NCBI RefSeq assembly: GCF_000158815.1
Contig: NZ_GG657738.1
Coordinates: 2,106,551-2,170,550 of the forward strand
Origin: Micromonospora sp. ATCC 39149
Lineage (GTDB): Bacteria > Actinomycetota > Actinomycetes > Mycobacteriales > Micromonosporaceae
Direction of reading: 5' to 3'
Length of the DNA stretch: 64,000 bases
Below the pieces are notes generated by a model. It saw nothing but the letters and a program-made list of their open reading frames with translations. It was not told the DNA's origin and ran no database searches. Shown here piece by piece: positions 1 through 64,000 of this stretch; within the stretch, counting starts at the first letter, position 1, and each line of letters starts with the position of its first letter. A program made the translations under genes and the position numbers.

Positions 1-771
1 CCGCCCGAAGTAGACGTTGCGCCCGCCCAGCCGTACGCCGAGCACGCCCGCCATCGCCGCCTCGCACTGCCCGGCGTTCGGGCTGGGGTGGTCGTTGCGA
101 TCTCGCAGCCACACCCGCCAGGCCCGCCCCCGGTCCCCGTGCGCAGCCGGGGCCACGGCGATGGTGAGCAGCCCGGTCAGCCGGGACGGGGCGAGATTGA
201 GCAGGTCGTCCAGCCGGGCGGACGGGGTACCGAAGCGGGCGTACCGGGGCGACCGGTGACCGACCATCGCGTCGAGGGTGTTCGCCGCGCGGTAGCCGAG
301 CAGGCCGGGCAGCCCGGCGACCGCCCCCCACAGCAGCGGCGCGACCACCGCGTCGGAGGTGTTCTCCGCCACGGACTCGACGGTCGCGCGGGCCAACTCG
401 GGCTCGTCCAGCGTGGACGGGTCCCGTCCGCACAGGTGCCCCAGCCGACGACGGGCCGCCGGCAGGTCCCCGCCGCGCAGCGCGCGGCCCATCATCTTCG
501 CCTCGTGGCGCAGGGTGCGCCCGCCGAGCACCGTCCAGGTGGCGGCGGCCATCAGCACGGCCCGGCCGACCGGCCGGCGTCGGGTGGCCACCGTCGCCGC
601 CACCCCGACCAGCACCGGTACGCCCACGGCGAGCGCCGTGAACGTCGTGCCCGCGGCCCGGTCCGGCCGGTACACGCGCCGTTCCAGCGCACCGGCCGCC
701 CGACCGAAGCCGGCCACGGGATGCCAGCGGCGCGGGTCACCGAGCAGGGAGTCCAGGGCATACCCTGCCAC
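1..771 (-). CDS. cobD: Cobalamin biosynthesis membrane protein CobD/CbiB, 3' end cut by window edge
   Basis: CobD/CbiB joins the aminopropanol arm to adenosylcobyric acid to make adenosylcobinamide. It is an integral membrane protein of about 310 residues; 257 codons are visible, up to the window edge. Family signatures seen: GDPRRWHPVAGFG near the N terminus, then ENTSDAVVAPLLWG, RAANTLDAMVGHR, and RDRNDHPSPNAGQCEAAMAG just before the edge. The GTG at 771 is the first in-frame start I find. A better N terminus (VVAVRQSVAVLTRLG, from GTG about 818) lies in another frame and would join to LVAGYALD if one G were added to the run near 776, so the start may be hidden by a one-base loss. Family call firm, start uncertain. 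Confidence 0.88.
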   Translation of the reverse strand, partial: MAGYALDSLLGDPRRWHPVAGFGRAAGALERRVYRPDRAAGTTFTALAVGVPVLVGVAATVATRRRPVGRAVLMAAATWTVLGGRTLRHEAKMMGRALRGGDLPAARRRLGHLCGRDPSTLDEPELARATVESVAENTSDAVVAPLLWGAVAGLPGLLGYRAANTLDAMVGHRSPRYARFGTPSARLDDLLNLAPSRLTGLLTIAVAPAAHGDRGRAWRVWLRDRNDHPSPNAGQCEAAMAGVLGVRLGGRNVYFGR

Positions 772-966
772 CAGCCCAGCCGCGTTAGCACGGCGACCGA
801 CTGCCGCACTGCCACCACCTTCCGTCGGCCAGCCTAGCCGCCCCCGGGAACCCCCACACCGATCCACCCACAGCCGGACCCGACTAGGGCGGGCGACCTG
901 GGCGGGGCGGCCCCGGACGGGGCGGGGCGAAGCTGGGCGGGCCCGGACGGCTCGGCGGGGCGGGAT

Positions 967-1020
967 CATGTCGGCGACATGGGTGTCCTGGCGCAGGGAT
1001 GCCCCCATGTCGCCGACATG
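967..1020. repeat. Two copies of a 15-bp dyad forming a 17-bp stem
   Basis: CATGTCGGCGACATG (967-981) and CATGTCGCCGACATG (1006-1020) are each 7-bp perfect inverted repeats around one central base. With flanking GGG and CCC they also pair with each other as a 17-bp stem (967-983 with 1004-1020, 20-nt loop). The element lies downstream of ssb and upstream of cobD, both read leftward. It could be a terminator, a pair of protein-binding sites or an interspersed repeat. The rest of the 772-1128 gap is G-rich, low-complexity sequence with no gene that I can see. Confidence 0.75.
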
Positions 1021-1128
1021 GCTACCGCCCGAGGGCCCCGCCCCGTGTCGGGCCCCGTCCCGGCCGGCTTCCACCCCCCGGCCAGCCCCGCCCCCCGTCG
1101 AGCCCCGGCGAGCGTCCGCCGCAGGCCG

Positions 1129-2082
1129 TCAGGCCGACACGCCGACCCGGCCTCGGCCCCGCCGGCCGCGCCTGGTCGGAGTCACCCCGCCGGACTCTCC
1201 GCCGGACGGCTCGGGGTCGTCGAGCCCGGCCGGGGACGGGTCGCCCCCGGCCACGCCCGGCCCGGCCAGTTCCTCGTCCCCGCCGAACCCACCGCCCTCG
1301 CCGAAACCGTCGCCGGAGCCGTCGCCCTCGCCGAAGCCGTCGTCGAACCCACCGCCCTCGCCGGAGCCGTCGCCGAACCCGCCGTCGTCCCCGGAGTCGT
1401 CGTCCAGGTCGTCCCGTTCGCCGAGGTCACCCAGGCCGTGCGGGTCACCCAAGCCGTGCGGCTCACCCAAGCCGTGCCGATAGTTGGAGCCGGGCGTGCC
1501 GTTGGAGCCGCCCAGGACGTCCGAGCCGTACGGGGCGTCCGAGCCACGCGGGTCGAAGGAGGCGCGGGCCGGGTCGAAGTCGCGCGGCTCGAAGTCCTCG
1601 CCGAAGGGGCGGTCCTCCGGCCCGCTGGGTGCCTGCCCGCGCGGGACCCGCTCGGTCGGCTCACCGTGCACCCGGGTCTCTGTTTCGGCGTCCTCGACCG
1701 TGCTGGTGACCATGTTCGGCCGGTTGCGCAGGAACCGGCCCCGCCCCCGGGACAGGTCGTGGCCGACGGCGACCGCCTCCAACTCGTACACCGTGCGGTG
1801 GTTGCCCGCGTCGTCGGTCCAGTCGCGGGTGTAGAGCCGGCCGACGACCATCACCGGGTCGCCGACCATCACGGAGGCGGCCACCCCCTCAGCCAGCTTC
1901 CGCCAGCAGTTGACGCGGACGCGGAGGCTGTTGCCGTCCACCCACCGGCCGCTGTCCCGGTCGAGCCGGCGGGCGGTGGAGGCCACCTTGAAGTTGGCCA
2001 CCAGCGTGCCGCTCTGGGTAGTGCGCCGCCACTCCGGCGCAGTCAGCACATTGCCGACAATCGTGACGTAGGTGTCGAACAT
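1129..2082 (-). CDS. ssb: Single-stranded DNA-binding protein with long acidic glycine-rich tail
   Basis: Binds single-stranded DNA in replication, recombination and repair. The first ~115 residues are a typical OB fold (MFDTYVTIVGNVLTAPEWRR, then TLVANFKVAS, NCWRKLAEG and VVGRLYTRDW). ATG at 2082 is preceded by GGAGGGG. At 317 residues it is far longer than the usual 150-200: residues ~150-300 are Gly/Asp/Glu-rich with repeats of HGLGD/EP and of GFGDG/GFGEG type, and it ends in a basic RRGRRGRGRVGVSA instead of the acidic DDDxPF tip that recruits partner proteins. It is a lone ssb, not in the rpsF-ssb-rpsR-rplI operon, so it is probably a second SSB. Two DnaA-box-like sites lie about 100 bp upstream. 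Confidence 0.9.
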   Translation of the reverse strand: MFDTYVTIVGNVLTAPEWRRTTQSGTLVANFKVASTARRLDRDSGRWVDGNSLRVRVNCWRKLAEGVAASVMVGDPVMVVGRLYTRDWTDDAGNHRTVYELEAVAVGHDLSRGRGRFLRNRPNMVTSTVEDAETETRVHGEPTERVPRGQAPSGPEDRPFGEDFEPRDFDPARASFDPRGSDAPYGSDVLGGSNGTPGSNYRHGLGEPHGLGDPHGLGDLGERDDLDDDSGDDGGFGDGSGEGGGFDDGFGEGDGSGDGFGEGGGFGGDEELAGPGVAGGDPSPAGLDDPEPSGGESGGVTPTRRGRRGRGRVGVSA

Positions 2083-2180
2083 CGCCCCTCCAGGGATGAT
2101 CCGGGCCTGCCATTGGTGAGTCGACTCGCCGCCGACACTGGCCGCTCCGGCCAGCCCCTCGCCACCGCCCGGCCCCCGCC

Positions 2181-2208
2181 TGTGGACAACCCGATGCTCT
2201 GTGGACAA
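2181..2208 (-). promoter_or_regulatory. Two DnaA-box-like 9-mers
   Basis: TGTGGACAA occurs at 2181-2189 and 2200-2208, same orientation, 19 bp apart. On the minus strand each reads TTGTCCACA, the high-GC actinomycete form of the DnaA box. They lie in the 336-bp gap between divergent ssb and the HPF-like gene. A role in controlling ssb is inference. TGATCA also occurs at about 2214 and 2310. Confidence 0.6.
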
Positions 2209-2418
2209 AGACCTGATCAAGCTCGGGTGTGCTAGGCCCTGCCCGAGTGCGCGCGGGCGGCCCCACCGCAGGCGTTTCCGGACGGACCGTGACTGGGTAC
2301 AGCTTTGATCAACCGAGCACCGCCGACGGCACGCCGTCCGATCAGAAAGGCCACGGGACATGACTTCCTGCCGACCCCGTACGACCGGCTCCGTCCGCAC
2401 CGAGGGCAAGGCGCTGCG

Positions 2419-2859
2419 ATGAGCGCCGTGGCGAACCCAGCGACCGTGGCCGAATGCCTGCGCGTCGGGGCGGGCTTCTCCCAGGGTGACCGGAACTGGA
2501 TCGCCGAGCAGTTCGCCACCCTCGACGCCCGGTTGGCCGGCTTCCACGCCGACGCCACCGAGCTGGAGGTGTCCGTGAAGGACCGGGAGGCCCGGGGGCA
2601 GAAGGTCACCCTGGAGTGCTGGATCGCCGGCCGGCAGAAGATCGTCACCACCTCCGCAGAGGAGGACCTGCACGCCGCGCTCAACGACGTCCGGGACGAC
2701 CTGCGCCGCCGGCTCAACGATGCCAAGACCCGGCAGGAGCCGCGCAACAACAAGCGGCTGCGCGACACCGGCCAGCCCGAGGCGGGCCAGCCCGAGGCGG
2801 GGCCGGACGGGGGCGACCTCGACGACGACGCGCCCCGGGCCGACGCCGGGACTGCCTGA
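2419..2859 (+). CDS. HPF/RaiA-family ribosome-associated protein
   Basis: Members of this family bind the small ribosomal subunit and cause hibernation or stabilise idle ribosomes. The 146-residue product matches in residues ~10-105 (LRVGAGFSQGDRNWIAEQF, then LEVSVKDREARGQKVTLECW, and a helix AEEDLHAALNDVRDDLRRRL). It then has a charged tail with a repeated GQPEA and acidic DLDDDAP. It lacks the C-terminal dimerisation domain of long HPF, so it is a short form. I chose ATG 2419 because the family match begins just after it; an upstream in-frame extension to 2305 has no family-like sequence. A strong hairpin follows the stop. Confidence 0.72.
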   Translation: MSAVANPATVAECLRVGAGFSQGDRNWIAEQFATLDARLAGFHADATELEVSVKDREARGQKVTLECWIAGRQKIVTTSAEEDLHAALNDVRDDLRRRLNDAKTRQEPRNNKRLRDTGQPEAGQPEAGPDGGDLDDDAPRADAGTA

Positions 2860-2864
2860 TCCGA

Positions 2865-2913
2865 CCGGCGGTGAGGTGGTGTACGCCACGGCGGTGCGCC
2901 ACCTCACCGCCGG
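2865..2913. terminator. 15-bp perfect hairpin after the HPF-like gene
   Basis: CCGGCGGTGAGGTGG (2865-2879) pairs with 2899-2913 around a 19-nt loop, six bases after the stop. There is no T tract, which is common for terminators of high-GC actinomycetes. Confidence 0.7.
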
Positions 2914-2952
2914 GGCTACCGTCGGGTAGCTTGCGGGCGTACCGTCGCGTTC

Positions 2953-3969
2953 GTGGAACCGGATGTGCTGGGGCCGCCGTACGAGCGGCAGACGATCGAC
3001 CTGGGCACCGACGACGAGGGGCCGGTCGTCGCGACCCTGGTGCGCCGCCGGGCCGACCGCCCGACCCGCCGTGCGGTGCTCTACGTGCACGGCTACGTCG
3101 ACTACTTCTTCCAGACCCACGTGGCCGACTTCTTCGCCGAGCGAGGCTGGGACTTCTACGCCCTCGACCTGCGAAAGTACGGCCGCAGCCTGCTCGCGCA
3201 CCAGACCCCGAACTTCTGCCGCGACCTCGGCGACTACTTCCCCGAGCTGGACGCCGCCGCGCAGATCGTCCGCTCCGAAGACGGCCACGACACACTGCTG
3301 GTCATGGGTCACTCCACCGGCGGCCTGATCATCTCCCTCTGGGCCCACGCCCGGCGCGACGCCGGCATCATCGACGGGCTCGTCCTCAACAGCCCCTTCT
3401 TCGACATCAACGCTCCCTGGATGGTCCGCAGACCCCTCGCGGCGGCCGTCTCCCGCCTGGGCCGCAGGGCGCCGCGCCGCCGGCTCCCATTCGGCCTCGG
3501 CACCGTGTACGGCGAGAGCCTGCACGCCGAGCATCGCGGCGAGTGGACGTACGATCTGGCCTGGAAGCCGCTCGCCGGGTTCCCGGTCCGCGCCGGCTGG
3601 CTGAACGCGGTCCGCACCGGGCAGCGGCAGCTCCGTGCCGGCCTCGACATCCCGGTGCCGGTGCTGCTGGCCTGCTCCACCCGCACCTTCCGAGGCACGA
3701 AGTGGCACGACTCGGCGGCGCTCGCCGACGCCGTCCTGGACGTGGAGCACATGGTCCGCTGGGCTCCCCGCCTCGGCCGGCACGTGACCCTGGCCCGCTT
3801 CGACGGCGGCATGCACGACCTGACCCTCTCCGGCCCCGCCGTACGGGAGAAGGTCTTCACCGAAGTGGGCCGATGGGCGGAGGCTTTCCTCGGTGCCGGC
3901 CCGACGCCTGAGGTGCCGGCCAGCCGGCCGCCGGCCGAGGCGGGCGCGGAGGTCGCCGCACCGAGCTGA
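2953..3969 (+). CDS. Alpha/beta hydrolase, serine aminopeptidase (S33)/lysophospholipase type
   Basis: A 338-residue cytoplasmic hydrolase with the Hydrolase_4 pattern. HGYVD (46-50) forms the oxyanion region and GHSTGG (119-124) places the nucleophile at Ser121. Asp263 (AVLDVEHM) and His288 (GGMHDL) are the likely remaining triad members. Closest in style to monoacylglycerol lipase or lysophospholipase, but the substrate cannot be read from sequence. GTG start at 2953, 40 bp after the upstream hairpin. The C-terminal ~25 residues are Ala/Pro/Glu-rich and probably disordered. tRNA-Arg follows 124 bp downstream. Confidence 0.85.
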   Translation: MEPDVLGPPYERQTIDLGTDDEGPVVATLVRRRADRPTRRAVLYVHGYVDYFFQTHVADFFAERGWDFYALDLRKYGRSLLAHQTPNFCRDLGDYFPELDAAAQIVRSEDGHDTLLVMGHSTGGLIISLWAHARRDAGIIDGLVLNSPFFDINAPWMVRRPLAAAVSRLGRRAPRRRLPFGLGTVYGESLHAEHRGEWTYDLAWKPLAGFPVRAGWLNAVRTGQRQLRAGLDIPVPVLLACSTRTFRGTKWHDSAALADAVLDVEHMVRWAPRLGRHVTLARFDGGMHDLTLSGPAVREKVFTEVGRWAEAFLGAGPTPEVPASRPPAEAGAEVAAPS

Positions 3970-4092
3970 CCGGGCGAATCAGGGGTGCCCGGCGGGGGCA
4001 GGCCATGCGACGCTGAACGGGCCTCGACAGGCTGCCCCATCGCGCCAGACCCCCTCGGCACGGCGGTACCCTCTTGGCGCACGACCAACAGC

Positions 4093-4165
4093 GCGCCCGT
4101 AGCTCAGCGGATAGAGCAGGGGACTTCTAATCCCAAGGCCGCAGGTTCGAATCCTGCCGGGCGCA
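4093..4165 (+). tRNA. tRNA-Arg (anticodon TCT)
   Basis: Complete cloverleaf: acceptor GCGCCCG (4093-4099) pairs with CGGGCGC (4158-4164), D arm GCTC/GAGC, anticodon loop CTTCTAA with TCT reading AGA, T arm GCAGG-TTCGAAT-CCTGC, discriminator A. CCA is not encoded. The outermost anticodon-stem pair is G-A. Decodes a codon that is rare in a high-GC genome. Confidence 0.95.
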
Positions 4166-4670
4166 CAGGACTTTCTTCCATCCGAACCAGCCGCGTGGGG
4201 CTACACGTGGTGCGAACGAGCTAGGTTGCCGCGTGGACGATGGCGCGGCAACGTCGCTCGGGCCGGCCAACACGAGCGCGGTAACCGGGCCGTCTTCTGG
4301 GCCGAGCACCACGACGCCTGAAACCCGCTGAACCATCTCGACAAGCGGTCTGCCGAGATGAACGCCGGTTGCCGAGATGGGCCAGCGGAGAGGACGGCAA
4401 GCGGTACACCGTGGTCAGCTACGCCATTGACGACGGCGACGGCCGGGTCCGCATGTCAGTCACCGTGGACGATGGCGGCTCGTCGGCGTTGGCACCGCTA
4501 CTGAGAGACGGAATCATGAAACCGGACGACACCTTCATCACGTGACCTCTTCGGTGTAAAGGAACGATCACCGGCTCGTGAGCTGCCCTGCCGACTTCGT
4601 TGAGCTGGCCGAACGGTCCGTCACCGTCCATGACGTCCACCGTCGCCCACGCCCGTCGTCACCCGGTTAG
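4166..4670. other. Gene-poor stretch behind the tRNA with coding scraps
   Basis: About 500 bp with no convincing intact gene and visibly lower GC than its neighbours. A plus-strand reading frame ending at the TGA near 4545 (RYTVVSYAIDDGDGRVRMSV, then LRDGIMKPDDTFIT) looks like the tail of a once-coding sequence without a usable start. A second scrap near 4270-4323 reads RGNRAVFWAEHHDA and a stop. Near 5010-5090 another frame ends RATNSTVLVDRLIEEPGAV. These resemble decayed pieces of an element that entered at the tRNA, but I find no second copy of the tRNA 3' end. Confidence 0.4.
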
Positions 4671-4847
4671 TCACTCATCCGCAGCACGGGGAAAGACCCT
4701 CGTACACATGGCCTCGGCAACGCGTAGCCCTTCATCCTCCTCGTAGATACAGGCCGCGCAAATGGAAAGGTCCCGACTGTCCGGCCTCGGGTGAACCTGC
4801 GGCGCGTGCCCGCACTCGAGACAGGGCCTAGCTTCCTCGCTGGTCAC
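4671..4847 (-). CDS. Small CxxC protein (58 aa), unknown function
   Basis: Reads from GTG 4847, preceded by AAGGA seven bases upstream, which decides the start. The product carries CLECGHAP (CxxC) and, after about 20 residues, ICAAC (a second CxxC), followed by an acidic helix YEEDEGLRVAEAM. Four cysteines in two CxxC pairs, with a nearby His, suggest a small zinc ribbon. No family recognised. It lies alone in the gene-poor region behind the tRNA. Possible roles are an adaptor or a DNA-binding accessory protein; there is no direct evidence. Confidence 0.5.
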   Translation of the reverse strand: MTSEEARPCLECGHAPQVHPRPDSRDLSICAACIYEEDEGLRVAEAMCTRVFPRAADE

Positions 4848-5095
4848 GCGGCGATCCTTGCAAATCTGCACGCTCAGCTTGGGCATCGGGTGCCGTAGGT
4901 AGCCGGTCAGCCTGACAAAACACGAAGCGTCGAGCATACCGCCCGCCAGGGTGCCGCTCCTCGCCCCTGTTGACCGCTGCATCGGGCACGCATCCGGCAC
5001 GGCGCCCGGGTGACGTGGTCCTGGTCAGGGCGACCAACAGCACCGTGCTCGTGGACAGGCTGATCGAGGAACCCGGCGCTGTCAGCGCATAGCCG

Positions 5096-6550
5096 TCAGG
5101 CGGACAGGGCGACCTCGGCGCGGCGGCCCAGGCCGTCCAGGATCGCCGCGCCGTAGCCGGTCACGTCACCGGTGCCCATCGTCAGCACCACGTCACCCCG
5201 CCCGGCCATCCGCGCGATCACCCGGGCCGCGTGGTCCGGTCCGAGGGGCAGGCAGTAGGCACCGTCGCGCAGCCTGGCCGCGATCGCGTCGGTGTCGGCC
5301 AACGGACGGCCGTCCGACAGGTTGTCGGGTACGTCGAGCAGCAGGACGTAGTCGGCGTTGTCCGCCAGGACGCGGCCGATACGCTCGTCGAGGGCGAGCA
5401 CGCGACCGATGCGCTCGCCGAGGGCGAGGACGCGGGCGTGTCCGGAGGGCTGGAACACCACGAACACCCGCCCTCGGGCCAGGGTGCGCGCGGCTTGCAG
5501 GTCGGCGGCGATCTCGTTCGGGTGGCTGGCGTAGGAGTCGATCACCGTCACTCCGGCCCGGGTGTCGATGTGCTCGAACCGGCGGCGCACCCCGGCGAAG
5601 GTACCCACCGCTGCGGTCACGTCGGCGGGGTCCAGCCCGAGGGCCACCGCGCAGGCCACGGCCGCCGCCGCGTCGTGCAGGTGGTGCGTCGCCGGGGTCG
5701 GCAGGGTCAGCCGTGTCTCGGTGCCGTTCGGCATCCGCACCGTCGCGGACACCGACCAGCCCTCGGCGTGCACGTCCAGGAGCCGGACGTCGGCCGCGCG
5801 GTCCCGCCCGCAGCGCAGCACCATCAAATCGGGGCGCTCGTCGGCGATGACCTGGGCGGCCACCGTCGCGCCCACACAGTCGGCGTTGACGATCAGGAAC
5901 CCGTCCGGCGCGACCCGGCAGCCGAACTCGACGTAGGCGCGCAGCACGTCGGCGCGGCTGACGAAGCTCGGGTGATCGTCGGTCACGTTCGTGACGACCG
6001 CCAGTGACGGGGACAGGAGGTGGAACGAACGGTACGACTCGTCCGCCTCCGCTACCAGCAGCCGGGACCGGCCGAGGTGGGCTCCAGAACCCGGCCCCGT
6101 CAGGTCGGCGCCGATCAGGTACGTCGGGTCCTGCCCGAGGGTGCGCAGGATGTGGACCAGCATGCCCGCCGTGGTGGACTTGCCGTGCGAACCGGACACC
6201 GCCACCAGCCGCCGCCCGTCGGCCAGCTTGTCGAGGACCTGTGCCCGGCGCACCACCGGGATGCCGGCGGCACGGGCCGCGCGAACCTCCGGCGCGTGCC
6301 GCGCGCCCGTGGTGTGCACGACGCAGCTCGCGCCCTCGACATACGCCGCGTCGTGGCCCACGCGTACCCGCACGCCGGCCGTGCGCAGCGCCGCGAGGAT
6401 GTCCGAGTCGTGGATGTCGCTTCCGCTGACCTGGTGGCCCAGCTCGGCCAGCAGCCGGGCCAGGCCGGACATCGCGGGCCCGCCGACGCCCACGAGGTAC
6501 GGGCGGGACAGGTCGATCGGGCCGGAGTGCGAATCGATCGTGTCGGTCAT
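5096..6550 (-). CDS. Mur ligase family protein, MurC (UDP-MurNAc-L-alanine ligase) paralogue
   Basis: A 484-residue ATP-dependent Mur ligase. The Rossmann motif GVGGPAMSGLA (21-31) is MurC-like; the P-loop is VSGSHGKSTT (Lys124); EADESYRSF, TNVTDDH and a SYASHPNEI motif (MurC usually has DYxHHPxEI) follow. It therefore has all three Mur domains. It sits outside any division/cell-wall cluster, so the housekeeping murC is probably elsewhere and this copy may serve recycling or a specialised amide ligation. Its ATG overlaps the stop of the upstream small gene (ATGA), indicating coupling. Residues ~374-393 contain a tandem duplication of RVLALxERIG. Confidence 0.8.
   Translation of the reverse strand: MTDTIDSHSGPIDLSRPYLVGVGGPAMSGLARLLAELGHQVSGSDIHDSDILAALRTAGVRVRVGHDAAYVEGASCVVHTTGARHAPEVRAARAAGIPVVRRAQVLDKLADGRRLVAVSGSHGKSTTAGMLVHILRTLGQDPTYLIGADLTGPGSGAHLGRSRLLVAEADESYRSFHLLSPSLAVVTNVTDDHPSFVSRADVLRAYVEFGCRVAPDGFLIVNADCVGATVAAQVIADERPDLMVLRCGRDRAADVRLLDVHAEGWSVSATVRMPNGTETRLTLPTPATHHLHDAAAAVACAVALGLDPADVTAAVGTFAGVRRRFEHIDTRAGVTVIDSYASHPNEIAADLQAARTLARGRVFVVFQPSGHARVLALGERIGRVLALDERIGRVLADNADYVLLLDVPDNLSDGRPLADTDAIAARLRDGAYCLPLGPDHAARVIARMAGRGDVVLTMGTGDVTGYGAAILDGLGRRAEVALSA
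5371..5430. repeat. 30-bp tandem duplication inside the MurC paralogue
   Basis: 5371-5400 and 5401-5430 are near-identical (differences only at a few bases), adding ten residues (RVLALGERIG followed by RVLALDERIG) without breaking frame. It lies in the C-terminal domain of the ligase. Confidence 0.85.
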
Positions 6551-6837
6551 GATGCCGGCTCTCCTTGGTTGTGCGGGATGACGGATACCGGGTCAGCCGT
6601 GGTCAGCCGTGCGCCGACCGGGGTTGCCCGCAGCCCGGCCGGCTGAACGAAGATCGACCGGCGGGCGACGGCATCGCCCCTGTCGTCCAGTTGGTACACG
6701 TCGAGCCACATCCACCGGTCGTAGGTGATCCAGTCGAGCACCCGGATGACCCGGCACATGATCGGCTCGACGAACTGCACGCTCGCCGCGCGGGTCACCT
6801 GCACCAGGTCGCCCGCCTTCAGCGGCGACGTGCTCAT
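6547..6837 (-). CDS. Conserved-looking 96-aa protein coupled to the MurC paralogue
   Basis: Family not recognised. The product begins MSTSPLKAGDLVQVTRAASV, a beta-rich, SH3-like opening, then VIRVLDWITYDRWMWLDVYQ and a second strand-rich part ending with RRSIFVQPAGLRATPVGARL. Aromatic residues are abundant (five Trp/Tyr in WITYDRWMWLDVY). It ends by a 4-bp ATGA overlap with the MurC paralogue, so the two are probably co-translated and act together. An in-frame GTG at 6876 has a better ribosome-binding site (GGAGGAG) and would add 13 residues; the fold seems to begin at the ATG. Confidence 0.6.
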   Translation of the reverse strand: MSTSPLKAGDLVQVTRAASVQFVEPIMCRVIRVLDWITYDRWMWLDVYQLDDRGDAVARRSIFVQPAGLRATPVGARLTTADPVSVIPHNQGEPAS

Positions 6838-7082
6838 GGCCGACCCCCGCGCCGGCACCTGGCGGCGGCCGGTCACGGCTCCTCCCCCTCCCCGAAGAAT
6901 AGCGCCGCCCCGGCCACACATTTCGCGGCGAGCGAGACGGCGGGCTGTTGTAGACGCCATTTTTGACGCCCCTCACAGCCATGCGGATATTCGACATCCT
7001 GTGACACCGCCAGCACCTTGCGCAACACCTCCCATCCCCCTAATCTCAAGTCGAATTGACGCACGAAGAATGAAGGAGAGAA

Positions 7083-7136
7083 ATGCGCGAGCGGAAACAC
7101 CGCCTGTTGCAGGAGAACTGCGGTGATGTTGCATGA
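7083..7136 (+). CDS. 17-codon leader ORF coupled to the HTH regulator
   Basis: ATG 7083 follows AAGGAG (7073-7078) by four bases, the best ribosome-binding site in this intergenic region. The frame MRERKHRLLQENCGDVA stops in a TGA that overlaps the regulator's ATG (ATGA at 7133-7136). The regulator has no good site of its own, so its translation may depend on this short frame. Peptide function, if any, unknown. Confidence 0.45.
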   Translation: MRERKHRLLQENCGDVA

Positions 7137-8017
7137 CGGATGAAACAAGCGGGTCGACCGTTCCCCGGCGGCAGCTCGGCAGGCTGCTCACGCAGCTTCG
7201 CGAGGACGCCTCGGTCTCGCTGGACGCCGCAGCCGAGGGGCTGGACTGCTCGCGGCAGAAGGTGTGGCGCATCGAGAAGGGTCTGGTGCCGGTCCGGGTG
7301 GTGGACGCCCGCGCCATGTGCGAGATGTACCGGGTGCCGGAGGACATGAAGGCGATCGTCACCGGCCTCGCGAAGGAAACCCGCGCCAAAGGCTGGTGGC
7401 ACTCGTACGGCGAGATCGTCCCACCATGGTTCTCGCTGTACGTCGGGCTAGAGTCATCGGCCGCCCTCATGCGGCGATACGACTCGGAACTAATCCCAGG
7501 ATTACTCCAAACAAGGGAATACGCCGCCGAACTGTTCCACCGCAAGAATCCCACGATGAGCGAGGCGGAGCGGGAGAAGCTCGTCGAGGTGCGGATGCAG
7601 CGCCAGCACGTCCTGATGCGGCGGCTGCCCAGCGCGCCCACGCTGAAAGTGGTGATGAGCGAGGCCGTGCTGCGGCGCACCATCCCGGACCGGCAGGCCA
7701 TGGCCGGGCAACTGCGGCACCTGCTCGACGTCGCCGCGCTGCCGAACGTGAGCCTGCGCGTCCTCCCGCTGGCCGCCGGGCCGCCGCTGGCCAGCGAGAC
7801 GGGCACCTTCGTCCTGCTGGACTTCCCGCAGGCGTTCGGCCGGGCCTCGACCGAGCCGACCACCGTCTATCTAGAGAACATCACCGGCGCTCTCTATCTC
7901 GACAAGCCGGCCGAGGTCGCCGCCTACGAGCACGTCTGGTCCGACCTGGAGACGCTCGCGTCGGATGAGGCAGAATCAGAGAAAATGATCAAAATGATCA
8001 TCGAGGAGCGCGCATGA
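7133..8017 (+). CDS. HTH (XRE) regulator with DUF5753 domain, WhiJ-like
   Basis: A 294-residue regulator: an XRE-type helix-turn-helix in residues ~12-65 (LGRLLTQLREDASVSLDAAA, then CSRQKVWRIEKG) followed by the DUF5753 ligand-like domain (YESELIPGLLQTREYA-type segment seen as YDSELIPGLLQTREYA, and EAVLRRTI, LPLAAGPPLASETGTFVLLDF). This architecture is abundant in Streptomyces and Micromonospora, with WhiJ of Streptomyces as the studied example, usually next to a small DUF397 protein. Here the stop overlaps the DUF397 start (ATGA at 8014-8017). It diverges from the MurC-paralogue pair across 245 bp and could control both. Confidence 0.88.
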   Translation: MTDETSGSTVPRRQLGRLLTQLREDASVSLDAAAEGLDCSRQKVWRIEKGLVPVRVVDARAMCEMYRVPEDMKAIVTGLAKETRAKGWWHSYGEIVPPWFSLYVGLESSAALMRRYDSELIPGLLQTREYAAELFHRKNPTMSEAEREKLVEVRMQRQHVLMRRLPSAPTLKVVMSEAVLRRTIPDRQAMAGQLRHLLDVAALPNVSLRVLPLAAGPPLASETGTFVLLDFPQAFGRASTEPTTVYLENITGALYLDKPAEVAAYEHVWSDLETLASDEAESEKMIKMIIEERA

Positions 8018-8211
8018 GTGACCTTGCCGGTGCCGTCTGGCGCAAGAGCACCCGCAGCGGCGGCAGTGGCGGCGACTGCGTCGAGGTGGCCGACAACCTG
8101 CCCGGCGTCGTGGGCGTGCGGGACAGCAAGGACCAGGCCGGGCCGACGCTCACGTTCGCCCCGACGGCCTGGTCGGCCTTCGTGGGCCAGCTGCGGCGCG
8201 GGCCGCGCTGA
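8014..8211 (+). CDS. DUF397 protein, partner of the WhiJ-like regulator
   Basis: 65 residues with the classic DUF397 pattern: a W-x-K-S-x-x-S start (AVWRKSTRSGGSGGDCVEVA), V-G-V-R-D-S-K-D and LTFAPTAWSAFVGQLR. These small proteins are thought to bind or modulate the adjacent HTH-DUF5753 regulator. Start codon overlaps the regulator's stop by four bases, indicating translational coupling. Confidence 0.9.
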   Translation: MSDLAGAVWRKSTRSGGSGGDCVEVADNLPGVVGVRDSKDQAGPTLTFAPTAWSAFVGQLRRGPR

Positions 8212-8215
8212 CCGA

Positions 8216-8250
8216 TCGGGGCCGCCCACCTTGCCGGCGGGCGGCCCCGA
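8216..8250. terminator. 12-bp hairpin between convergent genes
   Basis: TCGGGGCCGCCC (8216-8227) pairs with 8239-8250, 11-nt loop, between the DUF397 stop (8211) and the GH30 stop (8277). It can serve both directions. Confidence 0.75.
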
Positions 8251-8276
8251 ACCCGCGAAGGGCCACGACCGGCAGG

Positions 8277-9686
8277 TCAGCCCCGGCCGGGGTGGCCGCT
8301 GACCAGGGTGGTCAACGAGCGCGGTGCCAGTTCGACCGTCGGGTGCCCGCCGTGCCCGGTGACGAGCCCGGGGGCCTCCTCCAGCTTGTGCGTCGAGTCG
8401 GTGAGGTACGCGGTCGGCTTCCTCAGGTCGACGGTGGTCCGTACGGTCTCGGTCGAGGTGTTGATGATCTGCACCACCTCGGTGCCGTCGGCGTTGCGGT
8501 ACGCCGACACCGCCAGGCCCGCCGGCGTGCCGTCGACGCCGATCCGGACCGCGCCGGGACGGATGAACCGGCTGTACGCGGCGAAGGCGTACAGCCGGGA
8601 CGACACCCGGTAGCTGTCGGTGGTGTTGTCGACCTGGACGAGGGCCGCCGTCGCGCCCCGGGAGGAACCGAGCCAGTAGACGAAGGCACTGGCGTCCGCC
8701 TTCGCGAGGGTGTCGTGGATGCGCTGGGCGACCGCGATGCCGTCGGTACCCTTGCCGCTGTCCCACGCCTCGTTCCAGCCGTCGGAGACGCTCGACGGGG
8801 CCCACTCCGTCATCCAGACGGGTGCCGTGATCGGCAGCGGGCGATCCGCGGGGCTGGCGTAGCCGTGCCCGGTGAACAGGTCCAGGTGGCGGCGGGCCTC
8901 CGGGTCCGCCTCGATCGCCTGGGCGTACGCGTCCGACTGCTGCCAGCCGAACGAGTCGCAGCAGGCCAGGTCCACCCCGGCCTGCTCGGCGATGGGGCCG
9001 ATGACCTTCACGAACTCGGCCGCCTGCGCCGGGGTGAACCGCATCGAGGCGTACGGGGCGGTCCAGTCGGGCTCGTTGGTGAACCCGATCTCGTCGATCC
9101 GGATGCCCTCGCGCTGGTAGAACTTGGCGTACTGCACGAGGTAGCGCGCATACGCCTCGCGCCAGTCGCCGCTGGCGCAGGTCACGCCCGCCAGGCCGCA
9201 GAGGCTCCCGCCGTTGGCGTCGGTCCCGTTGTCCTTCATGTACCCCGGGGCGCTCCACGCGTCGGCGTAGAACCGGTTGATCCCGCGCTTGCGCGCCTCC
9301 CTGACGTACCACACCTGGCCGCCGTCCCAGCCGTCCCACTGGTAGTTCGGGGTGGCCGCCGGACCGCCCGGGTCGTTCGGCTGGATGGACAGCATGTTGT
9401 CGTACACGTCGGTCGTCGACGAGCCGATGCCGAGCCGCAGGATGGTCGGCGCGGCACCCTTCCTCCGGTCGAGGAGCAGGTCGAGGACCTCCGCGCGCTT
9501 CGCCTCGGACAGGTTGTGGACCAGCGTGGCGCGCTGGAAGGCGATGGAGTAGCCGAAGCCGTCGATGTGCTGGTGGGTCTCGGCGCGGTCGAGGTCGAGG
9601 CCCGGTCGGGGGCCGGCGTGAGCGGGTGTGCCGGCCAGGACGGTGAGGGCCGTGACGGCGGTGACGAGGGTGCGGGATCGAAGCAC
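8277..9686 (-). CDS. Secreted GH30-family glycoside hydrolase
   Basis: 469 residues with a Sec signal peptide ending around AHA-GPRPG (residue ~24). The catalytic barrel shows the GH30 layout: HIDGFGYSIAFQRA at 40-53, an acid/base Glu205 in IGFTNEPDW, and a nucleophile Glu294 in VWMTEWAPSS. The C-terminal part (FAAYSRFIRPGAVRIGV, TEVVQIINTSTE) is the beta-sandwich typical of the family. GH30 members cleave glucuronoxylan, beta-1,6-glucan, xylosides or galactans; the subfamily cannot be set from sequence alone. It is divergently placed from a small secreted protein, and the shared 100-bp gap holds a CATCGATG palindrome. Confidence 0.85.
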   Translation of the reverse strand: MLRSRTLVTAVTALTVLAGTPAHAGPRPGLDLDRAETHQHIDGFGYSIAFQRATLVHNLSEAKRAEVLDLLLDRRKGAAPTILRLGIGSSTTDVYDNMLSIQPNDPGGPAATPNYQWDGWDGGQVWYVREARKRGINRFYADAWSAPGYMKDNGTDANGGSLCGLAGVTCASGDWREAYARYLVQYAKFYQREGIRIDEIGFTNEPDWTAPYASMRFTPAQAAEFVKVIGPIAEQAGVDLACCDSFGWQQSDAYAQAIEADPEARRHLDLFTGHGYASPADRPLPITAPVWMTEWAPSSVSDGWNEAWDSGKGTDGIAVAQRIHDTLAKADASAFVYWLGSSRGATAALVQVDNTTDSYRVSSRLYAFAAYSRFIRPGAVRIGVDGTPAGLAVSAYRNADGTEVVQIINTSTETVRTTVDLRKPTAYLTDSTHKLEEAPGLVTGHGGHPTVELAPRSLTTLVSGHPGRG

Positions 9687-9786
9687 GAAGCTCTCCTGAC
9701 GTCGCGCGGGGAGACACTCCGAGCCATACTATCGACATCGATGCACGTCGTAGGATAATCATTTCTTCCGAGACGGGAGACAGGAA
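9687..9786. promoter_or_regulatory. Divergent promoter region with CATCGATG palindrome
   Basis: The only AT-rich pocket here. CATCGATG (9736-9743) lies within CGACATCGATGCACGTCG. Candidate -10 boxes are TAGGAT (9751-9756) rightward and TAGTAT (about 9726-9731 on the minus strand) leftward. The palindrome would overlap both promoters. Motif calls are by eye. Confidence 0.4.
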
Positions 9787-10227
9787 GTGTCGACGACCGC
9801 GCACAGGAATTTCGGACGACTGGCGCAGGCCCTGGCCGTTGCCGCCGTCCTCACCACCGCCACGCCGGCCCAGGCCGTCACGCCGACCCAGGTCACCACG
9901 TCAGCGCAGGCCACCGCGGCGACGCGCAGCCACGTCGCCAGGATCATGGTGGCCGACTCGACCACCCAGACGTTCCGCATTCCCTACGGCGCGTCGATCG
10001 CCGAAGGCACCATCACCTTCTACAACCGCAGCCTGAACATCACCGGCTACGTGAAGGCGGTCAGCGCCTCGCGGACCGTGGAATTCATCGGCTACAACGG
10101 CAACCTGAGCTGCTATTTCGACGAGACGCGCACCGCCTCCGCGGGCACCACCCGCACTTACGGATTCGACGAGACGTGCGACGTGGCCGGCGGCTTCTAC
10201 GCGGTCGACGTCTATTTCCCGGTGTAG
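9787..10227 (+). CDS. Small secreted protein, unknown function
   Basis: 146 residues from GTG 9787. A Sec signal peptide (RLAQALAVAAVLTTATPAQA) ends near residue 30. The mature part is Thr/Ser/Tyr-rich with two Cys (NLSCYF and DETCDV), which could form a disulfide, and strand-like segments (HVARIMVADSTTQTFRIPYG, EGTITFYNRSLNITGYV). No family recognised; overall it looks like a small beta-sandwich exoprotein. It shares its promoter region with the GH30 enzyme, so co-induction is plausible. Confidence 0.7.
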   Translation: MSTTAHRNFGRLAQALAVAAVLTTATPAQAVTPTQVTTSAQATAATRSHVARIMVADSTTQTFRIPYGASIAEGTITFYNRSLNITGYVKAVSASRTVEFIGYNGNLSCYFDETRTASAGTTRTYGFDETCDVAGGFYAVDVYFPV

Positions 10228-10263
10228 GTGCCTCACTCACCGTCCCTACGTGTCGGGCACCCC

Positions 10264-10764
10264 TCAGCCGGCATCCGACGCCACGCCGGCCGAGGACAGC
10301 GTCGCCAGGTCCAGTTCGCCGACGGTCTGGCCGCCGCTGCGCTCCCCCGTCGGCCGGAACCCGAGCCGCAGGTAGAACTCCTCCGGCCCGTCCGCACCCG
10401 GCTCCCAGGTGGTGAAGATCCGCCGCTCGCCGCGCCGCCGGGCCTCCTCGGCCACGGCCCGGACGGCGAACCGCCCGTACCCGCGTCCCTGCCGCTCGGC
10501 GGCGATGTTCAGCCGCCACAGCCCGGAGCGCAGGTCGGTGGGGGCGTCCTCGCTCCACGGGATGCGGAAGAAGCCCATCAGAAAGCCCACCACCTCGTCG
10601 CCGTCGTAGACGAGCCGGGGCCAGGCGATGTCCTGCCACGCGTACGCCTCGGCCAGCGACCGGGCGACCGGCTCGACCAGGTGTTCCTGGTCCGGCCGTA
10701 TTCGCAGGTCGCAGGCGGCGTCGACGTTGCCGGGCGTGATCTTTTCCAAGCGTGGGGTGGCCAT
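10264..10764 (-). CDS. GNAT-family N-acetyltransferase
   Basis: 166 residues with a complete GNAT fold: the acetyl-CoA loop is RQGRGYGR (R-x-x-G-x-G/A), preceded by LWRLNIAAE and followed by EFYLRLGFRPTGE. The pattern with VEPVARSLAEAYAW and FFRIPWSED is like the spermidine/diamine acetyltransferase group, but substrate is not predictable. Starts at ATG 10764. Confidence 0.85.
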   Translation of the reverse strand: MATPRLEKITPGNVDAACDLRIRPDQEHLVEPVARSLAEAYAWQDIAWPRLVYDGDEVVGFLMGFFRIPWSEDAPTDLRSGLWRLNIAAERQGRGYGRFAVRAVAEEARRRGERRIFTTWEPGADGPEEFYLRLGFRPTGERSGGQTVGELDLATLSSAGVASDAG

Positions 10765-10813
10765 CGGGGCACCCTACCGGGTATCCCCGCCTCGGCCCCA
10801 CCCGGTTTTCCGG

Positions 10814-10993
10814 TCAGGGCGTGCGGGGGCCGACGCCGTCCTTCGGCGTGGGGGCCACCGGGAACCCGGTCTGGTGGCCGATGAACCGGTCGACGACCTG
10901 GCCGGCCGCCCACAGCAGGTACCCCCGGTCGTCCCGGCCGATCGCCCGCCCGTCGGCGTGGCCGACGCTGGCGAGCAGCACCCAGCCCCGCAT
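10814..10993 (-). CDS. Possible small protein (59 aa), unknown
   Basis: An open frame from ATG 10993 to TGA 10814, between plsC (ends 11021) and the GNAT gene, in the same frame as plsC after its stop. It reads MRGWVLLASVGHADGRAIGR, then DRGYLLWAAGQVVDRFIGHQ and a Pro/Gly-rich end. No ribosome-binding site is obvious, so it could also be the decayed tail of a longer gene. Listed because the composition is protein-like and nothing else explains the stretch. Confidence 0.35.
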   Translation of the reverse strand: MRGWVLLASVGHADGRAIGRDDRGYLLWAAGQVVDRFIGHQTGFPVAPTPKDGVGPRTP

Positions 10994-11020
10994 CCCCGGC
11001 GGGCCGCCGGGCGGGCCGGG

Positions 11021-11767
11021 TCAGGCGGCGGAGGTACGCCGGCCGCCCCGGTCGAGCGCGGCGGCCTCCTCCGGCGTCGGCGCGGTGCCGCCGAGGTGGG
11101 CCGGCTGCCACCAGGTGTCGTCCCCGGCCGGGGTGTCCGGGTACGCCCGCTGGGCCCGGTCGACGAGGGCGGTCAGCCGGGTCCTCAGCTCGGCGCTCAG
11201 CGCGTTCGCGTCCGGGTGGGCGGCCGGGTCGATCGGCTCGCCAACGAGGATGGTGATCGGGGTGTGCCGGCGGGTGAGCGTCCTCGGCCGGCCCTTCGTC
11301 CAGAGCCGCTGGGTGCCCCACAACGCGACCGGCAGCAGCGGCACCTCGGCATCCTGGGCCATCCGGGCCGCCCCGTTCTTGAGGTCCTTCACGGTGAACG
11401 AGCGGCTGATGGTCGCCTCGGGGAAGACGCCCACCACCTCGCCGCGGCGCAGCGCGTCCACGGCCGTGCTGTACGACCCGGCGCCGGCCCGCCGGTTCAC
11501 CGGGATGTGCTTCATGCCGCGCATCAGCGGGCCGGAGATCTTGTGTGCGAACACCTCGTGCTTGGCCATGAACCGGACCAGACGGCCGGACTCGTGCGCG
11601 CCGTACCCGCAGAAGATGAAGTCCAGGTAGCTCACGTGGTTGCTGGCCAGCACCGCCCCGCCGGTGCGCGGCACGTGGTGGCTGCCCTCCACGGTCAGGC
11701 GAAGGTCGAGGACCCGGAACATCGTCTTGGCGGCGGCGATCACGGGCGGGTACACGAGTTCCGGCAT
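11021..11767 (-). CDS. 1-acyl-glycerol-3-phosphate acyltransferase family (PlsC-like)
   Basis: 248 residues. The acyltransferase motifs are visible: NHVSYLD with the HX4D pair (His44, Asp49), GMKHIPVNRR, a FPEAT block (EGTRS-equivalent) and LPVALWGTQR. These enzymes acylate lysophosphatidic acid or related acceptors at the inner membrane face. The tail after residue ~215 is Thr/Gly/Ala-rich. GNAT and the small ORF follow on the same strand. Confidence 0.85.
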   Translation of the reverse strand: MPELVYPPVIAAAKTMFRVLDLRLTVEGSHHVPRTGGAVLASNHVSYLDFIFCGYGAHESGRLVRFMAKHEVFAHKISGPLMRGMKHIPVNRRAGAGSYSTAVDALRRGEVVGVFPEATISRSFTVKDLKNGAARMAQDAEVPLLPVALWGTQRLWTKGRPRTLTRRHTPITILVGEPIDPAAHPDANALSAELRTRLTALVDRAQRAYPDTPAGDDTWWQPAHLGGTAPTPEEAAALDRGGRRTSAA

Positions 11768-11871
11768 CCGGCGACTTTACCCCGCTGGGGGTGGGGACAC
11801 GCCAGGGCCGGACCCTCCGTCCCACGCGTGCCGCCACCCCACTGCCACCGCGCCGGCCCCGCCGGTGCCGG

Positions 11872-13932
11872 TCAGTCGGGAAGGGTTTTCAGGTCCAGCC
11901 GGCCGCGGGCGAACGCGTCGACCTTGCCCCACCGGCCCGGGATGTCCAGCACCTCGATCCGGCCCATGCCGCTGGGCAGGCTCGGCTCGACCGACAGGTG
12001 CCCCTCGTGCGGCTCGATGCCGAGCATGGTGCGCAGCAGCAGCATCGGGGTGCCGGTCGACCAGGCCTGCGGGCTGCACGCCGTCGGGTACTCCACCGGG
12101 AACTTGGTCAGCTCGCGCTGGTACCCGCCGAACGCCTCCGGCAGCCGTCCGTCGAAGTATCGGGCGGCGTCGATGATCCCGTTGGCGATGGTGGCGGCCT
12201 CCTCGGCGAAGCCGTACCGGCGCAGCCCCCAGGCGATGAACGAGTTGTCGAACGGCCAGATCGTGCCGTTGTGGTACCCGATCGGGTTGTAGCGGACCTC
12301 CCCCTCGGCCAGCGTCCGCACCCCCCAGCCGGAGAACAGCCGGGGCCCGACCAGGTGCTCGGCGATCCGCTCGGCCCGGTCGTGGTCGACGATGCCGCTC
12401 CACAGCAGGTGGCCGATGTTGGAGCTGAGCACCTCCGCCCGGCCGCCGTCGGGGTCGAGGGCGAGGGCGTAGAACTGGCCGTCGTCGACCCACCAGTCCC
12501 GGTTGAACCGCTCCTTGAGCTGCGCGGCCTGCAACTCCAGGTGGTCGGCGTACTCCGGGTCGCCCCAGTACTCGCGCGCCAACCGGGCGGCCCGGACCTT
12601 CGCGTCGTACGCGTACCCCTGCACCTCGCAGGTGGCGCGGGGGAAGGGCAGCAGCGTGCCGTCGCGATACGAGATCGAGTCCCAGGAGTCCTTCCAACAC
12701 TGGTTCTCCAGGCCGGTGTCGGTGTTGCGCCGCTCGTACCAGATGTAGCCGTTGCCGACCAGGTCGGCGTAGTCGTCGATCCACCTGAGCGCGGCCCGGC
12801 ACTCCTGCTCCAGTTCCCGCACCAGCGACACGTCCCCGCTCCACCGCTCGTACTCGTCGAGCAGCACCACGAACAGCGGCGTCGCGTCGACCGAGCCGTA
12901 GTACGGCGAGTGCGGCTGCTCCTCGAACGCGGCCGTCTCGCCGTAGCGCATCTCGTGCAGGATGCGCCCGGGGTCCTCGTCGCGGAAGTCGTCGAACCGG
13001 GTGCCCTGCAACGACGCGAGGATGCGCAGCGTCGTCTTGGACAGTTCCGGGACGAACGGCAGCACCTGTAGGCAGGTCAGGATGCTGTCCCGGCCGAACA
13101 TCGTCATGAACCAGGGCAGGCCGGCCGCGGGCAGGGCGCTTCCGCCGAGCGACAGCGGCGAGAAGCGCAGCGCGGCGAGGTCGACCAGGCTCCGCTGGTA
13201 GGTCCGGGCCAGGTGCTCGGCCTCGCAGTTCAGCTTCGGCGCGGCGGCGATCCACGCCTGGAGGTCCTGCTGGAGGGCCAGCCGCTCGGTGCCGTGTGCC
13301 CGCAAGCCCATCCGCAGGTCCCGCCCGCCCGGCCCGATGGCGGAGGTCCGCACGTCGATTTCCGTGCTCCACTGCTCGTTCGGCTCCAGGTGGACGGTGA
13401 ACGCGAAGCCGTTGCGGTCGTACCGGGCGGTCCGCGAGCAGGAGATGATCGTCTCGCGCCGGAAGTTGCCCCGGTGGTAGCCCAGACGCAGCCGGTCGGC
13501 CTCGGCCTCGGCGTACTTCTCGCCCTTCTTGTTCACGATCTCGTCCTTGACCTGGAACAGGTCGGCGAAGTCGGAGTCGACGTCCATCCGGACCTCGAGG
13601 TCGACGGGCTTCTCGTCGTGGTTGAGGATGGTGACCTGCTCATGGAAGCTGCCGCCGACGGCCCGCTTGCGGACGATCGACAGCTTCGCGTCGACGTAGT
13701 GGGTGGCCATCCCCGGCACCAGGAAGAAGCGCGCCTCGTAGTACTGGAGGTCGTCGTACGACAGGGTGTTGAGCCGCTCGCCGTTGATGGTCAGCACCCA
13801 GCGCGACAGGAACCGGGTGTCCAGGGAGAACATGCCGGTGGGCTCGCTCGGCGTCGCTTCGATGTCGCCGGTGTCCTCCGAGACGACGAAGGTGCTGCCG
13901 TCCAGGATCCGGACCGTGTTGCTCTGCGGCAT
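11872..13932 (-). CDS. Glycogen debranching enzyme family (amylo-alpha-1,6-glucosidase type)
   Basis: 686 residues. The N-terminal domain (ILDGSTFVVSEDTGDIEATP, GMFSLDTRFLSRW) is the bacterial GDE N-domain, followed by an (alpha/alpha)6 barrel: GLPWFMTMFGRDSILTCLQ, SPYYGSVDATPLFV, WPFDNSFIAWGLRRYGFAEE and CSPQAWSTGTP. The family removes alpha-1,6 branches or acts on storage glucans or compatible solutes; no signal peptide, so cytoplasmic. Its ATG overlaps the SCP2 gene's stop by one base, so the two are coupled. Confidence 0.85.
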   Translation of the reverse strand: MPQSNTVRILDGSTFVVSEDTGDIEATPSEPTGMFSLDTRFLSRWVLTINGERLNTLSYDDLQYYEARFFLVPGMATHYVDAKLSIVRKRAVGGSFHEQVTILNHDEKPVDLEVRMDVDSDFADLFQVKDEIVNKKGEKYAEAEADRLRLGYHRGNFRRETIISCSRTARYDRNGFAFTVHLEPNEQWSTEIDVRTSAIGPGGRDLRMGLRAHGTERLALQQDLQAWIAAAPKLNCEAEHLARTYQRSLVDLAALRFSPLSLGGSALPAAGLPWFMTMFGRDSILTCLQVLPFVPELSKTTLRILASLQGTRFDDFRDEDPGRILHEMRYGETAAFEEQPHSPYYGSVDATPLFVVLLDEYERWSGDVSLVRELEQECRAALRWIDDYADLVGNGYIWYERRNTDTGLENQCWKDSWDSISYRDGTLLPFPRATCEVQGYAYDAKVRAARLAREYWGDPEYADHLELQAAQLKERFNRDWWVDDGQFYALALDPDGGRAEVLSSNIGHLLWSGIVDHDRAERIAEHLVGPRLFSGWGVRTLAEGEVRYNPIGYHNGTIWPFDNSFIAWGLRRYGFAEEAATIANGIIDAARYFDGRLPEAFGGYQRELTKFPVEYPTACSPQAWSTGTPMLLLRTMLGIEPHEGHLSVEPSLPSGMGRIEVLDIPGRWGKVDAFARGRLDLKTLPD

Positions 13933-14303
13933 CAGCGTGCCTCCCTCTGGACGTGCCGGCGCGGGCCCTGGCTGGTCGGCGGGCCGGGAAAGAGCCGCTC
14001 CACCTGCACCACCAGCCGGGGGTCGCCACTGACGGTCATGTCCCCGCGCAGGATCGCCGCGATGCCGTGCGAACGGCCGGCGGCGAGTTCCTCGAAGAGG
14101 GCGGGGCTGATCCCGATGACGGTGTCCGCCTCCTGGTCCTCATGGCTCACCCGCAACCGGCCCCGGTCGATCGCCACCGTCCAGTGGCTGGTGCGCGGGC
14201 CCTCGCGCAGGTCGAAGCGGATGGTTCCGGATGTCTTGACCAGCAGCGGTTCGTACCCCCGCCGGTTCAGGTCCTCGAAGAATCTGGTGGTCGCGTCCGG
14301 CAT
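13932..14303 (-). CDS. SCP2 sterol-carrier-domain protein
   Basis: 123 residues forming one SCP2 domain: GTIRFDLREG, HWTVAIDRGRLRVSHED, ADTVIGISPALFEELAAGRS and AILRGDMTVSGDPRLVVQVERLF. The domain binds hydrophobic ligands; in actinomycetes small SCP2 proteins often have unknown partners. Overlap with the debranching enzyme start (TGATG) suggests a functional link that the sequence does not explain. Confidence 0.85.
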   Translation of the reverse strand: MPDATTRFFEDLNRRGYEPLLVKTSGTIRFDLREGPRTSHWTVAIDRGRLRVSHEDQEADTVIGISPALFEELAAGRSHGIAAILRGDMTVSGDPRLVVQVERLFPGPPTSQGPRRHVQREAR

Positions 14304-14416
14304 CGGTCCCTCCCTCCCGTCACGCCGCAGCGTTCGACGTCGCAGGAGGGGTCCCCGTCGGGCACGGGGTCAATCTCGCCCGGATCGGGTGAGGCGCGGC
14401 GCGGCGCGGGCACGAC

Positions 14417-14449
14417 GCGACGCCGGCCCCGGTGCGGGGCCGGCGTCGC
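14417..14449 (-). terminator. 14-bp hairpin after the CBS gene
   Basis: GCGACGCCGGCCCC (14417-14430) pairs with 14436-14449 around a 5-nt loop, 12 bp past the CBS-gene stop. Confidence 0.75.
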
Positions 14450-14461
14450 CGCGGCGGACGG

Positions 14462-14878
14462 TCAGTTGTTGGGGTCCTCGGCGCTGATGCCCGCCAGCAC
14501 CGACTGCGGTTCGCGCTCGACCGCGAGGTCGCCAATGGAAATCAGCCCGACCAGCCGGCCGCCGTCGATCACCGGCAGCCGGCGCACGGCGTACGTGCGC
14601 ATCAGGTCGGCGGCGGCCACGGCGTCGTCGTACTGACTCACCGTGATCACGTCGCGGCTGGTGATGCGGTTGAGCGGGGTCTTGCTGGGGTCGAGTCCCT
14701 CGGCGACGCCGCGGACCGTGATGTCCCGGTCCGTGACGATGCCGACCACATCGTCGCCGGCGGTGACGACCACGTCGCCGATGGCGCTGTCACGCATCTC
14801 CCGCGCCGCGGCGGTGAGCGTCTCGTCGCCGTCCATCGTCACCAACCGGGTCGTCATGAACTCTCCGACCGTTGTCAT
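14462..14878 (-). CDS. Two-CBS-domain protein
   Basis: 138 residues made of two CBS motifs (TVGEFMTTRLVTMDGDETLT to GIVTDRDITVRGV, and ITSRDVITVSQYDDAVAAAD to GLISIGDLAVERE). Paired CBS domains bind adenosine nucleotides; stand-alone versions in actinobacteria are often stress-induced (Mycobacterium HRP1 is one). ATG 14878 has GGGGAG five bases upstream, so I chose it over longer frames. Confidence 0.9.
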   Translation of the reverse strand: MTTVGEFMTTRLVTMDGDETLTAAAREMRDSAIGDVVVTAGDDVVGIVTDRDITVRGVAEGLDPSKTPLNRITSRDVITVSQYDDAVAAADLMRTYAVRRLPVIDGGRLVGLISIGDLAVEREPQSVLAGISAEDPNN

Positions 14879-14966
14879 GGTGCTCCCCTCTCGGTGTCGG
14901 CACCGCCGTCTACCCGCCGGCCCGACGGGGTAACGCGACGCCACCGCACCGGCAGGCGACCGGCCG

Positions 14967-16211
<1,245 letters not shown>

Positions 16212-16227
16212 TCACACCCCGCCGGGT

Positions 16228-17574
16228 CTACGGCTGGGCGTCGACGATCTCCCCGAGGCCGGTGGCCGTCAGCTCGTCGCGGATGAGCGCGGCGTCGCCC
16301 TCGACCACCAGGGTCAGCGAATCCGGGTGCAGGTGGGTCGCGGCGGCGGCCGACACCTCGGCCACGTCGGCGGCGAGCAGGGACTCGCGCAGCCGGGCGT
16401 GGTGGTCGTCCGGCAGGTCGTGCACGACCAGGGTGGTCAGCGCCGACGCGATCGCCCGGGGGCTCTGCAACTCGACCGAGAGCTGCCCCGCCCGCCAGGA
16501 CCGGGCCACCGCCAGCTCGTCCTCGGTCACCCCGCCGACGCAGGTACGGGTGATCTCCCCGACCGCCTCGACCAGGGCCGGCGCGGTGACGGCCGTCTGC
16601 ACCCCGGAGCTGACCGCGAACCGGCCGAACCGGCGGGACGAGGCGAAGTCGCCCCGGATGCCGTAGGTGTAGCCGCGCACCTCGCGGATCAGGTGGTTCA
16701 GCCGGGAGGTGAACGCGCCGCCCAGCACCGTGCCGGCCAGGGTCATCGGCACGTGGTCGGGGTGCGCCCGGTGCGGGGAGGGATGACCCAGCCGCAGCGT
16801 GGACTGCACCGACCCGGGCCGGTCGACCAGGAGGATCCGGCGTCCGGCACGCAACGGCACGTCGATCGGGCCCTCCGGGGGCACCGGGCCGCCGCCGGTG
16901 CCGGCGAAGGCCGCCGCGCCGAGCGCGTCCAGGTCGAGCCGGTCCAGGTCACCGGCGACGATCAGGGTGCCGGGGCGGAGGAACCACTCGGAGTGGAAGA
17001 CGGTGACGTCCTCCACGTCCAGGGCCGCCACCGAGTCCGGGTCGCCGTACATGGGCCGGCCCCAGCGGTTCTGGGCGCCGAACAGGTCGGCCCGCAGCGC
17101 CGCCTCGGCCCGGGGGCCGGGGTTCGCCCAGTCCATCCGCAGGGCGGTCGCCTCGTCGTCGCGGACCCGCCGCACGTCGTCCGGGTCCAGCCTGGGCGTG
17201 CGGACCGCCTCGGCGAGCAGCTCGACGGCAGCGCTCAGCCGGCCCACCGGCACCTGGACGCTGACCTGGAACGAGTCCCAGTCGAGCCCGGTCACCAGCT
17301 CGGTGCCCAGCGCCTCGATGGCGAGCGCGTAGCCGGTGGCGTCCCGCTGCGCGGTGCCCTCCTCCAGCGCCTTGGCCAGCACCGCGCCGAGCCCCTCCCG
17401 GCCGACCGGCTCGCGGCCGGCACCGGCGTCGAGCAGCAGCAGCGCCACGGCCAGGTTCTGCCCGGGCAGGTGCGCGGCGACGACCCGACCGCCGGCCACG
17501 TCGCGGCGCACCACCTGCGGGAACCGGTACAGCCGGGCCAGCCCCGGCCCGGGACGATCGGCGATCAGGCTCAT
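16228..17574 (-). CDS. M16 peptidase family, inactive-type partner subunit
   Basis: 448 residues with both M16 halves but no HxxEH: the corresponding segment reads GREGLGAVLAKALEEGTAQ. The C-terminal half retains RSGGSQ/SRLNHLIREVRGYTYGIRGDF-type sequence, used for substrate binding in such subunits. Its start overlaps the stop of the catalytic subunit (TCAT, four bases). Together they should form a heterodimer like mitochondrial processing peptidase alpha/beta. Confidence 0.88.
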   Translation of the reverse strand: MSLIADRPGPGLARLYRFPQVVRRDVAGGRVVAAHLPGQNLAVALLLLDAGAGREPVGREGLGAVLAKALEEGTAQRDATGYALAIEALGTELVTGLDWDSFQVSVQVPVGRLSAAVELLAEAVRTPRLDPDDVRRVRDDEATALRMDWANPGPRAEAALRADLFGAQNRWGRPMYGDPDSVAALDVEDVTVFHSEWFLRPGTLIVAGDLDRLDLDALGAAAFAGTGGGPVPPEGPIDVPLRAGRRILLVDRPGSVQSTLRLGHPSPHRAHPDHVPMTLAGTVLGGAFTSRLNHLIREVRGYTYGIRGDFASSRRFGRFAVSSGVQTAVTAPALVEAVGEITRTCVGGVTEDELAVARSWRAGQLSVELQSPRAIASALTTLVVHDLPDDHHARLRESLLAADVAEVSAAAATHLHPDSLTLVVEGDAALIRDELTATGLGEIVDAQP

Positions 17575-18863
17575 GCGGTCTCCTCGGGCAGGTAGGTCAG
17601 GGTGACCCGGTCCTCGGCGCGCAGCGCCTCGGCGGCGAGTTCGGCGATCTGTTCGGCGGTCACCGCGAGCCAGGCGGGCAGCCGCTCGGCGGCCTTCGCC
17701 GGGTCGCCGAACTGGGTGGCGTACCGGCCGAGGGTGTCGGCCCGGCCGTCGACCGTGGACATCTGCCGCCACCACGCGGTGCTGAGCAGCGCCTTGGCCC
17801 GGTCCAGCTCGGCGGCGGTGACGGGCACGGTCGCCAGCTCGTCGACGACCTCGGCCACCCCGGCGGCCAGCCGCTCGCCGGTCACCCCGGGCCGAGCGGT
17901 GGCGGTGACGATCAGCGGGGCCGGCGCGTGCCGCAGGTCCACCCCGTACGCGCCGACCAGGTCGGGCTGGGCGAGCCGCTCCCCGTCGGCCAGGCGCTGG
18001 TAGAGCCGGCTGCCCCGGCCGCTGCCCAACACGGTGGCCAGGACGGTCAGCACGTCGTAGCCCGGGGTGCCGAACGGGTGGGTGCGGTGCGCGACGAACA
18101 CGCGGGGCGCGGGCACGGCGGCGGTGACGGTCTCCGCCACCGGCGCGCCGGCGGCGGGCACGTGCCGGCCGTCCGGCGCTGCCGGAATCGACTCCCGGGC
18201 CGGGATGGCGCCGAAGTACTTGTCGGCCAGCGCGAAGACCTCGACCGCGGAGGCGTCGCCGACCACGGTCAGCACGGCGTTGTTCGGCGCGTAGTACGTG
18301 CGGTGGAACGCCTGGAAGGTGGCCAGGTCGGCGGCGTTCAGGTCCGCCATCGACCCGATCGTCGCGTGGTGGTACGGGTGACCGGGCGGGTAGAGCAGCG
18401 GCAGCAGCCGCAGCCACGCGTCGCCGTACGGGACGTTCTCGTAGCGCTGGCGGCGCTCGTTCTTGACCACGTCCCGCTGGTTGTCCAGCGTCTCCTGGGT
18501 CAGCGCCGGCACCAGGCCGCCCATCCGGTCGGCCTCCAGCCACAGCGCCAGTTCCAGGTGCTCGGCCGGGACGGTCTCGAAGTAGTTCGTCCGGTCGGGG
18601 TTGGTGGTGGCGTTGAGCGAGCCGCCGGCGCCCTGGACGAGCTTCATGTGCTCGGTCTTCGCCACGTTCACCGAGCCCTCGAACATCAGGTGCTCGAAGA
18701 GGTGGGCGAACCCGGTCTGCCCGTCCGGCTCGTGCCGGGAACCCACGTCGTACCAGAGGTTCACCGCGACCGCAGGCGCGGTGCGGTCCTCGCTCACCAC
18801 CACGCGCAAGCCGTTGTCCAGTCGGGTCGTTTCGATCGGCCAGGGGTAACCGCTGTCGGGCAT
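17571..18863 (-). CDS. M16 zinc peptidase, catalytic subunit
   Basis: 430 residues. The inverted zinc motif HLFEH is at 54-58, with the distal Glu ligand expected at Glu136 in KNERRQRYENVPYG. GSLNATTNPDRTNYFETVP is typical of the family. No signal peptide, so the pair probably degrades or processes peptides in the cytoplasm. Encoded directly upstream of, and coupled to, the inactive subunit. Confidence 0.93.
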   Translation of the reverse strand: MPDSGYPWPIETTRLDNGLRVVVSEDRTAPAVAVNLWYDVGSRHEPDGQTGFAHLFEHLMFEGSVNVAKTEHMKLVQGAGGSLNATTNPDRTNYFETVPAEHLELALWLEADRMGGLVPALTQETLDNQRDVVKNERRQRYENVPYGDAWLRLLPLLYPPGHPYHHATIGSMADLNAADLATFQAFHRTYYAPNNAVLTVVGDASAVEVFALADKYFGAIPARESIPAAPDGRHVPAAGAPVAETVTAAVPAPRVFVAHRTHPFGTPGYDVLTVLATVLGSGRGSRLYQRLADGERLAQPDLVGAYGVDLRHAPAPLIVTATARPGVTGERLAAGVAEVVDELATVPVTAAELDRAKALLSTAWWRQMSTVDGRADTLGRYATQFGDPAKAAERLPAWLAVTAEQIAELAAEALRAEDRVTLTYLPEETA

Positions 18864-19000
18864 GGCCCGACGCTATCCGATCTCACGGTCGCAGCGGTGG
18901 CGCCTTGGGTCGGCGCGGCGGCCCCACCGCCGGCCGAACGCCGGACCCGCCGGACCCGGGCGGCGGGCGCTACCCGGGGCCGGCGTCGTGACGTGGGGGC

Positions 19001-19216
19001 TCAGTCCGGGGGCTCGATCGCCGGCACCGTCTGGTCCGACGTGCGGTGCTCCAGCAGGGTGTCGGGGGCGGCGTTGCGGTCGTCCTCCCTGCGGTCGGAC
19101 TCGGCGAGGATCGCCTCGGCCTGGGCGTGCGGGTCGTCGCTGCCGGCCGCCGCCTCCTCGGGCAGCAGGTGCGCGCGGGACTCGATCCGGTGGGCGTCAG
19201 TCTGATCGTGGCTCAT
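19001..19216 (-). CDS. Small acidic hypothetical protein (71 aa)
   Basis: Starts at ATG 19216 (MSHDQTDAHRIESRAHLLPE) and is rich in Asp, Glu, Ala and Arg (EAILAESDRREDDRNAAPD). No cysteines, no membrane segment; probably disordered or a helical hairpin. No family recognised. It lies between the PhoX-like gene and the M16 pair on the same strand. Confidence 0.55.
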   Translation of the reverse strand: MSHDQTDAHRIESRAHLLPEEAAAGSDDPHAQAEAILAESDRREDDRNAAPDTLLEHRTSDQTVPAIEPPD

Positions 19217-19241
19217 ACCGGGCCTGTACCCCGTCGATGGC

Positions 19242-20396
19242 TCAGCGGAACGGGCCACGCACCTCGTAGGTGATCCCGCCCGAGGACGAGCCGGAGGTGC
19301 CCCGCTGGGAGGAGAAGTAGAGCCGGGTGCCGTCCGGGGAGAAGGCGGGGCCGGTGATCTCGGACGAACTCTGGCCGGTGATCCGGAGGAAGGGCGCGAC
19401 CACCTCGTCCGGAGTGATGACGTTCATTTCCATGTTGCCGCCGTCCTCGGCCACGTACAGGTCCCCGGAGCGGGCCCCGACGATGTTGTCCACCCCGGTC
19501 AGGGGAGCGCCGCCGCCGGCCACCAACGAGTCGTCGTACGCCAGGTCGATGCGCTGCGCGACCGCGTCGTACGCCCAGACCCGGTTGTCGCCCTTGGTGG
19601 TGAACCAGCAGGTCCCGTCGGCGTACCAGCAGCCCTCGCCGCCGTTGAACTTCTTCGCGCCGGAGACCTGCTGGCGGGTGTACGTCGGCGAGCCGTCCGG
19701 GTCCGGCACCCGGGCCCAGGTGACCGGGCCGCTGGTGGCGGTGCCGGCGACCAGCACCTCCAGGGTGCCGGCGGACAGGTCGCCCCAGACGGTCGGCCGG
19801 AACCGGTAGAAGCAGCCGCTCGACTCGTCCTCGGTCAGGTAGATGACCTGTCGGACCGGGTCGGCCGCCGCCGCCTCGTGCTTGAACCGGCCCAGCGCCG
19901 GCCGCTGCACCGCCGTCGTGCCGCCCTGCGGGTACGTCTCGTAGACGTACCCCCGGCTGACCTCCTCGCAGGAGAGCCAGGTGCCCCACGGGGTCGCGCC
20001 GCCGGCGCAGTTCTGGTTGGTGCCGGACAGGATCCGGTACGCCGCCGCGATGGTCCCGTCGGCGTTGAATCGCACCGCCGACGCCCCACCCCCCGGGGTG
20101 ATCTCGGAGTTCGAGACGTAGATCCAACCGGTTCCGGCGGGGAAGCAGGCCCCGCCGTCGGGGGCGTCGTGCCACGAGTACGTGGTGCCGGCGACCACCT
20201 GTCGGGAGCGGGCGACCACCCGGCTGGTGAACCCGGCGGGAAGCTGGATGCCGTTGCCGTCGGCGGTGCCCAGGGGCCCGTACGGTCCCGCGCCGGGCTG
20301 GGCGGGGGCGGCCAACGCGGCGGACGACCAGAGGCTGCCGGTGAAGGCGGCGGCCCCTCCGGCGGCGGTGGCGCGCAGCAGCGTACGACGATCCAT
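19242..20396 (-). CDS. PhoX-family (DUF839) Tat-exported protein
   Basis: 384 residues with a twin-arginine signal (MDRRTLLRATAAGGAAAFTG). The mature part is the DUF839/PhoX beta-propeller: WHDAPDGGACFPAGTGWIYV, SNSEITPGGGASAVRF, WLSCEEVSRGYVYE, KHEAAAADP, YLTEDESSGCFYRFRP and FNGGEGCWY. Alkaline phosphatase PhoX of other bacteria has this fold and Ca/Fe ligands in such acidic loops, but many DUF839 proteins are uncharacterised. ATG 20396 has GGAGG six bases upstream. Phosphatase activity is inferred only. Confidence 0.82.
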   Translation of the reverse strand: MDRRTLLRATAAGGAAAFTGSLWSSAALAAPAQPGAGPYGPLGTADGNGIQLPAGFTSRVVARSRQVVAGTTYSWHDAPDGGACFPAGTGWIYVSNSEITPGGGASAVRFNADGTIAAAYRILSGTNQNCAGGATPWGTWLSCEEVSRGYVYETYPQGGTTAVQRPALGRFKHEAAAADPVRQVIYLTEDESSGCFYRFRPTVWGDLSAGTLEVLVAGTATSGPVTWARVPDPDGSPTYTRQQVSGAKKFNGGEGCWYADGTCWFTTKGDNRVWAYDAVAQRIDLAYDDSLVAGGGAPLTGVDNIVGARSGDLYVAEDGGNMEMNVITPDEVVAPFLRITGQSSSEITGPAFSPDGTRLYFSSQRGTSGSSSGGITYEVRGPFR

Positions 20397-20488
20397 TCGA
20401 ACCTCCAGGCGATGGCGTGTGCGGCCGAAGCTACCGAGCAAGACATCGATGAAGGTGAACGCGAGGCGAGGCTTTCCCGACGACCGGA

Positions 20489-20517
20489 TGAGCCTTTCCC
20501 GCTACGTCGGGTACGCT
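20489..20517 (+). promoter_or_regulatory. Putative promoter of the aromatic leader and DAHP synthase
   Basis: TACGCT at 20512-20517 fits a TANNNT -10 box, and seven bases later comes the GTG of the leader peptide, the usual spacing of a leaderless actinobacterial transcript. TGAGCC (20489-20494) is a weak -35 candidate at 17 bp. Confidence 0.5.
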
Positions 20518-20524
20518 GGTCGGC

Positions 20525-20590
20525 GTGACGCGGTCGTATCGATGGTTTAGGCAGCCGGCTGGAGGAGCCGGTGACTTCACCATGATCTGA
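20525..20590 (+). CDS. Aromatic leader peptide upstream of DAHP synthase
   Basis: A 21-residue frame from GTG 20525 to TGA 20590: VTRSYRWFRQPAGGAGDFTM then I. It carries Tyr (TAT), Trp (TGG) and Phe (TTT) within four codons, then another Phe. TAT and TTT are very rare in this genome. The stem-loop at 20555-20571 starts six bases after the Phe codon, and an intrinsic terminator follows at 20614-20641. This is the layout of a ribosome-mediated attenuator in which uncharged aromatic tRNAs stall the leading ribosome. Translation is inferred. Confidence 0.6.
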   Translation: MTRSYRWFRQPAGGAGDFTMI

Positions 20591-20641
20591 CGTCACTCCT
20601 CTTCGAGCCGGCCGGGCAGGGGCCTGAATCCCTGCCCTTTT
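20555..20641 (+). promoter_or_regulatory. Attenuator: leader hairpin and intrinsic terminator ahead of DAHP synthase
   Basis: CCGGCT (20555-20560) pairs with AGCCGG (20566-20571), loop GGAGG. CCGGCT-GGAGGAG can instead pair with CTCCTC (20596-20601) and AGCCGG (20606-20611), an alternative long stem. The terminator is GGGCAGGG (20614-20621) with CCCTGCCC (20630-20637) followed by TTTT, one of the few T-tailed terminators in the window, and it stands 68 bp before the start codon. Which fold excludes which is not resolved by eye. Confidence 0.65.
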
Positions 20642-20708
20642 GCGTACGAGCAGCCGGCTCGACCTCGGGCGCCGGCCCCGGGGCACGGTCGGCGGAAGGA
20701 ATCCCACC

Positions 20709-21812
20709 GTGACGACCCCGGACAGCCATCGCGTGATCGACCAGCGGATCGACCGCGTCGTGCCGTTGACCACCCCGGCCCTGCTGCACCACCACCTGCC
20801 CCTGGACGCCGCGCTCACCGAGGCCGTGCTCGACGGCCGGCGCGCGGTCGCCCGGGTGCTGGACCGCGCCGACGACCGGCTGCTGGTCGTGGTCGGTCCG
20901 TGCTCGGTGCACGACCCGGCCGCCGCCCTGGACTACGCGGCCCGACTGCGCTCCGCCGCCGACCGGTTCGCCGACGACCTGCTGATCGTGATGCGGGTGT
21001 ACTTCGAGAAGCCGCGTTCCACGGTGGGCTGGAAGGGCCTGATCAACGACCCGGGGCTGGACGGCTCCGGTGACGTGAACACCGGCCTGCGCACCGCCCG
21101 CGCGCTGCTGCTCGACGTACTGCGGCTGGGCCTGCCGGTGGGCTGCGAGTTCCTCGACCCGATCACCCCGCAGTACATCGCCGACACCGTGGCGTGGGGC
21201 GCGATCGGTGCCCGCACCGTGGAGAGCCAGGTGCACCGGCAGCTCGCCTCCGGGCTGTCCATGCCGATCGGCATGAAGAACCGCCCCGACGGCAGCATCG
21301 GCACCGCCGTGGACGCGATCCGCGCGGCCGGCGTCCCGCACGTCTTCCCCGGCATCGACGTCTCCGGCACCCCGGCGATCATGCACACGCGGGGCAACGC
21401 CGACGGCCACCTCGTGCTGCGCGGCGGCAACGACGGCCCGAACTACGACGCCGTCTCCGTCGCCGCGGCGCTGGCGCAGCTGCGCGCGGCCGGCCTGCCG
21501 GAGCGGATCGTGGTCGACGCGAGCCACGCCAACAGCGGCAAGGACCACCGCCGCCAGCCGTTGGTCGCCGCCGACGTCGCGGCCCAGCTCGCCGCCGGCC
21601 AGCGCGGCATCGTCGGCGTCATGCTGGAGAGCTTCCTGCTCCCGGGCCGGCAGGAGCTGGACCCGACGCGCGAGCTGGAGTACGGCCGCTCGATCACCGA
21701 CGCCTGCCTGGGCTGGGACACCACCGAGGAGGTCCTCGACGCTCTGGCCACCGCCGTCCGCGCCCGCCGCACCACCCCGGCCTCCACCCCCACCATCCCC
21801 ACCCCCGCCTGA
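20709..21812 (+). CDS. 3-deoxy-7-phosphoheptulonate (DAHP) synthase, class I
   Basis: Condenses phosphoenolpyruvate and erythrose 4-phosphate, the entry to the shikimate pathway. 367 residues of the AroF/G/H type: VVVGPCSVHDPAAALDYA, VYFEKPRSTVGWKGLINDP, IGARTVESQVHRQLASGLSM, GMKNRPDGS, VDASHANSGKDHRRQ and GVMLESFLLPGRQ. GTG 20709 follows GGAAGGA by nine bases; an extension to 20640 would begin in the terminator and is rejected. Most Streptomyces-type actinomycetes use a class II enzyme, so this may be a second isoenzyme. It is preceded by an aromatic leader peptide and terminator. Confidence 0.92.
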   Translation: MTTPDSHRVIDQRIDRVVPLTTPALLHHHLPLDAALTEAVLDGRRAVARVLDRADDRLLVVVGPCSVHDPAAALDYAARLRSAADRFADDLLIVMRVYFEKPRSTVGWKGLINDPGLDGSGDVNTGLRTARALLLDVLRLGLPVGCEFLDPITPQYIADTVAWGAIGARTVESQVHRQLASGLSMPIGMKNRPDGSIGTAVDAIRAAGVPHVFPGIDVSGTPAIMHTRGNADGHLVLRGGNDGPNYDAVSVAAALAQLRAAGLPERIVVDASHANSGKDHRRQPLVAADVAAQLAAGQRGIVGVMLESFLLPGRQELDPTRELEYGRSITDACLGWDTTEEVLDALATAVRARRTTPASTPTIPTPA

Positions 21813-21850
21813 CCCACCCCCGTCGCGCGCCGGCGGGTGGGGGGAGCGAC

Positions 21851-21883
21851 AGTGGCGCCCCGGCCGGAGGCCGGGGCGCCACT
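21851..21883 (+). terminator. 15-bp hairpin after DAHP synthase
   Basis: AGTGGCGCCCCGGCC (21851-21865) pairs with 21869-21883 around GGA, 38 bp after the stop. The rest of the 303-bp gap up to 22116 holds a GTGACGGGCGTCAC palindrome and a TTGACC box (22084-22089) but no gene. Confidence 0.8.
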
Positions 21884-22037
21884 GGTGTCGGTGTGCAGGT
21901 CGCCTCTCGGCGCGTGGCGCGACGCGGCTCCAGCCGAACGGTATTCCGCGAAGGCATTTCAGGTGAGGCCCGGGGACACTGGGCACACCGACACCCGTCA
22001 CAACCGACCGGGGCGGGTCGATGTTCCAGCCTCCGAC

Positions 22038-22051
22038 GTGACGGGCGTCAC
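22038..22051. promoter_or_regulatory. Palindrome GTGACGGGCGTCAC
   Basis: Six-base arms around GG, about 65 bp upstream of the GTG at 22116 and 33 bp before a TTGACC (-35-like). It is positioned like an operator for the downstream small gene; the protein that binds is unknown. Confidence 0.35.
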
Positions 22052-22115
22052 GCTCTCCGGTCGCGGTCCGGTCGGGGCGACGTTTGACCGATTCCGCCTC
22101 GGGTAGCTGATCGTC

Positions 22116-22370
22116 GTGACCGACGAAGCGCCCGTCACGGCCGCCCCGGTGAGCGACGCCGGGCCCGTCGAGGAGCTGGACACCCGGCCCCTCGACGAGC
22201 TGCTCGACGACATCTACCGCGGCCAGGAGCGGATCAGCCAGGCGGACATCTACCGCCGGGCCGTCGCCGCCGAACTTCCCGCGGTGCTGCTCACCCGGAT
22301 CGGCGCCCTCCCCGAGGGGGAGTACGCGGTGGACGAGGCAGCCGACCTGCTGGGCGGATCGGTGCCCTGA
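22116..22370 (+). CDS. Small acidic protein (84 aa), DUF2795-like in part
   Basis: GTG start. An acidic, disordered first third (TAAPVSDAGPVEELDTRP) leads to a helical part, LDELLDDIYRGQERISQADI, then AAELPAVLLTRIGALPEGEY and VDEAADLL. The LPEGEY..DEAADLL ending resembles the tail of DUF2795 proteins, but the match is partial. No cysteines or membrane segment. It is likely a cytoplasmic protein of unknown role. Confidence 0.6.
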   Translation: MTDEAPVTAAPVSDAGPVEELDTRPLDELLDDIYRGQERISQADIYRRAVAAELPAVLLTRIGALPEGEYAVDEAADLLGGSVP

Positions 22371-22463
22371 CACCGGCTCGCACGGCCCCAACCCCGCAGC
22401 GCCACCCGCAGCCGCACCAACCCCGGCCCGCACCGGCCATCGAGAGCCACGGAGGGGAGCGAG

Positions 22464-22655
22464 ATGACCGCCCGCCAGGAGCAGCACCACGAGCACATCG
22501 AGGCGCTCGGCCGACCGCCGGAGGGCCCGGACACCACGCCCGAGCCGGACTTCGCCAACGAGCACGACCGCACGGCAGTCGACGCGGACGTGATCACCGA
22601 CGAGGGCGAGCGCGAACCGGAGTCGCCGCACGGCTGGTCCGGCATGCAGCGCTGA
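22464..22655 (+). CDS. Small acidic hypothetical protein (63 aa)
   Basis: ATG 22464 has GGAGGGG six bases upstream. The product (MTARQEQHHEHIEALGRPPE, then many Asp/Glu, ending HGWSGMQR) is hydrophilic and probably disordered. No family recognised. Clear ribosome-binding site and codon use support a real gene. Confidence 0.6.
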   Translation: MTARQEQHHEHIEALGRPPEGPDTTPEPDFANEHDRTAVDADVITDEGEREPESPHGWSGMQR

Positions 22656-22767
22656 CGCCGGGGACGACGGCGCGAAGCGCACGCGGCGGCGGCACAGGCG
22701 ACGACGCGGGACGTACCCGGCGGTAGACGCAGGACGAGGGGAGGGGCCGGCAGCTGCCTCCCCTCCG

Positions 22768-22817
22768 GCGTACCGGATGGTCAGTCCCTGTGGCGTACCG
22801 GATGGTCAGTTCTTGTG
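22768..22817. repeat. 25-bp tandem duplication across the DUF1360 stop codon
   Basis: 22768-22792 and 22793-22817 differ at two bases. The right copy contains the stop and last codons of the DUF1360 gene; the left copy lies just outside it, so the end of the gene was duplicated. Confidence 0.8.
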
Positions 22818-23348
22818 GTGGTGACGGCCGTCGGCCGCCCGCTGGGCCAGGGCGTAGCCCATCTGGAGGAAGTCGGAGGCCGCGACGGCGGTCAGGGCGG
22901 TGGCCACCAGCCGGGTCAGCCGGGGCGCCAGGACCAGGCCGCCGGTGAGCCCGGTCGCCACCCAGACGGCCAGGCAGAACGGGCAGCTCAGCAGCTCGCC
23001 GATGGCGTGCCGGGTGGGGCTGCCCGTGTCCCGGACCTGCTCCATCACCTCGCCGCTGCCGATCGGGTGGTCGTAGCGGGTGAACGGGGCGCGCAGCGGG
23101 CTGGTGACCGCGTCTTTGGACAGCAGCCGGCTGAGCTTGTGGGTGGCGACGGCGAGCAGCACCACGTCGGCGGTGGCGGGCCGCTCCGGCACGGGCCGGC
23201 CTGTCACCCGGACCAGGCCGGCGATCGTGGCGGTCACGCCCGCGTACGTGCCCATCGCGGCGAGGTAGCCGCCCAGCGGGCGGTGCTCGTGCGGCGCGTA
23301 CGCCTGGCGCAGCCGCGCCACCTTCTGCTTCAGGCGGCTCTCGCTCAA
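22806..23348 (-). CDS. DUF1360 membrane protein
   Basis: 180 residues with about four hydrophobic segments and the DUF1360 marks: [25 protein letters not shown], and [13 protein letters not shown] with its CxFC pair. Function unknown; members are small inner-membrane proteins. The C terminus is GRHHHKN, whose coding end was duplicated just downstream. Confidence 0.85.
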
Positions 23349-23432
23349 CCCGATCTCCTCATCGTCTGCCCGGCGCGGCTCGGCCCGAGGGTCCGTACGC
23401 CTGAAGGTCCGTGCGCCACAGGGGCCCGCCGC

Positions 23433-23768
23433 TCAGCCGGCGGTCAGGTTGTCGGCCACCTCGCGGGCGAGGTTGGCCAGGGCCTCGTCGGCGAGCCCGG
23501 GTTTCGCCCCGCCGGCGGCACCGGCGAGGTCGAGGAGCACCCGGGCACCCCCGGCGTCGGCCGACTCGACCCGGATCTCGGCCGACCAGCCGGGCGCGGA
23601 GTCGCTGTGCCACCGCGCCCGCAGGTCCCCCGCGTCGACCTCGGGACGGTTGTCGCCGTCGGCCCGCAGTGGCTCCGGCAGCCAGGCGGCGACGCGGTCC
23701 GGGTCGGTCGCCGTGTTGAACACCACCTCGGGCGGCGCGGACATGCCGCGCTCCGCGCGTGCGGCCAT
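23433..23768 (-). CDS. SRPBCC-like protein (polyketide cyclase/START fold)
   Basis: 111 residues: [20 protein letters not shown] near the start is the usual SRPBCC opening, followed by [28 protein letters not shown] and a C-terminal helix [15 protein letters not shown]. The fold binds small hydrophobic ligands. It overlaps the upstream gene by one base (TGATG), so the two are coupled. The role is unknown. Confidence 0.7.
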
Positions 23769-24079
23769 CACTCGTCCCGCAGCCGGGCGGGGTCGATCTC
23801 CCGCCCGGGGTGCCGGGCCAGGTACTCGGTCTCCAGCTCGGCCGTGCGGCGCAGGTGGTTGGCGAGCGCCGAGTCCGACGCGTGCCGCAGCGTGTCGAGC
23901 CGGGTACGGTGCAGGCTGTGCATCTCGCGGATCAGGTCGTCGTCGGCGAGCTCCGCGGGGTCGATCCCGGGCTCGCCGTCGGTGGACAGGTCCCGGAAGT
24001 GGTCCCCGTCCCATTCGGGCATCCGCTGTTCCGGGCTAACGTCCATCGGGCCGGTGGTCCGCCGTAGTGACTCGGTCAT
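23768..24079 (-). CDS. DUF6158-like hypothetical protein (103 aa)
   Basis: Hydrophilic helical protein: [20 protein letters not shown], then [20 protein letters not shown] and [20 protein letters not shown]. It reads like the small actinobacterial DUF6158 group, named from memory. Coupled to the SRPBCC-like gene by a one-base overlap. Function not known. Confidence 0.65.
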
Positions 24080-24200
24080 CGTCGCCCCCTCGTCTCGGCT
24101 GGGCTGGCGTCTAGATGGATGCCCACCCCGGCCCCGGGCAAACCCTCCGAACTACGACGCCGCGTCGGAGAGCGCCCCGCCGCCCGGTACCCTCGATGCC

Positions 24201-24632
24201 ATGAAACGGCTCTGGACACCGGCGTGGATCGCCCGCCACGTGGCCATGGTCGTGCTGGTCGTCGGCTTCCTCGGGCTGGGCTGGTGGCAGATCAACCGGG
24301 CCGCCGAGGGCAACGCGCTGAGCTGGGGGTACGCGGTCGAGTGGCCGATCTTCGCGGCGTTCGTGCTCTTCGTCTGGTGGCGTGAGCTGCGGCACGCCCT
24401 GCGGTCCGCGCCCGGCGGCGAGCCGGCGGAGCCGACCCCGGCCGACCGGGTAGGGGCGGGCGTGCCGGCCCCGCCGTCCGTCAACCCCACGGGGGTACGC
24501 CGACCCGTGCGGGTGTCCCGGGCGCCGGTGCCGGTCGACGGCGCGGAGGACGACGACCTGGTCGCCTACAACCGCTACCTGGCATGGTTGAACGCCAATC
24601 CGGGCGCCCGGCCCGGTGACTACCCCGGCTGA
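24201..24632 (+). CDS. Two-TM membrane protein, unknown function
   Basis: 143 residues: two hydrophobic segments ([20 protein letters not shown] and [17 protein letters not shown]) and a Pro-rich cytoplasmic linker ending [26 protein letters not shown] at 24188-24193 lies seven bases before ATG 24201, so the transcript is probably leaderless. The last 17 bases overlap the DUF3817 gene, forming a two-gene membrane operon. Confidence 0.8.
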
Positions 24633-25008
24633 GGCCGATTCGCGACTACCCGGCGCAGGCCGGTTCGGAAGGACGGACAAGGTGGGCGGAGCCCTTACCC
24701 GGTACCGGGTGATCGCCTGGATCGTGGGCGTGGCGCTGGTCGTGCTGGTTCTGGTCGGCATGCCCCTGAAGTACGGATTCGACGAGCCGACCGTGGTGGC
24801 GGTCGTCGGCACCGCGCACGGTTGGCTCTACATGCTCTACCTGGCGGCGACGTTCGACCTGTCCCGCCGGGCGGACTGGCCCCTGAAGCGGATGCTGCTG
24901 GTGATGCTCGCCGGTACCGTCCCGTTCGTGTCCTTCTACGCCGAGCGGCGGGTCAGCGGCTGGCTCGCCCCGGAGGCCACCCCGGCCGTGGAGCCGGTCG
25001 CCGGCTGA
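24616..25008 (+). CDS. DUF3817 membrane protein
   Basis: 130 residues with three hydrophobic segments ([60 protein letters not shown]). GTAHGW is the DUF3817 hallmark. GTG 24616 overlaps the upstream gene. The stop TGA sits where a CGA occurs in each downstream 24-bp repeat, so the frame would continue with several APEPVSGR units if the stop were lost. Confidence 0.85.
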
Positions 25009-25086
25009 GCCCCGGAGCGGGTCGCCGGCCGAGCCCCGGAGCCGGTGTCCGGCCGAGCCCCGGAGCCGGTGTCCGGCCGAGCCCCG
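25007..25086. repeat. 24-bp minisatellite after the DUF3817 gene
   Basis: Units at 25007-25030, 25031-25054 and 25055-25078 plus a partial at 25079-25086; the second and third are identical, the first differs at a few bases. The unit is in frame with the upstream gene and would encode APEPVSGR. It lies between convergent genes. Confidence 0.85.
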
Positions 25087-25096
25087 TCGCCCAGGG

Positions 25097-25666
25097 TCAA
25101 CGGTCGGGGTGCCAGAACGGCTGCTCGGCGGCGGCCGGGGCCGGACCCCAGCCGCCGTGGCGCACGCCCTCGCGGGCCCGGCGCACGGCGCGGCTGACCT
25201 GGCCGAACTGTCGCTCGTCGTCGCTGCTGAACAGCAGTACCTGCGCGCCCCGGTGCCAGCCCCACAGCTCGTACGGTGGCGGGCGCCAGCGGTCGCCGGC
25301 CACGGCGAGCAGCACCGGCAGCAGGGCGACCGCGCCGAACGCCAGGTACGCCCCGGCGGTGAGCCGTTGCAGCCCGCCGGTGAAGCCGAGCAGCAGCCCC
25401 ACCCCGGTGATCATGAGAGCGGTCACCGCCACGGCCCGGGTGGCGAGCCGGTCGTGCGGGCCCCGGGTGGCGTGCAGGTGGGTCAGGTCGGCGATTTCCC
25501 AGGTGGTGCGGCCGACGGTGAACCGGTCCGCCGTGACGACGATGCCGGGTCGGGCGTAGAGCAGGACGGGGGCCGCGGGGGTCACCCTGGGTGACCGGCG
25601 CGGGCGGGTCGAGGAACCTTCTCGGGTCGCGGTGCCATTCCGGGTCGCGGTGCCTTCTCGGGTCAC
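25097..25666 (-). CDS. DUF6232-like membrane protein
   Basis: 189 residues. N-terminal hydrophilic repeats (TREGTATRNGTATREGSSTR) reflect a 21-bp DNA repeat. The core, VVTADRFTVGRTTWEIADLT followed by two hydrophobic segments (ALMITGVGLLLGFTGG and AYLAFGAVALLPVLLAVAGD) and ELWGWHRGAQVLLFSSDDER, matches the DUF6232 pattern as I recall it. GTG 25666 with GGGAGA five bases upstream is preferred over the longer frame to 25711. Function unknown. Confidence 0.7.
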   Translation of the reverse strand: MTREGTATRNGTATREGSSTRPRRSPRVTPAAPVLLYARPGIVVTADRFTVGRTTWEIADLTHLHATRGPHDRLATRAVAVTALMITGVGLLLGFTGGLQRLTAGAYLAFGAVALLPVLLAVAGDRWRPPPYELWGWHRGAQVLLFSSDDERQFGQVSRAVRRAREGVRHGGWGPAPAAAEQPFWHPDR

Positions 25667-26159
25667 GGCTGTCTCCCACGGCTGAGGCGCCGGGCGCGGT
25701 TCCCGTAACACCGATAAACAGGCAGCGGGATTCCCGGCTTCGGCACCATTCTGTTACCGCAAGGCCAGCCCGGAGCGCCCTTTTCCGGCGTGTTCTCCCG
25801 GCCCGGTGGCCGTGCCGCGCCAGCTAGAGACCGACGAGTCCGGCATGTCGTGACATCGCGCCGGAACCCTCGGCGACATCCGTCCAGAACGACGAAACCG
25901 GCCTACCACGCGAAAGCACCCCTGGGAGCGAATCGGTCCAACCGATCGCGCTATCGCCATCACCATACGTGACCAACTCTCGTGACCCATCCGACCGTTT
26001 CGACACTTTCGCCCCTGCTTCAACTGCGGGCAACTTCCGTCCCGCGATAGGTTGAGCGGGCCGGACCGGTCGACCGCCGTCCACCCGGACAGCCCCGGGC
26101 CGGTGCCGTCGCGGCGTCCGCAAGGTCGCGACGGCCAGTGGGAGAGGAGCCCTCCGCTC
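25667..26159. other. Long leader region of the NlpC/P60 gene
   Basis: About 490 bp without a gene, between divergent DUF6232 and the endopeptidase. TAGGTT at 26048-26053 is a -10 candidate, which would leave a 5' leader of about 100 nt. A short hairpin (AGAGGAG with CTCCGCTCT, 26143-26160) covers the ribosome-binding site. c-di-AMP riboswitches often precede such genes in actinomycetes, but I could not trace that fold here. Confidence 0.4.
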
Positions 26160-27143
26160 TTGTCGTCCCTCAGGAATTCGCTGCGCGCACTGGTGACGGC
26201 CGGCCTCGCGGCCGTACTGATCGCCCCGGCGTCGGTGGCTCGGGCCGAGCCGACCCCCGCCGAGCTGACGCGGCGGATTGAGAAGTCCTCGACCGAGCTG
26301 GAACGGGTCGTCGAGTCCTACAACAAGCTGACCGAGGACATCAAGGCGAACAAGGCCGCCGCGGCGAAGCTCGCCGCGCGGATCGGCCCGCTGGAGGCGC
26401 AGACCGCGCAGAGCCGGGCCGACGTCGGCTCGATCGCCGTCACCGCGTACAAGTCGGGCCGGCTGGACACCGCCAACGCGCTGCTGAGCCCGGGCGGGCC
26501 GAGCAACCTGCTGGACCGGCTCGACACCCTCGACCAGCTCAGCCGGCAGCGCCAGCAGCGGATCGCCAGCTACACCGAGAACCAGCGCCTGCTGCTCGAC
26601 CAGAAGAGGCGGCTGGACGCCACGCTGACGAAGCAGGGCGCGCAGGCCAAGCAGCTCGCCGCCGGTCGTAAGCGGATCGAGAAGGACCTGGCCGAGCTGT
26701 ACGAGATGCGCCGGCAGGCGTACGGGCGGGCCACCGAGCCGTCCACGCCGAAGGCGCGCTCGGGCGCGAAGTCCGGCGAGAAGGCCCCGGCCGTCTCGGG
26801 CCGGGCCGGCACGGCGGTCCGGTACGCGTACGGCGCCCTCGGCAAGCCCTACGTCTGGGCCGCCGACGGCCCCGACGGATACGACTGCTCCGGCCTCACC
26901 TCCGCCGCCTGGCGGGCGGCCGGCAAGTCGTTGCCGCACAACACGAGGATGCAGTGGGGCGTGGTCAGCCACATCAGCCGCAGCGAGCTGCGCCCGGGCG
27001 ACCTCGTCTTCTACAGCAACCTGGGCCACGTGGCCATCTACGTCGGCAGCGGCCAGGTGATCCACGCGCCGACGTTCGGCCGCAACGTGGAGAAGCGGGA
27101 CGTCGACCTGATGAGGCCCTACGGGTACGGCCGGGTCCGCTGA
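26160..27143 (+). CDS. Secreted NlpC/P60 peptidoglycan endopeptidase (RipA-like)
   Basis: 327 residues from TTG 26160 (AGGAG ten bases upstream). A signal peptide (LRALVTAGLAAVLIAPASVA) is followed by a long coiled coil (~35-190: ELTRRIEKSSTELERVVESY and so on), a Ser/Lys/Ala linker and a C-terminal NlpC/P60 domain with Cys243 in DCSG, His290 in GHVAIYVG and His302 in VIHAP. Such enzymes cut D-Glu/DAP bonds in stem peptides during daughter-cell separation; the coiled coil usually keeps them inactive. The start is the weakest point; upstream in-frame starts lack a ribosome-binding site. Confidence 0.9.
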   Translation: MSSLRNSLRALVTAGLAAVLIAPASVARAEPTPAELTRRIEKSSTELERVVESYNKLTEDIKANKAAAAKLAARIGPLEAQTAQSRADVGSIAVTAYKSGRLDTANALLSPGGPSNLLDRLDTLDQLSRQRQQRIASYTENQRLLLDQKRRLDATLTKQGAQAKQLAAGRKRIEKDLAELYEMRRQAYGRATEPSTPKARSGAKSGEKAPAVSGRAGTAVRYAYGALGKPYVWAADGPDGYDCSGLTSAAWRAAGKSLPHNTRMQWGVVSHISRSELRPGDLVFYSNLGHVAIYVGSGQVIHAPTFGRNVEKRDVDLMRPYGYGRVR

Positions 27144-27157
27144 CCGTCTCGCGACAC

Positions 27158-27206
27158 GACGGCGAACGGCCGGCGCCCCCCTATCGGACGCCGGCCGTTC
27201 GCCGTC
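27158..27206. terminator. 18-bp perfect hairpin between convergent genes
   Basis: 27158-27175 pairs with 27189-27206 without a mismatch, 13-nt loop. It lies between the endopeptidase stop (27143) and the sigma-factor stop (27219) and can end both transcripts. Confidence 0.85.
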
Positions 27207-27218
27207 ATTGCTACCAGC

Positions 27219-28220
27219 TCAGGCGGCCTGTAGCCCCTCGGCCCGGGCCAGCTCGCGCAGCCGCCCCAGGGCCTGGATCTCCAGCTGCCGGATCCGCTCC
27301 CGCGACAGCGAGAACCGCGACGCGACCTCGGTCAGCGAGTGCTCCCGCCCGTCCTCAAGGCCGTAGCGGGCCCGCATGATGCCAGCCGACCGGTCGTCGA
27401 GGTGGTTGAGCAGACCCTCGATGCGCTGCCGCTCCAGGCCGGTGAGGACGATGTCCTCCGGCGACGGGGCGTCGCTGTCGGCCACCAGGTCGCCGAGGTT
27501 GGTGTCGCCGTCGTCGCCGACCGGCGTGTCCAGCGACACGGTGTCCTGCGACCAGCGGACCAGCTCGTTGACCCGCTCGACGGTGACGCCGAGTGCCGCC
27601 GCGATCTGCTCCGGCTCCGGGTCGCTGCCCAGTTCACGGGTGAGCTGCCGGGCCGCGTTGCGCATCCGGTTGACGTCCTCCACCAGGTGCACCGGCAGCC
27701 GCACGGTGCGCTCCTGCTGGGCGATCGCCCGGCTGATCGCCTGGCGGATCCACCAGGTCGCGTAGGTGGAGAACTTGAACCCGCGCTCGTAGTCGAACTT
27801 CTCGACCGCCCGGACCAGGCCGGTGTTGCCCTCCTGGATCAGGTCGAGCATGGGCATGCCCGAGCGCACGTAGCGCCGGGCGATGGAGACGACCAGCCGC
27901 AGGTTGGCGCGGATGAAGAGATCCTTCGCCCGCTCCCCCTCGGCGGCCACCCGCTCCAGGTCGTCCCGGTCGACACCGGCGGGAACGCGGTCCGTCTCGA
28001 GCAGGTGCTCGGCGTACAGCCCAGCCTCGATCGACTTGGAGAGGTCGACCTCGGTGGCGGCGTCCAGCAGTGGCGTCCGGGAGATCTCGTGAAGGTAGAC
28101 TCCGACCAGGTCGCGCTCCTCGGCCACCTCGTCGGTTCGCATGCCGATGTTCTTGTCCACGTTGCCCACGGTCCCCTCGCTCGCGCCGGTCGCCCGGTTC
28201 CTTGCCATCCCCACGTCCAT
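27219..28220 (-). CDS. RNA polymerase sigma factor, group 2 of the sigma-70 family
   Basis: 333 residues with regions 1.2 to 4.2: DLVGVYLHEISRTPLLDAAT (1.2), LFIRANLRLVVSIARRYVRS and DLIQEGNTGLVRAVEKFDYE (2.1-2.2), FKFSTYATWWIRQAISRAIA (2.3-2.4), RTVRLPVHL, and SLTEVASRFSLSRERIRQLE (4.2). It is too short for the main HrdB/SigA and lacks its long N terminus, so it resembles HrdD/SigB-type factors used in stress or stationary phase. ATG 28220 follows GGGGGAGGG; ATG 28208 is an alternative. Confidence 0.93.
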   Translation of the reverse strand: MDVGMARNRATGASEGTVGNVDKNIGMRTDEVAEERDLVGVYLHEISRTPLLDAATEVDLSKSIEAGLYAEHLLETDRVPAGVDRDDLERVAAEGERAKDLFIRANLRLVVSIARRYVRSGMPMLDLIQEGNTGLVRAVEKFDYERGFKFSTYATWWIRQAISRAIAQQERTVRLPVHLVEDVNRMRNAARQLTRELGSDPEPEQIAAALGVTVERVNELVRWSQDTVSLDTPVGDDGDTNLGDLVADSDAPSPEDIVLTGLERQRIEGLLNHLDDRSAGIMRARYGLEDGREHSLTEVASRFSLSRERIRQLEIQALGRLRELARAEGLQAA

Positions 28221-28693
28221 CAGCCCTCCCCCGTAACTTCCGCTGTGCCCTCCGGCGCTGACCTGACACCTGCACAACAGTTGAGACGCGTCGGGGATTC
28301 CATGTCGTGAGTCGAAAGTGTCACGAATGCCTGAGTAGTAGCTGAGAGCCCGGTCCATGTTTGCTGTCAGCACCCCGAAAGTGGCTCGCCGTTGGCGTCA
28401 CGGACGGGTCGGCGGATCGACGGAACGTGTCCACCCGTAGGCATGGCACCATCGCCACCCCGGGGCGCACAGCGACCCGCGTCACCGCCGCGCTGCGATC
28501 CTGGTCACGGGCTGATACGCGCTGGCGGACCGGTCGGTTCATTCACGGATGCGGAATACCCTCGCCCCGGTTGAACAATCCGAGCCGTGTGGTAAGTCCC
28601 ACTGCGGGCCAGAGGTGACCATCGTCACCGGCCGCGCCGCCGCCCGTGGCGGCACGCGGCGTCGGCGCTCGCCCGGGTGAGGTGCCGCGACGC
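28221..28693. other. 473-bp gap between murQ and the sigma-factor gene
   Basis: Upstream region of the leftward sigma-factor gene. It is relatively AT-rich near 28280-28400 and should hold its promoter, but I cannot choose one. No convincing gene on either strand. Confidence 0.35.
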
Positions 28694-29647
28694 TCAGGAG
28701 GCGAGCAGGTCGAGTGCGCCCCGGACCTGGTCGTCGGCGCGGGCCAGGGCGGCCCGGGCGGCGGGGACCTCGGCGCCGGAGACGAGCGACACCAGGGCGG
28801 TCTTGAGGTCGCCGTCGGCCTCGCGCAGGGCCCGCCGGCAGCCCTCCTCGGCGCAGCCGGTGGCCTCCATCAGGATCGAGATCATCCGGCCGCGCAGCTT
28901 GGCGTTGGTCGCCACCATGTCGATCATGAGGTTCGAATAGACCCGGCCCAGCCGCACCATGACGGCCGTGGAGAACGTGTTGAGCACCAGCTTCTGTGCC
29001 GTGCCCGCCTTCATCCGGGTCGACCCGGTCACCACCTCGGGGCCGGTGTCCACCCCGATGAAGACGTCCACCGCCCCGGCGGCCTCGGCCTCCGGGTTGG
29101 CGCAGAGCAGCACGGTCGAGGCCCCCTGGGCCCGGGACGCGGCGAGCGCCCCGAGAACGTACGGGGTGCGCCCGCTGGCGGCCAGCCCGACGACGAGGTC
29201 GCCCGCGCCGACGCAGTCGGCGGCCTCGGCCGCCCCGCCCCGGTGGTCGTCCTCGGCGTCCTCCACGGCCCGCCACATCGCGTCCCGGCCGCCGGCCAGG
29301 TGGGCGCAGAACCAGTGCCGGGGCGAGTTGAAGGTGGGGGCCAGCTCGGCGGCGTCCAGCACCCCGAGGCGACCGGAGGTCCCCGCGCCGAAGTAGTGCA
29401 CCCGGTGCCCGCCGCACAGCGCGGCGACCGCGAGGTCGACGGTGACCGCGATCTCGTCGAGAACCGCCGCGACGGCGGCCGGCACCCGCCGGTCCGCCTC
29501 GTTGATGACGGTGAGCACCTCCCGGGTGGACATCAGGTCGAGGTCGACGCTGAGCGGGTTGCGCCGCTCGGTGGGCGCGCCGACCCGGATCACCGGGCGG
29601 GCGGGGACCGCCGCGACCTCGCCGGGCTCGACGCGCCCGGCCGTCAT
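28694..29647 (-). CDS. murQ: N-acetylmuramic acid 6-phosphate etherase
   Basis: Splits MurNAc-6-phosphate to GlcNAc-6-phosphate and D-lactate in peptidoglycan recycling. 317 residues, usual length. VHYFGAGTSGRLGVLDAAEL is the sugar-phosphate SIS motif, GLAASGRTPYVLGAL follows, and GSTRMKAGTAQKLVLNTFST is the family signature. ATG 29647 overlaps the stop of murR (ATGA). No MurNAc transporter, PTS or kinase is adjacent, so the substrate must be supplied from elsewhere. Confidence 0.95.
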   Translation of the reverse strand: MTAGRVEPGEVAAVPARPVIRVGAPTERRNPLSVDLDLMSTREVLTVINEADRRVPAAVAAVLDEIAVTVDLAVAALCGGHRVHYFGAGTSGRLGVLDAAELAPTFNSPRHWFCAHLAGGRDAMWRAVEDAEDDHRGGAAEAADCVGAGDLVVGLAASGRTPYVLGALAASRAQGASTVLLCANPEAEAAGAVDVFIGVDTGPEVVTGSTRMKAGTAQKLVLNTFSTAVMVRLGRVYSNLMIDMVATNAKLRGRMISILMEATGCAEEGCRRALREADGDLKTALVSLVSGAEVPAARAALARADDQVRGALDLLAS

Positions 29648-30558
29648 CCCCGCCTCCGGCCGGGGCCGACCCGGCGGGCCCGCACAGCGTCGGCGGTGAC
29701 CTCCAGCGCCCTGCGGGCGCGCGCGCGGTTGCGGGCGGCCACGCCGACGAAGAGACAGTCGATCACGGTGAGCTGGGCCAGCCGGCTGGCCATCGCGCCC
29801 GAGCGGTACGTGGTCTCCCGGGCCGCCGTGGTCAGCACGAAGTCGGCGACGTCGGTGATCGGCGAGCGGGGGAAGTTGGTCAGTGCCACCGTGCCGGCGC
29901 CCCGGGACCGGGCCTGCTCCAGCACCTCGATCACGTCGGACGTGGTGCCGCTGTGCGAGATGCCCACGGCGATGTCGCCCTTGCCGAGCAGCGCGGCCGA
30001 GGTGAGGGCGGTGTGCACGTCCGGGAAGTAGAACGCCATGCGGCCGATGCGGTGCAGCTTCTGCTGGAAGTCCGAGGCGACGAAGCCGCTGGCTCCCGCG
30101 CCGTAGACCTCGATCCGACCGGCGCCGACGATCGCCTCGACGACCTGCTCGCAGACGGCCGGGTCGAGCTGCTCGGCCGTCTCCTCGACGGCCCGCGCGT
30201 CGTTGAACGCGATGGTGGCGATGATCTGAGCCAGGTCCGCGCCGGGCGGGATGTCGCCGCCGACCACCCGGGCGTCCGGTGGCTCGACCCGGCGGGCGGC
30301 CTCGGCGGCGAGTCGGATCCGCAGCTGCGGATAGCCGTCCATGCCGACCGAGCGGCAGAACCGGATGACGGTCGCCTCGGATGTCTCGGCGGCGGTGGCG
30401 AGGTCCGTGATGGTGCGCCGGGCAGCGTCCGCCGGGTCGGAGACCACCAACCGGGCCACCCGCTGCTCGGCGGGCGACAGCGAGGGAAGCAGGCCGCTGA
30501 TGTGGACGATCAGCCCACCCGGCTCGTGACTCGCGGAAATCTTCGGACTCTTCACCAC
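29644..30558 (-). CDS. murR: MurR/RpiR-family transcriptional regulator
   Basis: 304 residues: an RpiR-type HTH (LSPAEQRVARLVVSDPADAA, then TSEATVIRFCRSVGMDGYPQ) and a SIS domain binding phosphosugar (YGAGASGFVASDFQQKLHRI, VGISHSGTTSDVIEVLEQAR). First gene of a two-gene operon with murQ. GTG 30558 sits six bases after a -10 box inside a TGAAA-N5-TTTCA palindrome, so the gene probably represses itself and the etherase until MurNAc-6-phosphate accumulates. GTG 30555 is an alternative start. Confidence 0.9.
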   Translation of the reverse strand: MVKSPKISASHEPGGLIVHISGLLPSLSPAEQRVARLVVSDPADAARRTITDLATAAETSEATVIRFCRSVGMDGYPQLRIRLAAEAARRVEPPDARVVGGDIPPGADLAQIIATIAFNDARAVEETAEQLDPAVCEQVVEAIVGAGRIEVYGAGASGFVASDFQQKLHRIGRMAFYFPDVHTALTSAALLGKGDIAVGISHSGTTSDVIEVLEQARSRGAGTVALTNFPRSPITDVADFVLTTAARETTYRSGAMASRLAQLTVIDCLFVGVAARNRARARRALEVTADAVRARRVGPGRRRG

Positions 30559-30561
30559 GGA

Positions 30562-30593
30562 TGAAACTTACTTTCACGGAGCGCAAGCGTCAA
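30562..30593 (-). promoter_or_regulatory. Promoter and MurR-type operator of murR-murQ
   Basis: On the minus strand: TTGACG (-35, 30588-30593), 17 bp, TAAGTT (-10, 30565-30570), then six bases to GTG 30558, a leaderless start. The operator TGAAAGTAAGTTTCA (30562-30576) overlaps the whole -10. Perfect five-base arms fit the TGAAA/TTTCA half-sites known for MurR/RpiR-family regulators. Confidence 0.75.
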
Positions 30594-30781
30594 CCGTGTC
30601 TCCACGGATCGGGAAAAGTACTCCGGACGTTCATGAGTGTTGCGGCAAGAGTGCCATTTCCGCAGCGCTCGGCACCTCCCCCGCAGGGCCCGGCCCCCAC
30701 GCCGTACGGGGTTGGGGCCCGCCGTCCGGCCCCTTCGACAGAACCTCCTGGCCCTCGGGAGCCCGTACCACCGGTGCCCGG

Positions 30782-30812
30782 CGCCGGCGACGGGCCGGGC
30801 CCGTCGCCGGCG
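30782..30812 (-). terminator. 15-bp near-perfect palindrome after the kinase gene
   Basis: 30782-30796 pairs with 30798-30812 around one base; 14 bp past the kinase stop (30827). The rest of 30594-30826 holds smaller GC-rich hairpins and no gene. Confidence 0.7.
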
Positions 30813-30826
30813 TGGGCGGGCCCGGC

Positions 30827-31585
30827 CTACGGCAGGGTCGGACCCGCCACGAGCAGCCCCGGCCCCAGGTCCGCGTCGTCGGCGGCGGGGTCCGTCCCGG
30901 GCGCGGTCGCCGCCTCGGCCGGCACGGTCGCCTCGGCGCCCACGGTCCCCCCGGCCGGCAGCCACGCGGCCAGGTGGGCCCGGATCTGCCGGGACACCTC
31001 CTCGGGCGGGCTGCCGGCGTCGACGACGACGAAGCTGGGGAACTCGGGCAGCGTGCGGTACGCCGTGTCGGCGGCGCTCAGCCAGCCCATCGTCTCGTGA
31101 TCGGTGCCGCGCCGCTCGATCCGCCGGTACGCCTCTGCCGGGTCCACCGCGAGCAGGAAGGTGACCTGTGGCGGCGGGAAGATCCGGTACCCGGCGCGGG
31201 CCAGCCGCTCCCAGCGCTGCCCGCCGTGCGCCCGGATGCTGGCGTACTGGCACGCCGAGTAGCGGTCCATGACGGCCGTCCGGCCGGTGACGAGGCAGCT
31301 CACCAGCGCCACCGCGATCGCCAGCCAGCGCAGCACGGACTCCACGGCGAGCAGTCCGCTCCGGCCGACCAGCCGCTCGGCGTCCGGGCGGCCGAGCCGC
31401 TGGGCGATCCGGCCGAGCCAGCGGCGGCCACCGGCGTTGCGATGGTACGTCGCTGGGCGACCGGCGGCGGTGAGCGCCTCCGCGAGGTAGTGGGCCTGCG
31501 TCGTCTTGCCCGAGCCGTCGATGCCGATCAGGGCGACGGCGCGCAGTCGGGCCCCGCCCCGCTGGTCCCGCAGTGATCTGGCCAC
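30827..31585 (-). CDS. Thymidylate kinase-like P-loop protein
   Basis: 252 residues. The Walker A is LIGIDGSGKTTQ (Gly21-Lys27), followed by DRYSACQYASIRAHGG (the dTMP-kinase DRY region) and a lid with RRGTDHETMGW. Unlike standard Tmk it has a hydrophobic insert (WLAIAVALVSCLVTGRTAV) and a 45-residue acidic Ala/Gly tail, so it may be a specialised nucleotide or small-molecule kinase. TAGTCT (31593-31598) lies seven bases before GTG 31585: probably leaderless. Confidence 0.78.
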   Translation of the reverse strand: MARSLRDQRGGARLRAVALIGIDGSGKTTQAHYLAEALTAAGRPATYHRNAGGRRWLGRIAQRLGRPDAERLVGRSGLLAVESVLRWLAIAVALVSCLVTGRTAVMDRYSACQYASIRAHGGQRWERLARAGYRIFPPPQVTFLLAVDPAEAYRRIERRGTDHETMGWLSAADTAYRTLPEFPSFVVVDAGSPPEEVSRQIRAHLAAWLPAGGTVGAEATVPAEAATAPGTDPAADDADLGPGLLVAGPTLP

Positions 31586-31741
31586 CTTCCCCAGACTATC
31601 GGACCCGCGCTCACCTCCGAAACTTTGCCCCTTATCACCTGGTTCGCACCCCGAGGGGCGACGCTCAGGTGTGGCCGACCGGAATGCCGGGTACGCAAAT
31701 CGAATCCGCCTGTCCACGACCACGACCGACGGGAGGGCCAC

Positions 31742-32326
31742 ATGGCCGAGCGCGGGGACGAGACCCTGGTACACACGTTGAAGAAGGTCGCCGCCGTGCT
31801 CAAACAGTCCGAAATCCCGTTCGCCCTCGGCGGCAGCTTCGCGGTGTACGCCCACGGCGGGCACTCCAGCGAGCACGACGTCGACTTCCTCATCCGGGGT
31901 GAAGACGTGGACCGGGCGCTGGCGGCGCTCGTCGCGGCGGGTTTCGACGCCGAGCGCCCGCCCGAGGACTGGCTGGTGAAGGTCTACGACGACGGCCGGA
32001 TGGTGGACCTGATCCACCGCCCGATCGAGACTCCCGTCACCGACGAGACGTTCGCCGACACGATCGACCGCCCGGTCGATGCGATCCACATGCCGGTGCT
32101 GTCCGCGTCCCAGCTCATGGTGCACAAGCTGCTGAGCTTCTCCCAGCACTACTGCGACTTCGCCCGGGCGCTGCCGCTGGCCCGGTCCCTGCGCGAACAG
32201 ATCGACTGGGAACGGGTACGCAAGGAGACGCAGCACTCGCCGTACGCCGAGGCGTTCCTGGTGCTGCTCGACCGGTTGGACGTGGTGCCGTACGCCGGCG
32301 CCACCAGGGAGAAGGAGACCGCGTGA
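31742..32326 (+). CDS. Nucleotidyltransferase-fold protein
   Basis: 194 residues. FALGGSFAVYAHGG (GGS at 30-32) and HDVDF (Asp46, Asp48) make the catalytic core of the Pol-beta-like superfamily, as in DUF6036-type or antitoxin-like NTases. ATG 31742 follows GGGAGGG by four bases. First gene of an operon with a BON protein (4-bp overlap), a metallophosphoesterase and the GPGG membrane protein. Substrate unknown. Confidence 0.8.
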   Translation: MAERGDETLVHTLKKVAAVLKQSEIPFALGGSFAVYAHGGHSSEHDVDFLIRGEDVDRALAALVAAGFDAERPPEDWLVKVYDDGRMVDLIHRPIETPVTDETFADTIDRPVDAIHMPVLSASQLMVHKLLSFSQHYCDFARALPLARSLREQIDWERVRKETQHSPYAEAFLVLLDRLDVVPYAGATREKETA

Positions 32327-32619
32327 GCGAGCACCGTGACAGGGCCGCCGGGACCCCCGCCGTCACCGCCGGCCGCCCCGACGAGTACGTGGAGGCCGAG
32401 ATCCACCGGCTGCTGGCCGAGGATCCGGCCGTCGCCGAGCAGGGGATCACCGTGGTCCGCCGGGAGCGCGGCCTGGTCCTCTACGGCGAGGTGGAGAGCC
32501 CGCACCGGCGCGAGGAGATCCTGCGCCGGGTGGCCGAGCGTTTCCCCGACGTGCCGGTCACCAGCGACATCGGGGTGATCCGCACGCAGGCGCCCACCGA
32601 AGTCGAACAGTTGCCATGA
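32323..32619 (+). CDS. BON-domain protein
   Basis: 98 residues: EYVEAEIHRLLAEDPAVAEQ, then VVRRERGLVLYGEVESPHRR and EEILRRVAERFPDVPVTSDI form one BON domain, here without a signal peptide. BON domains bind lipid or other hydrophobic surfaces in exported proteins; cytoplasmic ones are obscure. Its GTG overlaps the upstream stop (GTGA). Confidence 0.82.
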   Translation: MSEHRDRAAGTPAVTAGRPDEYVEAEIHRLLAEDPAVAEQGITVVRRERGLVLYGEVESPHRREEILRRVAERFPDVPVTSDIGVIRTQAPTEVEQLP

Positions 32620-32632
32620 GGGAGGTCGAAAG

Positions 32633-33406
32633 GTGATCCGGATCGCCGCGGTGGGCGACGTGCACCTGGACGAAGACGTGGTGGGCCGATTCCGGCCCGC
32701 CCTGGACGAACTGCCCGACTGCGCCGACGTGCTGCTGCTCGCGGGCGACCTGACCCGGCACGGCACCGAGGCCGAGGCGCGCTGCGTGGCGCGGGAGTTC
32801 GGCGGGCTGGGGGTGCCGGTGGTGACGGTGCTCGGCAACCACGACCACCAGTGCGACCAGGTGCCGCAGGTGGTCAAGGTGCTGGAGGAGGCCGGCATTC
32901 GGGTGCTGGAGGGCGAGGGGATCGTGCTGGAGTTCCCCACCGGGCGGCTCGGCGTGGCCGGGGTGAAGGGCTTCGGCGGCGGCTTCGCCGGCCGGTGCGC
33001 CAGCGACTTCGGCGAGCCGGAGATGAAGGCGTTCGTCCGGACCACGAACGAGAGCGCGGACGCGCTGGGCGCGGCCCTGCGAGGGCTCGACTGCGACCTG
33101 CTGGTGGCGCTGACCCACTACTCCCCCGTGCCGGACACCCTGGCCGGCGAGCCGCTGGAGATCTACCCGTTCCTCGGGTCGTACCAGCTCGGGCAGGCCA
33201 TCGACTCGGCACCGACCGCGCTGGCCCTGCACGGGCACGCCCACGCCGGCAGCGAGCGGGGCACCACCCCGGGCGGGGTGCGGGTCCGCAACGTGGCCCA
33301 CCCGGTGATCAAGCAGGCGTACAGCATCTTCCACCTCGGAGATCATCTGGACGCCGGGCAGGTTTCCCGGATCGGTCACTCGGGTACTCAGCAACCATGG
33401 AGCTGA
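32633..33406 (+). CDS. Metallophosphoesterase
   Basis: 257 residues with all metal-binding blocks of the calcineurin-like fold: AAVGDVHLDED, LLLAGDLTRHG, VTVLGNHDHQ, ALTHYSP and LHGHAHAG. GTG 32633 lies 13 bp after the BON gene. Probably a cytoplasmic phosphodiesterase; the substrate is unknown. Its last ten bases overlap the GPGG gene. Confidence 0.9.
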   Translation: MIRIAAVGDVHLDEDVVGRFRPALDELPDCADVLLLAGDLTRHGTEAEARCVAREFGGLGVPVVTVLGNHDHQCDQVPQVVKVLEEAGIRVLEGEGIVLEFPTGRLGVAGVKGFGGGFAGRCASDFGEPEMKAFVRTTNESADALGAALRGLDCDLLVALTHYSPVPDTLAGEPLEIYPFLGSYQLGQAIDSAPTALALHGHAHAGSERGTTPGGVRVRNVAHPVIKQAYSIFHLGDHLDAGQVSRIGHSGTQQPWS

Positions 33407-33543
33407 TTCTCTGGATTCTCGCAGTCGTACTCGTGGTCGCCGGTATTCTCGCGCTGTTCCGCCGGCAGATCCTGTGGGGCATCGTCCTCATCGTGGTCGG
33501 CCTGTTGGTCGGCCCGGGTGGGGTCAGCATCTTCAACAATTGA
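33397..33543 (+). CDS. GPGG-motif small transmembrane protein (48 aa)
   Basis: MELILWILAVVLVVAGILAL, a positively charged turn FRRQIL, WGIVLIVVGLLV and the GPGGVSIF tail: two hydrophobic segments with a conserved-type GPGG ending. This class of tiny actinobacterial membrane protein is known by that motif only; function unknown. It overlaps the metallophosphoesterase stop and is followed by a long hairpin, so it ends the operon. Confidence 0.85.
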   Translation: MELILWILAVVLVVAGILALFRRQILWGIVLIVVGLLVGPGGVSIFNN

Positions 33544-33570
33544 TGCCTGACCTCGTAACCACCACCGACC

Positions 33571-33638
33571 CGCTGGGGTCGTCGTGACCGGAGCTTCGTC
33601 CTCCCAGACAGGAGCCATCGGGCAGGACGACCCCAGCG
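33571..33638 (+). terminator. 13-bp stem with a 42-nt loop
   Basis: CGCTGGGGTCGTC (33571-33583) pairs with GACGACCCCAGCG (33626-33638), followed by TTCT. The loop contains a smaller possible stem. It ends the GPGG operon; the remaining gap to 33818 has no gene that I can see. Confidence 0.7.
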
Positions 33639-33818
33639 TTCTGCCACCCGGGCGGGTTGCCCGGCGCCGGCCGCCGGGCACCTGCGTCACATGACGATTT
33701 CGGACAACCTCCGGCGGACGACCGGGTCGCCGGCCCGGTCTGGAGCTGCTCTGAGCGCTGATTCCGATCGCCGGCTGGCTGGTATGGCGGCGGCCGGCCT
33801 TCGGCCTACGAGCGCCGG

Positions 33819-34592
33819 TCAGCAGCGCGGGACGTTCGGGATGTAACCGTCGTGGCCGGTGTACACGTACGCGTCGGCGATGTACCGGCCGCTGCCGATG
33901 CGGTCCCAGATCGAGCTGGTGCCGTACGTGCCGGTGACCGTGGTGCCGCTGGTCTGGCAGTAGATCGTCACCTTCGTCCCGTCCGCGACCGTGCCGACCG
34001 AGGAGTACCCGGTGCCCGGGCCGGAGCGCACGGTCAGCGCGGTGCCGCTGGTGTTGACCGTGCCGGAGCCGGTGCTCGACGAGCAGTTGTTGTCGCTGGT
34101 GTAGGTCTTGGTACCCCAGTACAGCGCCAACGCCCCGTTGAAGCGGACCTGGATGTCGTTGCCGTTGAGCCGCTGCTCGTAGTGCAGGTGCGGGCCGGTG
34201 GAGCCGCCGGTGCTGCCCACCCAGCCGATCACCTTGCCATAGCCGACGCTCTGACCGACCGAGACGTTGAAGCCGTTGAGGTGGGCGTAGTAGGTGCTGT
34301 AGCCGCCGCCGTGGTCGATCCGGACGTACTTGCCGTAGCTGGTGTCGCCGAGATCGGTCACCCGGTCGACCGTGCCGGGCGCGCTGGCCACCACCGGGTC
34401 GCCCTGGTCGTCGGTCCGGTTGAAGTCGATGGCGTACGCCGGGCTGTGGTCGGAGCGGGTCTGACCGGACCAGGACTGGCCGCAGGGGAACGGGACCTTG
34501 AAGGTCGGGGCGGCCAGGGCCGGGTTCGCCGGCACCAGGGCCGCCGCGATCAGCACGCCGACCGCCGCGAGGCTGAACAATCGCTTACGCAT
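33819..34592 (-). CDS. Secreted M23 metallo-endopeptidase with SH3b domain
   Basis: 257 residues: signal peptide MRKRLFSLAAVGVLIAAALV ending near ALAA, an M23 domain (SDHSPAYAIDFNR, YVRIDHGGGYSTYYAHLNGF, GSTGPHLHYEQ with the HxH zinc ligand), then a bacterial SH3 domain (TALTVRSGPGTGYSSVGTV) ending PRC. It cleaves peptide crosslinks in peptidoglycan or lyses other bacteria. Two paired Cys residues may stabilise it. Confidence 0.9.
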   Translation of the reverse strand: MRKRLFSLAAVGVLIAAALVPANPALAAPTFKVPFPCGQSWSGQTRSDHSPAYAIDFNRTDDQGDPVVASAPGTVDRVTDLGDTSYGKYVRIDHGGGYSTYYAHLNGFNVSVGQSVGYGKVIGWVGSTGGSTGPHLHYEQRLNGNDIQVRFNGALALYWGTKTYTSDNNCSSSTGSGTVNTSGTALTVRSGPGTGYSSVGTVADGTKVTIYCQTSGTTVTGTYGTSSIWDRIGSGRYIADAYVYTGHDGYIPNVPRC

Positions 34593-34774
34593 CCAGCACC
34601 TCCGATGTCGATATTCTTCGATCGATTGCTCTCAGCGTGACAGAATCTTGCAGCCGCCGAAAGGGGGTGGTTGGCGACCCGAACACCCCTGTCGATGGGA
34701 GCGCGCCCAGTAGGGGTGAGCTGGTTTCGGGATTGTTACTCGTCCGTGTCCGACCTGGGGTGGACGCACTTGAA

Positions 34775-34788
34775 TGCAAGCGCTTACA
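34775..34788 (+). promoter_or_regulatory. LacI-type operator upstream of the sugar ABC genes
   Basis: TGCAAGCGCTTACA, a 14-bp near-palindrome with the central AAGCGCTT common to LacI-family sites of actinomycetes (GCGCTT core). It lies about 70 bp before the binding-protein ATG. The LacI regulator encoded at 38351 is the natural candidate. Confidence 0.7.
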
Positions 34789-34854
34789 TGTGGTGACGCC
34801 CATCGGACCGGCGCGGAATTGAGCACGACCGCGCCGGCAAGGAAGGAGAACGGC

Positions 34855-36201
34855 ATGGCGGTCTTTGCCAGACCACGCCAGGCTCTCGCGGTCGCCGGCG
34901 TACTGGGGCTGGCGCTCAGCGTCACTGCCTGTGGCACCGGCGACGACAAGAGCAGCGACAAGGCGGACTCCGCAGAGTGTGCCGCGTACGAGAAGTACCA
35001 GGGCAACGACGGCAAGAAGGTCACGATCTACTCGTCGATCCGGGACATCGAGGCCGACCGCCTCGACGAGTCCTGGAAGCAGTTCGAGGACTGCACGGGC
35101 ATCGACATCGACCACGAGGGCAGCGGCGAGTTCGAGGCCCAGCTCGGTGTCCGGGTCGACGGCGGCAACGCGCCCGACCTCGCCTTCATCCCGCAGCCGG
35201 GTCTGCTCAAGCGGTTCGTCGACGCGGGCAAGCTCAAGCCGGTCAGTGCCGACACCAAGGCGATGGCCGAGCAGAACTACTCGGCCGACTGGCTGAAGTA
35301 CAGCACCGTGAACGGTCAGTTCTACGGCGCCCCGCTCGGCTCGAACGTCAAGTCCTTCGTCTGGTACTCGCCGAAGACGTTCAAGGAGAAGGGCTGGACC
35401 GTCCCCACCACCTGGGACGAGCTCATCGCCCTGAGCGACAAGGTCGCGGCGAGCGGCACCAAGCCGTGGTGCGCCGGCATCGAGTCCGGTGACGCCACCG
35501 GTTGGCCGGCCACCGACTGGATCGAGGACGTCATGCTCCGGACCGCCGGTCCGGAGGTCTACGACCAGTGGACCACCCACGGCATCCCGTTCAACGACCC
35601 GAAGGTCGCCGAGGCCCTCGACAAGGCCGGCACCATCCTCAAGAACGAGAAGTACGTCAACGGCGGCTTCGGCGGCGTGAAGAGCATCGCCACCACCTCC
35701 TTCCAGGAGGCGGGCACGCCGATCACCACCGGCAAGTGCGCCCTGCACCGCCAGGCGTCCTTCTACGCCAACCAGTGGCCGCCGGGCACCAAGGTGGCCG
35801 AGGACGGCGACGTCTTCGCGTTCTACTTCCCGGCGATCGACCCGGCCAAGGGCAAGCCGGTGCTGGGCGGCGGCGAGTTCGTCGCGGCCTTCGCCGACCG
35901 TCCCGAGGTCCAGGCCGTGCAGACCTACCTGGCCTCCGGCGAGTACGCCAACAGCCGCGCCAAGATCGGCGACTGGGTGTCTGCGAACAACAAGCTCGAC
36001 CCGGCGAACGTGCCGAACCCGGTCGACAAGCTCTCCGTGCAGATCCTGCAGGACCAGAAGACCGTCTTCCGGTTCGACGGTTCCGACCTGATGCCGGCCG
36101 CGGTCGGCGCCGGGACCTTCTGGAAGGGCATGGTCGAGTGGGTCAACGGCAAGGACACCGCCACGGTGCTCCAGGGCATCGAGAGCAGCTGGCCGAAGTG
36201 A
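34855..36201 (+). CDS. Extracellular sugar-binding lipoprotein of an ABC importer
   Basis: 448 residues. The lipobox is LSVTAC with Cys26 lipidated. The rest is a family 1 solute-binding protein: VTIYSSIRDIEADRLDESWK, DLAFIPQPGLLKRFVDAGKL, FVWYSPKTFKEKGWTVPTTW, and a C-terminal WVNG region. Such proteins in this class bind alpha-glucosides or other oligosaccharides, which fits the GH13 glucosidase encoded in the same block. AAGGAG precedes ATG 34855. A strong hairpin separates it from the permease genes and may keep it more abundant than them. Confidence 0.93.
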   Translation: MAVFARPRQALAVAGVLGLALSVTACGTGDDKSSDKADSAECAAYEKYQGNDGKKVTIYSSIRDIEADRLDESWKQFEDCTGIDIDHEGSGEFEAQLGVRVDGGNAPDLAFIPQPGLLKRFVDAGKLKPVSADTKAMAEQNYSADWLKYSTVNGQFYGAPLGSNVKSFVWYSPKTFKEKGWTVPTTWDELIALSDKVAASGTKPWCAGIESGDATGWPATDWIEDVMLRTAGPEVYDQWTTHGIPFNDPKVAEALDKAGTILKNEKYVNGGFGGVKSIATTSFQEAGTPITTGKCALHRQASFYANQWPPGTKVAEDGDVFAFYFPAIDPAKGKPVLGGGEFVAAFADRPEVQAVQTYLASGEYANSRAKIGDWVSANNKLDPANVPNPVDKLSVQILQDQKTVFRFDGSDLMPAAVGAGTFWKGMVEWVNGKDTATVLQGIESSWPK

Positions 36202-36208
36202 TCTGAGT

Positions 36209-36242
36209 CGGTGGTCCGGCCCGCACGCGGGCCGGACCACCG
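36209..36242 (+). promoter_or_regulatory. 15-bp intra-operon hairpin after the binding-protein gene
   Basis: CGGTGGTCCGGCCCG (36209-36223) pairs with 36228-36242, loop CACG, eight bases after the stop and 26 bp before the next start. No T tract. It fits a partial terminator or mRNA-stabilising stem that raises the binding protein over the permeases. Confidence 0.7.
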
Positions 36243-36268
36243 CCTGATCCGAACCCGAGGGAGGGTTG

Positions 36269-37318
36269 ATGGAGTTCGACTTCGCCGCAGAGCAGCCGAA
36301 GCTCCTCATGCTGATGTACGGGCTGATCGCGTTCGTCGTGGTCGTCGGGGGCCTACTGCTGCTCCTCGACGCCGTGCCGTCCTGGTTCGCCCGACGCCGC
36401 GAGGCACAGCTGGTCGCCGCTTCGGCGAGCGGGGCTCCGCTGCCCCGGCACCGCAAGCCGCAGGAGGGGATGTTCGCGTTCTTCTTCCTGCTGCCGGCGG
36501 TGCTGCTGCTCCTCGTCGGCCTGGTCGTCCCGGCCATCCGCACCACGCTGCTGTCGTTCATGGACGGCGGCAGCCGGAACTGGGTGGGCCTGCGCAACTA
36601 CACCTGGATGTTCTCCGACGACTCGATCGTCCGGGTGCTGATCAACACGCTCATCTGGGTGCTGCTGGTGCCACTGGTGGCCACGGCGTTCGGCCTGATC
36701 TACTCGGTCCTGGTGGACAAGGCCCGGTTCGAGTCGGTGGCCAAGTCGCTGATCTTCATGCCGATGGCGATCTCGTTCGTCGGCGCGGCGATCATCTGGA
36801 AGTTCGTCTACGCCTACCGGGGCGACGGGCAGGAGCAGATCGGCCTGCTCAACCAGATCGTGGTCAGCCTCGGCGGCGAGCCGAGGCAGTGGCTGCTGGA
36901 CTCGCCGCTGAACACCCTGCTGCTGATCGTGATCATGGTGTGGATCCAGGCCGGCTTCGCCATGGTGGTGCTCTCCGCCGCGATCAAGGCCATCCCGGCC
37001 GACATCGTCGAGGCCGCCCGGCTGGACGGGGTCAGCCCGTGGCAGATGTTCTGGCAGATCACCATGCCGAGCATCCGGCCCGCGCTGGTCGTCGTGGTGG
37101 TGACGTTGTCGATCGCCACGCTGAAGGTCTTCGACATCGTCCGGACCGGGACCAACGGCAACTACGACACCAGCGTCATCGCGAACGAGATGTACAACCA
37201 GGCGTTCCGGTACGGCGAGAACGGGCAGGGCTCGGCGCTGGCGGTCTTCCTGTTCGTCCTGGTGATCCCACTCGTGATCTACCAGATCCGCAACCTGCGT
37301 CAGCAGCGGGAGGGCTGA
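36269..37318 (+). CDS. Sugar ABC transporter permease (MalF-like)
   Basis: 349 residues, eight or so hydrophobic segments including an N-terminal one (LMYGLIAFVVVVGGLLLLLD). The EAA loop that docks the ATPase is EAARLDGVSPWQMFWQITMP. ATG 36269 has GAGGGAGGG upstream; the preceding TTG is ignored. Encoded one base before the second permease gene. No ATP-binding gene is present, so a shared MsiK-type ATPase is likely. Confidence 0.93.
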   Translation: MEFDFAAEQPKLLMLMYGLIAFVVVVGGLLLLLDAVPSWFARRREAQLVAASASGAPLPRHRKPQEGMFAFFFLLPAVLLLLVGLVVPAIRTTLLSFMDGGSRNWVGLRNYTWMFSDDSIVRVLINTLIWVLLVPLVATAFGLIYSVLVDKARFESVAKSLIFMPMAISFVGAAIIWKFVYAYRGDGQEQIGLLNQIVVSLGGEPRQWLLDSPLNTLLLIVIMVWIQAGFAMVVLSAAIKAIPADIVEAARLDGVSPWQMFWQITMPSIRPALVVVVVTLSIATLKVFDIVRTGTNGNYDTSVIANEMYNQAFRYGENGQGSALAVFLFVLVIPLVIYQIRNLRQQREG

Positions 37319-37319
37319 G

Positions 37320-38285
37320 ATGACCACCACGACGCCCACGCTTCCCGCGGGGGCCCAGGCCACCGGGAAGACCTCCACCGCCGCCGGGCGGGTGCGCAAG
37401 CGGCTGAACAGCCGCACCGCGACCCTGGCCTCGATCGTCATCGCGGTGCTGTGGACGATCCCCACCTTCGGCCTGCTCGTCTCCTCGTTCCGGCCGGAGA
37501 ACCAGATCAAGACCACCGGCTGGTGGACGTTCTTCGGCGACCCGCAGTTCACCCTGGAGAACTACCAGGAGGTGCTGTTCGGCCGCTCCTCGTCCTCGGG
37601 ACAGTTGGCCAGCTACTTCATCAACTCCCTGGCGATCACCATTCCGTCGGTGCTGTTCCCGCTCGCGTTCGCGTCGCTCGCGGCGTACGCGCTGGCGTGG
37701 ATCAACTTCCGGGGCCGGGACTGGGTCTACATCGCGATCTTCGCGCTGCAGATCGTCCCGCTCCAGATGGCCCTGGTGCCGCTGCTGAAGTTCTTCTCCA
37801 CCGGGGTCAGCCTCGGCGGGGTGCCCCTGATGCCCGCCTGGGACCTGGTCGACGAGCAGAAGTTCGCCCAGGTGTGGTTCGCGCACACCTGCTTCGCGCT
37901 CCCGTTCGCCGTCTTCCTGCTGCACAACTTCATCTCGCAGCTACCCAAGGACCTGATGGAGGCGGCCCGGGTCGACGGGGCCACCCACCCCAAGATCTTC
38001 CGCACCATCGTCCTGCCGCTGATCACCCCGGCCATCGCGGCCTTCGGCATCTTCCAGTTCCTCTGGGTCTGGAACGACCTGCTGGTCGCGCTGATCTTCG
38101 CCGGAGGCGGCAACGAGACCGCCCCGCTCACGGTCCGGCTGGCCGAGATGGCCGGCAGCCGGGGCAACGAGTGGCAGCGGCTGACCGCCGGCGCGTTCGT
38201 CTCGATCGTCGTACCGCTGGTCGTGTTCCTGTCGCTCCAGCGGTACTTCGTGCGCGGCCTGCTCGCCGGCAGCGTCAAGGGCTGA
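37320..38285 (+). CDS. Sugar ABC transporter permease (MalG-like)
   Basis: 321 residues. EAA loop: EAARVDGATHPKIFRTIVLP. Opening TTTPTLPAGAQATGKTSTAA is cytoplasmic, followed by six hydrophobic segments; LSLQRYFVRGLLAGSVKG is the usual family ending. Second permease of the importer, one base downstream of the first. Confidence 0.93.
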   Translation: MTTTTPTLPAGAQATGKTSTAAGRVRKRLNSRTATLASIVIAVLWTIPTFGLLVSSFRPENQIKTTGWWTFFGDPQFTLENYQEVLFGRSSSSGQLASYFINSLAITIPSVLFPLAFASLAAYALAWINFRGRDWVYIAIFALQIVPLQMALVPLLKFFSTGVSLGGVPLMPAWDLVDEQKFAQVWFAHTCFALPFAVFLLHNFISQLPKDLMEAARVDGATHPKIFRTIVLPLITPAIAAFGIFQFLWVWNDLLVALIFAGGGNETAPLTVRLAEMAGSRGNEWQRLTAGAFVSIVVPLVVFLSLQRYFVRGLLAGSVKG

Positions 38286-38292
38286 CGCTCGC

Positions 38293-38328
38293 GACCGCCG
38301 CCGCCCGCGTCCCCGGGCGGCGGCGGTC
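38293..38328 (+). terminator. 15-bp hairpin after the permease genes
   Basis: GACCGCCGCCGCCCG (38293-38307) pairs with 38314-38328, 6-nt loop, between the second permease and the LacI gene. No T tract. Confidence 0.7.
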
Positions 38329-38350
38329 CGGGTGCCGGAGCGGGGTGAAC

Positions 38351-39424
38351 ATGACCAAGATCGATGATGTCGCCCGCCTGGCCGGGGTCTCCACCGCCAC
38401 CGTCTCGCGGGCCCTGCGTGGCCTGCCGACCGTCTCCGCCGCCACCCGCCACCGCGTCCTCGCCGCCGCCGAGCAACTCCAGTACGCGGTCTCGCCGAGC
38501 GCGTCACGGCTGGCCGGTGGACGGACCGCCACCGTGGCGGTGATCGTGCCCCGGATCACCCGCTGGTTCTTCGCCACCGTGGTCGAGGCCGTCGAGGAAA
38601 CCCTGCACGAGTCCGGCTACGACCTGCTGCTGTACAACCTCGGCGGCCGGGAACACACCCGCCAGCGGGTGCTGCGCACCGCCAACCTGCACAAGCGGGT
38701 GGACGCCGTGATGCTGGTCGCCACCCCGCTGCGCCGGGCCGAACTGGCCGCGCTCACCGTGCTGGACCTGCCCGGCGTGACCATCAGCTCCGGCAGCGGG
38801 GTGCCCGGCTGGCCCTGCGTACGCATCGACGACGTGGCCGCCGCGCGGACCGCCACCCGGCACCTGCTCGACCTGGGCCACCGCCGGATCGCGCACATCT
38901 CCGGCGACCCGGACGACGAGCTGGCCTTCACCACCCACCTGGACCGACGCCGGGGCTACCGGGAGGCGCTGCGGTCCGCGGGCATCGAACCCGACCCGAG
39001 CCTGGACGTCGAGTCGCAGTTTTCCATCGACGGCGGCGAGCAGGCCACCGCCGAGCTGCTCGCCCGGGGCGAGCCACCGACGGCCATCTTCGCCGCGTGC
39101 GACGAGATGGCCATGGGCGCGATGAGCGCGGTGCGTGACGCCGGACTACGGGTCCCGCAGGACGTCAGCGTCATCGGCATCGACGACCACGACCTGTCCC
39201 GGGTGCTCGGGCTGAGCACGATCGCCCAGCCTGCGACGGAACAGGGCCGCCTCGCCGCCCGCATCCTGCTCGACCCGCTCGGCGGGCGGGACCTCCCCCC
39301 GCTGGGCGGGCAGATCGTCCCCCGCCCGCGCGGCACCGGCCCCGCCGAGCCGTCCGCCGCGCCCGTGATCCTGCCCACCCGGCTCGTGGTACGGGACTCG
39401 ACCGCCCCGCCCCGGGCAGACTGA
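38351..39424 (+). CDS. LacI-family transcriptional regulator
   Basis: 357 residues. The HTH is KIDDVARLAGVSTATVSRAL with hinge SASRLAGGRT, followed by a periplasmic-binding-like core (VIVPRITRWFFATVVEAVEE, IFAACDEMAMGAMSAVRDAG, VSVIGIDDHDLSRVLGLSTI). It likely binds TGCAAGCGCTTACA at 34775 and represses the importer until sugar is bound. ATG 38351 is chosen; GTG 38345 is in frame. Confidence 0.92.
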   Translation: MTKIDDVARLAGVSTATVSRALRGLPTVSAATRHRVLAAAEQLQYAVSPSASRLAGGRTATVAVIVPRITRWFFATVVEAVEETLHESGYDLLLYNLGGREHTRQRVLRTANLHKRVDAVMLVATPLRRAELAALTVLDLPGVTISSGSGVPGWPCVRIDDVAAARTATRHLLDLGHRRIAHISGDPDDELAFTTHLDRRRGYREALRSAGIEPDPSLDVESQFSIDGGEQATAELLARGEPPTAIFAACDEMAMGAMSAVRDAGLRVPQDVSVIGIDDHDLSRVLGLSTIAQPATEQGRLAARILLDPLGGRDLPPLGGQIVPRPRGTGPAEPSAAPVILPTRLVVRDSTAPPRAD

Positions 39425-39470
39425 ACAAATCCGTTCGCCCGCCCCGGTCAGACCAGACGGATTCGTCCGA

Positions 39471-41198
39471 GTGCCGGCTGGGAAACAGGACCGGGACGGC
39501 TTCGACACACGGGAGAAGGCTCTGAACACCGACGCGACCCCCCAGGAACAGTCCGCCGGCCCCGCCACCGCCTGGTGGACCGAGGCCGTGATCTACCAGA
39601 TCTACCCGCGCTCGTTCGCCGACTCGAACGGCGACGGCATCGGGGACCTGCCGGGCATCACCGCCCGGCTCGACCACTTCGTCGAGCTGGGCGTGGACGC
39701 CGTCTGGCTGTCGCCGTTCTACCCGTCGCCGCAGGCCGACGCCGGGTACGACGTGGCGGACTACCGCGACGTGGACCCGCTCTTCGGGCGGCTCCCCGAC
39801 GCCGACCGGCTGATCACCGAGGCACACGCCCGGGGGCTGCGGGTCATCGTCGACCTGGTGCCCAACCACACGTCGTCGGCGCACCGCTGGTTCGTCGCGG
39901 CCCTCGCCGCCGCACCGGACAGCCCCGAGCGCGCCCGGTACGTCTTCCGCGACGGCCTCGGGCCCGGCGGCGACCAGCCGCCGAACGACTGGACCAGCGT
40001 CTTCGGCGGCCCGGCGTGGACCCGGGTCACCGATCCCGACGGCCGCCCCGGCCAGTGGTACCTGCACCTGTTCGACACCGGGCAGCCCGACCTGAACTGG
40101 GACAACCAGGAGGTCCGCGCCGAGTTCCTGGGCGTGCTGCGGTTCTGGCTGGACCGGGGCGTCGACGGCTTCCGGGTGGACGTGGCGCACGGCCTGATCA
40201 AGCAGGCCGACCTGGCGAACTGGCAGGAGCCGCAGGAGATCCTCTCCGGCAGCGAGGTCGACAAGCCGCGCCCGCCGATGTGGGACCAGGACGGCGTCCA
40301 CGAGGTATACCGGGACTGGCGCAGCCTGCTCGACACCTACGACGGCCAGCGGATCCTGGTCGCCGAGGCCTGGGTGGAGCCGGCCGAGCGGCTGGCCCGC
40401 TACGTGCGGCCCGACGAGATGCACCAGGCGTTCAACTTCGAGTACCTCCAGGCGTCCTGGACCGCCCCCGCCCAGTACGCGGTGATCACCCGATCGCTGG
40501 AGGCCACCGACGCCGTCGGCGCGCCCACGACCTGGGTGCTGTCCAATCACGACGTGGTCCGGCACGCCTCCCGGCTGGGCCTGCCCGTCGGCACCCCCCG
40601 CCCGAACGGCATCGGCATCGGCGACCCCCAGCCGGACGCCGCGCTGGGCCTGCGGCGGGCCCGGGCGGCCACCCTGCTGATGCTGGCCCTGCCCGGCTCG
40701 GCCTACCTCTACCAGGGCGAGGAGCTGGGCCTGCCGGAGCACATGACGCTCCCCGACGAGGTGCGGCAGGACCCGACCTGGGAGCGCAGCGGGCACACCG
40801 AGCGCGGCCGGGACGGCTGCCGGGTGCCGATCCCGTGGGAGGCCGACGCGCCGTCGTACGGGTTCGGGCCGACCGACGCCAGCTGGCTGCCCCAGCCCCC
40901 GCTGTGGGCCGAGTACGCCCTCGACCGGCAGCGCGGGGTGCCCGGCTCGACGTACGAGCTGTACCGGACCGCGCTGCGGCTGCGCCGCGAGCACGGGCTC
41001 GGCCGGGGCACCCTGTACTGGCTCTCCTCCGGCGACGAGGTGCTGAGCTTCCGCAACGGCGACGTCACGGTGCTGACGAACTTCGGCCAGGCGCCGGTGC
41101 CCCTGCCGGCCGGGGCGGAGTTGCTGCACGCCAGTGCCCCACTGCCCGACGACGGCACGGTCGGGCAGGACCTCACCGTCTGGTTCCGCACCGCCTGA
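39471..41198 (+). CDS. GH13 alpha-glucosidase
   Basis: 575 residues of the oligo-1,6-glucosidase/alpha-glucosidase subfamily: IYQIYPRSFADSNGDGIGDL, DLVPNHTS, nucleophile Asp237 (GFRVDVAHG), acid/base Glu299 (LVAEAWVEP) and Asp361 (SNHDVVRH). No signal peptide, so it hydrolyses imported alpha-glucosides. GTG 39471 has no ribosome-binding site; GGGAGAAGG lies before CTG 39522, so the start is uncertain. It follows the ABC/LacI block on the same strand. Confidence 0.92.
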   Translation: MPAGKQDRDGFDTREKALNTDATPQEQSAGPATAWWTEAVIYQIYPRSFADSNGDGIGDLPGITARLDHFVELGVDAVWLSPFYPSPQADAGYDVADYRDVDPLFGRLPDADRLITEAHARGLRVIVDLVPNHTSSAHRWFVAALAAAPDSPERARYVFRDGLGPGGDQPPNDWTSVFGGPAWTRVTDPDGRPGQWYLHLFDTGQPDLNWDNQEVRAEFLGVLRFWLDRGVDGFRVDVAHGLIKQADLANWQEPQEILSGSEVDKPRPPMWDQDGVHEVYRDWRSLLDTYDGQRILVAEAWVEPAERLARYVRPDEMHQAFNFEYLQASWTAPAQYAVITRSLEATDAVGAPTTWVLSNHDVVRHASRLGLPVGTPRPNGIGIGDPQPDAALGLRRARAATLLMLALPGSAYLYQGEELGLPEHMTLPDEVRQDPTWERSGHTERGRDGCRVPIPWEADAPSYGFGPTDASWLPQPPLWAEYALDRQRGVPGSTYELYRTALRLRREHGLGRGTLYWLSSGDEVLSFRNGDVTVLTNFGQAPVPLPAGAELLHASAPLPDDGTVGQDLTVWFRTA

Positions 41199-41211
41199 CG
41201 GTGGGTGAGAG

Positions 41212-41250
41212 GGGGCCCCTTCTCTACCCCAGGCGTTAACAAGGGGCCCC
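41212..41250. repeat. GGGGCCCC hairpin element between convergent genes
   Basis: GGGGCCCCTT (41212-41221) pairs with AAGGGGCCCC (41241-41250), 19-nt loop containing GTTAAC. It separates the GH13 gene and the MFS gene, whose stop follows by three bases. I have a memory of similar GTTAAC/AAGGGGCCCC elements spread through Micromonospora genomes, which would make it an interspersed repeat used as a terminator. Confidence 0.65.
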
Positions 41251-41253
41251 TCC

Positions 41254-42675
41254 TTACAAGCGTTCCGCCCGGGTGTGCAGCAGGTCGCGCACGGCGGCGA
41301 CGTCCCGGGGCGACGTACGGGAGGCCAGCCAGTACATGACCCCCGTCGGCACGAAGAAGAGCTGGAACACGGCCAGCCCGACGGCGTAGTTCAGCGGCGG
41401 CGGGAACGCCGCCCGCAGCCCGTAGAAGGCCAACCCGACCAGTCCGTTGCCGGCGGCCCGGCCGACCCCGTTGACCAGGTTGCCGAGGCTGTACACGGTG
41501 CCCCGGTGCTCGGGCGGGTTGACGTCGGCGATCAGGGCGAACCAGTTCGGCGAGTTCGCCGAGGTCAGCGCCAGGGCGAGCACGGCGGTGAGCAGGCTCA
41601 GCCCGACCGTCGGCTCGGTGACGACGCTGGCCAGCACCGCGCCGGCCACCGCGCCGGTGCCGCCGCCCTCGGGCACGTCGATGCGGATCGGCACGAAGAA
41701 CAGCACCAGGTAGAACGGCAGGGCCGCGAGGATGCCCACCGCCGCGACCAGCGCCCTGCCCCGAGGGGTACGCCGCTGCACGGCGTCGCCGACCAGGCCG
41801 CCGACGATCGAGAGCACCCCGCCGAGCTGGAACAGGGTGGCGAAGACGCTGCCGACGACGACGGCGGTGGCCGCCGAGTAGCCCTGGGCCTCGGCCCGCT
41901 GGGCGAACAGCACCGGCAGCCAGACCAGCGAGCCGAAGGCGGCCTGGGCGGTCAGCCCCTGCAGGACCAGCCAGCGGTTGGTCCGCCGGGCCAGGATGCC
42001 CGGCAGGTCGGCCCGGGTGATCCGGTAGTCGTACTCCGCGCCGCCGGCCAGCGCGCCGGCCAGCTCCGGCTCGCTCTGCCCGCGCCGGATGTCGTACGTG
42101 AACAGGTACGCCGCCGTCGCCGCCAGCCCGACCACGGTGAGCAGCCAGAACGGCCGCCGCCAGTCGGTGGCCCCGAGCAGGCCGCCGACCAGCGTCCCGG
42201 CCAGGGTACCGACGCCCTGGGACAGCCCCCAGAAGCTCATCACCAGGCCCCGGCGGCGCGGCGAGATCAGGTCGGTGACCACGGAGAAGCCGACCGAACC
42301 GACCGCGCCGAGGCCGACCGCCGCGACGAGCTGGGCGGCCAGGAACGCCGGGTAGCTCTGGGCCAGCGCGCTGCCGCCGGTGCCGGCGGCCCAGACCAGG
42401 GTGCCGACCATCAGCAGCGGCTTGCGGTCGGTGCGGTCACCGACGTACGCCCAGCCGACGGCGGCAACCGCGCTGACCAGGAAACTGACCGCGGTGACCA
42501 GCCCGAGCAGCCGCTGGGACGCCCCGAGCGAGCCGGCGATCGGGCCGTACAGCGGCGGGACGAGACCGATCGCCACGTTGTCCAGGGACGCGAGCAACAC
42601 GAACACCAGGACGCTGTACGTTCGGTGCGCCGCCCCGCCGCCCCAGCCCCGCCGCACCGCCAACCGACCTGTCAC
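41254..42675 (-). CDS. MFS transporter
   Basis: 473 residues with 12 predicted hydrophobic segments and a GDRTDRKPLL motif between segments 2 and 3 (MFS motif A). Other marks: SPRRRGLVMSFWGLSQGVGT and NPPEHRGTVYSLGNLVNGVG. GTG 42675 starts VTGRLAVRRGW. It follows xylB by 20 bp and xylA before it, so it may import xylose or another pentose; this rests on context only. Confidence 0.85.
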   Translation of the reverse strand: MTGRLAVRRGWGGGAAHRTYSVLVFVLLASLDNVAIGLVPPLYGPIAGSLGASQRLLGLVTAVSFLVSAVAAVGWAYVGDRTDRKPLLMVGTLVWAAGTGGSALAQSYPAFLAAQLVAAVGLGAVGSVGFSVVTDLISPRRRGLVMSFWGLSQGVGTLAGTLVGGLLGATDWRRPFWLLTVVGLAATAAYLFTYDIRRGQSEPELAGALAGGAEYDYRITRADLPGILARRTNRWLVLQGLTAQAAFGSLVWLPVLFAQRAEAQGYSAATAVVVGSVFATLFQLGGVLSIVGGLVGDAVQRRTPRGRALVAAVGILAALPFYLVLFFVPIRIDVPEGGGTGAVAGAVLASVVTEPTVGLSLLTAVLALALTSANSPNWFALIADVNPPEHRGTVYSLGNLVNGVGRAAGNGLVGLAFYGLRAAFPPPLNYAVGLAVFQLFFVPTGVMYWLASRTSPRDVAAVRDLLHTRAERL

Positions 42676-42695
42676 CGGCCCAGCATGCCCGAGGG

Positions 42696-44138
42696 TCAGG
42701 CCGGGCGGTCGAGCACCCGGTCGCGGGCCGCCGCGTACCGGTCGCGGACGACCGGGACACCGTCGGCTTCGTACTCCTCGGTGCCGGCCGGCGACCAGGC
42801 GGGCGGGGTGTCGCCGCCCAGGGCCAGCCAGGCGGCCTGGCGGGCCGCCCCGTCGGCGACGTACTCCCCCGGCGGCGGCACGACCACCGGGCGACCGAAG
42901 ACCTGCGGCGCGATGCGGCGCACCGCCGCCGACCGGGCCCCACCGCCGACCAGGATCACCCGCTCGGCCCGGCAGCCCTGCGCGGTAAGCGCGTCGAGGC
43001 CGTCGGCGAGCGCGCAGAGCATCCCCTCGACCGCCGCGCGGGCCAGGTGCGCGGGTGTCGAGGTGCGCAGGGTGAGCCCGTGCACCGCGCCGGTGGCCGA
43101 CGGCCGGTTCGGGGTCCGCTCCCCCTCCAGGTAGGGAACCATGACCAGGCCGTCCGCGCCGGGCGGGGCGGACAGCGCAAGGTCGGACAGGTCGTCCAGG
43201 CCGACCCCGAGCAGGGTGGCGGCGGCGTCGAGCACCCGGGCCGCGTTGAGCGTGCAGACCAGCGGAAGGTACCGACCGGTGACGTCGGCGAACCCGGCGA
43301 CGGTGCCGCTCGGGTCCGCCGTGGGCGCGTCGGCGACGCTGAACACGGTGCCGGAGGTGCCGATGGAGACGACCACGTCGCCGGGACGGGCCCCGACGCC
43401 GAACGCGGCGGCGGCGTTGTCCCCGGCCCCCGGGCCGAGCAACGCCCCGCCGGCTCCCCCGTCGGCGGCGAGCGCCGCCGGGGCGAGGGCCCCGGCGGCC
43501 TGGGTCGGCCCGAGCACGACGGGCACCTCCAGCCGCCGCCCGAAGGCCCGTTCCAGCAGGTCGAACCGGTATTCGCCGGTGGCCGGGGACCAGTAGCCGG
43601 TGCCGCTGGCGTCGCTGCGGTCGGTGCGCAGGGCGTCCAGGCCGGGCGCGCCGGCCAGCCGCCACGTCAGCCAGTCGTGCGGCAGGCAGACCGCGGCCAC
43701 CCGGTCGGCGTTGGCCGGTTCGTGCCGGGCCAGCCAGCGCAGCTTGGTGGCGGTGAAGCTGGCCACCGGGACGACGCCGACGGCCTCGGCCCAGAACCGC
43801 CCGCCGACCTCGCCGCCGCCGGCCTCCTCGATCAGGTCGGCGGCGGCACCGGCGGACCGGGTGTCGTTCCACAGCAGGGCCGGCCGGACCACCTCGCCCG
43901 AGCCGTCGAGGCAGACCATGCCGTGCTGCTGGCCGGCGACGGAGACGGCGGCGACGTCGGCCAGCCCGCCGGCCTGCGCCACGGCGGCCTCCAGGGCCGC
44001 CCACCAGGCCGCCGGGTCGACCTCGGTGCCGTCGGGGTGGGCGGCCCGGCCGGAACGGACCAGCGCGCCGGTCTCCGCGTCGCGGATCACCAGCTTGCAC
44101 GACTGGGTGGACGAGTCGAACCCGGCGACCAGAGGCAT
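42696..44138 (-). CDS. xylB: Xylulokinase
   Basis: Phosphorylates D-xylulose to xylulose 5-phosphate. 480 residues, FGGY family: [54 protein letters not shown] (catalytic Asp), [12 protein letters not shown] and [13 protein letters not shown] with [13 protein letters not shown] 44138. The current xylA frame runs 52 bases into this gene, apparently because of a shift at the xylA end. Confidence 0.95.
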
Positions 44139-45337
44139 GGCGGCGGCCTCAGCGGGCGCCCGAGCACGTGCTCGACGGCAAGCTGGTTGAGCCGGACGAA
44201 GTGGAAGCCGCGCGCGGCCGCGGCATCGACGTCGTACTCCTCGAAGGCGGAGCGGTCGGCGAGCAGGTCGGCGTAGCTCTCACCGGGCGCGACGGTCGGC
44301 ACGGCCAGGTCGCCGACGCGGCTCGCCGCGAGGGCCTCGGCCACCTCCGGGTCGGCCCGGAACGCTGCGGCCCGCTCCTTGAGCAGCAGGTAGGTGCGCA
44401 TGTTCGCCTCGGCCGAGGCCCACACGCCGGTGAAGTCCTCGGTGCGCGACGGCTTGTAGTCGAAGTGCCGGGGGCCGTCGTAGGCGGGGCCGCCGTCGGG
44501 GCCGCCGTTCTCCAGCAGGTCCACCAGGGCGAACGCGTTCATCAGGTCGCCGTGGCCGAAGACCAGGTCCTGGTCGTACTTGATGCCGCGCTGGCCGTTG
44601 AGGTCGATGTGGAACAGCTTGCCCTGCCAGAGCGCCTGGGCGATGCCGTGGGTGAAGTTGAGCCCGGCCATCTGCTCGTGGCCGACCTCGGGGTTGAGGC
44701 CCACCATCTCCGGGCGGGCCAGGGTGGAGATGAACGCCAACGCGTGACCGACGGTGGGCAGCAGGATGTCGCCGCGCGGCTCGTTCGGCTTCGGCTCGAT
44801 GGCGAAGCGCAGGTCGTAGCCGGAGTCGACGACGTACTGGCAGAGCAGGTCGACGGCCTCGCGGTAGCGGTCCAGCGCCGAGCGGATGTCCTTGGCCACG
44901 TCGTACTCGGCGCCCTCCCGGCCGCCCCACATGACGAACGTCTTCGCGCCCAGCTCGGCGGCCAGGTCGACGTTGCGCAGCACCTTGCGCAGCGCGTACC
45001 GGCGCACGTCGCGGTCGTTGCTGGTGAAGCCGCCGTCCTTGAACACCGGGTGGGTGAAGAGGTTGGTGGTGACCATCGGGACGACCAGGCCGGTCTCGTC
45101 GAGGGCCTTGCGGAACCGGGCGAGCTGGGCGTCGCGGGCGGCGGCGTCCGCGCCGAACGGGATCAGGTCGTCGTCGTGGAAGGTGATCCCGTACGCGCCC
45201 AACTCGGCGAGCTTGTGCACCGCCTCGACGGCGTCCAGCTCGGGGCGGGTGGCGTCGCCGAACGGGTCACGGGCCTGCCAGCCCACCGTCCAGAGGCCGA
45301 AGGAGAACTTGTCGGCGGGGGTGGGACGGGGTGCCAT
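44087..45337 (-). CDS. xylA: Xylose isomerase (3' end frameshifted)
   Basis: Interconverts D-xylose and D-xylulose. Active-site His54 and Asp57 ([10 protein letters not shown]), [35 protein letters not shown] and [10 protein letters not shown] identify it. The normal end of this family is EHLLGAR-stop; here EHVLG is followed by a C-terminal extension ([20 protein letters not shown]) that runs into xylB. Removing one C near 44165 gives V-L-G-A-R and TGA at 44149-44151, leaving a normal ten-base gap before xylB. GGAGG precedes ATG 45337. Confidence 0.93.
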
Positions 45338-45360
45338 GGCAGACCTCCGGTAGCTATTTG

Positions 45361-45373
45361 TTCAGTGGTTGAA
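45361..45373. promoter_or_regulatory. AT-rich divergent operator TTCAGTGGTTGAA
   Basis: The 67-bp gap between xylA and the ROK regulator holds TTCA-N5-TGAA-type dyad (45361-45373) flanked by TATTTG and AATTATTTGG. It is one of the most AT-rich spots of the window and the natural site for the ROK regulator. Confidence 0.55.
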
Positions 45374-45404
45374 TTATTTGGCGCGCGTGTGGCAGTGTCA
45401 AGGG

Positions 45405-46643
45405 GTGACCCGCCCCGCTCCTGTCTCCGGGGCGGTCCGCCAGGGCAGCCTGCGCGAGCTGAACCTCGCCGTGGTGCTCGGCCGGATCGCCGCCGCGCAC
45501 CGCCCGCCGTCCCGGGCCGACGTGGCGGCCTCGACCGGCCTGACCCGGGCCACCGTCTCGGCCGTCGTCGACGACCTCATCGCCGGCCGGCTGGTCGCCG
45601 AGTCGGAGCCGGCGCCGCGCACCGGGGCCGGGCGGCCGGCACGCGGGCTGGTGCTGACCGGGTCCGGCCCCGCCGGGCTCGGTCTGGAGATCAACGTCGA
45701 CTACCTCTCCGCCTGCGTGGTCGACCTGGCCGGCCGGGTCCGGCACCACACCGTCCGCCGGGCCGACCTGCGTCCCGTGTCCCCTGCCGACGCCCTCGCC
45801 CGGCTCGTCGCGCTGGCCGCCGCCGCGCGGGTCGACGCCGAGCAGCAGGGCCTCACCCTCGCCGGGGTCGCCCTCGCCGTCCCCGGGCTGGTCTGCGACG
45901 CCGGGCTGGTCCGGCTCGCCCCGAACCTCGGCTGGCGCGACGTCGCCGTCCCCGAACTGCTGGCCGGCCACCCGCCGCTGGTCAAGCCGGTGCCCGGGGT
46001 CCCGCCACTGGTCGTCGACAACGAGGCCAACCTGGCCGCCGTCGGCGAGCTGCACGCCGACCCGGCCGGGCCGGCCAGTTTCCTGCACATCTCCGGCGAG
46101 GTGGGCATCGGCGCCGGGATCGTCCTCGACGGCGCGCTCTTCCGGGGCGTGCGGGGCTGGAGCGGCGAGATCGGGCACATCCCCGTCCAGCCGCAGGGGC
46201 GGCCCTGCCGCTGCGGCGGCAGGGGTTGCCTGGAGCAGTACGCGGGCCAGGAGGCCGTGCTCGCCGCCGCCGGGCTGGACCGGGCGGACCTGCCGGCGGA
46301 CACCGCCGCCGCCCGGCTGGCCAACCTCGCCGCCGCCGAACATCCCGCCGCCCTGGCGGCCCTCGCCGAGGCGGGGCAGGCCCTCGGGGTCGCCGTTGCC
46401 AGCGTGGTGAACCTGCTGGACCTGGACACCGTGGTCCTCGGGGGCGGCTACGCGCGGCTCACGCCCTGGCTGCGGCCGGCCGTGCTGGCCGAGGTGTCCC
46501 GGCGGGTGCTCACCGCCGGCTGGGCGCCGGTCACCGTCCGCCCGGCGGTGCTCGGCCCCGAGGCCGCCGTGGTCGGCGCGGCCGGCTCGGTCGTCCGGCG
46601 GATCGTCGCCGACCCGGTCAGCTGGCTGACCCGCCCCGGCTGA
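45405..46643 (+). CDS. ROK-family transcriptional regulator (XylR-like)
   Basis: 412 residues. A winged HTH (LRELNLAVVLGRIAAAHRPP, SRADVAASTGLTRATVSAVV) precedes a ROK sugar-kinase-like domain with VDNEANLAAVGEL, GVGIGAGIVLDGALFRG-type loops, and the zinc motif CRCGGRGCLEQY. Divergent from xylA across 67 bp, so it probably represses xylA-xylB-MFS without xylose. GTG 45405 is adjacent to AAGGG; the first 12 codons of the longer frame are excluded. Confidence 0.92.
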   Translation: MTRPAPVSGAVRQGSLRELNLAVVLGRIAAAHRPPSRADVAASTGLTRATVSAVVDDLIAGRLVAESEPAPRTGAGRPARGLVLTGSGPAGLGLEINVDYLSACVVDLAGRVRHHTVRRADLRPVSPADALARLVALAAAARVDAEQQGLTLAGVALAVPGLVCDAGLVRLAPNLGWRDVAVPELLAGHPPLVKPVPGVPPLVVDNEANLAAVGELHADPAGPASFLHISGEVGIGAGIVLDGALFRGVRGWSGEIGHIPVQPQGRPCRCGGRGCLEQYAGQEAVLAAAGLDRADLPADTAAARLANLAAAEHPAALAALAEAGQALGVAVASVVNLLDLDTVVLGGGYARLTPWLRPAVLAEVSRRVLTAGWAPVTVRPAVLGPEAAVVGAAGSVVRRIVADPVSWLTRPG

Positions 46644-46653
46644 CCCCCCTCTG

Positions 46654-46675
46654 CCCGGTGGACGCGTCCACCGGG
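46654..46675 (+). terminator. 22-nt perfect palindrome after the ROK gene
   Basis: CCCGGTGGACG with its exact complement (46654-46675), 11 bases after the stop. It can act as a terminator stem in RNA or a binding site in DNA. Confidence 0.65.
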
Positions 46676-46791
46676 GCGGGGGGCCAGGAGCCGCTGCTGG
46701 CCACCCGCGGCACCGCACCGGCCGAGCATCCCCGCGCCTGCGCGCACCCGCGGCCGGCCCGGAAGGCCGCCGCCGCGCGCTGACTCCGGGA

Positions 46792-47475
46792 TCAGGCGGT
46801 ACGGGCCACCGCGGGGTCCCCGGCCGACCAGCCGCCGCCCGGGGTGGCGTCACCGGGCCAGCCGCCCGGCGCGGCGTCCGCCGCCGGGCGGGCCCGGGGC
46901 CCGTCCCCGGCCGACCAGCCGGCCGGCCGTTCCCCCGCCGACCAGCCCTCGGGGCCGGCCCGAGACGCCCACTCGTCCGCCCGGGTCTCGGCGGCTGACT
47001 CCGCCGACGGCGGCTCCGGGGGGTACCGGAGCCGGGCCACCTCGTCGAACGCCTGGAGCCCGCCGAGCAGGGCCTGTCGCCCCTCGGGGGTCATCCCGGA
47101 CAGGATCGCCGCCAGCCGCTGCCGGCGGTCGGCCCGCAGCTCGGCGAGGAGCTTCTCGGCCTCCTGCGTGAGGTGCAGGGAGATCTCCCGCCGGTCGGAC
47201 CGGCCCGGCTCGCGCTCCAGCATGCCCGCCGCCACCAGCCGGTCGCAGAGCCGGCTGGCCGAGGAGAGCAGCATGTCGAGCAGCGTCGCCAGCCGTCGCA
47301 GGTTGATCCCGTCGTGCTGCTCGACCACCATCACGGCGCGCAGTTGCGCGCCGGAGAGCCGGCTCGTGGTCCGCTCGCGGGCCGCCTCGAAGACCGTGAG
47401 CAGGGTGCCGGCCGCCGCATCGAGGGCGGCGGCCATACTCGCTTCTGGTCCCTGGGGACCGTGTTCTTCGGCCAT
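46792..47475 (-). CDS. MarR-family regulator with repetitive C-terminal tail
   Basis: 227 residues. The winged helix (LRAVMVVEQHDGINLRRLAT, LLDMLLSSASRLCDRLVAAG, MLEREPGRSDRREISLHLTQ) is MarR-like, residues ~30-140. The last ~75 residues are low-complexity with three GWSAG motifs separated by Pro/Gly/Ala. ATG 47475 is used. Divergent from the PP2C-type phosphatase across 60 bp, so it may regulate it. Confidence 0.85.
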   Translation of the reverse strand: MAEEHGPQGPEASMAAALDAAAGTLLTVFEAARERTTSRLSGAQLRAVMVVEQHDGINLRRLATLLDMLLSSASRLCDRLVAAGMLEREPGRSDRREISLHLTQEAEKLLAELRADRRQRLAAILSGMTPEGRQALLGGLQAFDEVARLRYPPEPPSAESAAETRADEWASRAGPEGWSAGERPAGWSAGDGPRARPAADAAPGGWPGDATPGGGWSAGDPAVARTA

Positions 47476-47535
47476 GTTGGGCAAGAGACTACCCGGCGTC
47501 CCTGGTCGCCGGCCCCTCCGAACAGAGGAGTGACG

Positions 47536-48666
47536 ATGAGCGGCGCCGAAGGCCGGGCCCGTCGTACGCTGACCGAGGCGCCGGCCGACCTGCTGATCGA
47601 CCGGCTCGCCGAAGACCTCGAACGGTCGTACGGGATCACGGAGACAGAACTCCTCCAGGTCGACTACCGCCTCTCGGCGCTGCTGCCGCTCACCGGGGGT
47701 GAGCCGATCGAGGCCCCGGGGCACCCGGCCTGGCGCTGCTTCGACCACCAGGAGCCGATCGTCGCCGAGCGGACCGGCTACCTTCCGGTCAGCATGCGCG
47801 GGGACCGGCGGGGAGTGCTCCGGGTGGCGCCGCTGCCCGGCGATCCGGCCGCCGTGGGCGAGCTGCTCGGGATCGCCACCGCGCTCGGCCACGAACTGGT
47901 CGCGGTGAACGATGGCACGGACGTCTACCGGGCCGCCCGCCGCAGCCGCCGGCTCACCCTCGCCGCCGAGATGCAGTGGGAGCTGCTGCCCGGGCGGAGC
48001 CGGAGCCGCCCGTCGTTCAGCCTGGCCGGCCAGCTCGAACCGGCGTACGCGGTGCGGGGCGACAGCTTCGACTGGTCCGACGACGGGCACCGGCTGTGGC
48101 TGTCGACGATCAACGGGATGGGCGAGGGCGTGCAGGCCTCCGTGCTGACCGCCCTGGCCACGCACGCGCTGCGCAACGCCCGCCGGGGCGGGCTGCGCCT
48201 GGCCGACCAGGCCGCCCTCGCCGACCAGGCGGTGTACGCGCTGCACCGGGGCGCGCAGCACGTCTCGGCGCTGCTGCTGGAGCTGGACCTGGCCAGTGGC
48301 GTGATGACGGTGGTTGACGCGGGATCGCCCCGGCTGGTGCTGCTGCGCGACGGGGAGGTGATGGAGCAGCCGCTGGAGGCGCAGTTCCCGCTCGGCATGT
48401 TCGACGGGACCGACTACCGGGAGCAGCAGTTCGCGCTGCGGCGCGGCGACCGGCTCTTCGTGCTCAGCGACGGCGTCGTCGAGGCGACCGGGCAGAACGT
48501 CCAGTACGGCGAGACCGCGCTGGACCGGTTCCTGCGCCGGACCGGCCCGATGGAGCCGCTGGACGCGGTCCGGTCGCTGATCGGCGACCTGCGGGCGTTC
48601 GTCGCCGGTGACCTGGTCGACGACGCGGTGGTGGTCTGCCTGGACTGGATGGGCCCACAGCCCTGA
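47536..48666 (+). CDS. PP2C/SpoIIE-family protein phosphatase
   Basis: 376 residues. The N-terminal ~130 form a sensor-like region without clear family; then SRRLTLAAEMQWELLPGRSR, AYAVRGDSFDWSDDGHRLWL, ATHALRNARRGGL, LRDGEVMEQPL, FVLSDGVVEATGQN and VDDAVVVCLDW are SpoIIE/RsbU blocks with the metal-binding Asp residues. Such phosphatases act on anti-sigma-factor antagonists. GAGGAG precedes ATG 47536. A 17-bp minisatellite follows the stop. Confidence 0.9.
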   Translation: MSGAEGRARRTLTEAPADLLIDRLAEDLERSYGITETELLQVDYRLSALLPLTGGEPIEAPGHPAWRCFDHQEPIVAERTGYLPVSMRGDRRGVLRVAPLPGDPAAVGELLGIATALGHELVAVNDGTDVYRAARRSRRLTLAAEMQWELLPGRSRSRPSFSLAGQLEPAYAVRGDSFDWSDDGHRLWLSTINGMGEGVQASVLTALATHALRNARRGGLRLADQAALADQAVYALHRGAQHVSALLLELDLASGVMTVVDAGSPRLVLLRDGEVMEQPLEAQFPLGMFDGTDYREQQFALRRGDRLFVLSDGVVEATGQNVQYGETALDRFLRRTGPMEPLDAVRSLIGDLRAFVAGDLVDDAVVVCLDWMGPQP

Positions 48667-48672
48667 CCGGCA

Positions 48673-48747
48673 GGCGTCCAAGACCGGCCGGCGTCCAAGA
48701 CCGGCCGGCGTCCAAGACCGGCCGGCGTCCAAGACCGGCCGGCGTCC
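48673..48747. repeat. 17-bp minisatellite, four perfect copies plus part
   Basis: GGCGTCCAAGACCGGCC at 48673-48689, 48690-48706, 48707-48723 and 48724-48740, then GGCGTCC (48741-48747), between the convergent phosphatase and sugar-transferase genes. Each unit is partly self-complementary (GGCC/GGCC). Confidence 0.9.
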
Positions 48748-48784
48748 GCGACCGCGGGGCTGCCGCCCGGGACACCCGCCGGGT

Positions 48785-50269
48785 TCAGTACGCGCCCCGG
48801 CTCCGCACCACCGCGCCGAAGGTCTTCCACAGGATGGTCAGGTCGGCGGCGAGCGACCAGTTCTCCACGTAGTAGAGGTCGAGCCGGATGCCGTCCTCCC
48901 AGCTCAGGTCGGATCGGCCGCTGACCTGCCACAGGCCGGTCATCCCGGGCTTGACCAGCAGTCGCCGGGCCACGTCGCCGTCGTAGCGGGCCACCTCGGA
49001 GGGCAGCGGGGGGCGCGGGCCGACCAGGCTCATCTGCCCGAACAGCACGTTCGCCAGCTGGGGCAGCTCGTCGAGCGACCACTTGCGCAGCACGCGGCCG
49101 ACCCGGGTCACCCGGGGGTCGTCGCGCATCTTGAACATGAGGCCGTCGGTTTCGTTGCGGGTGGCCAGCTCGGCGAGCAGGGCGTCGGCGTTGACCACCA
49201 TCGTGCGGAACTTGAACACCCCGAACTCGCGGCCACCCTGGCCGACCCGGATCTGCCGGAACAGCACCGGCCCCCGGCTGTCGAGCTTGATCGCCAGCGC
49301 GATCACCGCCAGCAGCGGCAGCAGCAGGGCCAGCGCCACGGCGGCGGCGGACCGGTCGACGAAGCCCTTGACCAGCTTGCGGGCCCCCCGGAACTCGGGG
49401 GCCTCCACGTGGATCAGGGGCAGGCCGGCGACCGGCCGGGTGTGGATGCGGGGGCCGGCCACGTCGGTGAGCGCGGGCGCGACGACCAGGTCGACGCCGG
49501 TACCCTCCAACTGCCAGCCGAGCCGCCGCAGCCGGGTCGCGGTCAGCTCGCCGGAGGCCGTGACGGCCACGGTGTCCGCGCCGATCGCGGTGGCCGCCTC
49601 CGGGATGCCCCGGAACGAGCCCACCACCGGCACGTCGCCGAGCCGCTGCGGCACCGGCGCCAGCAGCGCGTCCGGAATGCAGGCCCCCACCACGTGGTAG
49701 CCGGCGTATGGCTCGCGGCGGAGCTGGTGCACCAACTCCAGCACGTGCGCGGTGTCGCCAACCACCAGCACCTTGCGCGACCAGCCGCGCCCCCGGGACC
49801 GGGCCCGGTGCAGCCGTTTGCGAGCGGCGAACCGGGCGACCTCCAGGCCCAGCATGCCGACCGCGAACGAGATGGCCAGGAAGCCCCGGGAGACGCCGAC
49901 GTCGGCGATGTAGCCGGCGATGGCGGTGCCACCGGCGAGGCGCAGGCTGGCGCTGCCCACCCGCCGGTACTCGTCGGCGCCGTAGCCCAGCACGCGGTCG
50001 TCGTAGCAGCGCAGGACCTTCAGCGAGAGCAGCCAGGTGAGCAGCAGCACGGGGGCGACGACCACGTACGGGATCTTCGAACCCACCGGCTCCTCGTCGC
50101 CGAAACGGGCCACGTAGCCGATCAGCACCGCGACCGCCAACACGGCGGTGTCCAGCACGACCAGCATGCGTACGTACGCCCGCTCGTCGACGCGGGCCAC
50201 CGGCCCGCCCCGGTCAGCACCAGGCCGCGGTGGCGTCCTGGTGGCGGTCAACAGCGTCGCCGACGTCAC
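48785..50269 (-). CDS. Polyprenyl-phosphate sugar phosphotransferase (exopolysaccharide initiation)
   Basis: 494 residues: four to five N-terminal membrane segments, a CoA-binding-like fold (VLVVGDTAHVLELVHQLRRE) and the catalytic bacterial sugar transferase domain: KGFVDRSAAAVALALLLPLL, RGPVLFRQIRVGQGGREFGV, FKFRTMVVNADALL, LRKWSLDELPQLANVLFGQM, SLVGPRPPLPSEV and KPGMTGLWQVSGRSDL. It loads the first sugar phosphate on undecaprenyl phosphate. GTG 50269 follows GGGGAGGG, preferred over the frame from 50350. No other exopolysaccharide genes lie nearby. Confidence 0.92.
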   Translation of the reverse strand: MTSATLLTATRTPPRPGADRGGPVARVDERAYVRMLVVLDTAVLAVAVLIGYVARFGDEEPVGSKIPYVVVAPVLLLTWLLSLKVLRCYDDRVLGYGADEYRRVGSASLRLAGGTAIAGYIADVGVSRGFLAISFAVGMLGLEVARFAARKRLHRARSRGRGWSRKVLVVGDTAHVLELVHQLRREPYAGYHVVGACIPDALLAPVPQRLGDVPVVGSFRGIPEAATAIGADTVAVTASGELTATRLRRLGWQLEGTGVDLVVAPALTDVAGPRIHTRPVAGLPLIHVEAPEFRGARKLVKGFVDRSAAAVALALLLPLLAVIALAIKLDSRGPVLFRQIRVGQGGREFGVFKFRTMVVNADALLAELATRNETDGLMFKMRDDPRVTRVGRVLRKWSLDELPQLANVLFGQMSLVGPRPPLPSEVARYDGDVARRLLVKPGMTGLWQVSGRSDLSWEDGIRLDLYYVENWSLAADLTILWKTFGAVVRSRGAY

Positions 50270-50462
50270 CGGCCCTCCCCACTCTGCTGAGAAAGACCCC
50301 GGTCGTTGTCCGGTCCCTCCTACGGGACCGACGCCGGAGCACCTCGACATCTTCTCGTATAACTATGCTCACCGATTGATACCGACGTATTGCCGTCAGT
50401 TTTGCTGATGGCCCCGTATCGGAAGGGTGGCGCGCGGCGCGTCACCGCCGCTGGTCCAGGGC

Positions 50463-52232
50463 TCAGCGAGGCGCGTTCGGGCGCAGCGCGATCGCCTTGA
50501 GGAAGATGTCACCGATCTTGGTCGGATCTTCGGTGATGAAGCTGCCGCCCCCGGTGACCTTGGTGATCGAATCCAGCTCGGACTTGCTGACGTCGTTGCC
50601 GATACCGATGATCACGACCTGCACCGGCCGCTCCGGATCGGCGGCCTGCTTCAGCTCGGCGAGCAACTTCTGCTGGGAGATGCCATTGGCGTCCTCGTTC
50701 TTGCCGTCGGTGAACAACACGACCGAGTTGACCCGCCCCGGCTCCCAGTCCTCCTGGACCGTCTTGTAGGCGGCCAGCATCGTGTCGTACAGGCCGGTGT
50801 CGCCGCTGGAGGGTCGGATCGTGGCCAGCCCCTGCTCCAAGCGGCTGCGGTTGCTGGAGAGCAGGTTGATCGGGACCAGTTCCCGGTAGTCCAGGGTGCC
50901 GACCAGCTCGGTGGAGAAGGTCCAGAGCCCGATCGACCAGGAGTCGTCGAAGAGGTTCAGGCCCCGGCTGGCCGCCGCGACCGTGACCTGCTCCCGGGTG
51001 GCGTTGTTGGCGCTGGGCACCGGCTGCTTCATCGAGCCGGAGACGTCGATGACGCAGAGCATCCGGCCGGACTGGGTGGCGATGGACCAACTGGAGACGG
51101 CCCGATCGATCGCGACGGGGTCGAGACCACCGGCACCGTTGCCACCCGGCGCCGGCGCGCTCGCCGCCCTACCCGCCGGGCTCGGCGCGCCCCGCGGGGC
51201 CTTGAAGCCGTCGCCCCAGTTGCCGTCCGGCGCGCGCAGCGACCGCCCGGCCAGCCGGTTGCGGAAGCCCGGCGTGGTGAGCACCTCGAACAGCACCTTC
51301 GCGGCGGACTGCTTCGCCGGCTCGATCCCCGGCAGCACCGCGTACGGGTAGTCCAGCGGCATCGGCGACGGTTCGAGGTAGAGCGCCGCCAGCGGGATCG
51401 GCGGCTTCCGCTCGTTGTACGCCATCACGTCCTCTTCCGACAGCGCGGCGGCGCCGAGGCCGGAGGCGATCGCCGCCGGATCGGAGGAGCGGGGGAACCG
51501 GGCCAGCAGGTCCTCGCGAAGCGCGGAGCGGCCGGTGGCCAGCGCCCGCAGCGCGCCCGTGGTGGCCTGCTGCGCGTCGCCGCCCGCCCCGCTGGCCGCG
51601 GCGGTCAGCGACAGCAGCCCGGACAGGCCGGCCGCGTCCTGGGTCGGCTCGACGATCCCGGCCCGGATCGGCTTGCTGCTGCCCACCTGGCGCAGCAGGT
51701 CGGTCCAGGTCAGCCTCTTCTCCGGCCAGCCGAACCGGGACTCGGCGACCGGCTCGGGCACCGCCACGACCACCGGGCTGCGGGCGATGGACGCACCGTT
51801 GCCCGGGGCGAACGCGGTGGCCCCGGCGTTCTTGAGCCGCAGCAGCCAGGTCGAGGAGTCCGGCACCCAGACGTCCGGGGTGACCGCCGTGCCACTGGCC
51901 TGGCCGACGCCGGCAAGCTGCACCCCGTGCTTGCCCGCCAGCGCGGCGGCGACGTCCACCGGCTCGGACTCCGCGACGTTCACGGAGATGCAGGTGCCGC
52001 CGACCGCCGCGCCATCGGTTACCCACTGGGCGGCGGCAGCCTGCACTGCCGGGGCCAGCTCGGGGGCCACCGCCACCGAAAGCTGGATCTGCCCCGAACA
52101 GGCGGGCTGGACCAGCCCCCGGTAACCGAACCAGGCACCCGCGATGACGACGACGAGCGCCGTCGCCGACGCGACGGCACCGGCTCCGCGGATACTTGAC
52201 TGCATACGATGGCGGCCTGACACGGTGACCAT
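50463..52232 (-). CDS. Membrane-anchored VWA-domain protein with solute-binding-like N part
   Basis: 589 residues. An N-terminal anchor (AVASATALVVVIAGAWFGYR), an extracellular substrate-binding-like region (GQIQLSVAVAPELAPAVQAA to LPGIEPAKQSAAKVLFEVLT), a Pro/Ala linker and a von Willebrand A domain with MIDAS DVSGS (CVIDVSGSMKQP) and VVLFTDGKNEDANG. These proteins are exposed and bind metal and partners; function is unknown. ATG 52232 is used; ATG 52205 is also possible. Confidence 0.85.
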   Translation of the reverse strand: MVTVSGRHRMQSSIRGAGAVASATALVVVIAGAWFGYRGLVQPACSGQIQLSVAVAPELAPAVQAAAAQWVTDGAAVGGTCISVNVAESEPVDVAAALAGKHGVQLAGVGQASGTAVTPDVWVPDSSTWLLRLKNAGATAFAPGNGASIARSPVVVAVPEPVAESRFGWPEKRLTWTDLLRQVGSSKPIRAGIVEPTQDAAGLSGLLSLTAAASGAGGDAQQATTGALRALATGRSALREDLLARFPRSSDPAAIASGLGAAALSEEDVMAYNERKPPIPLAALYLEPSPMPLDYPYAVLPGIEPAKQSAAKVLFEVLTTPGFRNRLAGRSLRAPDGNWGDGFKAPRGAPSPAGRAASAPAPGGNGAGGLDPVAIDRAVSSWSIATQSGRMLCVIDVSGSMKQPVPSANNATREQVTVAAASRGLNLFDDSWSIGLWTFSTELVGTLDYRELVPINLLSSNRSRLEQGLATIRPSSGDTGLYDTMLAAYKTVQEDWEPGRVNSVVLFTDGKNEDANGISQQKLLAELKQAADPERPVQVVIIGIGNDVSKSELDSITKVTGGGSFITEDPTKIGDIFLKAIALRPNAPR

Positions 52233-52425
52233 CTTGCGGACCCGCCGCAGGTAGTGCCACGTCCGTTCGGACGAAAGTTACTCAGGAGAGACAGACTTCA
52301 TCACTTTCGTGACACTGGGTGATCATAGGGTTCCCCGAGGGTTGCCGGCCCGCCCCGGAACAGGGCCGAACCCATCGAACCGCGTCCCGCCCCGAAACCG
52401 GTGACCGCGCCACCGGGGCCTGTCG

Positions 52426-53464
52426 TCAGGGCCGGACGCAGGTCGGGCTGGACACCGCGACGGGCTCGCCCACCGGTTCCGGAATCCCCGTGTTGGCATC
52501 CACCCGGAACACCCGGACCATGTCGGCGCGCTCGTCGGCGACGTAGAGGTGCTCGCCGGTCAGGGCGAAGTGCCGGGGCCACTCCCCGCCAGTCTCCACC
52601 TCCGCGACCAACTCGGGCAGCTCACCGGCGACGGCGAAGACCGAAAGGGTGCCGATCCCCCGGTTGCCGACTTATTTTTAAGCGCCCGTCCGCGCCGACG
52701 GCGATCTCCGAGGGCTGGACGTGGCCGGCCCGCGCGCTGGCGTCCACCCGGCCCCGCTGGTGCAGCGCCCCGCCCCCGGTCAGCTCGTACGCGGTGACCG
52801 TGGCGTCCAGCTCGCCCGCCAGCCAGCAGCGCCGGCCGTCGGGGTGCCGGGCCAGGTGCCGGGGGCCGGTGCCCGCCGCGGTACGCACCCGGGGTGCCCG
52901 GGGCACCAGCCGGCCGGAGGCCGCGTCGAGGTCGTACCGGTACACCGAGTCGGTCCCGAGGTCGACGGCGAGCAACGGCCCGGCGTCCGGTGCCGGGGAG
53001 ACCATGTGGCAGTGCGCCTTCTCCTGCCGCTGCGGGTCGGGCCCGTGCCCGGAATGCGCGACCAGGTCGGTGCGCTCGCCCGGCACGCCCTCCGGGTCGA
53101 GTGGGAACACCGCCACGCTGCCGCCGCCGTAGTTGGCCACCACGAGGTGCCCGCCGTCTGAGGTGACCGCCAGGTGGCAGGGCTCGGCGCCACCGGTGCC
53201 GCGCACGCCGAGCGGGGTCAGGTCGCCGTCCGGGCCGACCCGGAACGCGCTGACCTCCCCCTCGGGCAGCTCGTTGACGGCGTAGAGCACCGGCCGGGCG
53301 GGGTGCCGGACGAGGAAGGACGGCGAGGGGGTCACCGCGACGGTGCCGAGCGGGGTCAACGCGCCCGTCGCCGGGTCGCGCCGGGCGGCGACGATCCCCT
53401 CGCCCCGCCCCCCGCTGGCCGCCGTGTAGCCCCCGATGTGGACGATCGCCTGCTGCCCGATCAC
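52426..53464 (-). pseudogene. Lactonase-family beta-propeller gene, frameshifted
   Basis: Family: 6-phosphogluconolactonase-like seven-blade propeller (YTAASGGRGEGI, RPVLYAVNELPEGEVSAFRV, CHLAVTSDGGHLVVANYGGG, AHCHMVSPAPD, GPRHLARHPDGRRCW). The frame from ATG 53464 fails at ~52681: after GADGR the sequence TTAAAAATAA stands where family members have something like FLYV, and translation ends in RQPGDRHPFGLRRRR. The correct frame resumes as LVAEVETGGEWPRHFALTGE and ends at TGA 52426 with YVADERADMVRVFRVDANTG. The total of 1039 bp is 3n+1. Confidence 0.85.
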
Positions 53465-53600
53465 CCGATCCGCCTTCCGCCGCTGTCCGTGTCGATCACC
53501 CCAGAGCTTTCCCCGCGTCCCGCCGGGCCAGCCCTGGTTCCCGCGGGTTGGACCCGACCCACCTCGGGCCCGGTCGCGCAGGCGACCGGGCCGGCGCTGA

Positions 53601-54203
53601 TCAGGCCACCGGCACCGGTTCGCCCCGCTGCCGGGCGACGTGCTCGACCAGGGAGACCAGCACCAGCTTGCCCGACTGCCGGTCCCGGGCGTCGCAGAAC
53701 ACCAGCGGCACGTCCGGGTCCAGGTCCAGCGCGTGGCGGACGGCGTCCAGGCTGAACCGGCGGCCGTCGTCGAAGCAGTTCACTCCGACCACGAACGGGA
53801 TGTTCCGCTGCTCGAAGTAGTCGATCGACGGGAAGCAGTCGGCCAGCCGGCGGGTGTCGGCGAGCACCACCGCGCCGAGCGCACCGAAGGCCAGCTCGTC
53901 CCAGAGGAACCAGAACCGGTCCTGGCCCGGGGTGCCGAACAGGTAGACCTGAAGGTCCTCGTTGATGGTGATCCGACCGAAGTCCATCGCCACCGTGGTG
54001 GTGGACTTGCCCTCCACGCCGGAGAGGTCGTCAACGCCGATTCCGGCCCCGGTGAGGACCTCCTCGGTCTGGAGGGGTCGGACCTCGCTCAAGGCGCTCA
54101 CGAGCGTGGTCTTGCCGGCGCCGAAGCCGCCGGCGATGAGGATCTTCAGGGCCAGCGGGATTCTCGCCCCGGACCCGTCACGGTCATAGTGCACGGAGTC
54201 CAT
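53601..54203 (-). CDS. cvnD: Conservon GTPase CvnD
   Basis: 200 residues of the MglA-like small GTPase family. The P-loop is IAGGFGAGKTT (Lys31), with VEGKSTTTVAMDFGRITI, FGTPGQDRFWFLWDE (switch II) and VGVNCFDDG in place of NKxD. Part of the cvnA-B-C-D operon that relays signals in streptomycetes and relatives. ATG 54203 overlaps cvnC by 20 bases. Confidence 0.93.
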   Translation of the reverse strand: MDSVHYDRDGSGARIPLALKILIAGGFGAGKTTLVSALSEVRPLQTEEVLTGAGIGVDDLSGVEGKSTTTVAMDFGRITINEDLQVYLFGTPGQDRFWFLWDELAFGALGAVVLADTRRLADCFPSIDYFEQRNIPFVVGVNCFDDGRRFSLDAVRHALDLDPDVPLVFCDARDRQSGKLVLVSLVEHVARQRGEPVPVA

Positions 54204-54570
54204 TGACCACCGCCTTGAGAATGTTGTCGTCGGGAAGGAACGCGGTGCCGGCCGGCTCGTACACGGAGACCAGGCCGCGGGCGAGCAGGTCGCCGACGAG
54301 CACCCGGACCACGCCCACCGCGAGGTCCAGCTCGACGGCCAGTTCGGCGACCGGCACCGGCCGCCGGGCGAGCTCCACCAGGCGGCGGTGTTCGGGGTGC
54401 AGCCGGGGATGGGCCACCGGGTCCGCGCCCCGGCGGGCGAGCACGAACGCGACCAGGTCGAGGCCGACCGACGGCCGGACCCGCCCGCCGGTCAGGGTGT
54501 ACGGGCGGACGACCGGGCCGGCGTCGCCGTCCAGCCACTCGTGCTGCGGCCCCGGCGACTCAGCCCGCAT
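54184..54570 (-). CDS. cvnC: Conservon DUF742 protein CvnC
   Basis: 128 residues from ATG 54570: VVRPYTLTGGRVRPSVGLDL is the DUF742 opening, then LARRPVPVAELAVELDLAVG and VLVGDLLARGLVSVYEP make a winged-helix-like fold. Overlaps both neighbours, consistent with a tightly coupled operon. GTG 54579 is an alternative start. Confidence 0.92.
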   Translation of the reverse strand: MRAESPGPQHEWLDGDAGPVVRPYTLTGGRVRPSVGLDLVAFVLARRGADPVAHPRLHPEHRRLVELARRPVPVAELAVELDLAVGVVRVLVGDLLARGLVSVYEPAGTAFLPDDNILKAVVNGLRAL

Positions 54571-54982
54571 CGGCCCCACCCGAGCCGGACCGAATCGGCG
54601 CGGTCAGGTTCTCGCCCACCCTGGTCACCAGCATCGCCATCTCGTAGGCCACCAGGCCGATGTCCGCGTCGGCCTCGGCGACGACCGCGAGGCACGCGCC
54701 CTGCCCGGCGGCGGTGACGAAGAGGTACGCCGACTCCATCTCCACCACCGTCTGCCGCACCCCGCCGGCGGCGAGGTGCCGGCTGGCGCCCTTGGCCAGG
54801 CTGGAAAAGCCGGAGGCCAGAGCGCAGAGGTGCTCGGCATCGGTACGGTCGAGGTCGGCGGAGGCCCCGAGCAGGAGCCCGTCCGCCGACAGCACCACCG
54901 CCTCGCGGGCGGCAGGCACCCGTCCCACCAGCTCGTCGAGCAACCAGTCGAGATCGACGTTCGGCTTCGTCGTGTACACCAC
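54560..54982 (-). CDS. cvnB: Conservon roadblock/LC7 protein CvnB
   Basis: 140 residues: LDWLLDELVGRVPAAREAVV, LSADGLLLGASADLDRTDAE and VVEMESAYLFVTAAGQGACL form the roadblock fold, the presumed GTPase-activating partner of CvnD. GTG 54982 overlaps the cvnA stop by one base. Confidence 0.93.
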   Translation of the reverse strand: MVYTTKPNVDLDWLLDELVGRVPAAREAVVLSADGLLLGASADLDRTDAEHLCALASGFSSLAKGASRHLAAGGVRQTVVEMESAYLFVTAAGQGACLAVVAEADADIGLVAYEMAMLVTRVGENLTAPIRSGSGGADAG

Positions 54983-57383
54983 TAGGCGTCCCTCTCAGTC
55001 ACGGTCGGGGCTTGCGGGGGCGCCGCTGGGGCGCCCGGTTCCGGCGCGGTGTCGGCGCGGGTCGAGGCGGAACCGGTGGGGTTGGTCGGGCCGGCGGTGG
55101 CCGGGGTGGACGGCACGGGGGCGGACGGCACGGGGGCGGACGGCACGGGGGCAGCTGCGTTGGCCACGCCGTCCCGGCGGCCCCGGGCGGTGCCGGCCTG
55201 GAGCGCGGACATCAGCCGGCGGGCCTCCTCCGGGGTGCGCGGGACCGGGGTGTCCTGGGCGGCCGGCCGGGGGCGGGCGGGGCCACGCCGGCGCACCCGC
55301 CGGGGCAGGCCGTCGCCGTCCGGGTCGGCCGGCACGGAACGGCTGGCCGCCAGCGGCACCACGGCCGTCGACGTGTCGCCGCGCTCCCGGGTGATCCGGG
55401 CCGACCGGGGTCGGGGCAACGCGTTGAGCCGGGTCACCTTCGCCATCCGCCGGGGGTCGGCCGGGTCCGACGCCCCCCGGACGTCGGCCGGACCGGGCGG
55501 CTCGCTGGTCACCAGGTCGTGCGGGATCAGCACCACGGCGGTGACCCCACGGTGGGCGGCCGGCCGTAGCTGCACCCGGATCCCGTGCCGGGCGGCGAGC
55601 CGGGCGACCACGAACAGCCCGAGTCGGGCACTGTCGGGCCGGGTCGAACTCCGGCGGCGTCGCCAGCCTGCGGTTGGCCTCCTCCAGCGCCGGGGGCAGC
55701 CATACCCAGCCCTTGATCGATGATCTCCATGGCGTACCCGTTGGGCAGGCTCTGCCCCCGCACCGCGACCCGCGTGTTGGGCGGGGAGAACGCGGTGGCG
55801 TTCTCGATCAGCTCGGCGAGCAGGTGGATGACGTCGCCCACGGCCCGGCCGACGGTGGCGGCGGGCTGCACGTCGGCGATGTCGACCCGGTCGTACGACT
55901 CCACCTCGGAGATGGCGCCCCGGACCAGGTCGACCATCGCGACCGGATTGCGCCAGCCCCGACCCGGCGCGGCCCCGGCGAGGATCACCAGGTCCTCGGC
56001 GTGCCGACGCAGTCGCGTGGCCAGGTGGTCCACCCGGAACAGCTCGGCCAGCTCGTCCGGGTCCTCGACGCGGCGTTCCATCCGGTCCAGCAGGGCGAGC
56101 TGCCGGTGCACCAGGCCCTGGCTGCGCCGGGCGATGTTCAGGAAGACCTCGTTGAGCCCACGGCGCAGGGTGACCTCGTCCACGGCGGAGCGGACGGCCG
56201 TCCGGCCCACCTCGGTGAAGGCACGCCCCACCTGACCGATCTCGTCCTGGCCGTACTCCAGCGGCGGGGCCTCCCCGGCTATGTCGATGTCCTCGCCACG
56301 GCGCAGCCGGGTGACCACGTCCGGCAACCGGTGCCCAGCCATGTCGAGGGCGGCGTCGCGCACGGCGGTGAGCCGCCGCGCCAGCGACCGGCCGACCCGC
56401 AGCGACACCAGCAGCGACGCCACGATGGCGGCGAGCCCGAGCACGCCGGCCACGCCGAGCCGGGCAAGGATGCCGACCGCCACCGGCACCGTCCGGTCGG
56501 CGATCGCGTCGGCCTGGGCCAACTCGAAGTCGCGCAGTCCCCGCTGGACCGCCTCCTGGCTGGCCTGCCAGGCCCGGGCGTCCACCTTCGGCGCCCGGAC
56601 GGGATCGGCCCGCACCAGCTCGTCCTGGAGGGCACGCAGCCGGACGAACGCCTCGCTCTCGGCCAGCCGCTGGTAGGCCGTCCGGTCCGCCGCCGGCAGG
56701 TCGGCCGCCGCCGTGTCGGCCAGGAACCGCTGGTTGCCGATGGTCTGGACGAGCTGGGTGTGCTCGCCCTCGGCGAAACGCCCGGTGACCAGCACCCCGG
56801 CGAGCAGCGCGTCGGCCTGCCCGAGCAGTTCCCGGGACCGGCCGAGGGCGGTCAACGCCAGCGCCTGCCGGTTGAGGTCGTTGTCGGGCAGCGCGGCCAT
56901 GGCGGCGAACGCCTGGAAGGCAGCGCCCACCATGCCGCTGTAGAGCCCGATCGCGCCCGTCCGGTCGACCTGGCGGCGGTCGATGAACCCCCGGCCGGCG
57001 GGCAGCGTGTCCAGCGCGCCGAGCAGCCGGTCGAGCCGGGCGTCGAGCAGATCGCCGGCGGCGTCGCGCAACCGTTCGCCGGAGACGCTGCGGCGCAGCT
57101 CGGCGATCGCGGAGTCGGTCCGCCGCCGCTGCTCCGTCAATTCCGGCAGCTCGCCGGTGCCGGCGAGCTGCACCACGGTCAGCCGGCGTTCCCGCTGCAA
57201 CTCGGCGACGACCGTCTCCCCCGGCCGGCCGAAGTCGTAGAGCAGGGTGCCTGCGGAGAGCAGGTCCAGCGCCGGGCCGAAGGCGAGCGTGGTCGCGAAG
57301 ATCCACAGCGCCAGCAGCGCGCTCACCGGCGCTACGACCAGGGCCGTCAACTTCGAGCGGATCGGCCAGTCGCGGGTGTTCAT
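54982..57383 (-). pseudogene. cvnA: Conservon sensor kinase CvnA with two +1 frameshifts
   Basis: A nitrate-sensor-like histidine kinase: short N terminus, TM segment (LTALVVAPVSALLALWIFAT), a NIT-type extracellular region, a second TM (VAGVLGLAAIVASLLVSLRV), HAMP, and an ATPase domain with N box LLAELIENATAFSPP. The reading frame breaks right after the G1 box IIDQGLGM (55696-55703): one extra base shifts to PPALEEANRRLATPPEFDPA, and a second extra base near 55633 returns to ARLGLFVVARLAARHG (G2 box). The C terminus is a long Pro/Ala tail with repeats of VPSAP. Length 2402 is 3n+2, fitting two insertions. ATG 57383. Confidence 0.88.
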
Positions 57384-57684
57384 CAGACCTCGCCCGGAAC
57401 GTGTGGCAGCGGGTGGCACCGGTGCCAGCCGGGCATCGCCGCCACGGCACCGGGGCACCGGCACGGGCGCCTTGGGCAGGATACGTAATCGTCGGCGGAT
57501 GCGGTACCGGCCTCTCGCCCGGCGCGCTCGCCCCGGCACGCTCCGCTGTATCGGAGTCACGGCACATCCGGGGTCGAACCCCCCATCTGTCGCCCCGGCA
57601 CCCAGCAGTCGCGCAGGAAAGTCCCCCGGATCGGGATTGGCGATCAGCGACCAGAGGGAATACCGGAGGGACGAAGGAGGAGCC

Positions 57685-58371
57685 ATGTCGCCCACGCAGA
57701 TAATCGTCATAGTTCTCGTCGTACTCGTGGTGGTCGCGGCCCTGGCCGTCGTCGGCCGGCAGGTCGCCCGCCGCCGCGCGCTGCGGTCCCGGTTCGGGCC
57801 CGAGTACGACCGGGTGGTCGCCGAGCGGGACAGCCGCGCGGACGCCGAGCGGGAGCTGCGGGACCGGGAACGCCGGCACGCGGAGCTGACGCTCACGCCC
57901 CTCACCCCGGACTCCCGGGCCCGGTACGCGGCGGCGTGGGAGGAACTCCAGGTCCGCTTCGTCGACTCCCCCGCCGAGACGGTGAGCGACGCGGACGAGT
58001 TGGTCGGCCGGCTCGTCGCAGAGCGCGGATACCCCACCGGGGACTTCTCCGACCAGATCGCCCACCTGTCCGTCGAGCACGCCCAGACGCTCTCGCACTA
58101 CCGGGACGCCCACGAGATCCGGCTGCGCCACGAGCGCGGCGAGGCCGGCACCGAGGAGCTGCGCCAGGCGGTCGTCCACTACCGGGCGCTCTTCACCGAC
58201 CTGCTCGGTGAGGACCCGGTGGGCAGCCGCGTTCCGGAGCAACGCCACCCGGAGCCCCACGTGGAGCAGCGTCACCCGGAGCCCCACCTGGAGCAGCGCC
58301 ATCCCGACGGCGCGCCCCGGGAGCCGGAGGCGACGCCGGTCGACCGTCCGCACGACGTCACGAGCCGTTGA
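57685..58371 (+). CDS. Membrane-anchored helical protein with EQRHPEPH repeats
   Basis: 228 residues. One N-terminal TM (QIIVIVLVVLVVVAALAVVG), a basic stretch, a charged helix, then a domain AAAWEELQVRFVDSPAETVS to VVHYRALFTDLLG (residues ~85-180) shared with the next gene. The C terminus has three EQRHPEPH/EQRHPDG repeats of 8 residues. GGAGGAG precedes ATG 57685. Function unknown; divergent from cvnA, with which it shares a 301-bp gap. Confidence 0.75.
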   Translation: MSPTQIIVIVLVVLVVVAALAVVGRQVARRRALRSRFGPEYDRVVAERDSRADAERELRDRERRHAELTLTPLTPDSRARYAAAWEELQVRFVDSPAETVSDADELVGRLVAERGYPTGDFSDQIAHLSVEHAQTLSHYRDAHEIRLRHERGEAGTEELRQAVVHYRALFTDLLGEDPVGSRVPEQRHPEPHVEQRHPEPHLEQRHPDGAPREPEATPVDRPHDVTSR

Positions 58372-58380
58372 GGAGAGCAG

Positions 58381-59380
58381 ATGCGCCAGGATCAGCAGCA
58401 GGTGAGCAGCGACCGCCCCGAGGCCGTCCGGTCCGCGCCGGTGCCGGTGCCGCCCCCGGAGGACGGGCCGACCGGCGACGCGGCGGCGCGCCGGGGCCGG
58501 GACACCGGGGGCCGCGCCGAGGTGCCCGAGGATGTGCTGGACGACCGGGGCACCTTCGACGACCCGACCATGGCCGACGAGCACAGCGGCCCCGACGCAA
58601 GGCGCCGGGAAGCCGACTCCGACGGCGTGCCCGAGTTCCACGAGCCGGCCCCACTGCCGACCGCGTTCGGGGCCACCACGGTCGGCGGCGCGGTCGCGGC
58701 GTCGGCGATGGCGAGCGGCCGGCCGGAGGACGAGCGCGATCCGCGCGGCGAGGACACCGTCCGGCCGGGCGACGGCGCGCCCGGCCGGACCGACGCGTTC
58801 GACGACGAGCGGGCCGACCCGACCGCTGCGGACCGGCTGCACGACCGGGCCCGGTGGGCGGCCGGCGACGAGCACACCGAGGTCCGCCACGCGGACGGCA
58901 CCGGTTCCGACCGGGCCGACGGGCGGGGCGGGGCGGACCGCACCCAGCAGGACGCGGTGCTCGCCGGCGCCGCCGGGGTACGGGCCGACCCCGAGCCGAG
59001 CATGATCGACCCCCGACGCCACCACCCCGGACGCCCGCCACGCCGCACCCGACGCCCTGAATGCCGGCGCGGTCACGGCGGCGGCCCGGCCCACCACCGG
59101 CGCGGTGCCCGAGGACGCCGCCACCCTCTTCGAGCCGGGCATCGCCCAGGGCTTCCGGGACCGCTGGCGCGACGTCCAGCTGCGCTTCGTCGATGACCCC
59201 AGGGCCGCGGCCGGCCAGGCCGAGTCGCTGGTCGAGGAGGCGATCGAAGCGCTCGCCACCGCGCTCGCCGAGCAGAAGAACAAGCTGGGCGACTGGCAGC
59301 AGACCGGCGACGACACCGAACAGCTCCGAATCGCGGTACGCGGGTACCGCGACTTCCTGGACCGGGTGCTCGGCCGCTGA
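58381..59380 (+). pseudogene. Acidic protein with the shared helical domain, frameshifted at a C run
   Basis: Begins MRQDQQQVSSDRPEAVRSAP and is highly acidic for ~200 residues. The frame breaks in a run of five C (59010-59014): with four C, ATG ATC GAC CCC GAC GCC ACC continues through DALNAGAVTAAARP to VPEDAATLFEPGIAQGFRDR and WRDVQLRFVDDPRAAAGQAE, ending RGYRDFLDRVLGR at TGA 59380. The C-terminal domain matches the domain of the upstream gene (RFVDxP, A..EAE.LV, Y..F...L). Length 1000 is 3n+1. Function unknown. Confidence 0.75.
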
Positions 59381-59578
59381 CCATCCTTCCGACGCCTCTC
59401 CTCCGCGCGCCCCGGCCAGCCACGGGCGGGGCGCGCGCCGTCCGCAGGGGGACAACCTCATGGAAGCTCGGCATGTCCGGGGCCCTGTGGGGTACGTCGG
59501 GGGGATCAGCCGGCGGGGGCGACCTGGTCGGCCAGCACCACGCAGGCAGGACCTGGGCACACACAGGAGGGCAGCAGG

Positions 59579-59947
59579 ATGACCGAGCGCGACCCGAACG
59601 CCTGGCGGCCGTTGGAGGAGAGTCCCGAGGTGGCGGCGGCGGTGGACGACGAGAGCACGGTGCCGCAGCTACGTACCGGTGGCGGGGCCGACCGGGACAA
59701 CCCGTCCTTCGCCGGGCCGGGGGAGGCCGTGGAGGGAGTCGGGTCGACCGAGGACCTGCTCGGCGACCCGTACGGCGGGGGCACGGGCGCTGGCGGGGAC
59801 AACATCCGCACCGGCGCGGAGCAGCCGTGGGACCCGGAGGACCTGGTGCTCGCCCGGGGCCAGGACCCGACGCCCGAGAACATCGAGCGGGCCCGCCGGG
59901 ACCTGGCCGAGCAGGGGCGGGCGGCGGTGGAGAGGACCGTGCCCTGA
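59579..59947 (+). CDS. Acidic hypothetical protein (122 aa)
   Basis: ATG 59579 with AGGAGGG upstream. The product is hydrophilic, Gly/Asp-rich (DRDNPSFAGPGEAVEGVGST, GGGTGAGGDN) with a short helix ENIERARRDLAEQGRAAVE at the end. No family recognised; probably disordered. It follows the two acidic genes on the same strand. Confidence 0.6.
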   Translation: MTERDPNAWRPLEESPEVAAAVDDESTVPQLRTGGGADRDNPSFAGPGEAVEGVGSTEDLLGDPYGGGTGAGGDNIRTGAEQPWDPEDLVLARGQDPTPENIERARRDLAEQGRAAVERTVP

Positions 59948-60010
59948 GCCGCCCCGACCGGAGCAATCCCGGCACGCCGGCGGCCCGCTGACCGGCCCCG
60001 GACAGGCGGG

Positions 60011-60049
60011 GGCCCCTGGCCCGACCGGTGAACGGTCGGACCAGGGGCC
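60011..60049. terminator. Long hairpin between convergent genes
   Basis: 60011-60027 pairs with 60033-60049 with one mismatch (GGCCCCTGGcCCGACCG), 5-nt loop, between the hypothetical gene (ends 59947) and the cellulase (ends 60108). Confidence 0.75.
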
Positions 60050-60107
60050 GGGGAACCTGCCTTCGCGGTGCCTCACTCCCGCGTCGGCCGGTAGGCCTTC
60101 CGCCTGG

Positions 60108-61898
60108 TCAGGAGAGCGGCGGGTAGGCGTTCTGCATGAGCTGGGCGAACTGGGCCGGGAACCAGGCGCCCGAGATCGGGGCGTCCGGCAGGGCACCGCT
60201 CATGTTGTTGCCGTTGCGGGCGTTGCCACCGTAGGTCGGGTCGCACATCCGGTCGAAGCCCTTGCCCTCGTTGTTCGGGATCTCCTTGCTGGAGCCGTCC
60301 GACTCACCCGGGGGCTTCACCCAGACGTAGGCGTCGATGCCCGGCTCCGGGGCGGCCTTGGGACGCTCGCCGAGGCCCGCACCGGTCTGGTTGCACCAGT
60401 TGCCGGTGTGCAGCCGCCGGTCGACCCGGCCGCCGTTGACGTAGGTTTCCACGTTGGTCATCGGGCCGGGGCCGGTGGGCCGGGCGGAGCCGCCCCAGCC
60501 GTTGCGGGAGGTGTCGATCAGCATGCCGATGTTGCTGCTGAAGCCCTTGGAGATCAGCTCGTTGCGATACGCCTGGGCGAAGGAGAGCTCGTCGACGTAG
60601 TAGTTCCAGTCGACCCACTTGGACTGGCGGACGGTCTGGCCGTTCACCGTGTCGGTGACCTTGAAGTACGGCTCCTTGAGAGCCGAGTAGTTCGCGGTGT
60701 TCACGATGAAGCCGTGCACGTTGGCCGGGGTGCTGCCGGAGGCGCCGGCGGCCTCGCGCAGGATCGTCGCGCTCGGGCTGAAGTTGCTGTCCCAGCCCAG
60801 CCAGCCGTGGTGGCCGGCGTCGATGTAGTTGTAGACGTTGCCGATCGCGCCGAGCTTCGCCAGGGCGTAGCCCACGCCGTTGACGTACCCGCCGTTGGCC
60901 TTCATCGTGTCGCAGGTCGCGGTGCCGCCCGGCTTGTCCGAGGTGTTGGTCACCAGGTTCGGCAGCGAGTCGAGCTCGACGATGTTGATGATCCGCAGGC
61001 TGGCGTACTTCGGGTCGCCCTGGATCGCGGCGATCGGGTCGATGTACTCCGCCTTGTAGCGGGGCAGCTCGTCCGGGGCCAGCTCGCCGTTGGAGGCGAG
61101 GGCGGAGCAGTCGCGGCCGGGCAGGTTGTAGATGACGAACTGGATGTAGTTCGCGCCCTGGGCCAGCGCGGCGTTCAGGTGGTCACGCACGCCCATCGCC
61201 CCGTTGGAGCTGCTGTCCGGCGTGCCGTTGATCGCGGCGATCCGGTCGATCCAGACGGCGGTGGGGGTGTTCGACACCCGGTTGCCGCCCGCGACGGACT
61301 CGGCCTTGGCCTTCCACTCCGGGTTCACGTACCCCTTGGCGTTCCGGTACGGGTTGTCCACCTTCACGAGCAGCGACGAGCACGTGGTGAGCGGGGAGGT
61401 CGTCAGCGGAGGGGTGGTGGGCGGGGGGGTCGTCGGCGGGGGGGTGGTGGTCGGCGGCGTCGTGGGGGTGCCGCCGTTGCAGACCACGCCGTTCAGGGTG
61501 AACGAGGCGGGCTTCGGGTTGCTGCCGCTCCACGAGCCGTTGAAGCCGATGGTCACGCTGCCGCCGCTGGAGATCGAGCCGTTGTAGGACTCGTTCGCGG
61601 CGATCACGTTCTGCCCGCTCTGGCTCCACTTCGCCGACCAGCCCTGCACGACCCTCTGGCTGCTGTTCGGGAAGGTGAAGCCGAGGTTCCAGGACGACAC
61701 GGCGTCCCCGATGTTCCTGATGGTGACGCTGCCGGTGAATCCGCCGGCCCAGTCGTTGGTGGTGTACGTGACGCTGCACTGGGTCGCGGCCTGGGCCGCG
61801 GTGACCGGGATGGTCACCAGACCACCGGCGACCAGGGCACCCGCACCGGTCAGCGCGAGTGCCCGGCGGCGGCCGGACAGTCTCTTCCTCATACTCAT
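60108..61898 (-). CDS. Secreted GH6 cellulase with N-terminal CBM2
   Basis: 596 residues. Signal peptide with charged start (MSMRKRLSGRRRALALTGAG) cut near AQAA. CBM2 (residues ~39-140: CSVTYTTNDWAGGFTGSVTI, two Cys, surface Trp in WSAKWSQ), a Thr/Pro linker (repeats of PPTT) and a GH6 domain with NLPGRDCSALASNGE (acid region), WLGWDSNFSP, DTSRNGWGG and VWVKPPGESDG. It is like actinomycete cellobiohydrolase or endoglucanase E2-type enzymes; linker and module order (CBM2 first) are usual. AAGGAG precedes ATG 61898. Confidence 0.93.
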   Translation of the reverse strand: MSMRKRLSGRRRALALTGAGALVAGGLVTIPVTAAQAATQCSVTYTTNDWAGGFTGSVTIRNIGDAVSSWNLGFTFPNSSQRVVQGWSAKWSQSGQNVIAANESYNGSISSGGSVTIGFNGSWSGSNPKPASFTLNGVVCNGGTPTTPPTTTPPPTTPPPTTPPLTTSPLTTCSSLLVKVDNPYRNAKGYVNPEWKAKAESVAGGNRVSNTPTAVWIDRIAAINGTPDSSSNGAMGVRDHLNAALAQGANYIQFVIYNLPGRDCSALASNGELAPDELPRYKAEYIDPIAAIQGDPKYASLRIINIVELDSLPNLVTNTSDKPGGTATCDTMKANGGYVNGVGYALAKLGAIGNVYNYIDAGHHGWLGWDSNFSPSATILREAAGASGSTPANVHGFIVNTANYSALKEPYFKVTDTVNGQTVRQSKWVDWNYYVDELSFAQAYRNELISKGFSSNIGMLIDTSRNGWGGSARPTGPGPMTNVETYVNGGRVDRRLHTGNWCNQTGAGLGERPKAAPEPGIDAYVWVKPPGESDGSSKEIPNNEGKGFDRMCDPTYGGNARNGNNMSGALPDAPISGAWFPAQFAQLMQNAYPPLS

Positions 61899-62487
61899 GC
61901 CACTGATCTCCTTGGGCGAGACCGGACTCGCGGCCCGGCGGTACGGCGCGCGACAGTCGGTGAGACGTCGACGGCGCCACGAGGGATTTCGGGGGTGCCC
62001 GACCCGGACGGGCAGTGTGGTGGTGGTGCGCGACCGGCACGTGAAGCGGCCGGTTCGGCGGCGGACGTCGTCCGGTGATACCGGTGCCCTCGACATCTAC
62101 CTGTGCGGCGTGGCTCCCCGTACCGCGTGATGGAATTCTTGCATGGGAGCGCTTCCATGGCAATGGTTCGATACGACGCGTAGCGACGAACCGGGCGAGC
62201 GCCCTGGGTGAGCCCTCCGAGCGCTCCCGGCACGGACCGGGACGCCGCACACGAGCGCCCCTCCTCCCTCGAAAGGGTGCGGGACCCCCCGGCTGGTCGG
62301 CAACCCCGCCCGCCACCCGTTTCACGCGACAGAAGGCGTCAAACGCCCTTAAGCCATCTTCCGCGCGACCTGCCTGCAAACTGTAAAACACGAATCTTTC
62401 CCCTGATAGCTCGCGAACAGGGCTAACGTCGTGGGTAGCTCGGCTGACGTCGGGCTCAGGACGAAAAGGGATGGAGTGACGCAGGTC
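61899..62487. promoter_or_regulatory. Divergent upstream region of the cellulase and surface-protein genes
   Basis: About 590 bp without a gene. TGGGAGCGCTTCCA at 62144-62157 matches the CebR/CelR operator (TGGGAGCGCTCCCA) at 13 of 14 bases and lies ~250 bp upstream of the cellulase ATG. TAACGT near 62433 is a -10 candidate for the rightward gene. Confidence 0.65.
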
Positions 62488-63525
62488 ATGGCAAACAAGA
62501 TGCTCGGGAAGGTCGTTGCGGGTGCCGCACTCGGCGGCGCGTCCCTGCTGGTGTTCACGCCGGGGATCGCGTTCGCGGACGGCCACCACGACGGCGAGGC
62601 CCACGACGGCAAGGTCTATGCCAAGCCGCACGTCGTCAAGCCCGGCGAGAAGGTTCAGCTCCTCGAGGTCTGCCCGGAGCCCCAGGAACATGCCTACGTC
62701 TGGTCCAAGGTGACCGGCAAGGTCGAGCTGCACCCGGCCGACGAGCAGGGCGAGCACGGCAACCAGGGCACGGAAGAGGGCTCCCAGGCCGAGAAGAAGG
62801 CCGGCGAGGAGAAGGCCGCCGAGGAGCACGGCAAGGCCAAGGAGGACGAGACGGCCAAGCCGAAGGAGGGCGAGAAGGCCGAGGGCGGCAAGGGCGGCGG
62901 CAACGCGGACGGCTCGTACGGCGAGGGGAGCGGCTACGAGTACGACCAGGGGGCCGAGAACGACTACGACCAGAACGGGTACGACAGCAACGGGTACGAC
63001 AGCAACGGGTACGACAAGAACGACTACGACAAGAACGGCTACGACAGCAACGGGCACGACAAGAACGGCTACGACAGCAACGGGCACGACAAGAACGACT
63101 ACGACAGCAACGGGCACGACAAGAACGGGTACGGCAACAACGGGTACGGCAACAACGGGTACGACAAGAACGGGTACGACAAGAAGTACGAGAAGCACCG
63201 GTCGGGCGAGGACTCCGGCTCACGCGCGGAGGAGGGGACCGGCTACCGCCAGGAGAAGTCCTGGGAGCACAAGAAGGACTTCGTCTACTACGGCGAGGCA
63301 CACGTCGCCGAGGACGCCGCCCCAGGCCGCTACGAGCTGAAGGGCTCCTGCGGCGAGGGCGAGCTGGTCGTGCTCCCGCGCGGCCACGTCGAGGGTGGTG
63401 ACGGCGGCGCGGCCGGCGGCACCGACCGCGGGTTGGCCACCACCGGGGCCGGCATGCTGGGCGCCGCGGCGCTCGGCGGCATCGTGCTGATGCGGCGGCG
63501 GCGGGCCAATGGGTCCCTCGCCTGA
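62488..63525 (+). CDS. Surface protein with 15 NGYDx repeats and C-terminal LATTG anchor
   Basis: 345 residues. Signal peptide (MANKMLGKVVAGAALGGASL, cut near AFA). A first domain part (VYAKPHVVKPGEKVQLLEVC, EHAYVWSKVTGKVELHP) and a last part (DFVYYGEAHVAEDAAPGRYE, LKGSCGEGELVVLP) look like one cysteine-linked beta domain interrupted by an insert. The insert is a Lys/Glu stretch then 15 pentapeptides (NGYDK/NGYDS/NGHDK) at residues ~158-232. The end LATTG (316-320), TM GAGMLGAAALGGIVLM and RRRR is a sortase signal. The next gene is a sortase. Function of the repeat is unknown. Confidence 0.85.
   Translation: MANKMLGKVVAGAALGGASLLVFTPGIAFADGHHDGEAHDGKVYAKPHVVKPGEKVQLLEVCPEPQEHAYVWSKVTGKVELHPADEQGEHGNQGTEEGSQAEKKAGEEKAAEEHGKAKEDETAKPKEGEKAEGGKGGGNADGSYGEGSGYEYDQGAENDYDQNGYDSNGYDSNGYDKNDYDKNGYDSNGHDKNGYDSNGHDKNDYDSNGHDKNGYGNNGYGNNGYDKNGYDKKYEKHRSGEDSGSRAEEGTGYRQEKSWEHKKDFVYYGEAHVAEDAAPGRYELKGSCGEGELVVLPRGHVEGGDGGAAGGTDRGLATTGAGMLGAAALGGIVLMRRRRANGSLA
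62959..63183 (+). repeat. 15-bp coding repeat, 15 units
   Basis: Fifteen consecutive 15-bp units, each coding a pentapeptide N-G/D-Y/H-D/G-x, inside the surface-protein gene. Units vary at a few codons, so expansion is old or slow. Confidence 0.9.
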
Positions 63526-64000
63526 CGTGACGGCGACACCAGCCGGCGGCCGCCACGGGAAACCGTGGCGCGCCGCCGGCGCGGCCGTCGTCGTCCTGCT
63601 CGCCATGGCGGGCGCCGGGATGGTGGGCGCCTCGATGCACACCGCTGCCACGCCCCACCCGCCCCAGCCGCTGCACCAGGGCGGCCGCGCTGGGGCTGGC
63701 GGGACGGTCGGCGGTCAGGGGGTTCTCGACGCCGACACGAAGGCGGCGGACGGGGGGCGGACGGCGACCGGCCTGGCCCGGGCCGCCCCGACCATCATCT
63801 CGATCCCCCGCATCAAGGTCGACGCCCCGATCATGACGCTGGGCACCAACCCGGACGGCACCGTCCAGGTCCCCCCGCTGGAGCAGGCCATGAACGCCGG
63901 TTGGTACTCGCCGGGCCCGAGCCCCGGCGAGATCGGCAACGCCGTCCTCGTCGGGCACGTCGACTCGGCGAAGATCGGCGGCCCGGCCGTCTTCTACTCC
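63509..64000 (+). CDS. Sortase, class F-like, 3' end cut by window edge
   Basis: 164 codons are visible. N-terminal TM (WRAAGAAVVVLLAMAGAGMV), a Gly-rich linker and the sortase barrel start (IISIPRIKVDAPIMTLGTNP, GWYSPGPSPGEIGNAVLVGH with the catalytic His). The TLxTC cysteine is beyond the edge. ATG 63509 overlaps the surface-protein gene by 17 bases; GTG 63527 is an alternative. It likely anchors the adjacent LATTG protein. Confidence 0.85.
   Translation, partial: MGPSPDVTATPAGGRHGKPWRAAGAAVVVLLAMAGAGMVGASMHTAATPHPPQPLHQGGRAGAGGTVGGQGVLDADTKAADGGRTATGLARAAPTIISIPRIKVDAPIMTLGTNPDGTVQVPPLEQAMNAGWYSPGPSPGEIGNAVLVGHVDSAKIGGPAVFYS

Follow-up and report, generated by a model that had tools for sequence, protein, structure and literature searches.

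The class I (AroFGH-type) 3-deoxy-7-phosphoheptulonate (DAHP) synthase gene of Micromonospora sp. ATCC 39149 is preceded by what, judged from sequence comparison, is an aromatic leader-peptide control element of a known general kind; its new properties are that it is tri-aromatic, that its codons can be re-coded according to the target gene, and that its long stem abuts the terminator. We consider it quite probable that this element exerts attenuator-like, leaderless, ribosome-sensed control of the DAHP synthase gene through charged Tyr, Trp and Phe tRNAs. Two hallmarks of leader-peptide control are present, end-product codons clustered in a short frame and an intrinsic terminator between leader and gene, and, as in the aroR system of Corynebacterium glutamicum, a leader peptide with aromatic codons lies directly before a DAHP synthase gene. 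Among relatives the comparison shows a conserved frame, codon set, promoter spacing, long stem (P1) and terminator, and a codon set that depends on the enzyme encoded downstream.

All features of the locus lie on the forward strand of the 64,000-nucleotide stretch that was analysed (the window). A −10 box of the TANNNT type, TACGCT (20512–20517), stands 7 nt upstream of the GTG start of the leader frame, a spacing that implies a leaderless transcript; aroR of C. glutamicum is reportedly leaderless. The leader frame (20525–20590, stop codon at 20588–20590) encodes VTRSYRWFRQPAGGAGDFTMI and is kept in relatives. Its regulatory codons, TAT CGA TGG TTT (Tyr-Arg-Trp-Phe, 20537–20548), include the synonymous codons TAT and TTT, which had been called rare and are so in the window, where 71 high-GC3 open reading frames (not curated genes) have TTT as 12 of 495 Phe codons and TAT as 16 of 433 Tyr codons. 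Within the frame lies arm 1, the 5' side of P1 (AGCCGGCTGGAGGAG, 20553–20567), and arm 2 (20565–20572) could form a small hairpin with it; the 3' side of P1 is arm 3 (CTCCTCTTCGAGCCGGC, 20596–20612). Immediately 3' of P1 is the intrinsic terminator, GGGCAGGGGCCTGAATCCCTGCCC followed by TTTT (20614–20641, hairpin plus four T), and 3' of that is arm 4 (GCAGCCGGCTCG, 20650–20661), which can pair with arm 3 and thereby exclude P1. A Shine-Dalgarno-like GGAAGGAA (20694–20701) precedes the GTG start of the DAHP synthase gene (20709–21812), whose product matches PF00793 with 285.8 bits and TIGR00034 (aroFGH) with 472.5 bits (cut-off 173.2). The TANNNT box, GTG frame, hairpin and T-tailed terminator that the initial annotation had placed before this gene were thus all found where it had put them. 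A scan of 20380–20760 gave a single terminator-like hairpin with four T (20614–20637), where 0.1 is expected from shuffled sequences, and no sigma-70-type promoter, and the folding z-score of 20526–20715 is −2.66.

The leader region is single-copy in the genome, and R1, a covariance model whose training set was 28 leaders, all of DAHP synthase genes, has one match there. A weak R1 match at 47012–47060 of the window (E 0.055) is probably a chance GC-rich stem. At gathering cut-offs Rfam (release 15) detects nothing in the window but a tRNA, and in 20450–20760 it gives no family at E values up to 1, so that a known Rfam family was rejected as the identity of the element. The query DAHP synthase protein matches only itself in its own genome; elsewhere there are one class II DAHP synthase and another class II match that is split in two, and the 450 nt before either hold no short open reading frame with more than one aromatic per six codons, so an aromatic leader before the class II enzymes was rejected.

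A DAHP synthase match was found in every genome sampled from the genus (151 of 151); the figure was 62 of 91 for the family, 46 of 111 for the order and 26 of 148 for the class. The leader is present in named relatives, among them Micromonospora haikouensis, Paractinoplanes, Catellatospora, Kribbella, Amycolatopsis, Rhodococcus, Nocardia and Streptomyces sp. 150FB. Short open reading frames that pack all three aromatics into six codons lie ahead of 119 of 158 actinobacterial whole-genome loci and ahead of 17 of the 22 named actinobacterial loci, compared with 3 of 790 and 0 of 110 of the respective dinucleotide shuffles and 10 of 721 random windows. A catalogue of 172 loci, which omits three where no leader was seen (L007, L020 and L036), contains YRWF 70 times, YWRF 16 times and YFWF 11 times, as well as FYWFGW, WYSWF, WYAYF and others; it takes the most aromatic short frame of each locus, so these counts lean upward. 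The codon order varies by genus (YRWF, YWRF, YFWF, FYWF, YYWF, WYSWF, WYAYF) while the Tyr/Trp/Phe set is retained, which argues for selection on amino-acid identity and not on a nucleotide motif. Less inclined to lean, although most R1 training leaders hold Trp, is the set of covariance-model matches with a boxed leader (six matches without a boxed start were left out), in which 80 of 101 distinct DAHP synthase leaders contain Phe, Tyr and Trp; for 21 of these 101 the sequence stretch is short and the DAHP synthase is known from the place from which it was fetched. Some genomes are represented twice among the loci (L001/L082, L021/L132 and L028/L196), and since the relatives are not independent the p-values given here are guides.

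Promoter spacing is equally regular: TANNNT stands before the leader start in 134 of the 172 catalogued loci, exactly 7 nt away in 112 and 6 nt in 22, with at most three loci for any other spacing up to 39 nt. Leader starts of the chorismate mutase, model-matched and Trp-less sets discussed here were chosen for having a −10 box, so those sets do not test it. Codon choice is conserved as well, since among 107 distinct tri-aromatic leaders Phe is TTT in 112 of 130 cases and Tyr is TAT in 108 of 113, while a dereplicated subset of the DAHP synthase genes themselves has TTT 7/179 and TAT 1/160. Beyond the regulatory codons frame and peptide diverge (PAGGAGDFTMI in one leader, PARTPVTSP in another). 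Comparison of relatives had been proposed as the check on the leader, and it finds the codon cluster kept together with the box; the expectation that a tri-aromatic leader would be unusual fails, as such leaders are widespread in actinobacteria, not peculiar to this genome, and also present outside the phylum.

Trp is missing from 19 of the 101 distinct DAHP synthase leaders (YPYF, YRYF, YQRF and others), and YPYF, YRYF or YSYF account for 11 of the 18 distinct Trp-less peptides. One clade has Trp-less DAHP synthase leaders of the YPYF, YRYF, YSYF and SSYF types (L162–L165, L167, L168, L170, L171, L244–L251, L255, L256, L258, L259, L262 and L265). We note that several class I DAHP synthase loci have no R1 match at E 0.001 (L007 and L036, both from Nocardiopsis, and L160, L161, L166, L169 and L174). 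One genus carries three or four class I copies per genome (L117–L121, L210, L211); there the copies closest to the query (L117–L121) show no leader, and L210, from one such genome, has YFWF.

P1 is formed by arm 1, which lies in the frame just 3' of the regulatory codons, and arm 3, just 3' of the stop codon, so that the stop codon sits in the apical part of the stem; P1 ends 0–5 nt before the terminator. The initial annotation had looked to compensatory changes in the stems for support, and in an alignment of 28 leaders double compensatory changes affect 9 of 14 P1 pairs and 8 of 10 terminator pairs. In this alignment 92.6% of cells are paired, against 83.0% when shuffled and 38–53% when slid, and 17 pairs have double changes against 9.3 when shuffled. 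When each arm's own partner was compared with swapped partners from other leaders, arm 1:arm 3 gave z-scores of −10.2 (42 leaders, after eight loci were left out before dereplication) and −9.8 (36 leaders, six more being left out); with each of the two sequence types taken alone the values were −5.6 and −5.7. Arm 3:arm 4 also covaries in DAHP synthase loci (z −6.5 with 42 leaders, −6.3 with 36, −4.9 and −3.2 inside the two types), as does arm 4 with arm 5, 3' of the terminator (z −3.9). Because arm 3:arm 4 pairing covaries in DAHP synthase loci but not before chorismate mutase genes (z 0.0 in 24 dereplicated loci), it was rejected as a core element, and arm 1:arm 2 was rejected as a conserved hairpin (swap z +1.4). 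In the chorismate mutase loci P1 itself shows little covariation (z −1.7, p 0.05). A U-tailed hairpin was scored in 138 of 159 loci, at least seven of these being another hairpin mis-scored; the Rhodococcus, Nocardia and Amycolatopsis types have a direct arm 3:arm 4 hairpin, and no U-tailed terminator was seen in them.

R1 matches were found in 53 of 296 genomes of the class; the locus search covered L001–L004 but not most Micromonospora loci (L081–L115, L220–L239). Of 30 loci returned from the class search 29 had a DAHP synthase, and the remaining one, L272, lies before a chorismate mutase fusion gene, and its leader, VLQAYFAF, lacks Trp; L272 is among 102 model-matched sequences, so the counts become 101 DAHP synthase and 40 chorismate mutase leaders. 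Ten more genomes, which all belong to a single family, likewise have the element before a gene whose product contains a chorismate mutase domain; in most cases this domain is joined to a truncated DAHP-synthase-like one (Pfam on two such proteins gave PF01817 and a partial PF00793). When that family was sampled more densely, 45 of 90 genomes proved to carry the element, and among 47 loci classified from the pooled class and family searches 39 precede a chorismate mutase, assigned by tblastn to one domain and by Pfam for the two proteins only, and 8 a DAHP synthase. The chorismate mutase-linked loci with Phe/Tyr leaders are L272 (from another family), L274–L277, L279–L284, L294, L297–L301, L303, L306, L307, L309, L310, L312, L314–L316, L318, L319, L321, L322, L324–L326 and L328–L334. 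Two weak R1 matches (L288 and L289, E near 8e-4) have neither a DAHP synthase nor a chorismate mutase gene downstream.

Chorismate mutase commits chorismate to Phe and Tyr, not to Trp. In the family set the 39 chorismate mutase leaders have Phe in 39 cases, Tyr in 24 and Trp in one, as against Trp in 6 of 7 readable DAHP synthase leaders (Fisher p 5e-6 for Trp); with L272 included the figures for chorismate mutase leaders are Phe 40, Tyr 25 and Trp 1 (n = 40), and over all loci Trp is found in 88 of 108 DAHP synthase leaders versus 1 of 40 (p 1e-19). The bias to rare codons is weaker in the chorismate mutase leaders (TTT 37/61, TAT 16/24). Since Trp is frequent in DAHP synthase leaders and nearly absent before chorismate mutase, the codon set follows the products of the downstream enzyme, and the simplest reading which the sequences suggest is that every leader monitors what its own downstream enzyme helps to make. 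Speaking against this reading are the 19 of 101 Trp-less DAHP synthase leaders, which lie outside that family, and the lineages are not independent. The two gene contexts amount to a natural codon-swap experiment, which argues for amino-acid sensing, and because it is Trp and not Phe that is nearly absent before chorismate mutase, the case for sensing of all three aromatics, as the initial annotation had proposed, is strengthened. That proposal also draws support from the conserved codon set and stems.

Similar leaders occur outside the actinobacteria. At least four aromatic codons in seven stand before the DAHP synthase gene in 23 of 58 non-actinobacterial loci, 19 of them with all three kinds (MSAKFYFYFFWYLRPLADREG in Burkholderia and FYFWYYGF in Xanthomonas are examples), and all three aromatics fall within six codons in 20 of the 58, compared with 14 of 290 shuffles. 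Such Phe/Tyr/Trp-rich leaders, proteobacterial apart from one Anaerolineae, are L019, L030, L032, L033, L037, L039, L041, L042, L050, L054, L056–L059, L061–L066, L068, L071 and L078, most of them with a leader arm that is complementary to the terminator. R1 gave weak matches to two (L032, L039) of ten aromatic-rich non-actinobacterial loci searched. The Burkholderia, Xanthomonas and other proteobacterial leaders resemble the query in their Phe/Tyr/Trp clusters before a class I DAHP synthase and their U-tailed terminator, but differ from the actinobacterial form in having the classical layout, with a leader arm complementary to the 5' arm of the terminator (an exact complement of at least 7 nt in 15 of 22 non-actinobacterial leaders, which are 21 proteobacterial and one Anaerolineae; one of 23 gave no terminator).

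Mutual exclusion of the two stems by base pairing, which is what the folding test covers, was assessed by folding nascent transcripts in silico while a stretch the size of a ribosome was masked, either at the stop codon or at the first or the last of the aromatic codons. The terminator probability was 0.95–1.0 in all ribosome states (20 representatives), and none of 36 actinobacterial leaders showed a terminator drop of more than 0.2 on stalling, the largest being 0.14 (L155) and 0.11 (L001). The same folding made 9 of the 22 non-actinobacterial leaders, all from Burkholderia, Paraburkholderia or Caballeronia, lose the terminator when stalled, and so is able to see classical layouts. An overlapping antiterminator was therefore rejected for the actinobacterial leaders, since P1 and terminator share no bases and 0 of 36 terminators were lost; a weak preference of arm 1 for its own terminator (z −2.1) remains. 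The folding model thus does not support a textbook antiterminator for the actinobacterial form, which is not filed as a classical trp-type attenuator, P1 abutting an intact terminator, and pairing does not account for how stalling would lead to read-through. The "alternative longer pairing" of the initial annotation exists, as P1, and covaries, but does not exclude the terminator by pairing. The last aromatic codon is Phe in 33 of 36 leaders and lies a median of 2 nt before P1; a ribosome halted on Phe would sit over the base of P1, which a stall at Tyr would leave uncovered.

In the mechanism we favour, the transcript would start at or beside the GTG and the frame would be translated. When Tyr, Trp or Phe is short the ribosome would stall within codons 5–8, just upstream of arm 1, allowing arm 1 to pair with arm 3 as P1 and transcription to read through; when aromatics are plentiful it would reach the stop codon near the apex of P1 and melt the stem, and the adjoining U-tailed hairpin would terminate. 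P1 would then antagonise the terminator by abutting and not by overlapping it. It is translation, stalling, the direction of regulation and this antagonism that we infer. The leader is almost certainly translated, and it very probably senses aromatic amino acids; Trp is likely among the sensed residues, the leader probably acts on termination, and the chances that P1 is the antitermination partner appear about even. That a long stem formed on stalling, lying directly beside a terminator that stays intact, prevents termination through contact or stacking, on a scaffold re-programmed by codon swaps, is a tentative proposal and somewhat doubtful.

It is very improbable that the reading frame is fortuitous and the element a structured RNA or a site to which a protein binds: P1 and the terminator are indeed strongly conserved as RNA, and frame and peptide vary 3' of the codons, but the start lies 6–7 nt after the −10 box, Tyr and Phe codons have a synonymous bias, the codon set tracks the downstream enzyme, and the Rfam search, extended to E values of 1, gave no family. 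Sensing of Phe and Tyr only, or of Phe alone, with Trp as a passenger, would account for the Trp-less DAHP synthase leaders and would resemble C. glutamicum aroR, which has F-Y-F (PMC4046766) and reacts to Phe and not Tyr (PMC11802643). Against it, Trp shifts its position and yet is retained in DAHP synthase leaders, with the bias relative to chorismate mutase leaders given above, and we regard a passenger role as unlikely.

Two alternatives concern the output. A classical attenuator of the E. coli trp type, in which stalling releases an arm able to pair with the terminator's 5' half, has the complementarity and terminator loss of the non-actinobacterial leaders in its favour, and actinobacterial arm 1 binds its own terminator slightly better than a swapped one (p 0.018); the intact terminators of all 36 actinobacterial leaders and the end of P1 before the terminator make it distinctly improbable here. 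Rho loading sites are C-rich and U-poor. A translated leader may sense aromatics but act through Rho-dependent termination or through translation of the DAHP synthase, with the U-tailed hairpin as a pause site or constitutive partial terminator; the stretch between stop codon and terminator has the composition of such loading sites (C 0.43, G 0.24, T 0.08 in 36 leaders) and P1 would hide it, the U-tracts are short, arm 3:arm 4 and arm 4:arm 5 covary in DAHP synthase loci, and the Rhodococcus, Nocardia and Amycolatopsis-type leaders pair arm 3 directly with arm 4 and have no U-tract. For control of translation there is in addition a slightly lower predicted access to the DAHP synthase ribosome binding site with P1 (0.42 versus 0.45, Wilcoxon p 0.04; the start codons used here are script-made guesses, a few of which, as in L006 and L141, look wrong), but this difference is small, and the absence of arm 3:arm 4 covariation from chorismate mutase loci and the conservation of the U-tailed hairpin with compensatory changes oppose both forms of this explanation. 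We therefore judge it rather unlikely, with Rho involvement a live alternative to the favoured control of intrinsic termination.

If control by a tri-aromatic leader is real, actinobacteria can measure all three aromatic end products directly where the shikimate pathway begins, and can do so in genera known for aromatic natural products. A fixed scaffold would then be read out with Tyr/Trp/Phe before the first common enzyme and with Phe/Tyr before chorismate mutase. Its non-overlapping layout raises the question whether a helix that stands beside a terminator, and does not compete with it, can prevent termination.

Among known systems, the E. coli ilvGMEDA and thrA leaders each sense several pathway end products. 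The element described here would be like them in this, although theirs are other amino acids and they have a classical overlapping antiterminator. An attenuator of aroF that senses Tyr-tRNA is listed in one source (PMC2659441). Of two surveys, that of Actinobacteria in 2005 reported that conserved RNA structures were absent ahead of phenylalanine and tyrosine operons (PMC1262725), and that of S. lividans listed eight leader peptides, none of them before a DAHP synthase gene (PMC8079986). Searches of open-licence papers turned up no account of a tri-aromatic leader before a DAHP synthase gene or of a leader before a chorismate mutase gene. The closest precedent found for the adjacency of the hairpins is the ilvBNC attenuator of C. 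glutamicum, whose leader peptide starts one nucleotide from the transcript start and contains branched-chain codons, and whose terminator and antiterminator hairpins lie side by side and share a boundary GCC trinucleotide that switches partner (PMC11857589); the query-type leaders are alike in their adjacent hairpins and in the predicted position of the leader peptide near the transcript start, but a shared P1/terminator boundary of this kind was found in none of 36. The aromatic leader before a Corynebacterium DAHP synthase gene, which the initial annotation had cited, is aroR before aroF, with an F-Y-F leader peptide (Mentz 2013, PMC4046766) in which, as a review relates from Neshat 2014, Phe matters and Tyr does not (PMC11802643). 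Both aroR and the query have a short aromatic-codon leader peptide before a DAHP synthase gene, with attenuation proposed. They differ, by published description and not by sequence, in that no Trp is described for aroR, whereas the query set includes it, and in that the query-type element has a scaffold that is defined by covariation and is common to chorismate mutase genes.
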